In this document: piece after piece, positions 1-44,189 of the stretch | How positions within the stretch are numbered: the first letter of the stretch is position 1 | Layout of the letters: every line of letters starts with the position of its first letter | Assembly (NCBI GenBank): GCA_016202645.1 | Contig: JACQOF010000093.1 | Location: 1 to 44,189 of the forward strand | Origin: a bacterium | Lineage (GTDB): Bacteria > Lindowbacteria > 2-12-FULL-62-27 | Direction of reading: 5' to 3' | Length of the DNA stretch: 44,189 bases | Notes under the pieces: generated by a model | Databases searched by the model: none | What the model was told of the DNA's origin: nothing | Seen by the model: the letters and a program-made list of their open reading frames with translations, nothing else | Translations under genes and position numbers: made by a program

Positions 1-290
1 GGTTAGGTGGGATTTACTGGCCTAAATTGGGGCTGGATAGGTGGGACGCAACACTGCCACGTGGTACGGGCCGGATACCGAAATATGCCGAAGTTACAAG
101 AGATTGCTGATGACTCGTTCCGCCGGGGAGTGTACGTCAGTAAGTGGCCGTCCGGCCAGTGTGATGAGCGCCACTCCCAAAATATTTGGCCGAGACCGTT
201 TGGGCCTGACGGATACCCGGACAAAAATGATATTGACGGCCAAAGCATAATTTAAGAGACTGTCTCTCTCAAAATTAATGGAGGGCGACA
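1..290. other. left edge of the window, no firm gene
   Basis: No convincing gene is visible. Plus frame 3 is open from the window edge to a TGA at 108-110 and could be the last ~35 codons of a gene that starts outside (its residues include YWPKLGLDRWDATLP), but this is too short to judge. Plus-strand frames from 41 (GTG) to 250 and from 85 (ATG) to 255 are also open, and neither has a recognisable domain or a good ribosome-binding site. The only clear signals are the palindrome at 255-267 and the Shine-Dalgarno GGAGGG at about 280-285 that serves the gene starting at 291. Confidence 0.4.
255..267. promoter_or_regulatory. perfect 13-bp palindrome, possible operator
   Basis: AGAGAC-T-GTCTCT is a perfect inverted repeat with a one-base centre, ending 23 bp before the GTG start of the 492-aa gene and 12 bp before its Shine-Dalgarno. 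Its position fits a repressor site, perhaps autoregulatory since that protein has a putative winged-helix C-terminus. The repeat is short and chance occurrence is possible. Confidence 0.3.
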
Positions 291-1769
291 GTGGACTGGG
301 AAAAAAAGCGATTCGAATTCGCGTCCGAGGCGGCGCGGAAACTCATACGTGATAAGCAGTGGCCGAGTGGCACAGTTACTAGGATTGAAGCTCTGTTTAA
401 AAAACTTGCCGGTTTAGATGATGGCAAGGGCTGGGGGCGCACGTGGGATGTTTTTGGAAGGGCGTTGAAACATATCAGCAATGTAAATGACGCCTTGACC
501 CTGTTTGAAAAAGAGAAACTGGACAGACTCTTGTTACGCGTTGCGGCTACTGAATACTTAACCACTCCCCTTTATGTTCTGTTTCATCTTCCGAATGTTA
601 CTGGGGATTTTTTAACTCGCCCGTATAATCCACTCTATTCTTTGCAGGAACTGGGAGATATCACTGAGGCTTTTATTTCATATCTCCACAATAATAAGTC
701 GAGCGTTGTTGACACCGGAAAGCCCGCCCGCCCCTTTGATCGTTCTGGTTGGTTTTATAGAAATTTGGCCTACCTATACCCCCCATCCGATAAAATTGAC
801 CCGGAAAGCATGGAGCGAATAAAACCCAAGCGTGGGATATTATTCGACATTAAGGTTTCAATTTTAGAAGAGCTCCGGCAGTTTGCAAAATATCCGAACG
901 ACGACCAATTGATTCAGAAATGTTTGAAGAAAATTGGTCTGACCTTTGACGAAGTTCATTTCTATCTGCGGATTAATAAACAATATGTTGGCCGGGACAT
1001 TTCGACAATGGATTACGTGACCTCGTTACATGGCATGACGCCGGGTGGCTTGCGTGATTTGTTGGAGGCGGTTGGTCATTTTCAAAAAGAGGCCAGAATC
1101 GGGACTATGGATAAGACCCGGGCCGCTTTGGGCGACCTTATAGAAGTTGACGGCTTCAAAACGCCCCATATCACTGTTGAGGGCTATTTTGATGCTGTGG
1201 CTCAAGGCCAAAAGATCATATTGGACAAGGCGATTACCGTCTTGGTTCAGAATGACAAGAAGGAGAAACAGTTTTTGGTGGCTTATAGAGCCACGATCAA
1301 GAAGGAATTGGAAAAACGATTCAGGAAAAAAATGCCGATCGAACTGGAGGTTTTACCAGAATTTGAAAGCGCGTTTAGACTCCATATTATGGGATATGCC
1401 CAGCAGGTGGCGGCGCAACTTGAAACGGACGGAAAGCTGCCACCCTTGCTTCCCGCCAATCCCAGAAAAACAGAATCGCGAAAGACTGGCATCTTTTCTA
1501 ATTCGAACGATTATTCTTCCGTCACCCTTCGGAAGAAGACGTTTACTTTGAGCCGCCGACAGGCGGATGTGGTCAGGATCCTTCACAGAGAATATATGAA
1601 CGGAACGCCCGAAATGCATCAACAATCAATCTTTGCAGAAATTTATGGGCGCAACGACGATGACGAAAAGTCCGGTAAGGCAAGTATCCGGGATATCTTC
1701 AAGCGCATGAAGGGTTGGGAACAATTGATTGTCTCTCCTAGGAAAGGGATTTACCGCCTAAACTTTTAG
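291..1769 (+). CDS. element-borne protein of unknown function with a possible C-terminal winged helix
   Basis: A 492-residue protein of no family I recognise. It starts at GTG 291, supported by GGAGGG about six bases upstream. It is mostly predicted alpha-helical and charged, with no signal peptide or membrane segment, so a cytoplasmic place is likely. The last ~80 residues (from about 412, TLRKKTFTLSRRQADVVRIL onward, ending in SPRKGIYRLNF) look like a winged-helix DNA-binding fold: a helix pair, then a basic strand-turn-strand. It is the first complete gene of the element in the window and is followed by a gap of about 150 bp before the methyltransferase. A regulator or a defence/anti-defence factor is possible from context, but that is inference only. 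Codon and base use are more AT-rich than in the chromosomal genes. Confidence 0.7.
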   Translation: MDWEKKRFEFASEAARKLIRDKQWPSGTVTRIEALFKKLAGLDDGKGWGRTWDVFGRALKHISNVNDALTLFEKEKLDRLLLRVAATEYLTTPLYVLFHLPNVTGDFLTRPYNPLYSLQELGDITEAFISYLHNNKSSVVDTGKPARPFDRSGWFYRNLAYLYPPSDKIDPESMERIKPKRGILFDIKVSILEELRQFAKYPNDDQLIQKCLKKIGLTFDEVHFYLRINKQYVGRDISTMDYVTSLHGMTPGGLRDLLEAVGHFQKEARIGTMDKTRAALGDLIEVDGFKTPHITVEGYFDAVAQGQKIILDKAITVLVQNDKKEKQFLVAYRATIKKELEKRFRKKMPIELEVLPEFESAFRLHIMGYAQQVAAQLETDGKLPPLLPANPRKTESRKTGIFSNSNDYSSVTLRKKTFTLSRRQADVVRILHREYMNGTPEMHQQSIFAEIYGRNDDDEKSGKASIRDIFKRMKGWEQLIVSPRKGIYRLNF

Positions 1770-1923
1770 CCTTTTTTAACAACCAGAACAACAGTCACAT
1801 CCAGAGTTTGTAGGGCTGCCCGGTGTATGCCCGTGGTGTGCCCGACGTGTGTCTGACCACGTAGCCGCATTCTTCTCCCAAGTTCGAACCGCAGTGTTCG
1901 AGCAAAAAACGGAGAAGGATGTG

Positions 1924-3285
1924 ATGGTCATGAAAAAGGTTAAGAAAGACGTAGGGCCGTCAGATTTGAAGGGGAGTGAGGCGGAGGTTGGTATCAAGGT
2001 TTGCCAGCCGGGTGTGCTCAAGGGTTTGCCGGTGGATGGACTGCGGTTGCATCCCGCAATCTCGGATATTCCCACGGTGTATGGTGTATCGTGGAAGGAT
2101 TTTCTCGCGGACGTTAAGGAACGCGGGATTCAAGAACCAATCGTCGTCCAGAAAGGCGGCATTCTTCTGGACGGACAACTTCGCTTGAAAGCGGCCAAAG
2201 AAGGCGGATTCAAAACGATTCCTGCACGGATTGTGGATTTGAATCCGGAAGAGCAGGTGCATTACATTTTCACGTCGGCTCTCGGCCGGCGACATCTGAC
2301 GGATGACCAGCGTGCCGTTCTAGCACATTGGTATCGGGAGAGCGTTCTAAGCCCGGAGGCGAAGAAAGACCGTTCAACGAAAGCGAACATGGCCAAGAAG
2401 TATGGGAAGGGGTCATCCCCGACGCCGACATTGGGCAACAAGCAGAAGGTCGATACACGGACTGTGGCCGCCCGGATGTTTGGCATTTCCCGGAAAAAAG
2501 TAGAAAAGGTGTCCGAGTTACCACGTGAACTTCAGCTTGAGGTGCTGAAGGGAAACCTGAAGCTTCATGAGGCGGTTAAGAAGATAGCCGCCCAAAAAAA
2601 GCGTCAGGAGATTGCAAAGTTTGGGAAGGAGGTTCCGGCGGATAAGCGGTGGGACCTCTTTTGTGAAGACTCTATCACGGGAATGGCGGATAAAAAGCGC
2701 TTTCCGGACAACAGTGTTGACCTAGTTTTCAGTGACCCTCCGTATAACAAAGAGGCGATTCCCTGCTACTCGAAGATGATGCAGGAAATCCCGCGTATTC
2801 TGAAACCGGGTGGAAGCCTTGTCGTTTACTACGGGGCGTACTATCTGCCAGAGGTCCTCAACTCGATACGGCCGAAACTGACGTGGTGGTGGCAACTGGC
2901 CATAAAGCTCGATGCAAGCGAGACCATCAAGGGTAAGAGCGTCTTCCAAGGATGGAAGGGATTGCTCTGGTTTTGTAAGGGAGGCATGCCAAAAAAGCAC
3001 CCCGCGATTAATGACATCATCGTGGGTTCCAAGAGGCCGGAGAAGCTCTACCACGTATGGGAGCAGAGCGTCGATGATGCCAAACACGTCATTGAGAAAT
3101 TGACGGATGTTGGCGACATGGTCTTAGACCCTTTTGCGGGTTCTGGAACCTCGCTGATTGCGGCAGTCCAGCTTCATCGCCGGGCCAAGGGATTCGAAAT
3201 TGACCCCAAACATTACGCTGTCGCTCACGGACGTATCCTCAAGGAAACTCAAGAACCGGTGGTTGAAATCGGGACGGCGGCCTGA
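1924..3285 (+). CDS. ParB/sulfiredoxin-like domain fused to a DNA methyltransferase
   Basis: A predicted 453-aa DNA methyltransferase that transfers a methyl group from S-adenosylmethionine to adenine N6 or cytosine N4. The N-terminal part (about 35-115) is a ParB-like nuclease/CTPase fold, with the signature LDGQLRLKAAKEGG. A helical, HTH-like linker follows. The methyltransferase has catalytic motif IV SDPPYN at 270-275 and the SAM-binding motif DPFAGSGTS at 402-410, the motif order of beta-class enzymes. The frame is open from a GTG at 1849, but GGAGAAGG at 1911-1918 favours a start at ATG 1924. No restriction endonuclease lies next to it, so it is a solitary methyltransferase. Such ParB-methylase fusions are common on phages and mobile elements. 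Protection against host restriction or epigenetic control of the element are the likely roles. The target sequence cannot be read from the protein. Confidence 0.85.
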   Translation: MVMKKVKKDVGPSDLKGSEAEVGIKVCQPGVLKGLPVDGLRLHPAISDIPTVYGVSWKDFLADVKERGIQEPIVVQKGGILLDGQLRLKAAKEGGFKTIPARIVDLNPEEQVHYIFTSALGRRHLTDDQRAVLAHWYRESVLSPEAKKDRSTKANMAKKYGKGSSPTPTLGNKQKVDTRTVAARMFGISRKKVEKVSELPRELQLEVLKGNLKLHEAVKKIAAQKKRQEIAKFGKEVPADKRWDLFCEDSITGMADKKRFPDNSVDLVFSDPPYNKEAIPCYSKMMQEIPRILKPGGSLVVYYGAYYLPEVLNSIRPKLTWWWQLAIKLDASETIKGKSVFQGWKGLLWFCKGGMPKKHPAINDIIVGSKRPEKLYHVWEQSVDDAKHVIEKLTDVGDMVLDPFAGSGTSLIAAVQLHRRAKGFEIDPKHYAVAHGRILKETQEPVVEIGTAA

Positions 3286-3287
3286 CT

Positions 3288-3728
3288 GTGAAGTCCCGGG
3301 CGTACAGTACCAAGGAGGTTGGTGATGTTTTTGAGGTGACGAGTATGGATGTGAGGTCGGCGGCTATCTATGCCGCCGACCTCCACGTTGTTATGGCCGA
3401 ACTCGGTATATCCGGCGACCGTCTGGACGAGGGTCAATACAACCGTGTATTGAGTCGGATGGCTGACAAGTGGTTCGAGCGTCGGGCGGGCTTGACTTCG
3501 TCCCCCAGTCTGGCACCTGTTAATGGACGATTGATCAAGGCGAAAGAGGCGGCGGAGCATTTGGGATTGACCATGTCGCAATTTCAAAAGCTGGCCGCAC
3601 GGGGGGAACTGCCGTTTATACCGGTGACCGGTGGCGTGAAAAAGAGGGGGCGCTACCAGCACAAACGGTATCGAATAGAGGATCTGGATCGATGGGTGGT
3701 TGAACGAACGGTGGAGGGGAAGCCATGA
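3288..3728 (+). CDS. excisionase-like helix-turn-helix protein
   Basis: A 146-aa protein whose C-terminal half (about 83-143) matches the HTH_17/excisionase type: LIKAKEAAEHLGLTMSQFQK followed by a basic wing and the closing YRIEDLDRWVVER. This domain binds DNA and in mobile elements often acts as a recombination directionality factor or as a MerR-like regulator. The first 80 residues are not recognised. It starts at GTG 3288, two bases after the methyltransferase stop, and its stop overlaps the integrase start by four bases (ATGA), so the three genes are probably one transcript and the last two are translationally coupled. Pairing with the integrase supports a role in excision or in controlling integrase supply. 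Confidence 0.7.
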   Translation: MKSRAYSTKEVGDVFEVTSMDVRSAAIYAADLHVVMAELGISGDRLDEGQYNRVLSRMADKWFERRAGLTSSPSLAPVNGRLIKAKEAAEHLGLTMSQFQKLAARGELPFIPVTGGVKKRGRYQHKRYRIEDLDRWVVERTVEGKP

Positions 3729-5011
3729 GCAGACTGAAAGGATCCGCCACTAGACCACCTCGGTGGGAGAAGACAGAAATACCGGGTGTGTTTATCGATT
3801 TACAGTCGATAAAGGGGAAGCGTAAACCGACCTACACAATTTTCGTGTCATGGCGTGGGCACCAAGTCGTTCGGTCGGGTTTCCCGACAAAGACGCAAGC
3901 CCGGAACGAATGGACAAATTTACGGGCGGAGATGATGTCGAAGGATGGCATCCTACCGCCAAGAAGGCTGCCCGTAGGGTCATTTGAGAAGATGGTCGTC
4001 GACTTGGTTCAGAAAGGCGATGTTCGAGAGACGAAGTCGAAGACCGGACGGGTTCGGTATTCTGTCTTGTATGCAAACGGTAAGGATTACTCCTTGTTTG
4101 AGTGGTGCCGAGAATTCCTGACCAAGAACAAGAAATTGCATTTTAAGTCCGCTGGGGACGTGGCGGATTTTGCCCGGTGGATGCGGGAAACCGGCCGGAG
4201 CGAGCGGACGCTCCAAATGTGTGTTCGGTTAATCGAGAAAGTATACGGACTGGCAACAACCCGTGGAATATATCCGATCAACCCTGTGGCCGAGGCGAAG
4301 AAGAATCAGGTCGTCATGGCTCGAATTAAAAAGCAGGTGCAGGCCCGGCGCAATCCGGCCATGAGATGTGAAATAAGCCACGACGAAAAGGTCAGAATAA
4401 CGGAGGTGGTTAAAGCCCATCGTGACCCACGGGCGGTTTGGATAGGTCTGAATGTCTGGATGGGGTTACGGCCGTCCGTGTTCAACAAGATTCGATTCGA
4501 AGACTTTGACCTACAGGCGGGAGTCCTGCGTATCCGGCCGGAGATACACAAGAGCAGATTATATAAGGAATCCGGGCAACCCACAGCGTCGTTCTTACCG
4601 CCGGAGGTATATCCACTCTTGGATAATTATCTGATCCGAATCGGGCTACGCCCGGGATTTAAGGACACAAGCGGCAAGCCCGTGGAGGGATTGTTTCTGC
4701 AACGACCAATCGGGTATAGCGCCATGCGTCGCCAATGGCGGCGGATGCTGGAGAAGGCCGGGATAAAAGAATACGTGGCACCGTATGCGGCTCGGTTCAC
4801 GATGATAAACGAGATGCTCTCTGCCGGTGTCCATCTCAAGGATGTGGCAACCCACGCCGGGAATACGCCGGAGACGATCTACAAATATTATGTGAAGCCC
4901 TCGAAGGAAGAGGAAATCCGTGGAATCCCGGACAAGTTGAAGGAGCACCGGGAGCGGAAAATCGATTATACCACCATTATACAAGCCAAAGTGGGTGGCG
5001 TAAGTGTTTGA
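3725..5011 (+). CDS. tyrosine recombinase / integrase
   Basis: A 428-aa site-specific recombinase that would insert and excise the element at the tRNA-Val site directly downstream. The N-terminal part (to about 95) looks like an arm-binding domain, residues ~110-200 like the core-binding SAM-like domain, and the C-terminal half is the catalytic domain. Visible catalytic residues are Arg249 (GLRPSVFNK), Arg357 (PYAARFTMINE), His377 (ATHAGNTPE) and the tyrosine nucleophile, most likely Tyr386 (TIYKYYV). The first position of the usual HxxR box is Tyr354 rather than His, a tolerated variant in some families. Length is normal and the reading frame intact, so the enzyme is probably active. It ends 27 bp before the tRNA fragment, the classic integrase-att arrangement. 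Confidence 0.92.
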   Translation: MSRLKGSATRPPRWEKTEIPGVFIDLQSIKGKRKPTYTIFVSWRGHQVVRSGFPTKTQARNEWTNLRAEMMSKDGILPPRRLPVGSFEKMVVDLVQKGDVRETKSKTGRVRYSVLYANGKDYSLFEWCREFLTKNKKLHFKSAGDVADFARWMRETGRSERTLQMCVRLIEKVYGLATTRGIYPINPVAEAKKNQVVMARIKKQVQARRNPAMRCEISHDEKVRITEVVKAHRDPRAVWIGLNVWMGLRPSVFNKIRFEDFDLQAGVLRIRPEIHKSRLYKESGQPTASFLPPEVYPLLDNYLIRIGLRPGFKDTSGKPVEGLFLQRPIGYSAMRRQWRRMLEKAGIKEYVAPYAARFTMINEMLSAGVHLKDVATHAGNTPETIYKYYVKPSKEEEIRGIPDKLKEHRERKIDYTTIIQAKVGGVSV

Positions 5012-5038
5012 GTTGCAAGGGAAGAAAATGTATGAGTT

Positions 5039-5085
5039 ACTGCTTCACACGCAGGAGGTCCGAGGTTCGAGTCCTCGTGCGCCCA
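5039..5085 (+). other. 3' half of tRNA-Val(CAC): integrative-element attachment site
   Basis: The sequence holds the anticodon arm (ACTGC, loop TTCACAC with anticodon CAC at 5046-5048, then GCAGG), variable loop AGGTC, a perfect T arm (CGAGG-TTCGAGT-CCTCG) and the 3' acceptor strand TGCGCCC with discriminator A. The 5' half is absent: nothing in 5012-5038 matches the GGGCGCA acceptor strand or a D arm, and the first pair of the anticodon stem is an A-G mismatch. So this is not a working tRNA but the duplicated 3' end left by integration, which starts near the anticodon stem. The intact copy should lie at the other end of the element. No CCA follows (CAC instead), matching the tRNA-Leu in this window. 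Confidence 0.85.
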
Positions 5086-5087
5086 CA

Positions 5088-5210
5088 CAGGGATGTGTAG
5101 TCCCTGTTCCCCCACCCAGTTTTGCCAGGGACGGCAAAACCTCCGACTCAAGGAACAGGGACATACGCTGCAGTGCGCATCGCAGTGCACACCGCAGTGC
5201 ATCTGTTCCT
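5088..5210. repeat. nested inverted repeats and 12-bp tandem repeats next to the att site
   Basis: Perfect 11-bp arms GTCCCTGTTCC (5100-5110) and GGAACAGGGAC (5152-5162) enclose an 8-bp hairpin, GTTTTGCC (5119-5126) with GGCAAAAC (5133-5140). The first arm also pairs with CAGGGA at 5088-5093, and AGGAACAG (5151-5158) pairs with CTGTTCCT (5203-5210). Between these last two lie three 12-bp near-repeats, each with the core CAGTGC (5169-5180, 5181-5192, 5193-5204). No long T-run follows, so a plain terminator is unlikely. It may be a REP-like palindrome cluster or recombinase-binding arm sites; the sequence alone cannot separate these. Confidence 0.6.
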
Positions 5211-5544
5211 ATCTTTTCTTAAAGATCATCCTCCATGGATTACCCAGGACCGCCCCGCGAATTTTCCCCCGCCTCTTCGGCGCGCCCTCTCTCACCAACG
5301 CCGCTTTTTTCTTCCGCGGCAGGCGTTTGATCGCGATTTCCCTCAGGAGCGCCGCGACCCGCGACCGAATTTTCTCCCGGTAGATGACCGTGACCGGACG
5401 CCGCGATCTCGTGTAGGCCGCGCCTTTGCCGCGGTTATGCGCCGCGCACCGCCGGTCGATGTCCTTGGCGATGCCGGTGTAGAAGGATCCATCCGCGCAC
5501 CGGAGGATGTAGACGTGCCACCACTCGCGGTCGGGCCGGGTCAG
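5209..5544 (-). CDS. GIY-YIG family nuclease-like protein (YhbQ/UPF0213 type)
   Basis: A small single-domain GIY-YIG protein. The core reads WWHVYILRCADGSFYTGIA, giving the 'VYIL...YTGI' version of the GIY-YIG motif, followed by RRCAAHNRGKGAAYTR, the conserved Arg/His region of the YhbQ-like group. These proteins are predicted structure-specific nucleases and their cellular role is poorly known. The domain lies in about 5250-5527. The start is uncertain: no ATG, GTG or TTG precedes the domain in a sensible place, so the nearest candidate is CTG at 5544, eight bases after the kinase stop, giving 111 aa. The frame is open back to an ATG at 5778, but that stretch overlaps the kinase gene. Translation coupled to the upstream kinase is likely. 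Confidence 0.7.
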   Translation of the reverse strand: MTRPDREWWHVYILRCADGSFYTGIAKDIDRRCAAHNRGKGAAYTRSRRPVTVIYREKIRSRVAALLREIAIKRLPRKKKAALVREGAPKRRGKIRGAVLGNPWRMIFKKR

Positions 5545-5551
5545 GGGAGTT

Positions 5552-7315
5552 TTAAAAGATTTCGGTGTGGTCGAAGGCGCGCGCGAGGAGCGTGTTGCGG
5601 TCCGCGCCCGCTTCGGGATAGATCGCGGCGCCCAGTCCGAATTGGATTTTCGGCTCGCGGTCCCGGAAGAGGTCCTCGAGTTTGGCCCGGACCCGCCTCT
5701 GGACCGAGGCGGCGCCGTCCTGGCCGCTCTGCACCAGGATAACGAACGCGGATTTTTCCGGGTCGTATTCGATCCCATCGCCGTCCCGCAGGACCCGCGC
5801 GCTGATCGAGCACCGGATCTGATCGCAGAGGCGCTTGAATTCCCCGGGCGGCGACGCCTCCCGGACTTCCCCCGCGTTGAGGAGCGACAGCGCCAGGACC
5901 GACATCGGCGACCGGGTGCGGACGGCGTCGGCCAGATTTTTCCGGACGAACGCGTGGATCACGACGCCCTCGCCGAATTTCGGCAGGACAAAATGAAACT
6001 TCGTGCCCTTCCCCGGTTTGCTCTCCACCCAGATTTTTCCCTGGTGCATTTCTACAATTTCCTTGCAGATCGCCAGCCCCAGCCCCGTGCCCTTGTGGCC
6101 GTTGGCCGTGTCTGGCCGGTGGACCTGGACGAATTTATTGAAGAGATCCTTGATGTGCTCGGCGTCGATCCCCGGCCCGTCGTCGGCCACCGTGATTTGA
6201 ATGCCGGTGAGTTCCTGCAGGAGCGTGTGCTGAAGAACGCCGCCGACTTCCTGCTGGTCCGCCTCCCTCGCCTGGATCGTCACTTTCCGGCGGGCGAATT
6301 TAAGGGCGTTACTGACGAGATTGGTCATCACCTGGGTTGCCATGTCGAGGTCCGCGTAGACGGCGGGGATATTGCCGGGCACGTCGTTCTGGAGGGTAAT
6401 CCCGCGGTTTTTCGCCGTCATCTCGAAGTCCTGCCGGGCCTGCGCCGCAAGCCCCGCGAGATCGACGCTCTGCCGGTCCATCCGCGCCCTGCCCGATTCG
6501 AGCTTGGAAACGTCCAGCAGATTGTTGGTGATGCGCGCCAGCCGATCGGCGTATTTCGTGAGCATGTCGACGTATCCCGCCTGGGCCTCGGTCAGCGCGC
6601 CGACGACGCCATCTCTCAGGTTGTCGATCGCGCCCGTCATCACCGCGAGCGGCGCGCGAAGTTCATGCGACGCCGTGTTGATAAAATCGTCCTTCATTTT
6701 TTCAACGTGCTTGCGCTTGCCGATTTCGTCCCGGAGCTGGTTGACCATCTTCCGGGAGATCGATTCGCTTGCCGCGAGATTTCTTTTTTGCCGGTCCAGC
6801 TCCGCCGCCAGCCGCCTCCGGTCCAGCGCCCCTCTCAGAACCCGGGACAACGTCCGTTCGGCCGCCTCCTCCTGGAAGAGATAATCGGCCGCCCCCGCCT
6901 CCAGCCACCGCACCGCGTCGGCCTCCTCCGCCGGTCCGCAGAGCACGATCACCGGCGTGCCAGGAGCCGCCGCGCGAATCTGGCCGAGGAGCGCCGCTTC
7001 CGTCCGCCCGTCCGTCCAGATTTCCCAGAGGATCAGACCGAACACAGATCCGGGATCGGCGAGGCGCGCCGCGGCCGCCGCCGCGCCGGACGCGCGTTCA
7101 AAGACAAACTGCAGGACTTGCCCGCCGTGCGCGGACAGAATGGGGTCGACACTGCGCGCGGGACCATCCGGGGAATGGACATGCAGAACCCGCACCGTTC
7201 GCTGATCGGGAATGGAATCCTCGGGCGTCTCCAGAAAGGAAGGCGTTACCGGCGCAACCAATTCGTTCCGGGCCGCCGACAGAATCGGCCCACGTTCTCC
7301 GTGAGTGACATTCAT
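5552..7315 (-). CDS. hybrid sensor histidine kinase with degenerate receiver and degenerate GGDEF-like domains
   Basis: A 587-aa soluble kinase taken from ATG 7315 (a longer frame to 7639 lacks domain support). Residues about 40-165 fold like a receiver, but the phospho-acceptor stretch reads LILWEIWTDG with Glu where Asp is expected. A coiled coil follows, then the dimerisation/phospho-acceptor domain with His217 in ASHELRAPL. The ATPase domain has N box NLVSNALKFA, G1 box VADDGPGID and G2 box GTGLGLAI. The last ~140 residues resemble a GGDEF domain (ending FGLGAAIYPEAGADRNTLLA), but the GGDEF loop is DPEKSAFVI, so it is not expected to make c-di-GMP. Autophosphorylation should work. No partner regulator lies alongside, and the receiver-STAS protein at 16.6 kb is one candidate. 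There is no membrane segment, so it senses a cytoplasmic cue. Confidence 0.88.
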   Translation of the reverse strand: MNVTHGERGPILSAARNELVAPVTPSFLETPEDSIPDQRTVRVLHVHSPDGPARSVDPILSAHGGQVLQFVFERASGAAAAAARLADPGSVFGLILWEIWTDGRTEAALLGQIRAAAPGTPVIVLCGPAEEADAVRWLEAGAADYLFQEEAAERTLSRVLRGALDRRRLAAELDRQKRNLAASESISRKMVNQLRDEIGKRKHVEKMKDDFINTASHELRAPLAVMTGAIDNLRDGVVGALTEAQAGYVDMLTKYADRLARITNNLLDVSKLESGRARMDRQSVDLAGLAAQARQDFEMTAKNRGITLQNDVPGNIPAVYADLDMATQVMTNLVSNALKFARRKVTIQAREADQQEVGGVLQHTLLQELTGIQITVADDGPGIDAEHIKDLFNKFVQVHRPDTANGHKGTGLGLAICKEIVEMHQGKIWVESKPGKGTKFHFVLPKFGEGVVIHAFVRKNLADAVRTRSPMSVLALSLLNAGEVREASPPGEFKRLCDQIRCSISARVLRDGDGIEYDPEKSAFVILVQSGQDGAASVQRRVRAKLEDLFRDREPKIQFGLGAAIYPEAGADRNTLLARAFDHTEIF

Positions 7316-7538
7316 CCCACACTTCCACCCTTGCTCGCACTCACCACCACTCAGCCCCGCCGGCTCCCCCCTCGAAACTTTGAACCAGAACCAGCAGGAG
7401 CGGGACTCTATCAATTTTTGGGGACCGGCGCAACAAATATTTATGCACGCCCGGAACTTTTTTCGTGACAGAATTCCGCCGGGATGCTTTGATAGTTTAC
7501 GAGAAATACAGATTTCATCAACAACAGAGGAGGCTTCC

Positions 7539-7736
7539 ATGGCCAAGAAACTGGAAATGCTGGTGGTGTCGAGCAAGGTGAAGTCACTGCTCAAGAAAGC
7601 CAAGTGCAATACGGCGGGCGACGCGCTGGACGGACTCAATGCGGTGGTTCATTGGTACATCGGCGAGGCGGCAACGCGCGCCAAGGCCAACGGCCGCAAG
7701 ACGGTCCGCAAGCACGATTTTTGCGCCTGCGCCTGA
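7539..7736 (+). CDS. bacterial histone-fold protein
   Basis: A 65-aa basic protein preceded by a very strong Shine-Dalgarno (GAGGAGG, about five bases before ATG 7539). The sequence has the helix-strand loop-helix pattern of a single histone fold: VSSKVKSLLKKAKCN as helix 1, GDALDGLNAVVHWYIGEAAT as the long central helix, then AKANGRKTVRKHDF. The last part is the hallmark R-K-T-V-x-x-x-D loop and helix 3 of archaeal and Bdellovibrio-type histones. Histone-fold proteins of this size are known as major nucleoid proteins in Bdellovibrio. Function here, DNA binding and compaction, is inferred from the fold. The C-terminus ends in the odd cysteine-bearing tail CACA. It is likely monocistronic and strongly expressed; a weak -35-like GTGACA at 7465-7470 lies upstream, but the promoter is not clear. 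There is no signal peptide. Confidence 0.8.
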   Translation: MAKKLEMLVVSSKVKSLLKKAKCNTAGDALDGLNAVVHWYIGEAATRAKANGRKTVRKHDFCACA

Positions 7737-7769
7737 CCCCGGCAATCATTTTCAAACGAGCCGCGGCGA

Positions 7770-9086
7770 TTGCTGACTGAAACTCCGATTCCTCCCGGCA
7801 AGACGGGATTGCCGCTGGTCGGCGAGACGTTGGCCTACCTCGCCAACGGATACGAATTCATCGAGCGGCGCCGTGCGAGGTTTGGGCCGGTTTTCCGAAC
7901 GAACCTTCTCGGGCGGCCGACGGCCGTCATTTCCGGGCCGGACGCCTGCGCATCGTGGATCGATCCCGAAAAGATCCAGCGCGAGGGATCGATGCCGCCG
8001 CACATCCAGGAGATTTTTGGCGGAAGAAGCCTTCCCCTGCTGGACGGGGTGGAACACCGCGAACGGAAATCGCAGGTGCTTGCGGGATTTGGCCGCGATG
8101 CGCTCGAGGGATACCTCCCCCAGCTTGAGGAGGTTACCCGGCGCCTGCTCGACCAGTGGGTAAAAGCGGGGGAGATCGTCGCGGCCGGGGAATTCAAGCG
8201 GCTTGCGATCGAAGGAATCTGCCGGAACGTGATGAGCCTCGAGCCCGGTCCCACGACCGACGCCATCCGCGCGGACTTCTGCGGGCTTGCGGCCGGCATG
8301 ACGGCCCTGCCGATCCCGATTCCCGGTTCCACCTACAGCCGCGCGCTCGCGGCGCGTGGCCGACTGTTTGCCGCGTTTGACGACCTGATCCGGCAACACC
8401 GCGCAAAGCCCCTGAACGACGGCTTGTCGAGGATTCTCGATGCGAAAGTGGAAAACGGGACCGCCATCACCGACGACGCTGCGCGGCTGGAGCTTCACCA
8501 CGTCGTCATCGCGGGATACGTCATCTTCGCGGAGTTCACCGCAACCCTGCTTCATCTGAGCCGGAATCCCGAGGCAGCGGCAAAACTTCGCGAGGAGGTC
8601 CGGCGCGAATCTCCTTCCGGTCCCATCGGGTTCGACGTTCTCCGAAAGATGCCGTACCTTCTTCAGGTCCTGATGGAAGTCAAAAGACTCTGTCCGATCC
8701 TTCCCGCGATTTTCGGCAAGGCAAAGCGCGCTTTCGAATTCAAGGGATACACGATTCCGAAAGGGTGGATGGTCATCTGGGCGATTCGTTCGACCCACCT
8801 CGACCAAGGGATATACCAGGCGCCGGACCGATTCGACCCCGACCGGTTCTCCCCGGGACGCGCGGAACAGAACAAGCACGAACACGCGTTTTCGCCGCAC
8901 GGACCCGGCGCATACGACGGACACAAGTGTCCGGGCACGGACTATGCCACGCTGTTCATGGATGTCCTGACCATACACCTTCTCCGAGACTGTGTGTGGG
9001 ACCTGCCCCCGCAGGACCTCGAGTACAACTGGCGATTGACTCCCCCCGAACCGAAGGACGGCCTCCGCCTGCGGCTTCGCCGGTAA
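7770..9086 (+). CDS. cytochrome P450 with an extended heme-ligand loop
   Basis: A 438-aa soluble P450. The N-terminal part (IPPGKTGLPLVGETLAYL, FGPVFRTNLLGRP) resembles CYP120/CYP26-type proteins. The K-helix ExxR is present (LMEVKRLCPIL) and the PERF-like region reads APDRFDPDRF. The heme-cysteine loop is FSPHGPGAYDGHKCPG with Cys387. It is about six residues longer than the usual FxxGxxxCxG and looks like the loop of CYP152 fatty-acid peroxygenases. The Arg-Pro pair of CYP152 helix I is not seen; that helix reads VIAGYVIFAEFTATLL. The start is taken at TTG 7770 because the frame has no upstream ATG; the ribosome site is weak. No ferredoxin or reductase is nearby. The substrate cannot be told, and a fatty acid or terpenoid are guesses. 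Confidence 0.88.
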   Translation: MLTETPIPPGKTGLPLVGETLAYLANGYEFIERRRARFGPVFRTNLLGRPTAVISGPDACASWIDPEKIQREGSMPPHIQEIFGGRSLPLLDGVEHRERKSQVLAGFGRDALEGYLPQLEEVTRRLLDQWVKAGEIVAAGEFKRLAIEGICRNVMSLEPGPTTDAIRADFCGLAAGMTALPIPIPGSTYSRALAARGRLFAAFDDLIRQHRAKPLNDGLSRILDAKVENGTAITDDAARLELHHVVIAGYVIFAEFTATLLHLSRNPEAAAKLREEVRRESPSGPIGFDVLRKMPYLLQVLMEVKRLCPILPAIFGKAKRAFEFKGYTIPKGWMVIWAIRSTHLDQGIYQAPDRFDPDRFSPGRAEQNKHEHAFSPHGPGAYDGHKCPGTDYATLFMDVLTIHLLRDCVWDLPPQDLEYNWRLTPPEPKDGLRLRLRR

Positions 9087-9181
9087 TGAACATCCCGGCC
9101 GTTTTCAAAAATCTTTCTGAAACACCGGGGCTGGACGCCGGGCTTCTCGGCCAAATTCAAAAGTGGCTGATTGAATATTGA
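9086..9181 (+). CDS. possible 31-aa peptide coupled to the P450 gene
   Basis: A short open frame starts in a TAATG overlap with the P450 stop and encodes 31 residues (ending LLGQIQKWLIEY). The coupling is neat, and the peptide could form an amphipathic helix at its end. It has no known family, no independent ribosome-binding site and is short enough to arise by chance, so it is listed only as a candidate. Confidence 0.2.
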   Translation: MNIPAVFKNLSETPGLDAGLLGQIQKWLIEY

Positions 9182-9205
9182 GAACCCCGCGCCGCATGTA
9201 ACTCC

Positions 9206-9394
9206 ATGAACATTGAAGAGGATTATTCGTTTGATTGCCCGTATTGCATGGACACCAACGTCATTCGCATTGACCCAACGGGTGGGGAAAAGCAACAATT
9301 CGTCCAGGATTGTGAAACTTGTTGCCGGCCCATGGTCATCAAATTTGAGGTGGGCCCGGAATCCATCACTAATTTTTCCGCAGAAAGGGAGTAG
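9206..9394 (+). CDS. CPXCG-motif cysteine-rich small protein
   Basis: A 62-aa protein with CPYC near residue 11 and a second cysteine cluster CETCC around residue 36, followed by RPMVIKFEV. This matches the small CPXCG (Cys_rich_CPXCG) family, which probably binds one zinc ion through paired cysteines; its role is unknown. Length is typical. The start is ATG 9206; the upstream region has no clear Shine-Dalgarno. It is followed after eight bases by the glutathione peroxidase gene, in the same direction, so they may be co-transcribed. A redox link is possible but is only inferred from this neighbour. Confidence 0.8.
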   Translation: MNIEEDYSFDCPYCMDTNVIRIDPTGGEKQQFVQDCETCCRPMVIKFEVGPESITNFSAERE

Positions 9395-9402
9395 ATACGC
9401 TC

Positions 9403-9894
9403 ATGTCCCGATTTTATGAGTTGACTGCCAAAGACATCAACGGGCGGACCGTCCAGTTGTCGAAATACAAAGGCCAAGTCTGTCTCGTCGTGAACCTCGC
9501 CTCCTACTGCGGCTATACGCCCCAGTACGCGGGTCTTCAGAAGTTGTATGACGTGAAAAAGGGTGCGGGTCTGGCCATCCTGGGATTTCCGTGCAACCAG
9601 TTCGCCAAGGAGGAGCCGGGAACGGACGAGGAGATCAAATCGTTTTGCAAATCCAAATACGGCGTCGGCTTTGACCTGTTCTCGAAAATCGACGTCAAGG
9701 GTAAAGATCAATCCCCCGTCTACGATTTTTTGACCGGCACGGACAACCCGTCCGGCGCGCACAAGGTCCGCTGGAATTTCCAGAAATATCTGATCGACCG
9801 AACCGGCCAGATCGTCGAAACCTACGACCCGGAAATCGAACCTTCCGATCCAACCCTGACGGCCGACATCGACAAAGCCCTGGCCGGGAAGTAA
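9403..9894 (+). CDS. glutathione peroxidase family protein (cysteine type)
   Basis: A 163-aa thiol peroxidase of the GPx fold that reduces hydrogen peroxide or lipid hydroperoxides. In bacteria the electron donor is usually thioredoxin. The peroxidatic residue is Cys36 (NLASYCGYT), where animal enzymes use selenocysteine. The FPCNQF motif supplies the conserved Gln and Asn region, and Trp124 (VRWNFQKYL) completes the catalytic set. There is no signal peptide, so it is cytoplasmic. The length is normal. It starts at ATG 9403, with AAAGGGAG about 12 bases upstream, and lies directly after the CPXCG gene. The usual GY(T/S) motif continues as TPQY. Confidence 0.93.
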   Translation: MSRFYELTAKDINGRTVQLSKYKGQVCLVVNLASYCGYTPQYAGLQKLYDVKKGAGLAILGFPCNQFAKEEPGTDEEIKSFCKSKYGVGFDLFSKIDVKGKDQSPVYDFLTGTDNPSGAHKVRWNFQKYLIDRTGQIVETYDPEIEPSDPTLTADIDKALAGK

Positions 9895-9958
9895 GAGCGC
9901 GGACGGGATGCCTGTCTGTTGACTCCCCCACCCGTTTTTATGATTCAATCCCTTCAAC

Positions 9959-10690
9959 ATGGAAGATCGAAGCGTGCTGAAGGCCCGTGCGGAGGCCCGG
10001 TTCAAGGAGAGGGACTACGAGGAGGCGCTGCGGCTTTACCGGCAGCTGCACGAGGGTACCCGGGAATCCAAGTATCTCTACAATTCCGCGATCTGCCTTT
10101 ATTATCTCTCCCGGATATCCGACGCCGCCGGTATTCTCGAGGGACTGGCCGCGGCCCGGGCGATGTATCCCGACAGCGCCATTTTTTTGGGATTCTGCTA
10201 CCGGTCTCTCAATCAGACCGGCCGCGCCCGCGTGCATTTCGAGGCGCTTGCCCGGGAGTCCTCCGGAGAAACCCGGATCAAATGCAGGCTCATGGTCGCT
10301 CTGCTTCTGGACGAGTCCGGCGAGGCCGAGGCGGCGGAGAAAGCCTACGAGACGCTGATGGCCGATCCGGACCTCGTCGCCAAAAACCGCGCGGAAGTCT
10401 GCCGCCGGATGGCAACCCTGAAGGAAAACCGGAAAGACCACTCGGGCGCCCTGACGCTCTACCGCGAATCTCTAGCCCACGACGAGGAAGGCGAGCCCGC
10501 CCTCGCCGCCAAATTCCGCATGGCGGTGTGCCTGCTCGAACTTTCGGCCCAGCTGGAGGCGGTGGAACTCCTGAAACAGGTTGAAGACCTGGCGAAGGGA
10601 TCCTTTCTGGGCGAGAGTGCCGCGAAACTTTTGGCAGCCGTCCAGTCAAGCGTCCGCCGAACGGACCGGCACATCGGGTCATACGAATAG
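9959..10690 (+). CDS. TPR-repeat protein
   Basis: A 243-aa protein made of tandem helix pairs with the tetratricopeptide pattern, for example AEARFKERDYEEALRLYRQL near the N-terminus and a similar unit near GALTLYRESLAHDEEGEPAL. TPR arrays act as protein-interaction scaffolds. No signal peptide, catalytic domain or membrane segment is seen, so it is probably cytoplasmic; its partner is unknown. The start at ATG 9959 has only a poor ribosome-binding site. It is separated from the glutathione peroxidase by 64 bp and converges on the glycosyltransferase operon, so it is the last gene of its direction here. Confidence 0.75.
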   Translation: MEDRSVLKARAEARFKERDYEEALRLYRQLHEGTRESKYLYNSAICLYYLSRISDAAGILEGLAAARAMYPDSAIFLGFCYRSLNQTGRARVHFEALARESSGETRIKCRLMVALLLDESGEAEAAEKAYETLMADPDLVAKNRAEVCRRMATLKENRKDHSGALTLYRESLAHDEEGEPALAAKFRMAVCLLELSAQLEAVELLKQVEDLAKGSFLGESAAKLLAAVQSSVRRTDRHIGSYE

Positions 10691-10693
10691 ATC

Positions 10694-10714
10694 GCTGTTG
10701 GCTGTTAGCTGATA
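10694..10714. repeat. heptamer tandem repeat between convergent genes
   Basis: Three 7-bp units, GCTGTTG, GCTGTTA and GCTGATA, lie between the stops of the TPR gene and the convergent glycosyltransferase gene. The following CAGCAGCAAACAGC can partly pair with the units to make a hairpin. Heptamer arrays of other sequence occur inside glmM and folP in this window. A role as a bidirectional terminator is possible but no T-run is seen. Confidence 0.55.
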
Positions 10715-10740
10715 GCCAGCAGCAAACAGCAGGCGCGCGG

Positions 10741-11922
10741 TCATTCCGACATTTTGACAGTTTCGGCGTTCTGAAAGTGAAAAAGTGAACGCATGACCCC
10801 GCTGAGGTTGGGGACAGCGCTGCGGAGGTCGTATTCGGGGAGGAGGTTTGCGCGGGCGGAGGCGGTGATTGATTTTCTGAGGTCGGCGTCGGACAACAGG
10901 GCCAGGATGCGGTCGGCGGCGGCGGGGACACCAGCCGGCGGGACCAGAAATCCCGTCACGCCGTCCTCGATGACTTCGACGGTGCCGTCCACAGCCGTCG
11001 CCACAACGGGGACGCCGAACCATTTGGCTTCTGAGACCACGGTCGGAAGGCCTTCCCAGAGCGACATCAGATAAAAGACGTCCATGAGGGAATAGAGCGA
11101 CGCGAGGTCGCGGCGCCAGCCGGGGAGGAGAACGGCGTTGGCGTGGCCGGTCTGACGCAGGAACCGTTCGACGTCGGGCCGCAGAGGGCCATCGCCCGCC
11201 AGGACAAACCAGACGTCCGGGCGGCGGGCGCGGACGGCGACGGCGACGCGGGCCAGGTCGAGCGGAGATTTCTGCGGTTTGAAATTTCCGACCGTGCCGA
11301 CCACCGGCGCGCCGGGGGGGATGCCGAGCTGCTGCCGAAGCCACGCCGGGTCCGGGGGTTCCCGCGTTAGTTCCTCGACGTCGATCCCGCACCGCAAAAC
11401 TTCAAAACGATCCGCGCGACCAATTCCGTTTTTCAGGGCTTTTTGAATATTCTGCCGGGAATCGGCCAAGTGGAGATCGGCGAAGCGTGAGGCGAAGGAT
11501 TCGACGGCGACGTAAAACGCGCGAAGAATTGGATTTTGGCGGTCATGAAACGCGAAGCCGTGATAGTGATGGATGACCTTGACCCCCGCGAGCGCCCCGG
11601 CGATCCGGCCGATCACACCGGCCTTGGATGAATGGGTGTAGAGAAGGTCTATCGACTCCCGTTTGAGAAACCGTACGAGTTTAAAAACCGAAGTGATATC
11701 CCAGAATGGACTGATCCGGTGTTTTACCGAATCCCAGAGGATCACCCTGCCGCCGGTTTGTTCCCGGGCCTCACTGTCCAGCATCCCGCCGGACCCGGCG
11801 AGGAGGCGCACGTCGAATTGATCGTGCGGGAGGTGGCGGGTAAAGTAGATTTGCTTGCGCTGGGCGCCGCCAAGTTCGAGTTTGGTGATGAAGATTAAAA
11901 CGCGCAGTCGGCGAACGGTCAC
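10741..11922 (-). CDS. GT4-family glycosyltransferase
   Basis: A 393-aa GT-B fold retaining glycosyltransferase that would move a sugar from a nucleotide-sugar onto an envelope glycan or lipid. The N-terminal domain begins with the acceptor-side strand VLIFITKLELGGAQRKQI, typical of GT4. The C-terminal domain has GTVGNFKPQKSPLDL, the donor-binding stretch WEGLPTVVSEAKWFGVPVVA (the E-x7-E motif) and GFLVPP. It starts at GTG 11922, which overlaps the stop of the upstream membrane-protein gene by four bases, so translation is coupled. It is the last gene of the CBS-ligA-trmI-membrane protein operon. Acceptor and donor cannot be assigned; a polysaccharide or glycolipid pathway is likely. Confidence 0.88.
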   Translation of the reverse strand: MTVRRLRVLIFITKLELGGAQRKQIYFTRHLPHDQFDVRLLAGSGGMLDSEAREQTGGRVILWDSVKHRISPFWDITSVFKLVRFLKRESIDLLYTHSSKAGVIGRIAGALAGVKVIHHYHGFAFHDRQNPILRAFYVAVESFASRFADLHLADSRQNIQKALKNGIGRADRFEVLRCGIDVEELTREPPDPAWLRQQLGIPPGAPVVGTVGNFKPQKSPLDLARVAVAVRARRPDVWFVLAGDGPLRPDVERFLRQTGHANAVLLPGWRRDLASLYSLMDVFYLMSLWEGLPTVVSEAKWFGVPVVATAVDGTVEVIEDGVTGFLVPPAGVPAAADRILALLSDADLRKSITASARANLLPEYDLRSAVPNLSGVMRSLFHFQNAETVKMSE

Positions 11923-12649
11923 AGAATCCGGAGAACCCCGTACAGGACGCCGCCGCCCGCGGCGAGCCACAAAGTCGACTGCCAAAAGCGGAGCGCCGCG
12001 TTCCGGACATACACGCCCGCCAGGCCCCAGGCAAGCGGCAGAGAAATCGGCATGCCGGTGCCGGTGAAGGCCGGCTGGGTGTAATGCCAGAGACCGTTCT
12101 GGATGGCGAGATATTCACCGAAGGTCCCGCCCAGACCCGCGACGATGAGAGTGAAGATATCGAGCGGCGTTCGCCATAGAACCAGGCCCGCGCCCAGAAA
12201 CAGAATGTAGTAGTACGAGATGTAGATGCCGATGCGGTCGAAGACTTCGTGAAGGAACAGAAAAAACGTGACGCCGAAGGTCACGCCAAGCAAGCGCCGG
12301 AGATTTTCCGGAAGGCGGGACCAGCCTGACGCGAAGGGTTCAGCGATCAGGATATAGACGCTGAAGAGGTACGCCCAGACAAACCCGATCCAGACGGGGA
12401 GCCCCCATTTAAACACAGGAAAGTGATATCGCCAGAGATCGAACTTGTGGACGCAGACCCACTCGCCGATTGACCCGAGCAGCCCCGCCACGAGCATGAT
12501 CCTGAGAAAATATTCCCGGCGATTTTTTTCCCAGGCGAGAATCGCCGCCAAGCCCGCCAGCAGCGCCGCCGCGCAGGCCCACTGCCAGCGCGAGAGGACC
12601 AAAACCGCGCCGATGACATAGAGCGCGAGGCCCGTGAGGATCGCGGCTC

Positions 12650-12653
<4 letters not shown>
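11919..12653 (-). CDS. polytopic inner-membrane protein of unknown function
   Basis: A 244-aa, strongly hydrophobic protein with about seven or eight membrane segments, the first ones at ILTGLALYVIGAVLVL and ACAAALLAGLAAILAW. Aromatic-rich loops follow (VHKFDLWRYHFPVFKWGLP, IGIYISYYYILF). I do not recognise the family with certainty. It starts at GTG 12653, overlapping the trmI stop by four bases, and ends overlapping the glycosyltransferase start by four bases, so it is embedded in the operon. The tie to the glycosyltransferase suggests an envelope lipid or glycan role, which is inference only. Confidence 0.7.
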
Positions 12654-15917
<3,264 letters not shown>

Positions 15918-16000
15918 TGTACGCCGGAGCCGCGGATTCTGTCAAAGGCGCGGCGGAATCTTGACGCTCGTCGTCACGGGAGTCATGATCGGTTGTCCGA

Positions 16001-16606
16001 ATGGAAAACAAGAACCTGACCATCCTGTTCACCGACATGAAGGATTTCACGCCCCGGACCAGCGGGCAGAGCCGGCAGGCGACGGCCGGCGGTTATTCGC
16101 CGGTTCCGGTCTGGCGGCGGGCCGTTGCGTTCGGCGTCGACATCCTGCTGGTCGCGGTCGTGCTCGCCTTCCTGACCACCCGGGAACGCACGGGGATCCA
16201 TCGTCAGTGGGACGAAATCCGCGCACGGGCAGTCGAAGCGGGGTTCGGGTCGGCGGATGAGATTTCCGAGGGCAGCCCGCTCCGGCCGGAACTGGAAGCC
16301 TTCCGGAATCGGAAATCCCGCTTCATCAAGGACCGGATCGGGCTGGCGCATCTTTTGTTTATTCTCTACGTCTTTACCGCGCTCTCATTCAAAGGAAAAA
16401 CTTTTGGGAAGCACCTCCTGAAATTGAAAGTCGTTCGGACGGACGGATCCGCCTTGCGGTACAACCGCGCGTTTCTCAGGACGCTCCTCTATTATCTGTC
16501 GGCCCTCCCGATGTTTCTCGGATTTCTCTGGGTCTTTTTCAGCAAAGATCGCACGGCCTGGCACGACCGGATATCCGAGACGCTGGTTGTTCCCGATCTG
16601 AGATGA
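16001..16606 (+). CDS. RDD-family membrane protein with an N-terminal cyclase-like tag
   Basis: A 201-aa membrane protein. From about residue 32 it is an RDD domain: AVAFGVDILLVAVVLAFL (first membrane helix with the RDD-type Asp), LAHLLFILYVFTALSF (second), GKTFGKHLLKLKVVRTDG (the conserved G-K-x-x-x-K-x-x-V motif) and a third hydrophobic pair LLYYLSALPMFLGFLWVFF, ending DRTAWHDRISETLVV. RDD proteins are small membrane proteins, some linked to transport. The first ~24 residues (MENKNLTILFTDMKDFTPRT, then SGQSRQ) instead look like the first strand of a class III nucleotidyl cyclase, including the metal-binding FTD motif, but the rest of the cyclase is missing. The start at ATG 16001 has no good ribosome site. 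It overlaps the next gene by four bases. Confidence 0.82.
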   Translation: MENKNLTILFTDMKDFTPRTSGQSRQATAGGYSPVPVWRRAVAFGVDILLVAVVLAFLTTRERTGIHRQWDEIRARAVEAGFGSADEISEGSPLRPELEAFRNRKSRFIKDRIGLAHLLFILYVFTALSFKGKTFGKHLLKLKVVRTDGSALRYNRAFLRTLLYYLSALPMFLGFLWVFFSKDRTAWHDRISETLVVPDLR

Positions 16607-17724
16607 GTCAATCCGAGACCGACAAGAAAACCGTGCTCATTGCGGACGACGAGCCGGACCTGCGAGAGGTGATGGAGGACGGACTCAAGGCATTTGGATT
16701 TTCGGTCGTCACGGCGGTGGACGGCCGGAACGCCGTGTTTCAGGCCCTCCGTGACCGCCCCGACCTGGTCCTGATGGACGTGATGATGCCGGGCGTCACC
16801 GGTATTGAAGCCCTGGGGATTTTCAAAATCCTCCATCCGCTCCGGTCCGTGCCGATCCTGATGCTGACGGCTCTCAAGAGCAGGGAGGACGTTCTGGCCG
16901 CGATTCGCGCCGGCGCCGCCGACTACATCGCCAAGCCGTTTGATCTGAAAATCATTTCAAAAAAAATCGCGCAGATTCTGGCTCAGCCGACTTCGGCGCC
17001 GCCCCAGATTTTCCGGTATTTGCAGTATTCGGCCGCGGCGAGCGACGGCGGACTGACGCTTCATCTCTTTTCCGACTTGACGCCCGAATCGGCCGACGAC
17101 CTCCTGGTCTTGGCGGGCGCGATCGCGCCGCTCCAGCCGATCCGGCTCATGCTCGACCTCGAGCACGTGCCGGCCATCCAGGGACGGCTTCTGAAACCGT
17201 TGTCGATGTTTATCAAAAGCGTCGAGCGGTCCGGCGGGACGATCACGGTGGACCATCTGGACCCGAAGAAACATCGGACGGCGACCGGACTCATCCGGAA
17301 CCTGTTCCATCTGCGGGAAGACCCCGCCAAGCAGGCGGCCCGGGCCGACACCATCGTCAGGACCTCGGCCGCGAATGTGGACTTTCGATATACCGTGAGG
17401 TCGAAAAAGGGGGTCGCCATCATGGAACTGTTCGGGATGCTGACCGGAACGGCAACGGCCAAAATCGATCGAGCTTTCAGCAACATCCAGAACGCCTGGG
17501 CGCCCCTCATTGTCTGCATGGACGGCCTGACCTACGCGGACGGCGCGGGCATGAAACACCTGGTTGAAAAACTGCTGGAAATCAAACTCGGCGCGGGCCT
17601 CAAAGTCTCCGCCTTCGTCATGAACCCCACCATCCGGAAATCCTTCCTCGAAGCCCGCGGCCACCTGGTATCGGGCTTTCACGACCGGCTCGAAGAAGCC
17701 CTGGACGCGTTTCAGAACAACTGA
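16603..17724 (+). CDS. response regulator with a receiver and two STAS-like domains
   Basis: A 373-aa regulator. The receiver (about 9-128) has the acidic pair in IADDEPDL, phospho-acceptor Asp59 (LVLMDVMMPG), the conserved Thr in MLTALKS and Lys in DYIAKPFD. Two STAS-like, anti-sigma-antagonist-type domains appear to follow, at about 140-235 (ending before the linker of charged residues) and about 258-373 (VRSKKGVAIMELFGMLTG ... LIVCMDGLTYADGAGMKHL). The second has the typical strand-then-'D-x-x-x-x-x-x-x-G' turn, though the classical phospho-serine is not obvious. There is no DNA-binding domain, so it should act by protein contact. It overlaps the RDD gene by four bases. No kinase is adjacent; the hybrid kinase at 5.5-7.3 kb is a possible partner, unproven. 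Confidence 0.82.
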   Translation: MSQSETDKKTVLIADDEPDLREVMEDGLKAFGFSVVTAVDGRNAVFQALRDRPDLVLMDVMMPGVTGIEALGIFKILHPLRSVPILMLTALKSREDVLAAIRAGAADYIAKPFDLKIISKKIAQILAQPTSAPPQIFRYLQYSAAASDGGLTLHLFSDLTPESADDLLVLAGAIAPLQPIRLMLDLEHVPAIQGRLLKPLSMFIKSVERSGGTITVDHLDPKKHRTATGLIRNLFHLREDPAKQAARADTIVRTSAANVDFRYTVRSKKGVAIMELFGMLTGTATAKIDRAFSNIQNAWAPLIVCMDGLTYADGAGMKHLVEKLLEIKLGAGLKVSAFVMNPTIRKSFLEARGHLVSGFHDRLEEALDAFQNN

Positions 17725-17761
17725 ATGACTGCTGACCCTTTTTTCGCCGAATCGGCTCTCT

Positions 17762-17834
17762 CCGTCATTCCCGCTAAAGCGGTAATCCAGTCCGCCCTGC
17801 GATAATCTGGATTCCCGCTTTCGCGGGATTGACG
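17762..17834. repeat. REP-like palindromic repeat
   Basis: The left half CCGTCATTCCCGCTAAAGCG runs on to GGTAATCCAG, and the right half, CTGGATTCCCGCTTTCGCGG and on to GATTGACG, is close to its reverse complement, with about 16 bases between. Both halves are themselves imperfect stem-loops around GCTAAAGC or GCTTTCGC. This is the widely spread 'CGTCATTCCCGCG..GGAATCCAG' type of dispersed repeat seen in many bacteria. It lies between the regulator stop and the tRNA-Leu promoter, where it could also act as a terminator-like barrier. Confidence 0.7.
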
Positions 17835-17851
17835 ACCTGAATCGGATTTGA

Positions 17852-17880
17852 TTGACATGTCCGGCCGGCGCGCGTATCCT
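17852..17880 (+). promoter_or_regulatory. sigma70-type promoter of tRNA-Leu
   Basis: A perfect -35 box TTGACA (17852-17857) and a -10 box TATCCT (17875-17880) are separated by 17 bp, and the tRNA begins 18 bp after the -10. The spacing and sequence fit a strong housekeeping promoter. It may also supply transcripts that run into the yggS-proC-yggT cluster, whose first gene starts only 20 bp after the tRNA. Confidence 0.75.
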
Positions 17881-17897
17881 GCTTCGGGTTCAGACAC

Positions 17898-17982
17898 GCC
17901 GGAGTGGCGGAATGGCAGACGCGCGGGACTCAAAATCCCGTGGGGGTCACCCCTCGTGTGGGTTCAAGTCCCTCCTCCGGCA
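17898..17982 (+). tRNA. tRNA-Leu(CAA)
   Basis: An 85-nt class II tRNA. The acceptor strands GCCGGAG and CTCCGGC pair perfectly, the anticodon stem is CGGGA/TCCCG, and the loop CTCAAAA gives anticodon CAA (reads UUG). The long variable arm GGGG-TCA-CCCC is typical of leucine tRNAs. The T loop is TTCAAGT; the T stem GTGGG/CCCTC has one T-T mismatch, a small oddity. No CCA is encoded; CAC follows the discriminator A, as in the tRNA-Val fragment. Confidence 0.93.
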
Positions 17983-18002
17983 CACCAAGATCGGGGGAAT
18001 AT

Positions 18003-18743
18003 ATGGTCCGCACCCTTCCGGACGGGGAGACCAGCTTGAATTTGATCGATATCTCCAGGAACATTGCAACGCTTCGACAGCGCATCCGCGCCGCCTGCGA
18101 ACGGGCGGGCCGCCGGGCCGAGGATGTGCGCTGCGTGGCGGTGTCGAAAGGCCAGGCGGCCGAGTCCATCCGCCTTGCCGTGCAGGCGGGGATGACGGAC
18201 ATCGGGGAGAACCGCGTGCAGGAAGCCGTCAAAAAATCCGGCGAACTCAGGGACCTCGGCATCCGCTGGCACCTCGTCGGGTCTCTTCAAACCAACAAAG
18301 TCCGTCAAGCGCTGAAATTGTTTACGATGATCCAGAGTCTCGACGGGCGGGATCTGGCGACGGCTCTCCAGGCCGAATGCGAAAAACAGGACCGGTCTGT
18401 CGACGTCCTGCTGCAAGTCGAGCCGACCGGGGAATCGAGCAAACACGGGGTCAAGCCCGAACAGATCGAGGACTGCTTGAACTGGATTCAGCCCTTTGAC
18501 CGGCTTCGCCTGCGGGGTCTCATGGCAATCGGCCCGAACACGGATGACCCGGCCGCGATCCGGGCCTGTTTCCGGGAAATGGCGCGGCTCTTTCGTCAGA
18601 TTCGAAAAGAAGGGCGCGGGGGAGAGAAATTTGATATGTTATCGATGGGCATGAGTTCAGATTATGAATTGGCGATCGAGGAAGGCGCGACGCTCGTGAG
18701 GGTCGGCACGGCGATTTTCGGGCCGAGGCCCCCGGCGCCATGA
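18003..18743 (+). CDS. yggS: YggS/PLPBP-family pyridoxal-phosphate homeostasis protein
   Basis: A 246-aa PLP-binding protein of the single-domain alanine-racemase-like (TIM-barrel) family. It keeps pyridoxal phosphate in balance and has no known enzymatic reaction. The PLP lysine is Lys49 (VAVSKGQ), and IGENRVQEAVKK, RWHLVGSLQTNK and LSMGMSSDYELAIEEGATLV are family hallmarks. The frame is open through the tRNA gene, so the start is set at ATG 18003, after GGGGG about seven bases before; a later TTG is possible. It overlaps proC by four bases. The order yggS-proC-yggT-yggU is conserved in many bacteria. Confidence 0.93.
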   Translation: MVRTLPDGETSLNLIDISRNIATLRQRIRAACERAGRRAEDVRCVAVSKGQAAESIRLAVQAGMTDIGENRVQEAVKKSGELRDLGIRWHLVGSLQTNKVRQALKLFTMIQSLDGRDLATALQAECEKQDRSVDVLLQVEPTGESSKHGVKPEQIEDCLNWIQPFDRLRLRGLMAIGPNTDDPAAIRACFREMARLFRQIRKEGRGGEKFDMLSMGMSSDYELAIEEGATLVRVGTAIFGPRPPAP

Positions 18744-19543
18744 CCTACTTTCTCGGAATCATCGGCGGGGGACGGATGGGATATGCCATTCTGGAGTCCA
18801 TGATCAAGCGGGGCCATTTCGATCCGCGAGGACGCGGGTTGATTGCGGCCGATCCGGATCCAAAAGCGCTCGACCGGGCGCGGCGTCTCGGATGCGATGT
18901 GACCCATGATTCGCGGCGAGCCGCCGCGAAGTCCAGCCACGTTCTTTTGGCCGTCAAACCGCAGATGATCGACGACGTCGCCGCGGAAATCGGCGAGTCC
19001 TGCCGCGGCAAGCGCATCCTTTCCATCCTTGCCGGGACGACCCGCGTGCGGCTCGCCGGGCTCTTTCCGGGCGCCCAGTCGATCGTCCGCATCATGCCAA
19101 ATCTTCCCCTCACCGTCGGCGCGGGCGCGACGGTGGTGGCACGGGACGGACTAACCGCCGCCGACAAACGCGTCCTGAAAAATATATTTGACCCGATGGG
19201 AATCCTCGCGTATGTTCCAGAGCGGCTGATGAACGCCGTCACGGCCCTGTCGGGCAGCGGCCCCGCGTTTTTCTGCGCGTTTCTTGAGGCCCTGACGGCC
19301 GCCGCCGTCCGCGCGGGCCTTCCCGGACAAACCGCGCGAGTTCTTGCCGCCCAGACGCTGGCCGGCACAAGCGAGCTTTTGAGACGGAAGAACGTCGCGC
19401 CGGATGAACTTCGCCGGCGGGTGACGTCGCCCGGCGGCACGACTGAAGCGGGTCTTGCGGCGTTTCGTCGCGGCGGGTTGGACCGTATCGCCGGCGCAGC
19501 CATCCGCGCCGCCATCCGGCGCGGCCGGGAACTTTCCAGGTGA
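18740..19543 (+). CDS. proC: pyrroline-5-carboxylate reductase ProC
   Basis: A 267-aa enzyme for the last step of proline synthesis, reducing 1-pyrroline-5-carboxylate with NAD(P)H. The N-terminal Rossmann motif is IIGGGRMGYAILES. LLAVKPQMIDDVAAEI is the conserved middle stretch, ALSGSGPAFFCAFLEALT is the catalytic/proline-binding region, and RRRVTSPGGTTEAGLAAF is the C-terminal signature with the conserved T-S-P-G-G-T-T. Length is typical. The start ATG 18740 overlaps the yggS stop (ATGA), so translation is coupled. Nothing unusual. Confidence 0.96.
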   Translation: MTYFLGIIGGGRMGYAILESMIKRGHFDPRGRGLIAADPDPKALDRARRLGCDVTHDSRRAAAKSSHVLLAVKPQMIDDVAAEIGESCRGKRILSILAGTTRVRLAGLFPGAQSIVRIMPNLPLTVGAGATVVARDGLTAADKRVLKNIFDPMGILAYVPERLMNAVTALSGSGPAFFCAFLEALTAAAVRAGLPGQTARVLAAQTLAGTSELLRRKNVAPDELRRRVTSPGGTTEAGLAAFRRGGLDRIAGAAIRAAIRRGRELSR

Positions 19544-19557
19544 AGGGAGTTTTCTGA

Positions 19558-19863
19558 ATGTCGACAATCCTGTCTTTGATCCTGTCCTCCAGCGCCAACG
19601 TCCTCGACGCCGCCTTCTACGCGCTTTACATCCTTCTCATCGCCCGCCTCGTGATGAACTTCTACGTCGCCGGACCCGGCCATCCGGCCGTCGATTTCGT
19701 CTATCGGGCGACCGAGCTGGTTCTCCTGCCGATACGGCAAAAACTGAGGCTCGAACCGCGGGTGGTGGACGGATCGATCTTGCTGGTGTTTTTTTCCATG
19801 ATTTTCATTCAAGGCATCGTCGTCGGCCTCCTGCGAAATTTCTCCCAATGGCTCGCAAAATAG
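19558..19863 (+). CDS. yggT: YggT-family membrane protein
   Basis: A 101-aa protein with two hydrophobic segments flanking a short loop (VLDAAFYALYILLIARLVMN and SILLVFFSMIFIQGIVVGLL) and the polar PIRQKLRLEP stretch, the pattern of YggT. The family is linked to osmotic tolerance, chloroplast YCF19 and cell-division regions. The start ATG 19558 has AAGGGAG eight bases upstream. Its 3' end overlaps the start of the next gene by 16 bp. Confidence 0.9.
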   Translation: MSTILSLILSSSANVLDAAFYALYILLIARLVMNFYVAGPGHPAVDFVYRATELVLLPIRQKLRLEPRVVDGSILLVFFSMIFIQGIVVGLLRNFSQWLAK

Positions 19864-20111
19864 ACGCGCCTCTGTCGGACCTTCCCGCCAATTTTATGGT
19901 CAAGCTCACGCCCCGCAGCTCCGAGGACGCCGTGCTCGGCTGGTCGGACGGAATTCTGCGGGTCCGGGTCAAAGCGCCTCCGGTCGACGGCCGCGCCAAT
20001 CGTCGCCTGATCGAGGTCCTGGCGGAATCATCCGGACGGCCGAAGGCCGCGTTCATGCTGGTTGGGGGGACGACATCCCGTCTGAAGAGAATTCGAGTGC
20101 GGGGAGGGTGA
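19848..20111 (+). CDS. yggU: DUF167/YggU-family protein
   Basis: An 87-aa protein with the DUF167 signature: VKLTPRSSEDAVLGWSDGIL, VRVKAPPVDGRANRRLIEVL and GGTTSRLKRIRV. Its function is unknown; structures show a small alpha/beta fold. It starts inside the 3' end of yggT (16-bp overlap), and the frame continues the yggS-proC-yggT-yggU order. The stop is followed closely by GGGAGGG, the ribosome site of the next ATPase gene. Confidence 0.93.
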   Translation: MARKIDAPLSDLPANFMVKLTPRSSEDAVLGWSDGILRVRVKAPPVDGRANRRLIEVLAESSGRPKAAFMLVGGTTSRLKRIRVRGG

Positions 20112-20117
20112 CGGTCC

Positions 20118-21830
20118 ATGTTCCGTAAAGCGCGGCTGGGAGATGTGCTTCTAAAATCCGGCCTGATCAGCCAGACCAAATTGGATGAGGTCCTCGAAAT
20201 CCAGAAAAAGAAAGGCGGGCGGCTGGGCGAACTGCTCGTAACGGAAGGCGCCGTCCGGGAGGAGGACATGCTCAAGGCCATTGCGGAGATGGTCGGAGTT
20301 CCGTTCGTGAAATTGAAACACTACGCCATCGATCCGACCGCCGCCGAAATGTTGTCGGAGGAAACCTGCCGTAAGTTCAACGTGGTCCCGCTCTCCTGCG
20401 TCGGCCAGAGCCTGGTCGTCGCGGTCGACGATCCGTTCGATCTGGATCAGATCGACTCCCTGGGCAAACTGACCAGCCTGAACGTCACGCCGGTCGTCAG
20501 CACCCGCGCCGAAATCAAAAAGACGATCGACCTTTTGTTCAGCAAGAAAGACGCGGCCCCGATGGAGCAGGAACTCTACCTGGTCTCGCGCGCGGGAGAC
20601 GTGGTGCCGCTCGTGAGCGAGGGACCGGAAACGCCCGCGGATCTCCTGCTTGAAAAACTGATCCGCCAAGCCCTCCAGGAAGGCGCGCAGGCGCTGATCA
20701 TGGAACCCCGGCGGGCCTATCTGCAAATCAAGTTCCGGATCGACGGGTTTCTCTATGACCGGACCCACGTGCCCGTCCAGCAGTATCAGGCCATGGTGAG
20801 CAAACTCCGGGATCTCTCCAACCGGGAACAACTCGTGATGGCAACGCCATTCGACGAAAGTTTCGTCGTGCGTCTGTCCTTCGGCGAGGAGCGCCTGGAG
20901 ATCCGGGTGGGACTGTTGGAAACGGTGCTCGGAACCAAGGCAGTCCTCCACATCCAGCGCCGGAACATGTATCTGCGCGATCTGTCGGACCTGGGATTTG
21001 AACTTGAGGCCTTCGAAATTTTTGAGAAACTCGTGACAGCTCCTGAAGGCCTCATCCTGATTTGCGGGTCGACCCACAGCGGCAAAACCACCACGGCCTA
21101 CAGCATCGCGCATTTTCTGCAGAAAACGGAAAACCGGTTTGTCATGAGCATCGAAGCCCCGATGGGTCTTTTGGTTGAGTCCTTCAACCAGCTCCACCCC
21201 ACCAAGAATCCTGATTTTGAAAACGCCGACTCCATCGTCCTCCGGGCTCTCCGGCAGGACCCGGACGTCCTGCTCATCGACCGGCTCGCCAGCATGGACA
21301 GCGTCCCCCAGGCGCTCTTTGCGGCGGCGATCGGCAAACTGGTCCTGTGCACCTATTTCGCCGAAACAGCCTTCGACGCGCTCCTGCACCTCCTTGAAAA
21401 TCCGAAACTCGACCGCTACATCTTCGCGACCCAGACCCTCGGCATCATCGCCCAGCGGCTGGTACGGCGTATCTGCGGCCGCTGCGCCACAGTGTACCAC
21501 CCAACCCTCGAGGAACTTCAGACCCTGGACATGCTCGAGTACAAGGATTACGACTTTTACCGCGGCGCCGGCTGTGACGCCTGTTTCGGAACCGGCTACC
21601 GGGGTCAGACCGGGATATTCCAGGCACTGCTCTTCAACCGCGAACTCACCGAGCTGGTCTCCCGCCGGGCCGGCGTGAAGGAACTTCTCGAGAGCGTGGA
21701 GCGTACCGGCATCAAGACCCTCCGGAGCCGGGGGAAGAAAAAAATTCTGTCTGGCATCACGACCATCGACGAGGTCCTCCGGGAGACCTACGGCGAGGAG
21801 CGGCTGTACGGAGGGCCGAAGACCGTCTGA
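20118..21830 (+). CDS. PilB/GspE/MshE-type secretion ATPase, degenerate catalytic motifs
   Basis: A 570-aa relative of type IV pilus / type II secretion assembly ATPases. The N-terminal MshEN domain (about 1-150; RLGDVLLKSGLISQTKLDEV, GRLGELLVTEGAV) is a c-di-GMP-binding fold in MshE and PilB. The catalytic half has a Walker A, GSTHSGKTTT with Lys323, and a four-cysteine zinc site (CGRC...CDACFGTGYRG). The motif that normally reads D-P-D-x-x-L-x-G-E-I-R-D is DPDVLLIDRLASMDS here, so the catalytic Glu and the Arg-Asp are lost. The usual LHTND (His box) region reads CTYFAETA. It may bind ATP but hydrolyse it poorly. The start ATG 20118 follows GGGAGGG. No pilin, PilC or secretin gene is in the window. 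Confidence 0.85.
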   Translation: MFRKARLGDVLLKSGLISQTKLDEVLEIQKKKGGRLGELLVTEGAVREEDMLKAIAEMVGVPFVKLKHYAIDPTAAEMLSEETCRKFNVVPLSCVGQSLVVAVDDPFDLDQIDSLGKLTSLNVTPVVSTRAEIKKTIDLLFSKKDAAPMEQELYLVSRAGDVVPLVSEGPETPADLLLEKLIRQALQEGAQALIMEPRRAYLQIKFRIDGFLYDRTHVPVQQYQAMVSKLRDLSNREQLVMATPFDESFVVRLSFGEERLEIRVGLLETVLGTKAVLHIQRRNMYLRDLSDLGFELEAFEIFEKLVTAPEGLILICGSTHSGKTTTAYSIAHFLQKTENRFVMSIEAPMGLLVESFNQLHPTKNPDFENADSIVLRALRQDPDVLLIDRLASMDSVPQALFAAAIGKLVLCTYFAETAFDALLHLLENPKLDRYIFATQTLGIIAQRLVRRICGRCATVYHPTLEELQTLDMLEYKDYDFYRGAGCDACFGTGYRGQTGIFQALLFNRELTELVSRRAGVKELLESVERTGIKTLRSRGKKKILSGITTIDEVLRETYGEERLYGGPKTV

Positions 21831-23791
21831 TGGGAGGGAGAGAGGGAGAAAGGGAGAAAGGGAGAAAGGATAAACCGAAAACCGTTTTTTTGCGGCCTGG
21901 CGGTCTACCGGTCCTGGCGCTCATTCTGTTCCCCTTTCTCCCTATCTCCCTATCTCCCTCTCTCCCTTTCTCCCTCTCACGGGCCGCCCACGCGGACGCT
22001 CTGCAGGAATATCGGAACGCCGTCGGAAATGACTCCCGGGGTGAATACTACACGGCGGTTCTCAACCTCCGGCGGAGCCTCGCGGAAAACGCGAATTTCG
22101 TTCCCGCACACCTGCTCATGGGAGACGTTTTTGTGAAACTCGGCAAGTTCGAGGACGCCGATACCGCCTACATGTCCGCCCAGGCGCAGGATCCCCACAG
22201 CGTCGAGGCGGCCACGCGCCGCCTGAAACTCTACGCCGCCCATCTGAAAGATTTCGACCGGGCCGGGCAATTTCTAGACGAGACCGCATCGCAGTTTGAG
22301 CAGAACGCGGAGATCCATTATTACAAGGCGCTGGTCATGGTGGGGAAACACAGTTACCTGAACGCGAAAGACGAGCTGGAGCTGGCGCTGGCGCTGTCCG
22401 AGAAGTATTTCGACGCGAGGAAACTCCAGCTTGAAATAGAGGCGATCATCGGGAAGACCGATGAGATCCGCAAGACCGCCTATGACCTGATGGCGGATTT
22501 TCCGGACCTCGTCGAGAGTTACGACCTTGCCGCATCCCATCTCCTTAAAATAAAAACGCCCGTTGAGGATGTCCTCGAGCAGTTCTCGATTGCCCCTCCG
22601 GAAATGCTCCATGATCCCGCGTTCGGCCGGCTGGTGGCGAGGATGCATCTGATCGCCGAGCGATACGATAAGGCGGTGGACATTCTCAAAAATCTTAGGA
22701 CCGAGGGGCTTTCGGCCGACGCCGTCGAGGATCTGGTCTACCTGAAGACCCTGGCGGATATTGCGACCAACCGGCATACCGCCGGTATCCAGCGTCTGGC
22801 CGATTATCTCCGGGATGTTCCCGACCGGCCCTACCTCCAGCTCCAGCTGGATCTGTGGCTGCTTCGGTACGTCCCCGTCGTGGATCCACTTCGGATATTG
22901 CGAGCTGAAGATCGGCTCCGGACGGGACGGCAATACCTGGCGGACGGTGATCTCGACCGGGCTTTTATACATCTGCACCTCGCGCGCTCGCTCAATCCCC
23001 GGGACAAAAACGCCCGGCGGCATCTGGCGGAAGCCAACTGGCAGCTTGGACTGGCGGAAACGGCGCAAAAGGAAATCGAGATCGCCCGGAACCTGGATCC
23101 CCACGATGAGTTCCTCCGGAAACGCGCGGCCGGATTCGGCGCGGCTTCATCCCTGACCGACCCGGACAAACGCCGCGTCTACGATCTGTACGTCTTCCGG
23201 CTCAGCGACCGGCACTCCTCCCTGCGCCCCGGATTGGGCCGGCTCTTCACCGACGCCGTCGCGAACTTCTCGGGGGCCCTCACGGCGTTTCAGATACGGG
23301 CGCTGGAGCCGGCGGTGCCGTTCGACAAGGCCGAGGAGGTTGCGCACCAGAGCGGCGCCGATTTCTTTCTGCACGGCAAGGTTGGCCTCGATCACGACGG
23401 CGCCTTCGACGCCGACTTCGGAGCCTTCCCGGTCGGCGGGCGCCACGAGAAGGGCCAGGCGGCGCTGGAACTTTCGGAGCAGCACGTCCTGCTCAAGAGC
23501 AAATCCGATTTCACGGAGGACTTGATCCTCGACACCATCAAGTCCTTCCAGCGCGCCTCGTCGGAATTCGCGATGGTGGTCAGCAAGGAGCGGGAGGGAA
23601 ACATGGTCATCGACGTTGGGAGACGCCATGGCGTCACCACATCGGGCCGCTACCTTCGGGACGTTCAGGGCGGGCCGCTCTACTTCGACGTCATCAACAT
23701 CTACGAATGGTTCACGCGGGTCCGTGTGGAGGAAATCGAGCGGGCCAGGTACATCGGCATCGGCGATTTTCTCCGGCAGGCCAAGAACTGA
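21830..23791 (+). CDS. exported TPR protein with a CsgG/FlgT-like C-terminal region
   Basis: A 653-aa protein. The first ~57 residues include a hydrophobic signal or anchor (VLALILFPFLPISLSPSLPF) and are partly encoded by a GGGAGAAA-type repeat, so the true start may be later. TPR units fill about 58-435, for example PAHLLMGDVFVKLGKFEDAD and YKALVMVGKHSYLNAKDELE. The last ~200 residues are less clear: LFTDAVANFSGALTAFQIRA ... GADFFLHGKVGLDHDG resembles CsgG/LpoB-like folds, and MVIDVGRRHGVTTSGRYL resembles the C-terminal domain of FlgT. These are hints only. It starts in a TGATG overlap with the ATPase, so the two are coupled, and is probably periplasmic or membrane-bound. Confidence 0.75.
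   Translation: MGGREGEREKGRKDKPKTVFLRPGGLPVLALILFPFLPISLSPSLPFSLSRAAHADALQEYRNAVGNDSRGEYYTAVLNLRRSLAENANFVPAHLLMGDVFVKLGKFEDADTAYMSAQAQDPHSVEAATRRLKLYAAHLKDFDRAGQFLDETASQFEQNAEIHYYKALVMVGKHSYLNAKDELELALALSEKYFDARKLQLEIEAIIGKTDEIRKTAYDLMADFPDLVESYDLAASHLLKIKTPVEDVLEQFSIAPPEMLHDPAFGRLVARMHLIAERYDKAVDILKNLRTEGLSADAVEDLVYLKTLADIATNRHTAGIQRLADYLRDVPDRPYLQLQLDLWLLRYVPVVDPLRILRAEDRLRTGRQYLADGDLDRAFIHLHLARSLNPRDKNARRHLAEANWQLGLAETAQKEIEIARNLDPHDEFLRKRAAGFGAASSLTDPDKRRVYDLYVFRLSDRHSSLRPGLGRLFTDAVANFSGALTAFQIRALEPAVPFDKAEEVAHQSGADFFLHGKVGLDHDGAFDADFGAFPVGGRHEKGQAALELSEQHVLLKSKSDFTEDLILDTIKSFQRASSEFAMVVSKEREGNMVIDVGRRHGVTTSGRYLRDVQGGPLYFDVINIYEWFTRVRVEEIERARYIGIGDFLRQAKN
21832..21978. repeat. purine octamer repeats with an inverted pyrimidine copy at the signal-peptide region
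   Basis: GGGAGAAA-type octamers (21832-21869) are answered by a pyrimidine array of CCCTTTCT / CCCTATCT / CCCTCTCT units (21931-21978). The two arms can fold into a long hairpin with about 60 bases of loop. Both arms are translated: the first as a charged stretch (GREGEREKGRKD), the second as hydrophobic ISLSPSLPFSLSR. A related pair of units lies at 30598-30646 inside the heptosyltransferase gene. Confidence 0.75.
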
Positions 23792-23798
23792 CGAAGTC

Positions 23799-25553
23799 TT
23801 GAATATCCCATCAGTCCGGTACGCCAGAACCTTCCGGGGTATGCCCGGCCTCGCGCTTCTCTTACTCGGAACATTCTGCGCCGTATCTTCCGCCGCGGCT
23901 CCTTATGACGTCGTCGGCCTGGAAAATCTGGCGGTGCGGCTCGACCGGCCGATCGGCGCTCAGGCGGTGATCTGGATGGGCGAGCGGCTTGGCGGCGCCG
24001 ACACCGAATTCATACGGGTGGACCCGGAGGGTAAACTGGTACTTCAGGAAGGCGGGACGTTTCCCTACAGCGTCCTCTACGAATTTTCCGAGAATGCTCT
24101 TCTTTCCGTTTCCGAAAATGGTCTCGCCATCTGGCTCGGCAAACTCCGCATCACCAGCGGCCTCCCGGCCGAAACGCATCCGATCCTCCTGCGAACCGCC
24201 GTGGGTCGGCTGGAGATTGCTCGGAATTCGATCGTCGACGTCGAAGCCCTTGGACAGCGGGTATTCATATCCTGTCTGGCCGGAAGAACGACTCTCGAGC
24301 GGCCGGGCCGTAACGAACCCGCGGCCATCGACGCCGGATACATGACGCAGGTGACGGCCGGTGGGGAGGCGGCCGCGCGGCCGATTCCGCCGGATATCCG
24401 GCGGGGGCTTGAACGCCGGCCGTATTTGAAAATGCGATATCAGACGGCCGGAACACGGCCGCCCAAACTGCTCTGGTTCTCCCCCATGGCCGGGTCTCTT
24501 CTCTCGCGCGCGACGGCGCGTCTGTCCGGACGCGTGGATCCCTCGGACGGCCCCGTCGAGGTCCTGTTCGGGCGGCAACGGATCCGGCCCGACCGGAACG
24601 GGGAGTTTGGCGCCGACGTGAAAGTTTCGGCGGACGCGGACAGTCTCTCCGTCCGCTTCGTCAAAGGGGAATCCTCCGGCGTCCTGACAATCCGGGTGGG
24701 AACGGACCTCGTCCCTCCCGAAATCGTTTTGGATGACATCCCCGAAACCGTCGACCGGCCGCGGGCGCTCCTGGCCGGCAAACTCAGCGAAGATGCGGTG
24801 CTCCTGCTGTCGGGAAAAGCCGTCCAGGCCGCCGGCGGGCGGTTTTCCAAACTCGTGGATGTCGCACCAGGGCCAAATGTATTTCAGCTGATGGCCTTTG
24901 ACCGCGCCGGTCACCGGACGACCCGCGAGATTGCGATATTCGGCGGGTTCTCCGCCGATCTCGTGGAATCGGAAAGCGCCGCTTCCACGGAAACAGCGCC
25001 GGCGGCGGAACTTCTTCCGCCAGTCCTATCCGGCCTGAGACTCACCGCGGCCGGAGCTCTGCTTGAATTCGACGAGGCGCCGCTGAAGGCCAGGTACACC
25101 ATCTACCGCAGTTATTCGAGCGGTGGACCTTTCCTTCTGATCGGAGAGACCGCCGAGAAGTCTTTTCTGGACGCGAACTACAAAGCGGCCGGGCCCGCCG
25201 CATTTTACCGCGCGGCCCTTCTCAAACCTGACGGAGCCCAAAGTTCCCCCTCCGAACCGATGCGTCTCACCGTCGATGCGTCCCGGGTGGAGGCGCCGGC
25301 GGGATTGAAAGCGCGAGCAGAGGGCGGACGACTATGGCTCATTTGGGCGTACTCACCATCTCCGGACATCGGCGGATACAACGTCTACCGGATCGACGCC
25401 GATACGCCGGTCCGGGTCGCGTCTCTAAAGGCGCCGCCCTACCTGTCCAATTTGCCGGACACGTTTCAGGAACTGACGTTCAAGGTCCGGGCCGTCTCGG
25501 CGCATACCCTGGAGGAAAGCGGATGGTCGGAACCGGCGGTGGTTCGCCCTTGA
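23799..25553 (+). CDS. exported FecR-like and fibronectin type III-like protein
   Basis: A 584-aa protein, taken from TTG 23799 (an ATG at 23841 is the alternative). The TTG start adds basic residues before the hydrophobic signal sequence LALLLLGTFCAVSSAAA. Residues about 50-200 look like a FecR-domain (LIWMGERLGG ... LLRTAVGRLEIARNSIVDV ... GRTTLERPGR). The middle part is beta-rich (DLVPPEIVLDDIPETV) and the last ~200 residues contain two fibronectin III-like repeats (for example ARYTIYRSYSSGGPF and GGYNVYRIDADTPV). It should be periplasmic or surface-exposed. It follows the TPR gene by seven bases and overlaps the next gene by 31 bp, so it belongs to the same transcript. Function is unknown, probably structural or adhesive. 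Confidence 0.78.
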   Translation: MNIPSVRYARTFRGMPGLALLLLGTFCAVSSAAAPYDVVGLENLAVRLDRPIGAQAVIWMGERLGGADTEFIRVDPEGKLVLQEGGTFPYSVLYEFSENALLSVSENGLAIWLGKLRITSGLPAETHPILLRTAVGRLEIARNSIVDVEALGQRVFISCLAGRTTLERPGRNEPAAIDAGYMTQVTAGGEAAARPIPPDIRRGLERRPYLKMRYQTAGTRPPKLLWFSPMAGSLLSRATARLSGRVDPSDGPVEVLFGRQRIRPDRNGEFGADVKVSADADSLSVRFVKGESSGVLTIRVGTDLVPPEIVLDDIPETVDRPRALLAGKLSEDAVLLLSGKAVQAAGGRFSKLVDVAPGPNVFQLMAFDRAGHRTTREIAIFGGFSADLVESESAASTETAPAAELLPPVLSGLRLTAAGALLEFDEAPLKARYTIYRSYSSGGPFLLIGETAEKSFLDANYKAAGPAAFYRAALLKPDGAQSSPSEPMRLTVDASRVEAPAGLKARAEGGRLWLIWAYSPSPDIGGYNVYRIDADTPVRVASLKAPPYLSNLPDTFQELTFKVRAVSAHTLEESGWSEPAVVRP

Positions 25554-26650
25554 ACGGAACAGCTCGCGCGCTTCTGCTGATTGGACTTCTTCTCCACGCC
25601 GCCACATCCGACGGGGCGTCTCTGAAGAAGGCGCGGAAGGAACTGGCGGAAGGCCGTCTTGAGAAGGCCCGCGAACAGCTCCAGGCGGTCATCCGCAAGG
25701 GCAATCTGCGGGAAGAGGACGAGGCAAGGTTTACTCTGGCACGGATTTATTTTCTAGAAAAAGATTTTCGAAATGTCGTCCGCACGCTTCTTCCGGCTGA
25801 AAAATGGATTCCCGATTCGAAAACAGGCGACTGGACACGAATCCTTCTCTACAAGGCCGCCCGCCTGATCCGAGACCGGGAAACGGCCGGACGCCAGTAC
25901 CGCGCCCTGCTCCGAACCGGCCGCGATTTTCCGGTGGGAGAAATCGAGGAACACTTCGGCGATCTGGTCCGGGTCCAGCTGATGCCGGGCCGGGGCGTCC
26001 CGCTCGAGAACGAACGATGGGCGGGACGGGCGGCAGGCGATCCCTCTGAAACCGAATCCGCGGTGCCGCGCGATCCGCTTCGGCAGGAACTATTCTTTGT
26101 CGCCGAATCCCTCATGAGCCTCCAGATCGACGAGGGCGCCTCCAAGATATGGACAGCCCTGACCACGGCGGGACCGGACGACATCGCCCGCACCGCGCTC
26201 TTGCGGGCGGCACAGACCCTGGAAAGTCAGGGGAAGCCGCTGGAAGCGTGGCGGTCGTTGAAGCTATTTGTTCTGCTTTTTTCGGAAGATCCCCGGGCAG
26301 CCGACGCGCTCTACCGGCTGGCCAAGTGGTCGGCCCTGCGGGGTTCGGACGAAACCGCGCGGCTTTATCTTCTCCTGGCCGAGCATTACCCGGCGACGCT
26401 CTACGGCGTTCTGGCAAAAATTGATGTCGCCCGGACCTGGCCGACCGAGAAATACGTCCAAGCCGCCGTGCGGGCGATCCGTGAGGCGCAGGGTCTGCCT
26501 GACGCCGTTTTTGAGAGGGGGCTGGCCCTGGCCCTGACGTATCCGCATCTTCTCAAGAACGACGCGGATCGCGACTTGACCCGGAAGGTCTACCGGTCGT
26601 TTTTTCCGATGGGGCCGCTCAGCCGTAGCGCAGCCGATCCCGGGAAATAG
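25523..26650 (+). CDS. exported TPR-type protein
   Basis: A 375-aa helical-repeat protein. ATG 25523 is supported by GGAGGA at 25511-25516 (six-base spacing), and it starts inside the FecR/FN3 gene (31-bp overlap). A hydrophobic stretch ALLLIGLLLHAA at residues ~16-27 looks like a signal peptide. Helix pairs with a TPR pattern follow (ARKELAEGRLEKAREQLQAV, TRILLYKAARLIRDRETAGR). The later part (ARLYLLLAEHYPATLYGVLA) resembles the superhelical part of lytic transglycosylases of the Slt70 type, but no catalytic domain is present. It probably serves as a periplasmic scaffold for its neighbours; that is inference. Confidence 0.68.
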   Translation: MVGTGGGSPLNGTARALLLIGLLLHAATSDGASLKKARKELAEGRLEKAREQLQAVIRKGNLREEDEARFTLARIYFLEKDFRNVVRTLLPAEKWIPDSKTGDWTRILLYKAARLIRDRETAGRQYRALLRTGRDFPVGEIEEHFGDLVRVQLMPGRGVPLENERWAGRAAGDPSETESAVPRDPLRQELFFVAESLMSLQIDEGASKIWTALTTAGPDDIARTALLRAAQTLESQGKPLEAWRSLKLFVLLFSEDPRAADALYRLAKWSALRGSDETARLYLLLAEHYPATLYGVLAKIDVARTWPTEKYVQAAVRAIREAQGLPDAVFERGLALALTYPHLLKNDADRDLTRKVYRSFFPMGPLSRSAADPGK

Positions 26651-26681
26651 GAATTAGCTTTTTCCCGGTTCATTTTGGATA

Positions 26682-28118
26682 ATGGGGCCCATGGACACAC
26701 CCGCAACGGCGGCGGCACAGCCCGCCTCTCCCAAATTCACGATCACGGTCTCCGGCGACAAAATGCAGGCGACCCTGGAAGTCGCCGTGCCGGGCGAGAA
26801 CGACCCGCCGGTGACGGCTCCAGATGTGATGAAAAAATCGGAAGAGATGGGCATCCGGGACGTCGACCGGCCGCGCGTCGAATCTTTTCTCCGGGCCGGC
26901 AACTTCGGCGGGCCGCTCCTGCTCCGGGAAGGGCGGCCGCCGAAAAAGGGCGCTGACGGCGCCGTGGTCTATCCCTTGTTCGAACAGGCGAAGGAAAAGA
27001 AAGAGGATGAATTCGGCCGGATGGACCACCGCGAGGTGGCGGCGATGGTGTTCGCGAAAATCGGAGACCTCCTGGCGAAAAAGACTCCGCCGACGGCCGG
27101 CGAGGACGGCGTCAACGTTTTCGGAGATCCGATTCCCGCGGAACCCGGCAAGGAAGCGCCCGTGTCAGCCGGGAAAAATGTCCAGGCCTCCGCGGACGGA
27201 CTGGACCTCACCGCGACCGCGGCCGGTCACCTCATGCTTGAGGGGACCACCCTCACGGTCGATCCCGTGCTCGTGTGCGAAGGCGACGTCAATTTCGACG
27301 TCGGCAACATAGACTTCGACGGGGCGGTCTGCATCCGCGGTTCCATTCACGAAGGCTTCACCGTCAAGGCGACCGGGGACATCACGGCCCAGAGCATATC
27401 CAAGGCCAACGTGACTTCGGGACGGAACGTCGTGGTGGAGAAGGGCATCATCGGGTCGCCCGAGACCCGCATCACCTGCAAAGGCGACCTTTCGGCGAAA
27501 TTCATGGAGAACGCTGTCATCACAGCCGGCGGGAGCGTGACCGTTTCGGAAGTCATCCTGCATTCGACGGTTTCCGCCGGGAAACACGTGATCGTTCGCG
27601 GCGGCAAGCACGCCAGCATCGTCGGCGGCCACGTTCATGCCGCCGGATGCATTGAAGCCAAAAACTTCGGGTCGGACGCCGCCGTACGGACCCATCTCGA
27701 CATCGGGCTGGATCCGGTCATCAAGGAAAAGCTGGAAAGCCTTCAGAAAAACATGGAGAAGACAAAGGACACTCACGACAAGGCCGCGCAGAATCTGTCG
27801 GTTCTGGTGAGATTAAAAGAGCGCGTCAGAAACCTTCTGCCGGCGAAGGAGGCCCAGTTCAAACAATTGAAGGCCGAGACCGACCAGCTGGCGCAGGACC
27901 TCCAGAAAATTCAGAAGGAACTGGCGGAACTCCTGAAATCCGTGGAAACCGCCAAGCCGGGATTCATCAGCGTCAAGGAAAAAATTTTCGCCGGGACCCG
28001 TATCGGCATCCTCGACCATGTCCTCAACGTCGACCGCCCCCAATCCTCGATCCGCTACTACTTGAACCGCGAGAAAAAATCGATCGGCACGTCAGACTTC
28101 AAAGAAGTCGAGGCCTGA
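26682..28118 (+). CDS. FapA-family (DUF342) protein
   Basis: A 478-aa protein with the FapA/DUF342 layout. After a variable N-terminal part, residues ~160-340 form a predicted right-handed parallel beta-helix, with repeated strands and turns (EGDVNFDVGNIDFDGAVCIR, ATGDITAQSISKANVTSGR, AGGSVTVSEVILHSTVSAGK). A coiled coil (~345-430, LKERVRNLLPAKEAQFKQLK) follows. The family includes flagellar assembly protein A. No flagellar genes are in this window, so a role with the secretion-like ATPase locus is equally possible. There is no signal peptide. ATG 26682 is used; ATG 26691 is an alternative, and neither has a good ribosome site. Confidence 0.9.
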   Translation: MGPMDTPATAAAQPASPKFTITVSGDKMQATLEVAVPGENDPPVTAPDVMKKSEEMGIRDVDRPRVESFLRAGNFGGPLLLREGRPPKKGADGAVVYPLFEQAKEKKEDEFGRMDHREVAAMVFAKIGDLLAKKTPPTAGEDGVNVFGDPIPAEPGKEAPVSAGKNVQASADGLDLTATAAGHLMLEGTTLTVDPVLVCEGDVNFDVGNIDFDGAVCIRGSIHEGFTVKATGDITAQSISKANVTSGRNVVVEKGIIGSPETRITCKGDLSAKFMENAVITAGGSVTVSEVILHSTVSAGKHVIVRGGKHASIVGGHVHAAGCIEAKNFGSDAAVRTHLDIGLDPVIKEKLESLQKNMEKTKDTHDKAAQNLSVLVRLKERVRNLLPAKEAQFKQLKAETDQLAQDLQKIQKELAELLKSVETAKPGFISVKEKIFAGTRIGILDHVLNVDRPQSSIRYYLNREKKSIGTSDFKEVEA

Positions 28119-28121
28119 ACC

Positions 28122-28868
28122 ATGTCTGACCCGGCGGCGGCTCTCGCCGTCCTCGGCGTGGCGGCCCTTTATGCGTCGGTGGGGCACGGGGGCGCGTCCG
28201 GATATCTGGCCGTCATGACACTGCTGTCGCTGTCGCCGGCAGTCATGAAACCCGGAGCACTCCTGCTGAATTTGCTTGTCGCGGGGATCGGGGCGGTGAA
28301 CTATTTCCGCGCCGGACATTTCCGTGCGCGGCTCCTCTGGCCGTTCGCGCTCGCCTCCATCCCGTTTTCGTACATCGGCGCGACGCTGAGGGTGACCCCG
28401 AGGGTCTACGGCGGCCTGCTTTGCGTCGTACTGATTTGGGCGGGCATTCGGATGTTGATGTTTGATCAACGTCGGGAACCGGCGGACGAGAAACACCCCA
28501 TGGCCGGACTTCCCGCAACACTCTCCATCGGCGCCGGAGTGGGATTTCTTTCGGGCGTGGTGGGCGTCGGCGGCGGAATTTTTTTGAGTCCCCTCGTCAT
28601 TCTCATGCGCTGGGCCGATCCGAAGGAAACGGCGGCCTTGTCGGCGGCGTTCATCTGGCTGAACTCCGCCGCGGGGATGATAGGGCATCTTCGGTCCGGC
28701 GTCCACCTGCCCGAAGAAATCCTTATTTGGGTCGGCGCCGCGGGCGTTGGAGGAATCATCGGGTCCCAGATCGGCGCACGACGGCTGTCCGGCTCTACGC
28801 TCCGCCGGCTCCTTGCCGTCGTTCTCCTGATCGCCGCCGGGAAATCCGCGCTGGCGGTTCTTTTCTAG
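28122..28868 (+). CDS. TauE/SafE (TSUP) family membrane permease
   Basis: A 248-aa integral membrane protein with about seven or eight helices in two related halves: YASVGHGGASGYLAVMTLL in the first and GVGFLSGVVGVGGGIFLSPL in the second, the glycine-rich signatures of the TSUP family. Members export or import sulfite, sulfonates or other organosulfur anions; the substrate here is not known. The start ATG 28122 comes three bases after the fapA stop. The 3' end converges with the next gene: both stop codons share TCTAGA at 28865-28868. Confidence 0.9.
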   Translation: MSDPAAALAVLGVAALYASVGHGGASGYLAVMTLLSLSPAVMKPGALLLNLLVAGIGAVNYFRAGHFRARLLWPFALASIPFSYIGATLRVTPRVYGGLLCVVLIWAGIRMLMFDQRREPADEKHPMAGLPATLSIGAGVGFLSGVVGVGGGIFLSPLVILMRWADPKETAALSAAFIWLNSAAGMIGHLRSGVHLPEEILIWVGAAGVGGIIGSQIGARRLSGSTLRRLLAVVLLIAAGKSALAVLF

Positions 28869-30283
28869 AACTCGAGCGTTTTGCCGTCGAACGGCGCTTC
28901 CGGATCCGACCTTCCCATGAGTTTCAAAATCGTTGGGGCAATGTCGATAGTCCGCGCGCGGAGGATTCGTTGGGGACGAATGCCGGGCCCGATCACGATC
29001 AGCGGCACAATCATCTCGTCCCGGCTGTAGCCGCCGTGCCGGCCCTTATGCCAGCTCCAGGCGGTTTCGTATCCGTCCTTCGCCACGACAAGAATGTCCG
29101 GAGCGCGGTGGGCCGCCATGAGATGGGGGATTTGAACGGCGGCGTCCGGGAATGCGGCCAAATCGCGGTCAGGATCAAGACGGCCTTCCGATGAAAAATA
29201 CGAAACCTGGCCGCCGGCCGGATCCCGGATCGCGATGAATGCGATCTGAGGCAGGGACGCCAGATCGTCAATCAAATCGACGCGCCGGCCGCCGGCCAGG
29301 GATGGCCCAGTGTCCCGCGAGGCATGGATGCCGGAAGCGGGACCGCCGACCGGATATGCGCGCAGCATCGATTCTGCCGGACGATCCTTCCAATCGAGAT
29401 GCGTGTCCGTCCGGACAGGCAGGTACAAAAACGCATAGCCGACGCCCGCCATCCAGAGCACGGCGTCATGATCGGTGAATCCTTCGGTCCGGGCCGTGTA
29501 CAGAAATTTGTCGAGAATGTCGAAGCCGAGAGACGTCAGATGCGAATAGAGATCGATCCGGCCGGTCACGGAGGAATGGCCGTGGTCGGCCGTGAGCATC
29601 ACATAGGTTGAGCGGTCCAGGCCGTGCCGTTTGAGGAGGGTAAATAGCTTCCCCATCTCCCGGTCCAGTTTCCGCAAATCGATCCGCACCCATTCCGACT
29701 TCGGGCCATACCTGTGAGCCGGCCAGTCGATGCCGGTGAGCACGACCACGGACAAGGCGGGCGGAGATTTTTTCTTGAATCGCTGCATCAGAGACCGGAT
29801 GCGCAGGCTGTCCGGGGGCAGCCACGGCCGGACATAGTCGTCCGCCCCGCGATGAACGACTGACCCGATCGATACGGTCGGCAGGTCCTCCAGATATTCG
29901 AAGACAGTCTTGACCTCCGGGTTAATGTCCCCGTCAATGAGTTCCGACCCGAATCCAGCGTACGACCGGTTGTTTCCAGTCCGGCGATCCAGCCATCGGA
30001 TCGCTGTGATCCCGTGCTTGTCGGCCCAGCACCCCGTGAGAATGCAGGTGTGCGCGTAGAACGAAATGGTCGGAAACGGCGCGATGGCTTCCTCCACGCG
30101 AACGCCGTTTTGTTCAAGCGCGCCGGCCAGATTCGGAAGTTCCCCCGAATCGATCATCTCGTACAGGAGACTTGCGCTCACGCTGTCCACAATAAACAGA
30201 ATAACCCGGGTGTCCGCCCGAGCGGCAGACGGACGGAAGAACAGAAAACAACAAAGAAGGAGACACGCTCGCATCGGTCTCAT
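28865..30283 (-). CDS. exported type I phosphodiesterase / alkaline phosphatase-superfamily protein
   Basis: A 472-aa enzyme with a signal sequence (ACLLLCCFLFF, mature from about ADTRVIL) and the two-metal core of the nucleotide-pyrophosphatase/phosphodiesterase family. Metal Asp is in LFIVDSVSAS, the Thr nucleophile in PFPTISFYAHTCILTG, and further ligands in TGIDWPAHRYG and MLTADHGHSS; a later His is in RHGGYSRDEMIVP. It should hydrolyse phosphodiesters or phosphoglycans in the periplasm. ATG 30283 overlaps the heptosyltransferase stop (ATGA), making it the last gene of the long minus-strand run; a second ATG lies at 30274. Its substrate is unknown and an envelope phospholipid or glycan is possible. 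Confidence 0.85.
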   Translation of the reverse strand: MRPMRACLLLCCFLFFRPSAARADTRVILFIVDSVSASLLYEMIDSGELPNLAGALEQNGVRVEEAIAPFPTISFYAHTCILTGCWADKHGITAIRWLDRRTGNNRSYAGFGSELIDGDINPEVKTVFEYLEDLPTVSIGSVVHRGADDYVRPWLPPDSLRIRSLMQRFKKKSPPALSVVVLTGIDWPAHRYGPKSEWVRIDLRKLDREMGKLFTLLKRHGLDRSTYVMLTADHGHSSVTGRIDLYSHLTSLGFDILDKFLYTARTEGFTDHDAVLWMAGVGYAFLYLPVRTDTHLDWKDRPAESMLRAYPVGGPASGIHASRDTGPSLAGGRRVDLIDDLASLPQIAFIAIRDPAGGQVSYFSSEGRLDPDRDLAAFPDAAVQIPHLMAAHRAPDILVVAKDGYETAWSWHKGRHGGYSRDEMIVPLIVIGPGIRPQRILRARTIDIAPTILKLMGRSDPEAPFDGKTLEF

Positions 30284-31323
30284 TTTTTTTGGGAAATGAG
30301 TTCCGGTACATCCAGGAGGTCGTCCAGAGCGGAGAGGATTTGGGGAGGGGTGAGGGCGTCCCGGCAGAGATAGCCGATGGGACATTTTCGGAGGAAACAG
30401 GGGCGACAGGGGACCTCCGCAACAACGGGGCGAACGAATGGGCCCAAGGGGATAGTTCGGGCGGGGTCGGTTGAGAAAAAGAGGACCAGGACGGGTTTAC
30501 CGAGTGCGGCGGCGAGATGAGCGGGGCCGCTGTCGCAGGAGATGACGGCGTGGCAGGACGAGATCGTTCTCATAAGATCGGGGATGTCGAGGTCCGTGGA
30601 GAGGGAGAAAGGGAGAGAGGGATGGCGCGAAGCGCCGAGGGAGAAAGGGCGGGCCAATTCGGACAAGAAAGTAAAATCGGATTTGGAACCCATGAGGCGG
30701 ACGGGCCAGTTGCGGTCGAGCAGGGACCGGATGAGGCGGCGGTAGTTTTCGACGGACCAGGTTTTGGCTGGGCCGAAGGCCGCCGCCGGGAAGATGAGTA
30801 TCGGAGTATCGGAGTATCGGGGTATCGGTGAGGAAGCGAGATGATTCGCTGAGATGTCAGACCGGACAAAATCTCCCGGTGGAATGCTGAGATGCGGGAC
30901 GGGGGGGATTTCGGGAAGAGATCCGACGAGGGGGCGGATGGCGTTGAGGTATCTTGTGACTTGATGTACCGGTCGGAAATCAGGCGGGAGCCGGGCGGGA
31001 GTCGGGCGAATTTCCCGGTAGACCCGCGCAACACCCGCCAACTTCCAGAGCAGACCGGATCGGAGGGAGTGGGTGAAGTCGACGACCGTGTTGAAGCGCC
31101 GTCGGCGGAGATGGGACACCGTGGAAAAAAATCCGAAGCCGCGGTCGCGGCAGGGGATGACTTCGGCGACGCGGGAGTCGTGCTGAAAGAGAGCATCCCA
31201 CGGGGGGCGTATGAGGAGGCGCAGTTCGAATCCTGCCCGGTGAAGAACTTCGAGTGCCGAAGCAGCCATGACGATGTCGCCGAGCCAATTAGGGAAGCGG
31301 AGCAAAAGGCGTTTGGGGGTCAT
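30280..31323 (-). CDS. GT9-family heptosyltransferase-like protein
   Basis: A 347-aa GT-B glycosyltransferase of the ADP-heptose:LPS family, inferred to add heptose to lipid A-core. Supported by RLLLRFPNWLGDIVMAASAL at the N-terminus, FPAAAFGPAKTWSVENYRRL, ISCDSGPAHLAAALGKPVLV and the donor-site FFSTDPARTIPLGP. Two in-frame repeats are inserted: an octamer run encoding PRYSDTPIL and a GGGAGAAA-type run encoding GASRHPSLPFSLS. Both lie between conserved blocks, so the enzyme may still fold. ATG 31323 overlaps the glmM stop by four bases. It supports the inference of an LPS-bearing outer membrane. Confidence 0.88.
   Translation of the reverse strand: MTPKRLLLRFPNWLGDIVMAASALEVLHRAGFELRLLIRPPWDALFQHDSRVAEVIPCRDRGFGFFSTVSHLRRRRFNTVVDFTHSLRSGLLWKLAGVARVYREIRPTPARLPPDFRPVHQVTRYLNAIRPLVGSLPEIPPVPHLSIPPGDFVRSDISANHLASSPIPRYSDTPILIFPAAAFGPAKTWSVENYRRLIRSLLDRNWPVRLMGSKSDFTFLSELARPFSLGASRHPSLPFSLSTDLDIPDLMRTISSCHAVISCDSGPAHLAAALGKPVLVLFFSTDPARTIPLGPFVRPVVAEVPCRPCFLRKCPIGYLCRDALTPPQILSALDDLLDVPELISQKK
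30598..30649. repeat. GGGAGAAA octamer repeats inside the heptosyltransferase gene
   Basis: GGGAGAAA (30603-30610) and GGGAGAGA (30611-30618) are followed by a short palindrome (GGCGC-GAA-GCGCC) and another GGGAGAAA at 30639-30646. The run is translated on the minus strand as part of a loop (LPFSLS). It matches the arms at 21832-21978 in the TPR gene. Confidence 0.65.
30796..30827. repeat. octamer tandem repeat inside the heptosyltransferase gene
   Basis: Three exact GAGTATCG units (30796-30803, 30804-30811, 30812-30819) and a fourth, GGGTATCG (30820-30827), are translated on the minus strand as IPRYSDTPIL. Eight-base units are out of phase with codons, so each unit is read in a different frame. 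A change in copy number would shift the frame. Confidence 0.8.
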
Positions 31324-32720
31324 GATAGATTTGGGTTCTCTCCTGACAGGCGGCTGCGGAATCGATCGCAGAGAAAATCGAGCTGATCCTCGACAACGCC
31401 GATGGAGGGGGCTTCGGCCATGAGGCGCAGCAAAGGCTCGGTGCCGGAGTAGCGGATGACGAGGCGGCCGTGCGGGCCGAGTTTTTCTTTGGCGGCGCGA
31501 ACGGACTCGGAGAGAGCCGCGTCGTCCTCCCACTGAATTTTTTTGGACACGCGGAGGTTGACCAGTTTTTGCGGGAAGGGTTCGGGAATGTCCCGGCGGA
31601 GGTCCTCAAGGGACTCGTGATAATTCTCCGCGAAGACTTTCAGGAAACTCAGGGCCGTGAGGGCGCCGTCGCCGGTTTTCTGCGTTGCTCCAAAAATGAT
31701 GTGCCCGGACTGTTCGCCGCCCAGGCCCGCGTTGTTTTTCGACATCAGTTCAAAAACCTCCCGGTCGCCCACCGGGGCTCTGTGAAAAGGCCGGCCCAGT
31801 TTTTCCAGCGCGGCAATCAGCGCGCCGTTGGTCATGACCGTGCCGACGACCGGGCCTTCAGTGACGAGATGCTTCGCAAAGAGGAAGAGCATGGCGTCGC
31901 CGTCGAGGGTCTGGCATTTCGGATTGTGGATTTCGGATTTCGGATTTAAATTCGCAATCCGAATGAGCGTGCGGTCGCAGTCGCCGTCGAAGGCAAGGCC
32001 GATTGGGATTTCGGATTGCGGATTGCGGATTGCGGATTTCAGCGGCTCATCGAGCGTTTCAATGCGGGTGGACCCGCAGTTTTCGTTGATGTCTACGCCG
32101 GTGAAATCGCAGTTCAGGAACGTTACTTCAGGCGCGATACCGTCGAAAACTTTCCGGGCGTGCGGCCCCCAGGCGCCGTGGGCGGCGTCGATGACGAGGG
32201 CCGTCCGGGTCAACTTCAGCGGAAACATTTTTTTTAGGCGGCCGACGTATTCATCCACCAGCGCGGCGGCCGGGAGGACTTGGCCGATCGCATCTTCCCC
32301 CGCGTCGAGTTCGCGGGTCGATTTGATCCGGCGCTCGATGGCCTCTTCCTCTCCCACCGACAGTTTCGATCCATCCGGGGAAAAAATCTTGATGCCGTTG
32401 TCAGGATAGGGATTGTGGGAGGCGGAGATGACAACCCCGAAACTCGATGCTGGATGCTGGATGCTGGAGAGGAGGGCGGAGACGGCGGGGGTGGGGGCGA
32501 TTCCGAGGTCTAGGGCGTTGAGGCCGACGGAGGAGGCGCCGGAGAGGAAGGCGCCGGCGAGCATTTCGCCGGAGATTCGGGTATCGCGGGCGATCACAAC
32601 CCGGCGGACGCCGCGTTCGAGGAAATGCCCGGCGGCGGCTCGGCCGAGTTTAAACGCGATTTCCGCGGTGAGTTCCGACCCGACGCGCCCGCGGACGCCG
32701 TCGGTTCCAAAAAGTTTCAC
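31320..32720 (-). CDS. glmM: phosphoglucosamine mutase GlmM with repeat-encoded insertions
   Basis: A 466-aa enzyme converting glucosamine-6-phosphate to glucosamine-1-phosphate for peptidoglycan and LPS precursors. Conserved parts are MKLFGTDGVRGRVGSELTAE, the phosphoserine loop VISASHNPYPDNGIK (Ser101), metal loop IGLAFDGDCDRTL, substrate loop GGEQSGHIIFG and the phosphate-binding RYSGTEPLLR. Three stretches are encoded by heptamer repeats and are not expected in the family: LSSIQHPASSF just before the serine loop, SAIRNPQSEI just before the metal loop, and NLNPKSEIHNPKCQTLDG just after it. They explain most of its ~20-residue excess. The start ATG overlaps the cdaR stop by four bases. Confidence 0.95.
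   Translation of the reverse strand: MKLFGTDGVRGRVGSELTAEIAFKLGRAAAGHFLERGVRRVVIARDTRISGEMLAGAFLSGASSVGLNALDLGIAPTPAVSALLSSIQHPASSFGVVISASHNPYPDNGIKIFSPDGSKLSVGEEEAIERRIKSTRELDAGEDAIGQVLPAAALVDEYVGRLKKMFPLKLTRTALVIDAAHGAWGPHARKVFDGIAPEVTFLNCDFTGVDINENCGSTRIETLDEPLKSAIRNPQSEIPIGLAFDGDCDRTLIRIANLNPKSEIHNPKCQTLDGDAMLFLFAKHLVTEGPVVGTVMTNGALIAALEKLGRPFHRAPVGDREVFELMSKNNAGLGGEQSGHIIFGATQKTGDGALTALSFLKVFAENYHESLEDLRRDIPEPFPQKLVNLRVSKKIQWEDDAALSESVRAAKEKLGPHGRLVIRYSGTEPLLRLMAEAPSIGVVEDQLDFLCDRFRSRLSGENPNLS
31921..31960. repeat. heptamer repeats (GGATTTC type) in glmM
   Basis: GGATTGT, GGATTTC, GGATTTC and GGATTTA (31921-31948) run in tandem, and GCAATCC at 31954-31960 is the same family inverted, so the block is partly palindromic. 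It is translated as the loop NPKSEIHNPK in GlmM. Confidence 0.8.
32006..32040. repeat. five tandem heptamers (GGATTGC type) in glmM
   Basis: Five consecutive units, GGATTTC, GGATTGC, GGATTGC, GGATTGC and GGATTTC, run from 32006 to 32040. They encode SAIRNPQSEI on the minus strand. Same family as the folP block at 35367-35434. Confidence 0.85.
32446..32466. repeat. three tandem heptamers (GATGCTG) in glmM
   Basis: Three exact GATGCTG units lie directly next to the codons of the phosphoserine loop and are translated as IQHPASS on the minus strand. The unit is a different heptamer from the GGATTGC arrays in the same gene. Confidence 0.85.
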
Positions 32721-33685
32721 TGACCGGGGACGCTGACGCGGACGAGGGGAGGCTCGTAGGAGATGACTTCGACGCGTTCCGGCAGGGCGACGGCGCGGGG
32801 CACGGCGAGATGAAACTGTTTGTCGGCGGGGAACTCGACCTGGACCCGGAGCTGGGCGGCGTCGAGCCGGTCGACGGCGTTCTGAGGCCCGCGGACTTTG
32901 ATCGTCACCGCTTCGGGTTTGATCTGGACAGCGCGTCCCGGCACGGGATTCTGGAGTTCGATCCGGACGTTGGAAATCACTTTTTCGAGGACGGTCTCCT
33001 CGATTTCCACCAGGACATCCACGGCGTCCGGATCAAGGGTCCGGATGGACCTCAGTTCTTTTTTCAATTTCACCTTCGTGCTGAACGTCGCCTGACGGCC
33101 GCCGATGTCGATGATCTCCGTCGGGATGTCGCTGATCCGCAAAAAGAGGCTGGCCGGCCCGAAGACGGCCGCGCCCTCCGGGCGCGGTTTGGCCTTGACC
33201 TGGAACCCCGGCGGGACTTCGCCCTGAAGTTTCGGCGTCACCGGCAGGACGCGGCTTTCGACGCGTTCGAGAAACACGCGGAGGGACCCGGGATCGATCC
33301 GGACGACTTTGATGTCGCCGCGCGGGCTGGCGACGTTTTCGAGGGAGAGGACAACCCATTTTTCGCCTTCGCGTTTTCCGGCGAGAGATGCCAGGACGCG
33401 GAAGTCCTCGGACTTGAGCGAGCTGACGGCGGTTTTCGGCCCTGTAACGCCGAGGGAAAGCTGGCGCTGGGAGTCCTCGGAGATCGCCAGATCCTTGGAG
33501 AGATCGACGAACTCGACCGGAACTTCCCTGAACTCGAACTGGACTTCCGCTTCGCCCACCACGTACATCCACAGGATGACGGCCAAAATCAGGCAGACGA
33601 CCTTGGCGACCGGATCGACATAGACAGCAGCCGCCAAGCGCCGCAGGAATGCCTGGACGTCCCAGGTTTTTTTCCGGCGTTCCAC
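32717..33685 (-). CDS. cdaR: YbbR-domain protein, CdaR-like regulator of c-di-AMP synthesis
   Basis: A 322-aa protein with a single N-terminal membrane helix (VVCLILAVILWMYVV) and an extracytoplasmic part made of about three YbbR domains (examples: VPVEFVDLSKDLAISEDSQR, VLPVTPKLQGEVPPGFQVKA, VEVISYEPPLVRVSV). In Firmicutes CdaR binds and modulates CdaA. It overlaps the cdaA stop by one base and the glmM start by four bases, the classical cdaA-cdaR-glmM order. Motifs match YbbR; a direct role here is inferred from synteny. Confidence 0.9.
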   Translation of the reverse strand: MERRKKTWDVQAFLRRLAAAVYVDPVAKVVCLILAVILWMYVVGEAEVQFEFREVPVEFVDLSKDLAISEDSQRQLSLGVTGPKTAVSSLKSEDFRVLASLAGKREGEKWVVLSLENVASPRGDIKVVRIDPGSLRVFLERVESRVLPVTPKLQGEVPPGFQVKAKPRPEGAAVFGPASLFLRISDIPTEIIDIGGRQATFSTKVKLKKELRSIRTLDPDAVDVLVEIEETVLEKVISNVRIELQNPVPGRAVQIKPEAVTIKVRGPQNAVDRLDAAQLRVQVEFPADKQFHLAVPRAVALPERVEVISYEPPLVRVSVPGQ

Positions 33686-34449
33686 TATTTCCCCACCAGA
33701 TACAGCGTCAGCATTTCTTTGAGGGTTTCGGGGTCGATGCCGTTGGCCATTTTGCCGTGTTGAACGAGGGAGATGGCGCCGGTTTCCTCGGAGACGACGA
33801 CGATGACTGAGTCGGTCTCCTCCGAAAGCCCGAGGGCCGCGCGGTGGCGGGTGCCGTAGACGCGCTTGACGTCGGGGTTTTCAGTCAGCGGCAGAATGCA
33901 TCCCGCGGCGGCGATCCGTTTTTCCTGGACGATAAGCGCGCCGTCGTGGAGGGCGCCCTTGGACATGAAAATGGTCGAGATGATCTCGGAAGTCACCGCC
34001 GAATCGAGCCTCACGCCGCTTTCGATATACGGTTTAAGCCCGACCCCCTTTTCAATGACGATGAGGGCGCCGGACCGGCGCGAGGAAAGGACGTTGGAGG
34101 CCTTGACGATTTCGTCGATGACTTCCTCCTCCATCGCCTCCTGAAAAAACGCGAGAAGCCGGTGCTGGCCGAGCCGCGCGAGGGCGCGCCGAAGTTCGGG
34201 TTGAAAGAGGACGATGAAGGCGAGGACCCAGACCAGCCACGAGGACGACAGGATCCAGGCGGTGGTGCCGAGTCGGAACTTCTGGGCGACAAACGCGAGG
34301 ATGAGAATCAGCGCAAGACCCTGGAGGACCTGGACTGCGCGGGTGCCTTTGACGAAGGTATAGAGCAGATAGAACAGGCTGGCGACGAGGAGGATGTCGA
34401 TCAAGTCCCGCCCGGAGAGATTACCGAGGACGGTGAGGATTTCAGACAT
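33685..34449 (-). CDS. cdaA: diadenylate cyclase CdaA
   Basis: A 254-aa enzyme that condenses two ATP into c-di-AMP. It has about three N-terminal membrane segments (DLIDILLVASLFYLLYTF, VLQGLALILILAFVAQ, AWILSSSWLVWVLAFIVL) and a DisA_N catalytic domain with the signature HDGALIVQE and the metal/ATP-binding GTRHRAALGLSEETD. The family's usual domain order is intact. It overlaps the PilZ gene by eight bases at its start and cdaR by one base. The second messenger usually governs cell-wall and potassium balance. Confidence 0.95.
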   Translation of the reverse strand: MSEILTVLGNLSGRDLIDILLVASLFYLLYTFVKGTRAVQVLQGLALILILAFVAQKFRLGTTAWILSSSWLVWVLAFIVLFQPELRRALARLGQHRLLAFFQEAMEEEVIDEIVKASNVLSSRRSGALIVIEKGVGLKPYIESGVRLDSAVTSEIISTIFMSKGALHDGALIVQEKRIAAAGCILPLTENPDVKRVYGTRHRAALGLSEETDSVIVVVSEETGAISLVQHGKMANGIDPETLKEMLTLYLVGK

Positions 34450-35116
34450 TCTCGGCCTGTTTCCGGTGGCAGTATTGGACGACGTCGTCGCGTTCGGCTT
34501 CCGAAAGACCGGTAAACTCGATAATGATGAATTTGTTGGAAGATTCCTCAGTCACGGAATTGATCCGGGTGAGCATGGAATAAAAAGATTTGTGGATATA
34601 GGGCAGTGTAAACCAGAGGATGGCGTAGCCTTTTCCGGCGGTTTCCATCGACGCCGGCACGCGGATGCGGGCGCCGCCGCCGGAGATGTCGACGATGGCG
34701 CCCTGAGTGAGTTCCCGGTTCTTGTACTGCTCCATGCCATATTCCTTGAGATCCTTGATGAGACACAGGCTCGTTTCGATCTCTGTTTCGACGCGGACGA
34801 ATCTCCGGAGGAGTCGCCGGGTGACGGACGCCGGCCGGACGACCAGCATGAGCGGCGATTCGAGATTATCCTTGCGCGCGCCGACCGCCACCTGCGCCTC
34901 GTAGGCCCAGGATTCCTCCACGTAGCGGAGGACGAACGGCTGACCGACTCCGAGGGGGAGATAGAGATTCCCCACCTGTGGGGCTTCGAGGAGGAGGGCC
35001 TGCTCGTTCAAATTTTCGATGCGCGTGTTGTAGACACCCTTGAGACGTCCGTCCGGCACGTCGACTTCGACGACCTGTTTTTGGTAGAAGTTCGGCTCGA
35101 CGGTGGATTCAGTCAT
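34442..35116 (-). CDS. PilZ-domain c-di-GMP receptor, YcgR-like
   Basis: A 224-aa protein. The N-terminal half (about 1-105) resembles the YcgR_N flagellar-brake module (GVGQPFVLRYVEESWAYEAQ). The C-terminal half is PilZ: RRLLRRFVRVETE carries the RxxxR c-di-GMP motif, and VDISGGGARIRV the D-x-S-x-x-G motif. It should bind c-di-GMP and change a partner's activity. It sits between folP and cdaA, overlapping both by 8 bp, so it is one transcript with the c-di-AMP enzyme. Partner unknown; there are no flagellar genes here. Confidence 0.9.
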   Translation of the reverse strand: MTESTVEPNFYQKQVVEVDVPDGRLKGVYNTRIENLNEQALLLEAPQVGNLYLPLGVGQPFVLRYVEESWAYEAQVAVGARKDNLESPLMLVVRPASVTRRLLRRFVRVETEIETSLCLIKDLKEYGMEQYKNRELTQGAIVDISGGGARIRVPASMETAGKGYAILWFTLPYIHKSFYSMLTRINSVTEESSNKFIIIEFTGLSEAERDDVVQYCHRKQAENV

Positions 35117-36191
35117 TCTGCTTCGCCTTGTGTACGATTTCGCTTTCGGGGTTGTTTACCTCTTCCCCCCTTGAGGGGGAAGCTGGATGGGGGGTTCCCG
35201 CGGGGTGTACCCCCCTCCCGGCCTCCCCCTCAAGGGGGGAGGAGAGAACACTCCAGACCTTGAAAAACTGCGCCGTCTCCGCCACGTCGTGAACCCTCAG
35301 ATACCGGACGCCCTTCCCGGCCGCCCATGCGGCGGCGGCAAGACTGCCGGGGAGACGGTCCTCCGGAGATTGCGGATTGCGGATTGCGGATTGCGAATTT
35401 AAATCTGCAATCCGAAATCCACAATTCGCAATCCCATGAATGAAAGATTTTCTGGAGCAGCCGAGGAAGATCGGGCGGGCGAGGGCGTGGAGATTGTCGA
35501 GGTTCCGAAGAATTTCGATATTGTGTTCGAGGGTTTTGCCAAAACCGATGCCCGGATCCAGGAGGATGTTGGATTCATCGCCGCCGGCTTTCACGAAGGC
35601 GTCGATTTTTGATTCAAAAAATCCGAGCAGTTCCTCCCAGAGATTCTCGTAGACCGGCGCGCGCTGCATATCGCGCGGGGTTCCTTTCATGTGATTGATC
35701 ACGACCGGGCATCCCGCGCGGGCCGCGACGCCGAGGCTCGCCGGGTCGAGGCTGAACCCCGCGACTTCGTTGATGCGGGAGGCGCCGGCGTCCAAAGCCG
35801 CTTCCGCCACCGCCGCGCGGAACGTATCGACGCTGACGACCGATTCAGGGCGAGATTGCATAAGCTCCCGGATCACGGGCACGACGCGGCGGATTTCCTC
35901 CTCGACTGGAATTTCCTCCGATCCCGGGCGGGTTGACATTCCGCCGACGTCGACCCAGGCGGCGCCTTCCTCAAAGAGTTCGCGCCCGCGGCGCACCGCA
36001 TCCTCGAGGGACGCGTAGCGGCCGCCGTCGTAGAAAGAGTCCGGGGTGACGTTGAGGATGCCGACTAGTTCGGGGAAGCCCTGGAGACCCACCCCCCTCC
36101 CGGCCTCCCCCTCAAGGGGGGAGGAGGAAAGAGAGGAGGATGAAGTTGGAACGGGAGACGGGTGGGACAAAACCGGAGAGCGGCGGATCAT
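35109..36191 (-). CDS. folP: dihydropteroate synthase FolP carrying repeat-derived insertions
   Basis: A folate-pathway enzyme joining p-aminobenzoate to dihydropterin pyrophosphate. The core is intact: LVGILNVTPDSFYDGGRY, DVGGMSTRPGSEEI, SVDTF, INEVAGF, INHMKGTPRDMQ, LDPGIGFGKTLEHNI, LGCSRKSFI and RVHDVAETAQ. At 360 aa it is about 80 residues longer than usual. The excess is repeat-encoded: SSSPLEGEAGRGV before the first strand, CGFRIADLNSQSAIRNPQS before the final helix, and SSPLEGEAGRGVHPAG with TPHPASPSRGEE in the C-terminal tail. ATG 36191 is chosen; it lies three bases after the ftsH stop. A start further downstream would remove the first insert. Its stop overlaps the PilZ gene. Confidence 0.9.
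   Translation of the reverse strand: MIRRSPVLSHPSPVPTSSSSLSSSPLEGEAGRGVGLQGFPELVGILNVTPDSFYDGGRYASLEDAVRRGRELFEEGAAWVDVGGMSTRPGSEEIPVEEEIRRVVPVIRELMQSRPESVVSVDTFRAAVAEAALDAGASRINEVAGFSLDPASLGVAARAGCPVVINHMKGTPRDMQRAPVYENLWEELLGFFESKIDAFVKAGGDESNILLDPGIGFGKTLEHNIEILRNLDNLHALARPIFLGCSRKSFIHGIANCGFRIADLNSQSAIRNPQSPEDRLPGSLAAAAWAAGKGVRYLRVHDVAETAQFFKVWSVLSSPLEGEAGRGVHPAGTPHPASPSRGEEVNNPESEIVHKAKQND
35163..35246. repeat. dispersed palindromic element in folP, complete copy
   Basis: The arms TTCCCCCCTTGAGGGGGA (from 35163) and its near-complement ending CTCAAGGGGGGAGGA (to 35243) enclose a 40-base middle with CCCGCGGGG. Its right half is almost identical to 36090-36126. Translated as SPLEGEAGRGVHPAG and TPHPASPSRGEE at the folP C-terminus. 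Confidence 0.85.
35367..35434. repeat. inverted array of heptamers in folP
   Basis: AGATTGC plus three exact GGATTGC units (35367-35394), then GAATTTAAAT as centre, then GCAATCC, GAAATCC, ACAATTC and GCAATCC (35407-35434) in inverse orientation. The block folds as a perfect-to-near-perfect hairpin and is translated as the loop IANCGFRIADL through SAIRNPQS. Confidence 0.85.
36090..36126. repeat. half copy of the folP palindromic element
   Basis: The sequence from ACCCCCCTCCCGGCCTCCCC through CTCAAGGGGGGAGGAGG repeats 35210-35246 with at most one difference, in the same orientation. It sits at the folP 5' end and encodes SPLEGEAGRGVG. Confidence 0.85.
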
Positions 36192-36193
36192 GA

Positions 36194-38413
<2,220 letters not shown>

Positions 38414-38425
38414 GCCGACCCCCGA

Positions 38426-39001
38426 TCAGAGCAATTTTCCGGCCGCCTGGAGCGGTTCGAGGGCCCCGGGTTTCACCGAAAAAATGTAGGGAACCCCCCG
38501 GAAATGTTCGAGGTAATCGAGGCCATATCCGACGAGGAACGTATCGGGCGCGACGAGGCCCGTGTAATCCGGTTTCAAGTCGACTTTCCGGTGGGAAGGT
38601 TTGTCCAGGAGCGCGCAGATTTTAACAGAGCGGGGATGCCTGGCCTCGAGGGTTTTTTTAAGCTGTTTGAAGGTCAGTCCCGTGTCAATCACGTCCTCCA
38701 CAATGAGCACGTCTTTGCCTTCGACGTTCTGCCGAAGGTCGGTCTCGATCCGGACGACGCCGGAAGAAGTCGACGCGTCGCCGTAGCTGGCCACCGCCAT
38801 GAAGTCGATGGTGTGTGGGATGCGGATGACGCGGGAGAGATCAGACAGAAAAACATACGCGCCGCGGAGAATCCCCACGAGGAGCAGGGCCGAGCCTTCG
38901 TAGTCCCGGCTGATTTTCCGGCCCAGTTCCTTGACCGCCTTCTCGATGGCGGCCTGATCATAAATCACTTTGTCCTGAATCTCTTTTAACTCCAGCATCA
39001 T
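38426..39001 (-). CDS. hpt: hypoxanthine phosphoribosyltransferase Hpt
   Basis: A 191-aa purine salvage enzyme that makes IMP or GMP from PRPP. The PRPP loop reads VLIVEDVIDTGLTF, the flexible loop is near MAVASYGDASTSSGVV and the purine site lies in the C-terminal DTFLVGYGLDYLEHFRGVPY. Length is normal. The first two codons are ATGATG; the starts at 39001 and 38998 are nearly equal, and the gene overlaps the tilS stop. The tilS-hpt-ftsH order is conserved in many bacteria. Confidence 0.95.
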   Translation of the reverse strand: MMLELKEIQDKVIYDQAAIEKAVKELGRKISRDYEGSALLLVGILRGAYVFLSDLSRVIRIPHTIDFMAVASYGDASTSSGVVRIETDLRQNVEGKDVLIVEDVIDTGLTFKQLKKTLEARHPRSVKICALLDKPSHRKVDLKPDYTGLVAPDTFLVGYGLDYLEHFRGVPYIFSVKPGALEPLQAAGKLL

Positions 39002-40059
39002 CGGCTTTGAAATTTGACCAGCTCCTTGTCAATGTGAAGCCGGCGCCCGGCCGGCAAAGAAAACACGGATGTCCCCGGACCCGCAATCGCCCGGGCCGCC
39101 GCGCGCAGGGACGTGTGCCCGCCCAGAAGGCCCGGCCCCCCCATGAGGCGGTCGGCCCGTAGAAGGATGCGCGCCAGGATCCCCGGCGGCCAGCGCTTAA
39201 GCCGGGCGCGGTCGAGGGACAAAGACCGCAAAAATCCATTTTCGCTCCTGGCCTTGCCGCCTGTCAAGGCGTCGAGAGCGGATGAAGCCAGCGCCGAAAG
39301 AGCGGCGTCCTCCTCCTCGAGGGCCTCGATGCCGGCGGCGATCGCCGGGCGGAAGGCCGGATGGATTTCCTCGAGAAGAGGGATGAGATCAAGCCGGATG
39401 CGGTTGCGAAGGTACCGGCGGTCGAGATTGGTCGAATCCTCATGGAAGCGGACGCACTCCGATTCCGCGTACCGCCGGACCTGGTCGCGGGTGAAGGGAA
39501 GAAAGGGCCGGACAAGGAGGAGAGGGGAACTCCGGCTGCGCGAAAGACGGATCGATTCGGCCGCGCGGAGACTCGAAAGGCCGCGGCTTCCGCTGCCTCG
39601 GAAGAGAAACAGAAAAAATGTCTCGATGCGGTCGTCGAGATGATGCGCGGTCGCGACGCAGGAGAGCTTGTGCCGGCGGACGGCCTTTCGAAAAAATTCC
39701 AGACGAGCCGCGCGCCCTGCCGCTTCCGTTCCGCCGCGCCGTTTGATTCTCGCGCGGGCGACGACAAGCGGCGCCCGGACGCGACGCGCAAGCGCCTTGA
39801 GCGCGCGGATGTCCTCGGCGCGCTCGGCGGGCGGGCGGATGCCATGGTCGAGATGGAGAAGCACGAGCCGCTGGATGCCGAGCGCCGGTCCAAACCGGCC
39901 GAGAGCCGCCGCGAGCGCGGATGAATCCCGGCCGGCGGAGACGGCGACGCCGACGCGCGCCGTGTCCCCGATCCGCGGCGAGATCGCCCGGCGCCAATAG
40001 TGGAGAAATTTCGGCACGAACCCGCGGTCCGGGAGGGGGGAAGAGTTTATCGGTTTCAT
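38998..40059 (-). CDS. tilS: tRNA(Ile)-lysidine synthase TilS
   Basis: A 353-aa PP-loop ATPase that adds lysine to C34 of the CAU-anticodon isoleucine tRNA. The P-loop region is VGVAVSAGRDSSALAAAL, where the usual SGGxDS reads SAGRDS, a conservative change worth noting. HLDHGIRPPAERAEDIRAL, VATAHHLDDRIETFFLFLFR and DSTNLDRRYLRNRIRLDLIP are hallmarks of TilS. The C-terminal part is long and basic, with AGRRLHIDKELVKF at its end. The start is taken at ATG 40059; the frame is open further, but without support. It is the first gene of the long minus-strand run and is divergent from rodA. Confidence 0.92.
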   Translation of the reverse strand: MKPINSSPLPDRGFVPKFLHYWRRAISPRIGDTARVGVAVSAGRDSSALAAALGRFGPALGIQRLVLLHLDHGIRPPAERAEDIRALKALARRVRAPLVVARARIKRRGGTEAAGRAARLEFFRKAVRRHKLSCVATAHHLDDRIETFFLFLFRGSGSRGLSSLRAAESIRLSRSRSSPLLLVRPFLPFTRDQVRRYAESECVRFHEDSTNLDRRYLRNRIRLDLIPLLEEIHPAFRPAIAAGIEALEEEDAALSALASSALDALTGGKARSENGFLRSLSLDRARLKRWPPGILARILLRADRLMGGPGLLGGHTSLRAAARAIAGPGTSVFSLPAGRRLHIDKELVKFQSR

Positions 40060-40114
40060 GCCAATCAGATTATCTCTTCCCCCGCCCCATAATCCAGTGA
40101 TATAAGCGGAGGCG

Positions 40115-41422
40115 ATGCGTCTTTCGGAATTCCGGATTGATTCCCTGTTTCTGTTCAGCCTGACGGCGGCGGTTTTGTTCGGACTGCTCAACCTCTACAG
40201 CGCGGCGGGCGGGCAGGACGCGTTTTTCCGGCAGGCGGCGGCGACGGTCATCGGGGCGGCGATCTGCGTTGTTTTCGCCCATACCGACTACCGCCTGCTC
40301 CGGCGGTACAGTTTTTTTCTGTATCTGGCGGGACTGGCGGTTCTGGCGCTGACCTGGAAATTCGGCCATGAAGTGAAATCGACCCGGTCGTGGATTGACC
40401 TGGGCCTCTTTTCGGTTCAACCGTCAGAACTCTTCAAGGCGCTCTTTATCCTCCAAGTCGCGGCCTATCTTGGGAAAATGCGGCCGGAAGAGCGGGCCGG
40501 CATTCTGCGCGGTCTTCTTTGGCCGGCCGCCCTCATGGCATTTCCGGTAGGGCTTGTGCTTCTTCAGCGGGACGTGGGCACCGCGGTCGTTTACGTGCCG
40601 GTTTTTCTCACGATGCTTCTGATGGCCGACCTCCATTTTTCCCTCATCGGATTTCTCACCCTGATCGGCGGCGTCGCGGGCGCGCGGATCTGCGCGCAGG
40701 TGTTCCGGCAGAGCGGACTTGGGCCGGCGCCGCTTCTTCTGGACCTCATTTCCCGGCCGCCTTCCCTGATGATTTTTTTGGCGGGGCTGGCCGTGGGCGG
40801 GGTGCTGATCCTGATTCGCCTGCGGCGAAGCCGTCGGGGCGGGGCGCTGGTTCGTCTTGGAATGCTGGTCTGGCTCATCGTGTTCAGCGGAGTTTGGATG
40901 GGAGATCGGGTCTACACATCTCTAAAACCCCACCAGAAGACCCGGATCGCAGCGTTTTTCATGCCGCACATTGATCCACACGGATCGTCCTACCAGGCCC
41001 AGCAGGCCCAGATCGCCGTCGGGTCCGGCGGGATCTTCGGCCGGGGATATCTCAAGGGAACCCAGAAGCGGCTTGGATTTCTTCCGGAACAGACAACCGA
41101 CTTCGCGTACAGCGTCCTCGCCGAGGAATGGGGGTTTGCCGGCAGCGCGCTGATGCTGCTCTTGTACGGATGCCTGATCGGCGCCGCGCTGGAAATCGCC
41201 CGGAACGCGACGGAACTATACGGGTGTCTCCTGTCGGTGGGCGCCGCCTCCGTCTATTTCGTGCACGTGGCGGTCGGCACGGCGATGAACCTGGGCGTGT
41301 TTCCCGTGGTCGGAATTCCGATGCCGTTTCTTTCCTACGGCGGATCCGCGCAGGTCCTCAATTTCGCGCTGGCCGGGCTGATCCTCTCCGTGTCCAAGCA
41401 CCGGAGGCTGCTGGCCGCCTGA
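40115..41422 (+). CDS. rodA: SEDS-family glycosyltransferase, RodA-like
   Basis: A 435-aa polytopic membrane protein with about 10 helices. SEDS proteins polymerise peptidoglycan glycan strands together with a class B penicillin-binding protein. Hallmarks are RSWIDLGLFSVQPSELFKAL, LLQRDVGTAVVYVP, IGSGG-like VGSGGIFGRGYLKGT, LGFLPEQTTDFAYSVLAEEW and the closing NLGVFPVVGIPMPFLSYGGS. The central loop between helices 7 and 8 (GSSYQAQQAQIAVGSG) fits RodA better than FtsW, but the split is not certain. GGAGGCG lies just upstream of ATG 40115. No pbp2 or mreBCD gene is adjacent here. Confidence 0.9.
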   Translation: MRLSEFRIDSLFLFSLTAAVLFGLLNLYSAAGGQDAFFRQAAATVIGAAICVVFAHTDYRLLRRYSFFLYLAGLAVLALTWKFGHEVKSTRSWIDLGLFSVQPSELFKALFILQVAAYLGKMRPEERAGILRGLLWPAALMAFPVGLVLLQRDVGTAVVYVPVFLTMLLMADLHFSLIGFLTLIGGVAGARICAQVFRQSGLGPAPLLLDLISRPPSLMIFLAGLAVGGVLILIRLRRSRRGGALVRLGMLVWLIVFSGVWMGDRVYTSLKPHQKTRIAAFFMPHIDPHGSSYQAQQAQIAVGSGGIFGRGYLKGTQKRLGFLPEQTTDFAYSVLAEEWGFAGSALMLLLYGCLIGAALEIARNATELYGCLLSVGAASVYFVHVAVGTAMNLGVFPVVGIPMPFLSYGGSAQVLNFALAGLILSVSKHRRLLAA

Positions 41423-41461
41423 CGGATTGATTTGCGGGAAGATCGGGGCGATACTGGGCGC

Positions 41462-42094
41462 GTGGAACTGACTCTGGGCGCGCTTGGAGTTCTGGCGCTG
41501 GTGGTCTTGCTGGATGCAGCGATCCGTCGTTCGTGGCGGCCTTGGCAGGTTCGGGCAGCCGGGACGCTGGTGATTCTCACGATGGCGGGAACGCTGGCGG
41601 GGATGGTATGGCGGCCTCAGGCGATTGCCGGGATCCTGATGGCGCTGGCTTGCGCGAACGCCTTCATCGCCTTTCAACGCGCGCGGTCTTTTCGGGAGAT
41701 TTCCAGGCTCGAAACGGACAGCCGGGAGGCGCCCTACGAGCAGTTTGTCAATACTTTTCTCGGATACCTCGACCGCGGGGACGCGGACACACTGGAGTTT
41801 GAATTCCGAAACTGGCGGATGGAAATCCGGTTCAAGAAGGCCGGGCAGACCCTGCCCGTCATCGATACGCCGTTTCACATGATCCTTCAAATCAAACGGC
41901 TCTTCGACGCCGCCACGGTCCGGAATCCGAAAACCGGCGACCGGCGCGCGCGATACGTGGCGCAGGGCATCCTGTACGATTTTTCGTCCGAAGACGACAG
42001 CGGCACGCTGCTCCGTCTGACTCTGCGCGAAAAACGCGCGGCGACCCCGGAAGAAACCCGGGCTTTTGACAGTCTCCTCTCTTCCGTGCGATGA
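41462..42094 (+). CDS. membrane-anchored protein of unknown function
   Basis: A 210-aa protein with two N-terminal membrane helices (LTLGALGVLALVVLLDAAI and AAGTLVILTMAGTLAGMVW, then IAGILMALACANAFIAF) and a soluble C-terminal domain of about 130 residues (for example EQFVNTFLGYLDRGDADTLE, MEIRFKKAGQTLPVIDTPFH, RYVAQGILYDFSSEDDSGTL). I do not recognise the family; the C-terminal stretch has a slight look of ASD-HIEP-type strands from secretion ATPases, which is too weak to call. GTG 41462 is used; TTG 41432 is possible. It follows rodA by 39 bp and precedes mrp by 7 bp. Confidence 0.7.
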   Translation: MELTLGALGVLALVVLLDAAIRRSWRPWQVRAAGTLVILTMAGTLAGMVWRPQAIAGILMALACANAFIAFQRARSFREISRLETDSREAPYEQFVNTFLGYLDRGDADTLEFEFRNWRMEIRFKKAGQTLPVIDTPFHMILQIKRLFDAATVRNPKTGDRRARYVAQGILYDFSSEDDSGTLLRLTLREKRAATPEETRAFDSLLSSVR

Positions 42095-42101
42095 TGCTGC
42101 C

Positions 42102-43190
42102 ATGACTTCCAACACCTTGACCGAATCCGACGTCCTAAACGCGCTCCGAAATATCGAAGACCCCGATCTTCACCAGGACATCGTGTCCCTGGGGTTCGTG
42201 AAGAACGTGCGGATCGACGGGGGAAAGGTTTCCTTCGTCATCGAGATGACGACGCCCGCATGTCCCGTCCGGGAAAAGTTCCAGACGGAGGCGACGCGGC
42301 TCGTCGGGCAACTTCCGGGTGTTGCCGCCGTCGACGTCCAGATGACCTCGCAGGTGAGACCGAGCCGCGCCGAAACAAAAAATGATCTCATCCCGGGCGT
42401 GCGGAACGTCGTCCCGGTGGCCAGCGGCAAGGGCGGGGTCGGCAAATCCACCGTCAGCGCGAACCTGGCGATTGCTCTGGCCGGCATGGGCGCGAAGGTC
42501 GGGTTGATGGACGCCGACATTTACGGTCCGAGCATCCCGATGATTCTGGGCGTGAAGGACGGCCCGGAAGTCATCGAGAGCGACCGCCGGATCATTCCGC
42601 CGGAAGCGCACGGGATCAAGGTCATCTCGATGGGATTTTTTCTGGAGGAAGGCCAGGCCATCATCTGGCGCGGGCCGATGCTCATCCAGATGATCCAGCA
42701 ATTTCTCGGGGACGTCCAGTGGGGGGAACTCGACTATCTTCTCGTCGACCTCCCACCGGGCACCGGCGACATCCAGCTCAGTCTCTGCCAGAAAATTCCG
42801 CTCACCGGCGCGGTGATTGTCTCGACCCCGCAGGACGTGGCGCTGAAAGTCGCGCAGAAGGCGATCGATCTTTTCCGGACACTGAAGTGTCCCATCCTCG
42901 GCATCATCGAAAACATGAGTCATTTCATCTGCCGGCACTGCGGCGAGCGCGAAGAAGTTTTCGGAAACGGCGGCGCGCGCCGGGCCGCGGCGGACCTCGA
43001 CATCCCCTTTCTCGGCGAAATCCCCCTGGCAACCGAAATCCGGACCGCATCCGACCTCGGCCGGCCGATCCTCCTCGAAGACCCGGAGTCTCCGTACGCG
43101 AAGGCCTTCCGGCGCGTGGCCGAGGACATGGCCGCGCAAATCAGCGTCCAGAACATGAGCGGGGCCGGCCCGGTCAAAATCACTTTTTGA
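42102..43190 (+). CDS. mrp: Mrp/ApbC-type P-loop ATPase, iron-sulfur carrier
   Basis: A 362-aa protein that carries and transfers iron-sulfur clusters. The N-terminal DUF59/MIP18-like domain (about 8-85; LRNIEDPDLHQDIVSLGFVK, TTPACPVREKFQTEA) precedes a deviant Walker A ATPase with VASGKGGVGKSTVSANLAI (Lys115), LMDADIYGPSIPMILG and LLVDLPPGTGDIQLSL. The cluster-binding CxxC is in HFICRHCGEREEVFG. Length is typical. ATG 42102 is used, with the start seven bases after the previous stop. Confidence 0.95.
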   Translation: MTSNTLTESDVLNALRNIEDPDLHQDIVSLGFVKNVRIDGGKVSFVIEMTTPACPVREKFQTEATRLVGQLPGVAAVDVQMTSQVRPSRAETKNDLIPGVRNVVPVASGKGGVGKSTVSANLAIALAGMGAKVGLMDADIYGPSIPMILGVKDGPEVIESDRRIIPPEAHGIKVISMGFFLEEGQAIIWRGPMLIQMIQQFLGDVQWGELDYLLVDLPPGTGDIQLSLCQKIPLTGAVIVSTPQDVALKVAQKAIDLFRTLKCPILGIIENMSHFICRHCGEREEVFGNGGARRAAADLDIPFLGEIPLATEIRTASDLGRPILLEDPESPYAKAFRRVAEDMAAQISVQNMSGAGPVKITF

Positions 43191-43194
43191 TCCT

Positions 43195-44073
43195 GTGATC
43201 CTCGACATCCGTCACCACACTTCCTGCCGGTATGACCGGGCTGTTTCGAATGCCCGGCTGGAGCTGAGACTGTCCCCGCCGGATGGCGAGGATCAGAAAC
43301 TCCTGGACCGCTCCTTCCGCTTCACCCCCGACGCGTCGGTCGTGACGGACCGGGACACCTGGGGGAACACAGTTGAAAAAATTTGCCTGCCGGACGGGTC
43401 CGACGCATGGTCGTTCGATCTTCGGATGACGGTGCAAACCTTCCGGACGGATCCTTTCGCCGAGTACTGCAAATGGAATTTCCTCCCGGCGCCGTCCGCC
43501 CCCGGCGGATGGCCGCGCGAGGTTCGAACGTATCTCGCGTCTCCGGATGATCCGTGGGACAGCGATCCGGCTATCCGATCATGGGCGCGATCAACGGTCG
43601 ACGGGGTGCTGGGGGCATTCCGTCAAGTTCAAGCCATGATGGAACATATCCACCGGAACTTCCGGTTCGTACCGGGATCCACGGACAACCAGACTTCACC
43701 CGCAACCCTCCTCGCCCGAAAACAGGGCGTGTGCCAGGATTTCTCCAATCTCCTCATTTGCGCGGCCAGATCGATCGGAATTCCCGCGCGATATGTAAGC
43801 GGGTACGTTTATACGGGCAAAGACTCCGAAACCGCCGCGACCAATCACGCCTGGGTGGAATGTTTTTTCCCGGAAATCGGCTGGGCCGGTTTCGACCCCG
43901 CCAACGGCGCCATCGTGTCCGACGCGCACGTCCGGCTGGCCCACGGCGCGAGATTCGCCGACGCGAATCCTCTGAACGGAGTTTTTACCGGGCGCGGCGT
44001 AAATCAGCAGGTCAGGACGGCGATCCAGGTTGGAAAAGCAGGCCGTGGGGCCGGCCGTGGGGCCGGGTATTGA
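43195..44073 (+). CDS. transglutaminase-like superfamily protein
   Basis: A 292-aa protein of the bacterial transglutaminase-like (COG1305) family. The first ~150 residues form the N-terminal beta domain (DIRHHTSCRYDRAVSNARLE). The catalytic triad is Cys180 (GVCQDFSNLL), His218 (NHAWVECFF) and Asp234 (GFDPANGAI). Such enzymes are probably proteases, amidases or crosslinkers; the substrate is unknown. There is no signal peptide. GTG 43195 starts four bases after the mrp stop. The last residues, GKAGRGAGRGAGY, come from two direct copies of GGCCGTGGGGCCG and are low-complexity, and may have been altered near the adjoining insertion sequence. Confidence 0.88.
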   Translation: MILDIRHHTSCRYDRAVSNARLELRLSPPDGEDQKLLDRSFRFTPDASVVTDRDTWGNTVEKICLPDGSDAWSFDLRMTVQTFRTDPFAEYCKWNFLPAPSAPGGWPREVRTYLASPDDPWDSDPAIRSWARSTVDGVLGAFRQVQAMMEHIHRNFRFVPGSTDNQTSPATLLARKQGVCQDFSNLLICAARSIGIPARYVSGYVYTGKDSETAATNHAWVECFFPEIGWAGFDPANGAIVSDAHVRLAHGARFADANPLNGVFTGRGVNQQVRTAIQVGKAGRGAGRGAGY

Positions 44074-44093
44074 CATTATTGGTAATAAAAAAA

Positions 44094-44140
44094 GACCTCG
44101 CTTTGTGGCAGTGTTCATGACACTACACACAAAGGAGGTC
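44094..44140. promoter_or_regulatory. long hairpin that hides a ribosome-binding site and ends in a T-run on the minus strand
   Basis: GACCTC-g-CTTTGTG (44094-44107) pairs with CACAAAG-GAGGTC (44128-44140), and AGTGT (44110-44114) with ACACT (44120-44124), with loop TCATG. The 3' arm contains the Shine-Dalgarno AAAGGAGGT used by the transposase. On the minus strand the hairpin is followed by seven T bases from the A-run at 44087-44093, a terminator-like shape. Both would shield the transposase from outside transcripts. Confidence 0.7.
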
Positions 44141-44147
44141 GATCAAC

Positions 44148-44189
44148 ATGCAGAGATCGATCAAATGGATCATTGGATTGGACGCACAC
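44148..44189 (+). CDS. start of an IS110-like transposase (cut by the window edge)
   Basis: Only 14 codons are visible, MQRSIKWIIGLDAH. The 'hydrophobic-GLD-x-H' start is typical of the IS110/IS1111 DEDD transposases, where this Asp is the first catalytic residue. AAAGGAGGT precedes ATG 44148 by 8 bases. The element's left end must lie within 44074-44147, so the leader is at most 74 bp, too short for the long upstream bridge-RNA region of IS110-group elements. An IS1111-group layout is more likely. Confidence 0.6.
   Translation, partial: MQRSIKWIIGLDAH

Follow-up and report, generated by a model that had tools for sequence, protein, structure and literature searches.

Detailed characterisation has, to our knowledge, reached only a couple of bacterial histones. 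HLp of Leptospira perolatii (PDB 9QT0-9QT2) ends at F63 and has a dimer-dimer network of R49, S52 and N53 with F63, T61 and R55, in a bacterium that lacks HU and other histones (PMC12701072). HBb (Bd0055) of Bdellovibrio (PDB 8CMP, 8FVX, 9EZZ) bends DNA as a dimer and has S and D in place of the R and N residues of the tetramer; HTkC of Thermococcus (PDB 9F2C) is an archaeal face-to-face (FtF) histone. Bacterial dimers lack R48 and N52, both of which FtF histones carry at the dimer-dimer interface (PMC11390915). Here we describe a 65-residue histone of Lindowbacteria, which we read, with a probability of roughly 0.8, as an FtF histone of the HLp kind that would act as a general nucleoid packager, a DNA-wrapping tetramer, beside HU and an HBb-type histone.

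The window, as we call the whole stretch of 44,189 nt that was analysed, is contig C65 of a 2.9-Mb genome (82% complete, 146 contigs). The gene and its ribosome-binding site are placed as follows:

7539..7736, + strand: FtF histone gene of the tailed subgroup, 65 aa (homology, tree, profile and model)
7526..7533, + strand: ribosome-binding site AGAGGAGG, which contains AGGAGG and lies 5 nt upstream of the start codon

Read from its ATG to its TGA stop on the + strand, 7539-7736 is translated as MAKKLEMLVVSSKVKSLLKKAKCNTAGDALDGLNAVVHWYIGEAATRAKANGRKTVRKHDFCACA. The Shine-Dalgarno sequence AGGAGG (7528-7533) ends 5 bases 5' of the ATG, and AGGAGGCTTC is kept upstream in all three Lindowbacteria genera in an alignment of the histone loci. 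The ribosome site is good, in line with the original prediction, though by itself not exceptional; AGGAGG-N4-9-ATG occurs six times across the window, so the site alone is little proof of a gene. Judged by homology and selection, rather than by the ribosome site, the 65-aa ORF is a genuine, strongly conserved bacterial histone gene. An in-frame GTG start at 7305, which would give 143 aa, was rejected because homology and the conserved Shine-Dalgarno sequence favour 7539. An antisense ORF (5552-7639) was likewise set aside, since its overlap with the histone is confined to its mechanical extension; the kinase in this ORF gives a Pfam match if an ATG near 7315 is taken as its start.

In a phmmer search of the PDB, the protein matched HLp (9qt0) at 4e-9, HBb at 4e-7 and HTkC at 0.009, and a profile built from 36 relatives gave the same order for the three (2.9e-23, 2e-16 and 1.9e-12, respectively). 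The AlphaFold monomer model (pLDDT 88) returned the histone fold, with helices at residues 11-20 and 27-50, a short alpha3 and no extra domain in its 65 residues, and was closest to HLp in Foldseek (TM 0.94 when scaled by target length, with an rmsd of 0.7-0.9 A); the TM score was 0.85-0.91 against HBb and 0.90, by target length, against HTkC. Together with the PDB matches and the selection described below, this bears out the single-fold bacterial histone that had been predicted. Because HBb and HTkC superpose nearly as well as HLp, we took the fold from the structure and the subclass from individual residues. No match above cutoff to the 65-aa protein was obtained in Pfam, NCBIfam or PHROGs; the below-cutoff scores were 16.3 bits for NCBIfam NF043032 (cutoff 50) and 12.8 for Pfam PF00808 (cutoff 21.4), so automated annotation with these histone models would miss the gene. 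As these curated archaeal models were not reached, an archaeal nucleosomal histone was dropped as a candidate, and so was a ZZ histone, since the protein has only about 10 residues ahead of alpha1 and the Pfam search showed no ZZ domain. A search of viral contigs with the histone query found no relative, which leaves a phage origin unsupported.

The model, together with comparison with HLp, whose fold is the same and whose identity in the structural alignment is 45%, places the following elements within the gene:

7566..7598, + strand: helix alpha1 (about residues 10-20), which holds S12, K13, K15 and K19 (model, HLp contacts and conservation)
7617..7688, + strand: helix alpha2, residues 27-50, with tetramer-interface residue R47 (model, HLp comparison and conservation)
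7689..7721, + strand: loop l2 and short alpha3, N51-G-R53-K-T-V-R-K-H-D60-F61 (HLp comparison and conservation)
7722..7733, + strand: CACA tail, residues 62-65, past the last HLp residue; direct duplication of TGCGCC

The long helix (residues 27-50 of the model) and the RKTV loop (residues 53-56) on which the original prediction relied are both there. In alpha1, S12, K13, K15 and K19 align with the DNA-contact residues S14, K15, K17 and K21 of HLp (PMC12701072), and the three lysines answer to the alpha1-lysine feature of the family (K16 in profile numbering). The FtF residues R48, N52 and R54 of the profile are present as R47, N51 and R53, and the RxTxxxxD motif is present as R53-K-T55-V-R-K-H-D60. 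Loop l2 and alpha3 thus hold the tetramer residues N51, R53 and F61 and, by alignment, the RD clamp R53-D60. Shifted by two, the HLp network becomes R47, A50, N51, F61, H59 and R53. The R, N, R and F residues agree, whereas S52 is replaced by A50 and T61 by H59. The two proteins have in common the interface (R49/N53/R55/F63 in HLp), the RD clamp, the alpha1 lysines and the loop residues T27/G29 of HLp, but differ at HLp positions 56-57, which are TT in HLp and KT here, and at the C-terminus, where HLp has no tail and the Lindowbacteria histone has CACA. HTkC has the same fold and is of the face-to-face tetramer type predicted here, but belongs to the archaeal branch and shows only about 32% identity.

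The original prediction had assigned the protein to the Bdellovibrio type, and there are grounds for considering a dimeric histone that bends DNA as HBb does: the similarity to HBb is significant (4e-7, phmmer), the fold is the same in Foldseek, and the RKT motif has K54 as in bacterial dimers. A truncated alpha3 and the RD clamp are also common to HBb and the Lindowbacteria histone. We examined a sample of 134 sequences that included HLp and HBb and excluded HTkC; 91 of them have N as residue 51, and the other 43 have D, E, A or Q. Among the 91 FtF sequences R53 is invariant and residue 47 is R or K; among the 43 dimer-type sequences residue 53 is either K or R and residue 47 is mixed. N51 served as the label for assigning the groups and is itself one column of the tree, but the tree also separates FtF from dimer sequences (98/95), and HLp and the Lindowbacteria histone group with the former while HBb lies across the split; the alignment behind this split is short (57 columns), and long branches were flagged. 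The Lindowbacteria histone carries N51, R47 and R53, where dimer-type sequences have D, E, A or Q at 51; it matches HLp better than HBb by sequence, by profile and by structure, and a separate HBb-type gene is already present in the same genome. A DNA-bending dimer is therefore quite improbable, and by its sequence the protein is a member of the Leptospira-type (HLp) FtF subclass and not of the Bdellovibrio type.

As an HLp-like FtF histone, the protein would form histone-fold dimers from two chains in head-to-tail arrangement, and two such dimers would join face to face to give a ring-shaped tetramer, the contacts being R47, N51, R53 and F61, which lie where alpha2 ends and in loop l2 and alpha3. 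By comparison with HLp, the most likely product is a toroidal tetramer wrapping about 60 bp of DNA around a basic rim, which would comprise K13, K15, K19, T25, G27, K54 and T55.

In contrast to Leptospira, the window genome encodes HU as well as a further histone. The FtF histone was present in all three Lindowbacteria genomes examined, at 94-97% identity in the sister genera, and so were HU-family genes and another histone, about 59 aa long, whose copy in the window genome (G000) is the true counterpart of HBb:

contig C23:12110-12283 of genome G000 (L002:1498-1677), - strand: second histone, HBb-like, 59 aa (homology)

This protein matches HBb at 1.2e-10 and HLp at 4e-5, lacks the FtF residue N51, and is encoded next to a glyS-like gene, with matching surroundings in two genomes. 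The FtF histone would work alongside HU and a second, DNA-bending histone.

The coding sequence of the FtF histone is under strong constraint, with a dN/dS of 0.03-0.08 and a dS of 0.43-0.72 between Lindowbacteria genera; the HBb-type paralogue evolves much faster (dS 1.6-2.0 by the same method). Between the window genome and genome G001, dS was 0.43 for the histone, 0.79 for EF-Tu, 0.74 for EF-G, 0.72 for S7, 0.95 for HU and 1.24 for the glyS-like gene, the comparison genes being named by eye from their translations and HU by its place. The histone value comes from about 45 silent sites and carries an error near 0.1-0.15, so the safe claim is that silent-site constraint is at least as strong as in classic highly expressed genes. 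Such expression proxies suggest that the FtF histone is abundant.

Upstream of the gene, an alignment of the three loci revealed a further conserved element:

7465..7493, + strand: promoter-like element GTGACA-N17-TTTGAT (three-locus upstream alignment; putative function)

NTGACA-N17-TTTGAT is kept in all three Lindowbacteria loci, the remaining upstream sequence having diverged, and TGACA-N17-TTTGAT occurs once in the whole window. A sigma-70 consensus scan and a terminator scan around the histone gene found nothing; the scanner missed the promoter-like box because its -10 pattern requires an A as the second base. The histone is flanked by a sensor kinase and a P450 in the window, by a PIN-like and an esterase-like gene at locus L014, and by ABC proteins at L013 (the genes at the latter two loci named by eye). 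The FtF histone gene therefore probably has a promoter of its own. An operon joining the histone to the cytochrome P450 gene downstream of it was dropped, because the sister genomes have other genes beside the histone. This gene (7770-9894) has a TTG start 33 bases past the histone stop, has a gene for glutathione peroxidase some way beyond it, and does not adjoin the histone in the sister genomes. Elsewhere in the window, 1849-5085 resembles a mobile element, with a ParB-N/DNA methylase fusion, an HTH excisionase-like gene and a tyrosine integrase (3725-5011); at its end (about 5045-5085) lies a stretch like a 3' tRNA half, as at an attachment site, for which there was no ARAGORN call.

Transfer or rearrangement of the histone gene within the lineage is possible, and transfer would offer a second reason for the low dS, besides high expression. 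It could be argued further that the protein is a low-abundance accessory histone, recently gained and spread among Lindowbacteria by transfer, and not a main nucleoid protein: each of the three genomes has different genes around it, and the silent-site divergence of the FtF gene is low, whereas the faster-evolving paralogue keeps matching surroundings in two genomes (glyS-like, by eye). We consider this unlikely, because the FtF histone occurs in all three genomes of the phylum that were examined, its promoter-like box, ribosome site and coding sequence are all constrained, and the three Lindowbacteria sequences form one clade. A general packager remains our preferred reading.

The CACA tail pointed out in the original prediction is present and conserved; it is identical in the three genera and is coded by an exact 6-bp duplication of TGCGCC. 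The nearest relatives outside the phylum (about 59-75% identity), from MAGs labelled Elusimicrobiota, Planctomycetota, Kofleriaceae (Myxococcota) and Bdellovibrionales, have tails of two to five residues. In our sample, 64 of the 91 FtF sequences are tailed and form nearly one clade with a few losses on the tree; in all 64, residue 34 is N and residue 59 is H or Y, and W occupies 39 in most of them. Cysteine accounts for 24 of the 172 tail residues (14%) in these 64 histones, compared with 1.3% in the core, and the tail-cysteine state must change five times on the tree, or four times on a mixture-model tree minus three long rows. This excess and the repeated changes indicate that a cysteine tail is not peculiar to one sequence. 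A clade of FtF sequences from the Planctomycetota search (L102, L104-L109, L113, L116-L119, L121, L122) has a single cysteine in its short tail, usually in final position (HDF-T/I/V-C), and is separate from the CACA tail. Two divergent FtF-type histones from the Elusimicrobiota search, L047 and L048, have the tails CC and YICK, and L048 also has a CKC motif near the N-terminus.

The original prediction that the tail might form disulfides or bind metal can be extended to a redox or metal switch on the DNA-wrapping ring in several FtF lineages, with CxC as its form here: C62 and C64 of facing chains, perhaps with H59, would lock or open the tetramer through disulfides or a metal. The tail begins directly after F61, whose HLp equivalent F63 sits in the dimer-dimer network, and such a switch would be consistent with the identity of CACA in three genera and with the enrichment of cysteine over at least four to five state changes. 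The CxC pair is, however, confined to the Lindowbacteria lineage and is coded by an exact duplication, 13 of the 20 tail-cysteine sequences belong to one Planctomycetota-type clade, so that the counts are not independent, and the tail is modelled with low pLDDT (63 in the last block). The bacterial cytoplasm is usually reducing, which counts against a disulfide role. The other common tail residues are small or hydrophobic (V, A, S, I, M), which makes packing the simpler account; the cysteines, too, may do no more than pack, and a redox- or metal-controlled histone seems to us distinctly improbable. CACA would instead be the lineage form of a short C-terminal extension, which begins just beyond the dimer-dimer interface and whose likeliest role is to pack at that site.

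With the profile, 160 of 291 Bdellovibrionota, 114 of 392 Planctomycetota and 16 of 282 Myxococcota genomes gave matches at E up to 1e-10, and 56 of 248 Elusimicrobiota genomes at E up to 1e-4; close to the threshold FtF and dimer types are counted together, and the phylum labels are those in the titles of the centre genomes. The earlier statement that such histones are known in few groups thus holds for bacteria overall, but not for Bdellovibrionota and Planctomycetota, where they are common. Eight of these Elusimicrobiota genomes have a strong FtF-type match, and each of the eight has a weaker, dimer-type second match, so two-histone genomes are not unique to Lindowbacteria. The phylum is not named in the histone papers cited here, whose supplementary survey tables may already list its sequences or the tailed subgroup.

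The C-terminus of a tailed FtF histone cannot use the terminal contacts of HLp, and this applies to a subgroup found in at least five phyla. In each examined genome of this uncultured phylum, a histone of the presumed DNA-wrapping type, one of the presumed DNA-bending type and HU occur together, which makes Lindowbacteria a natural setting for asking how two histone modes share one chromosome.
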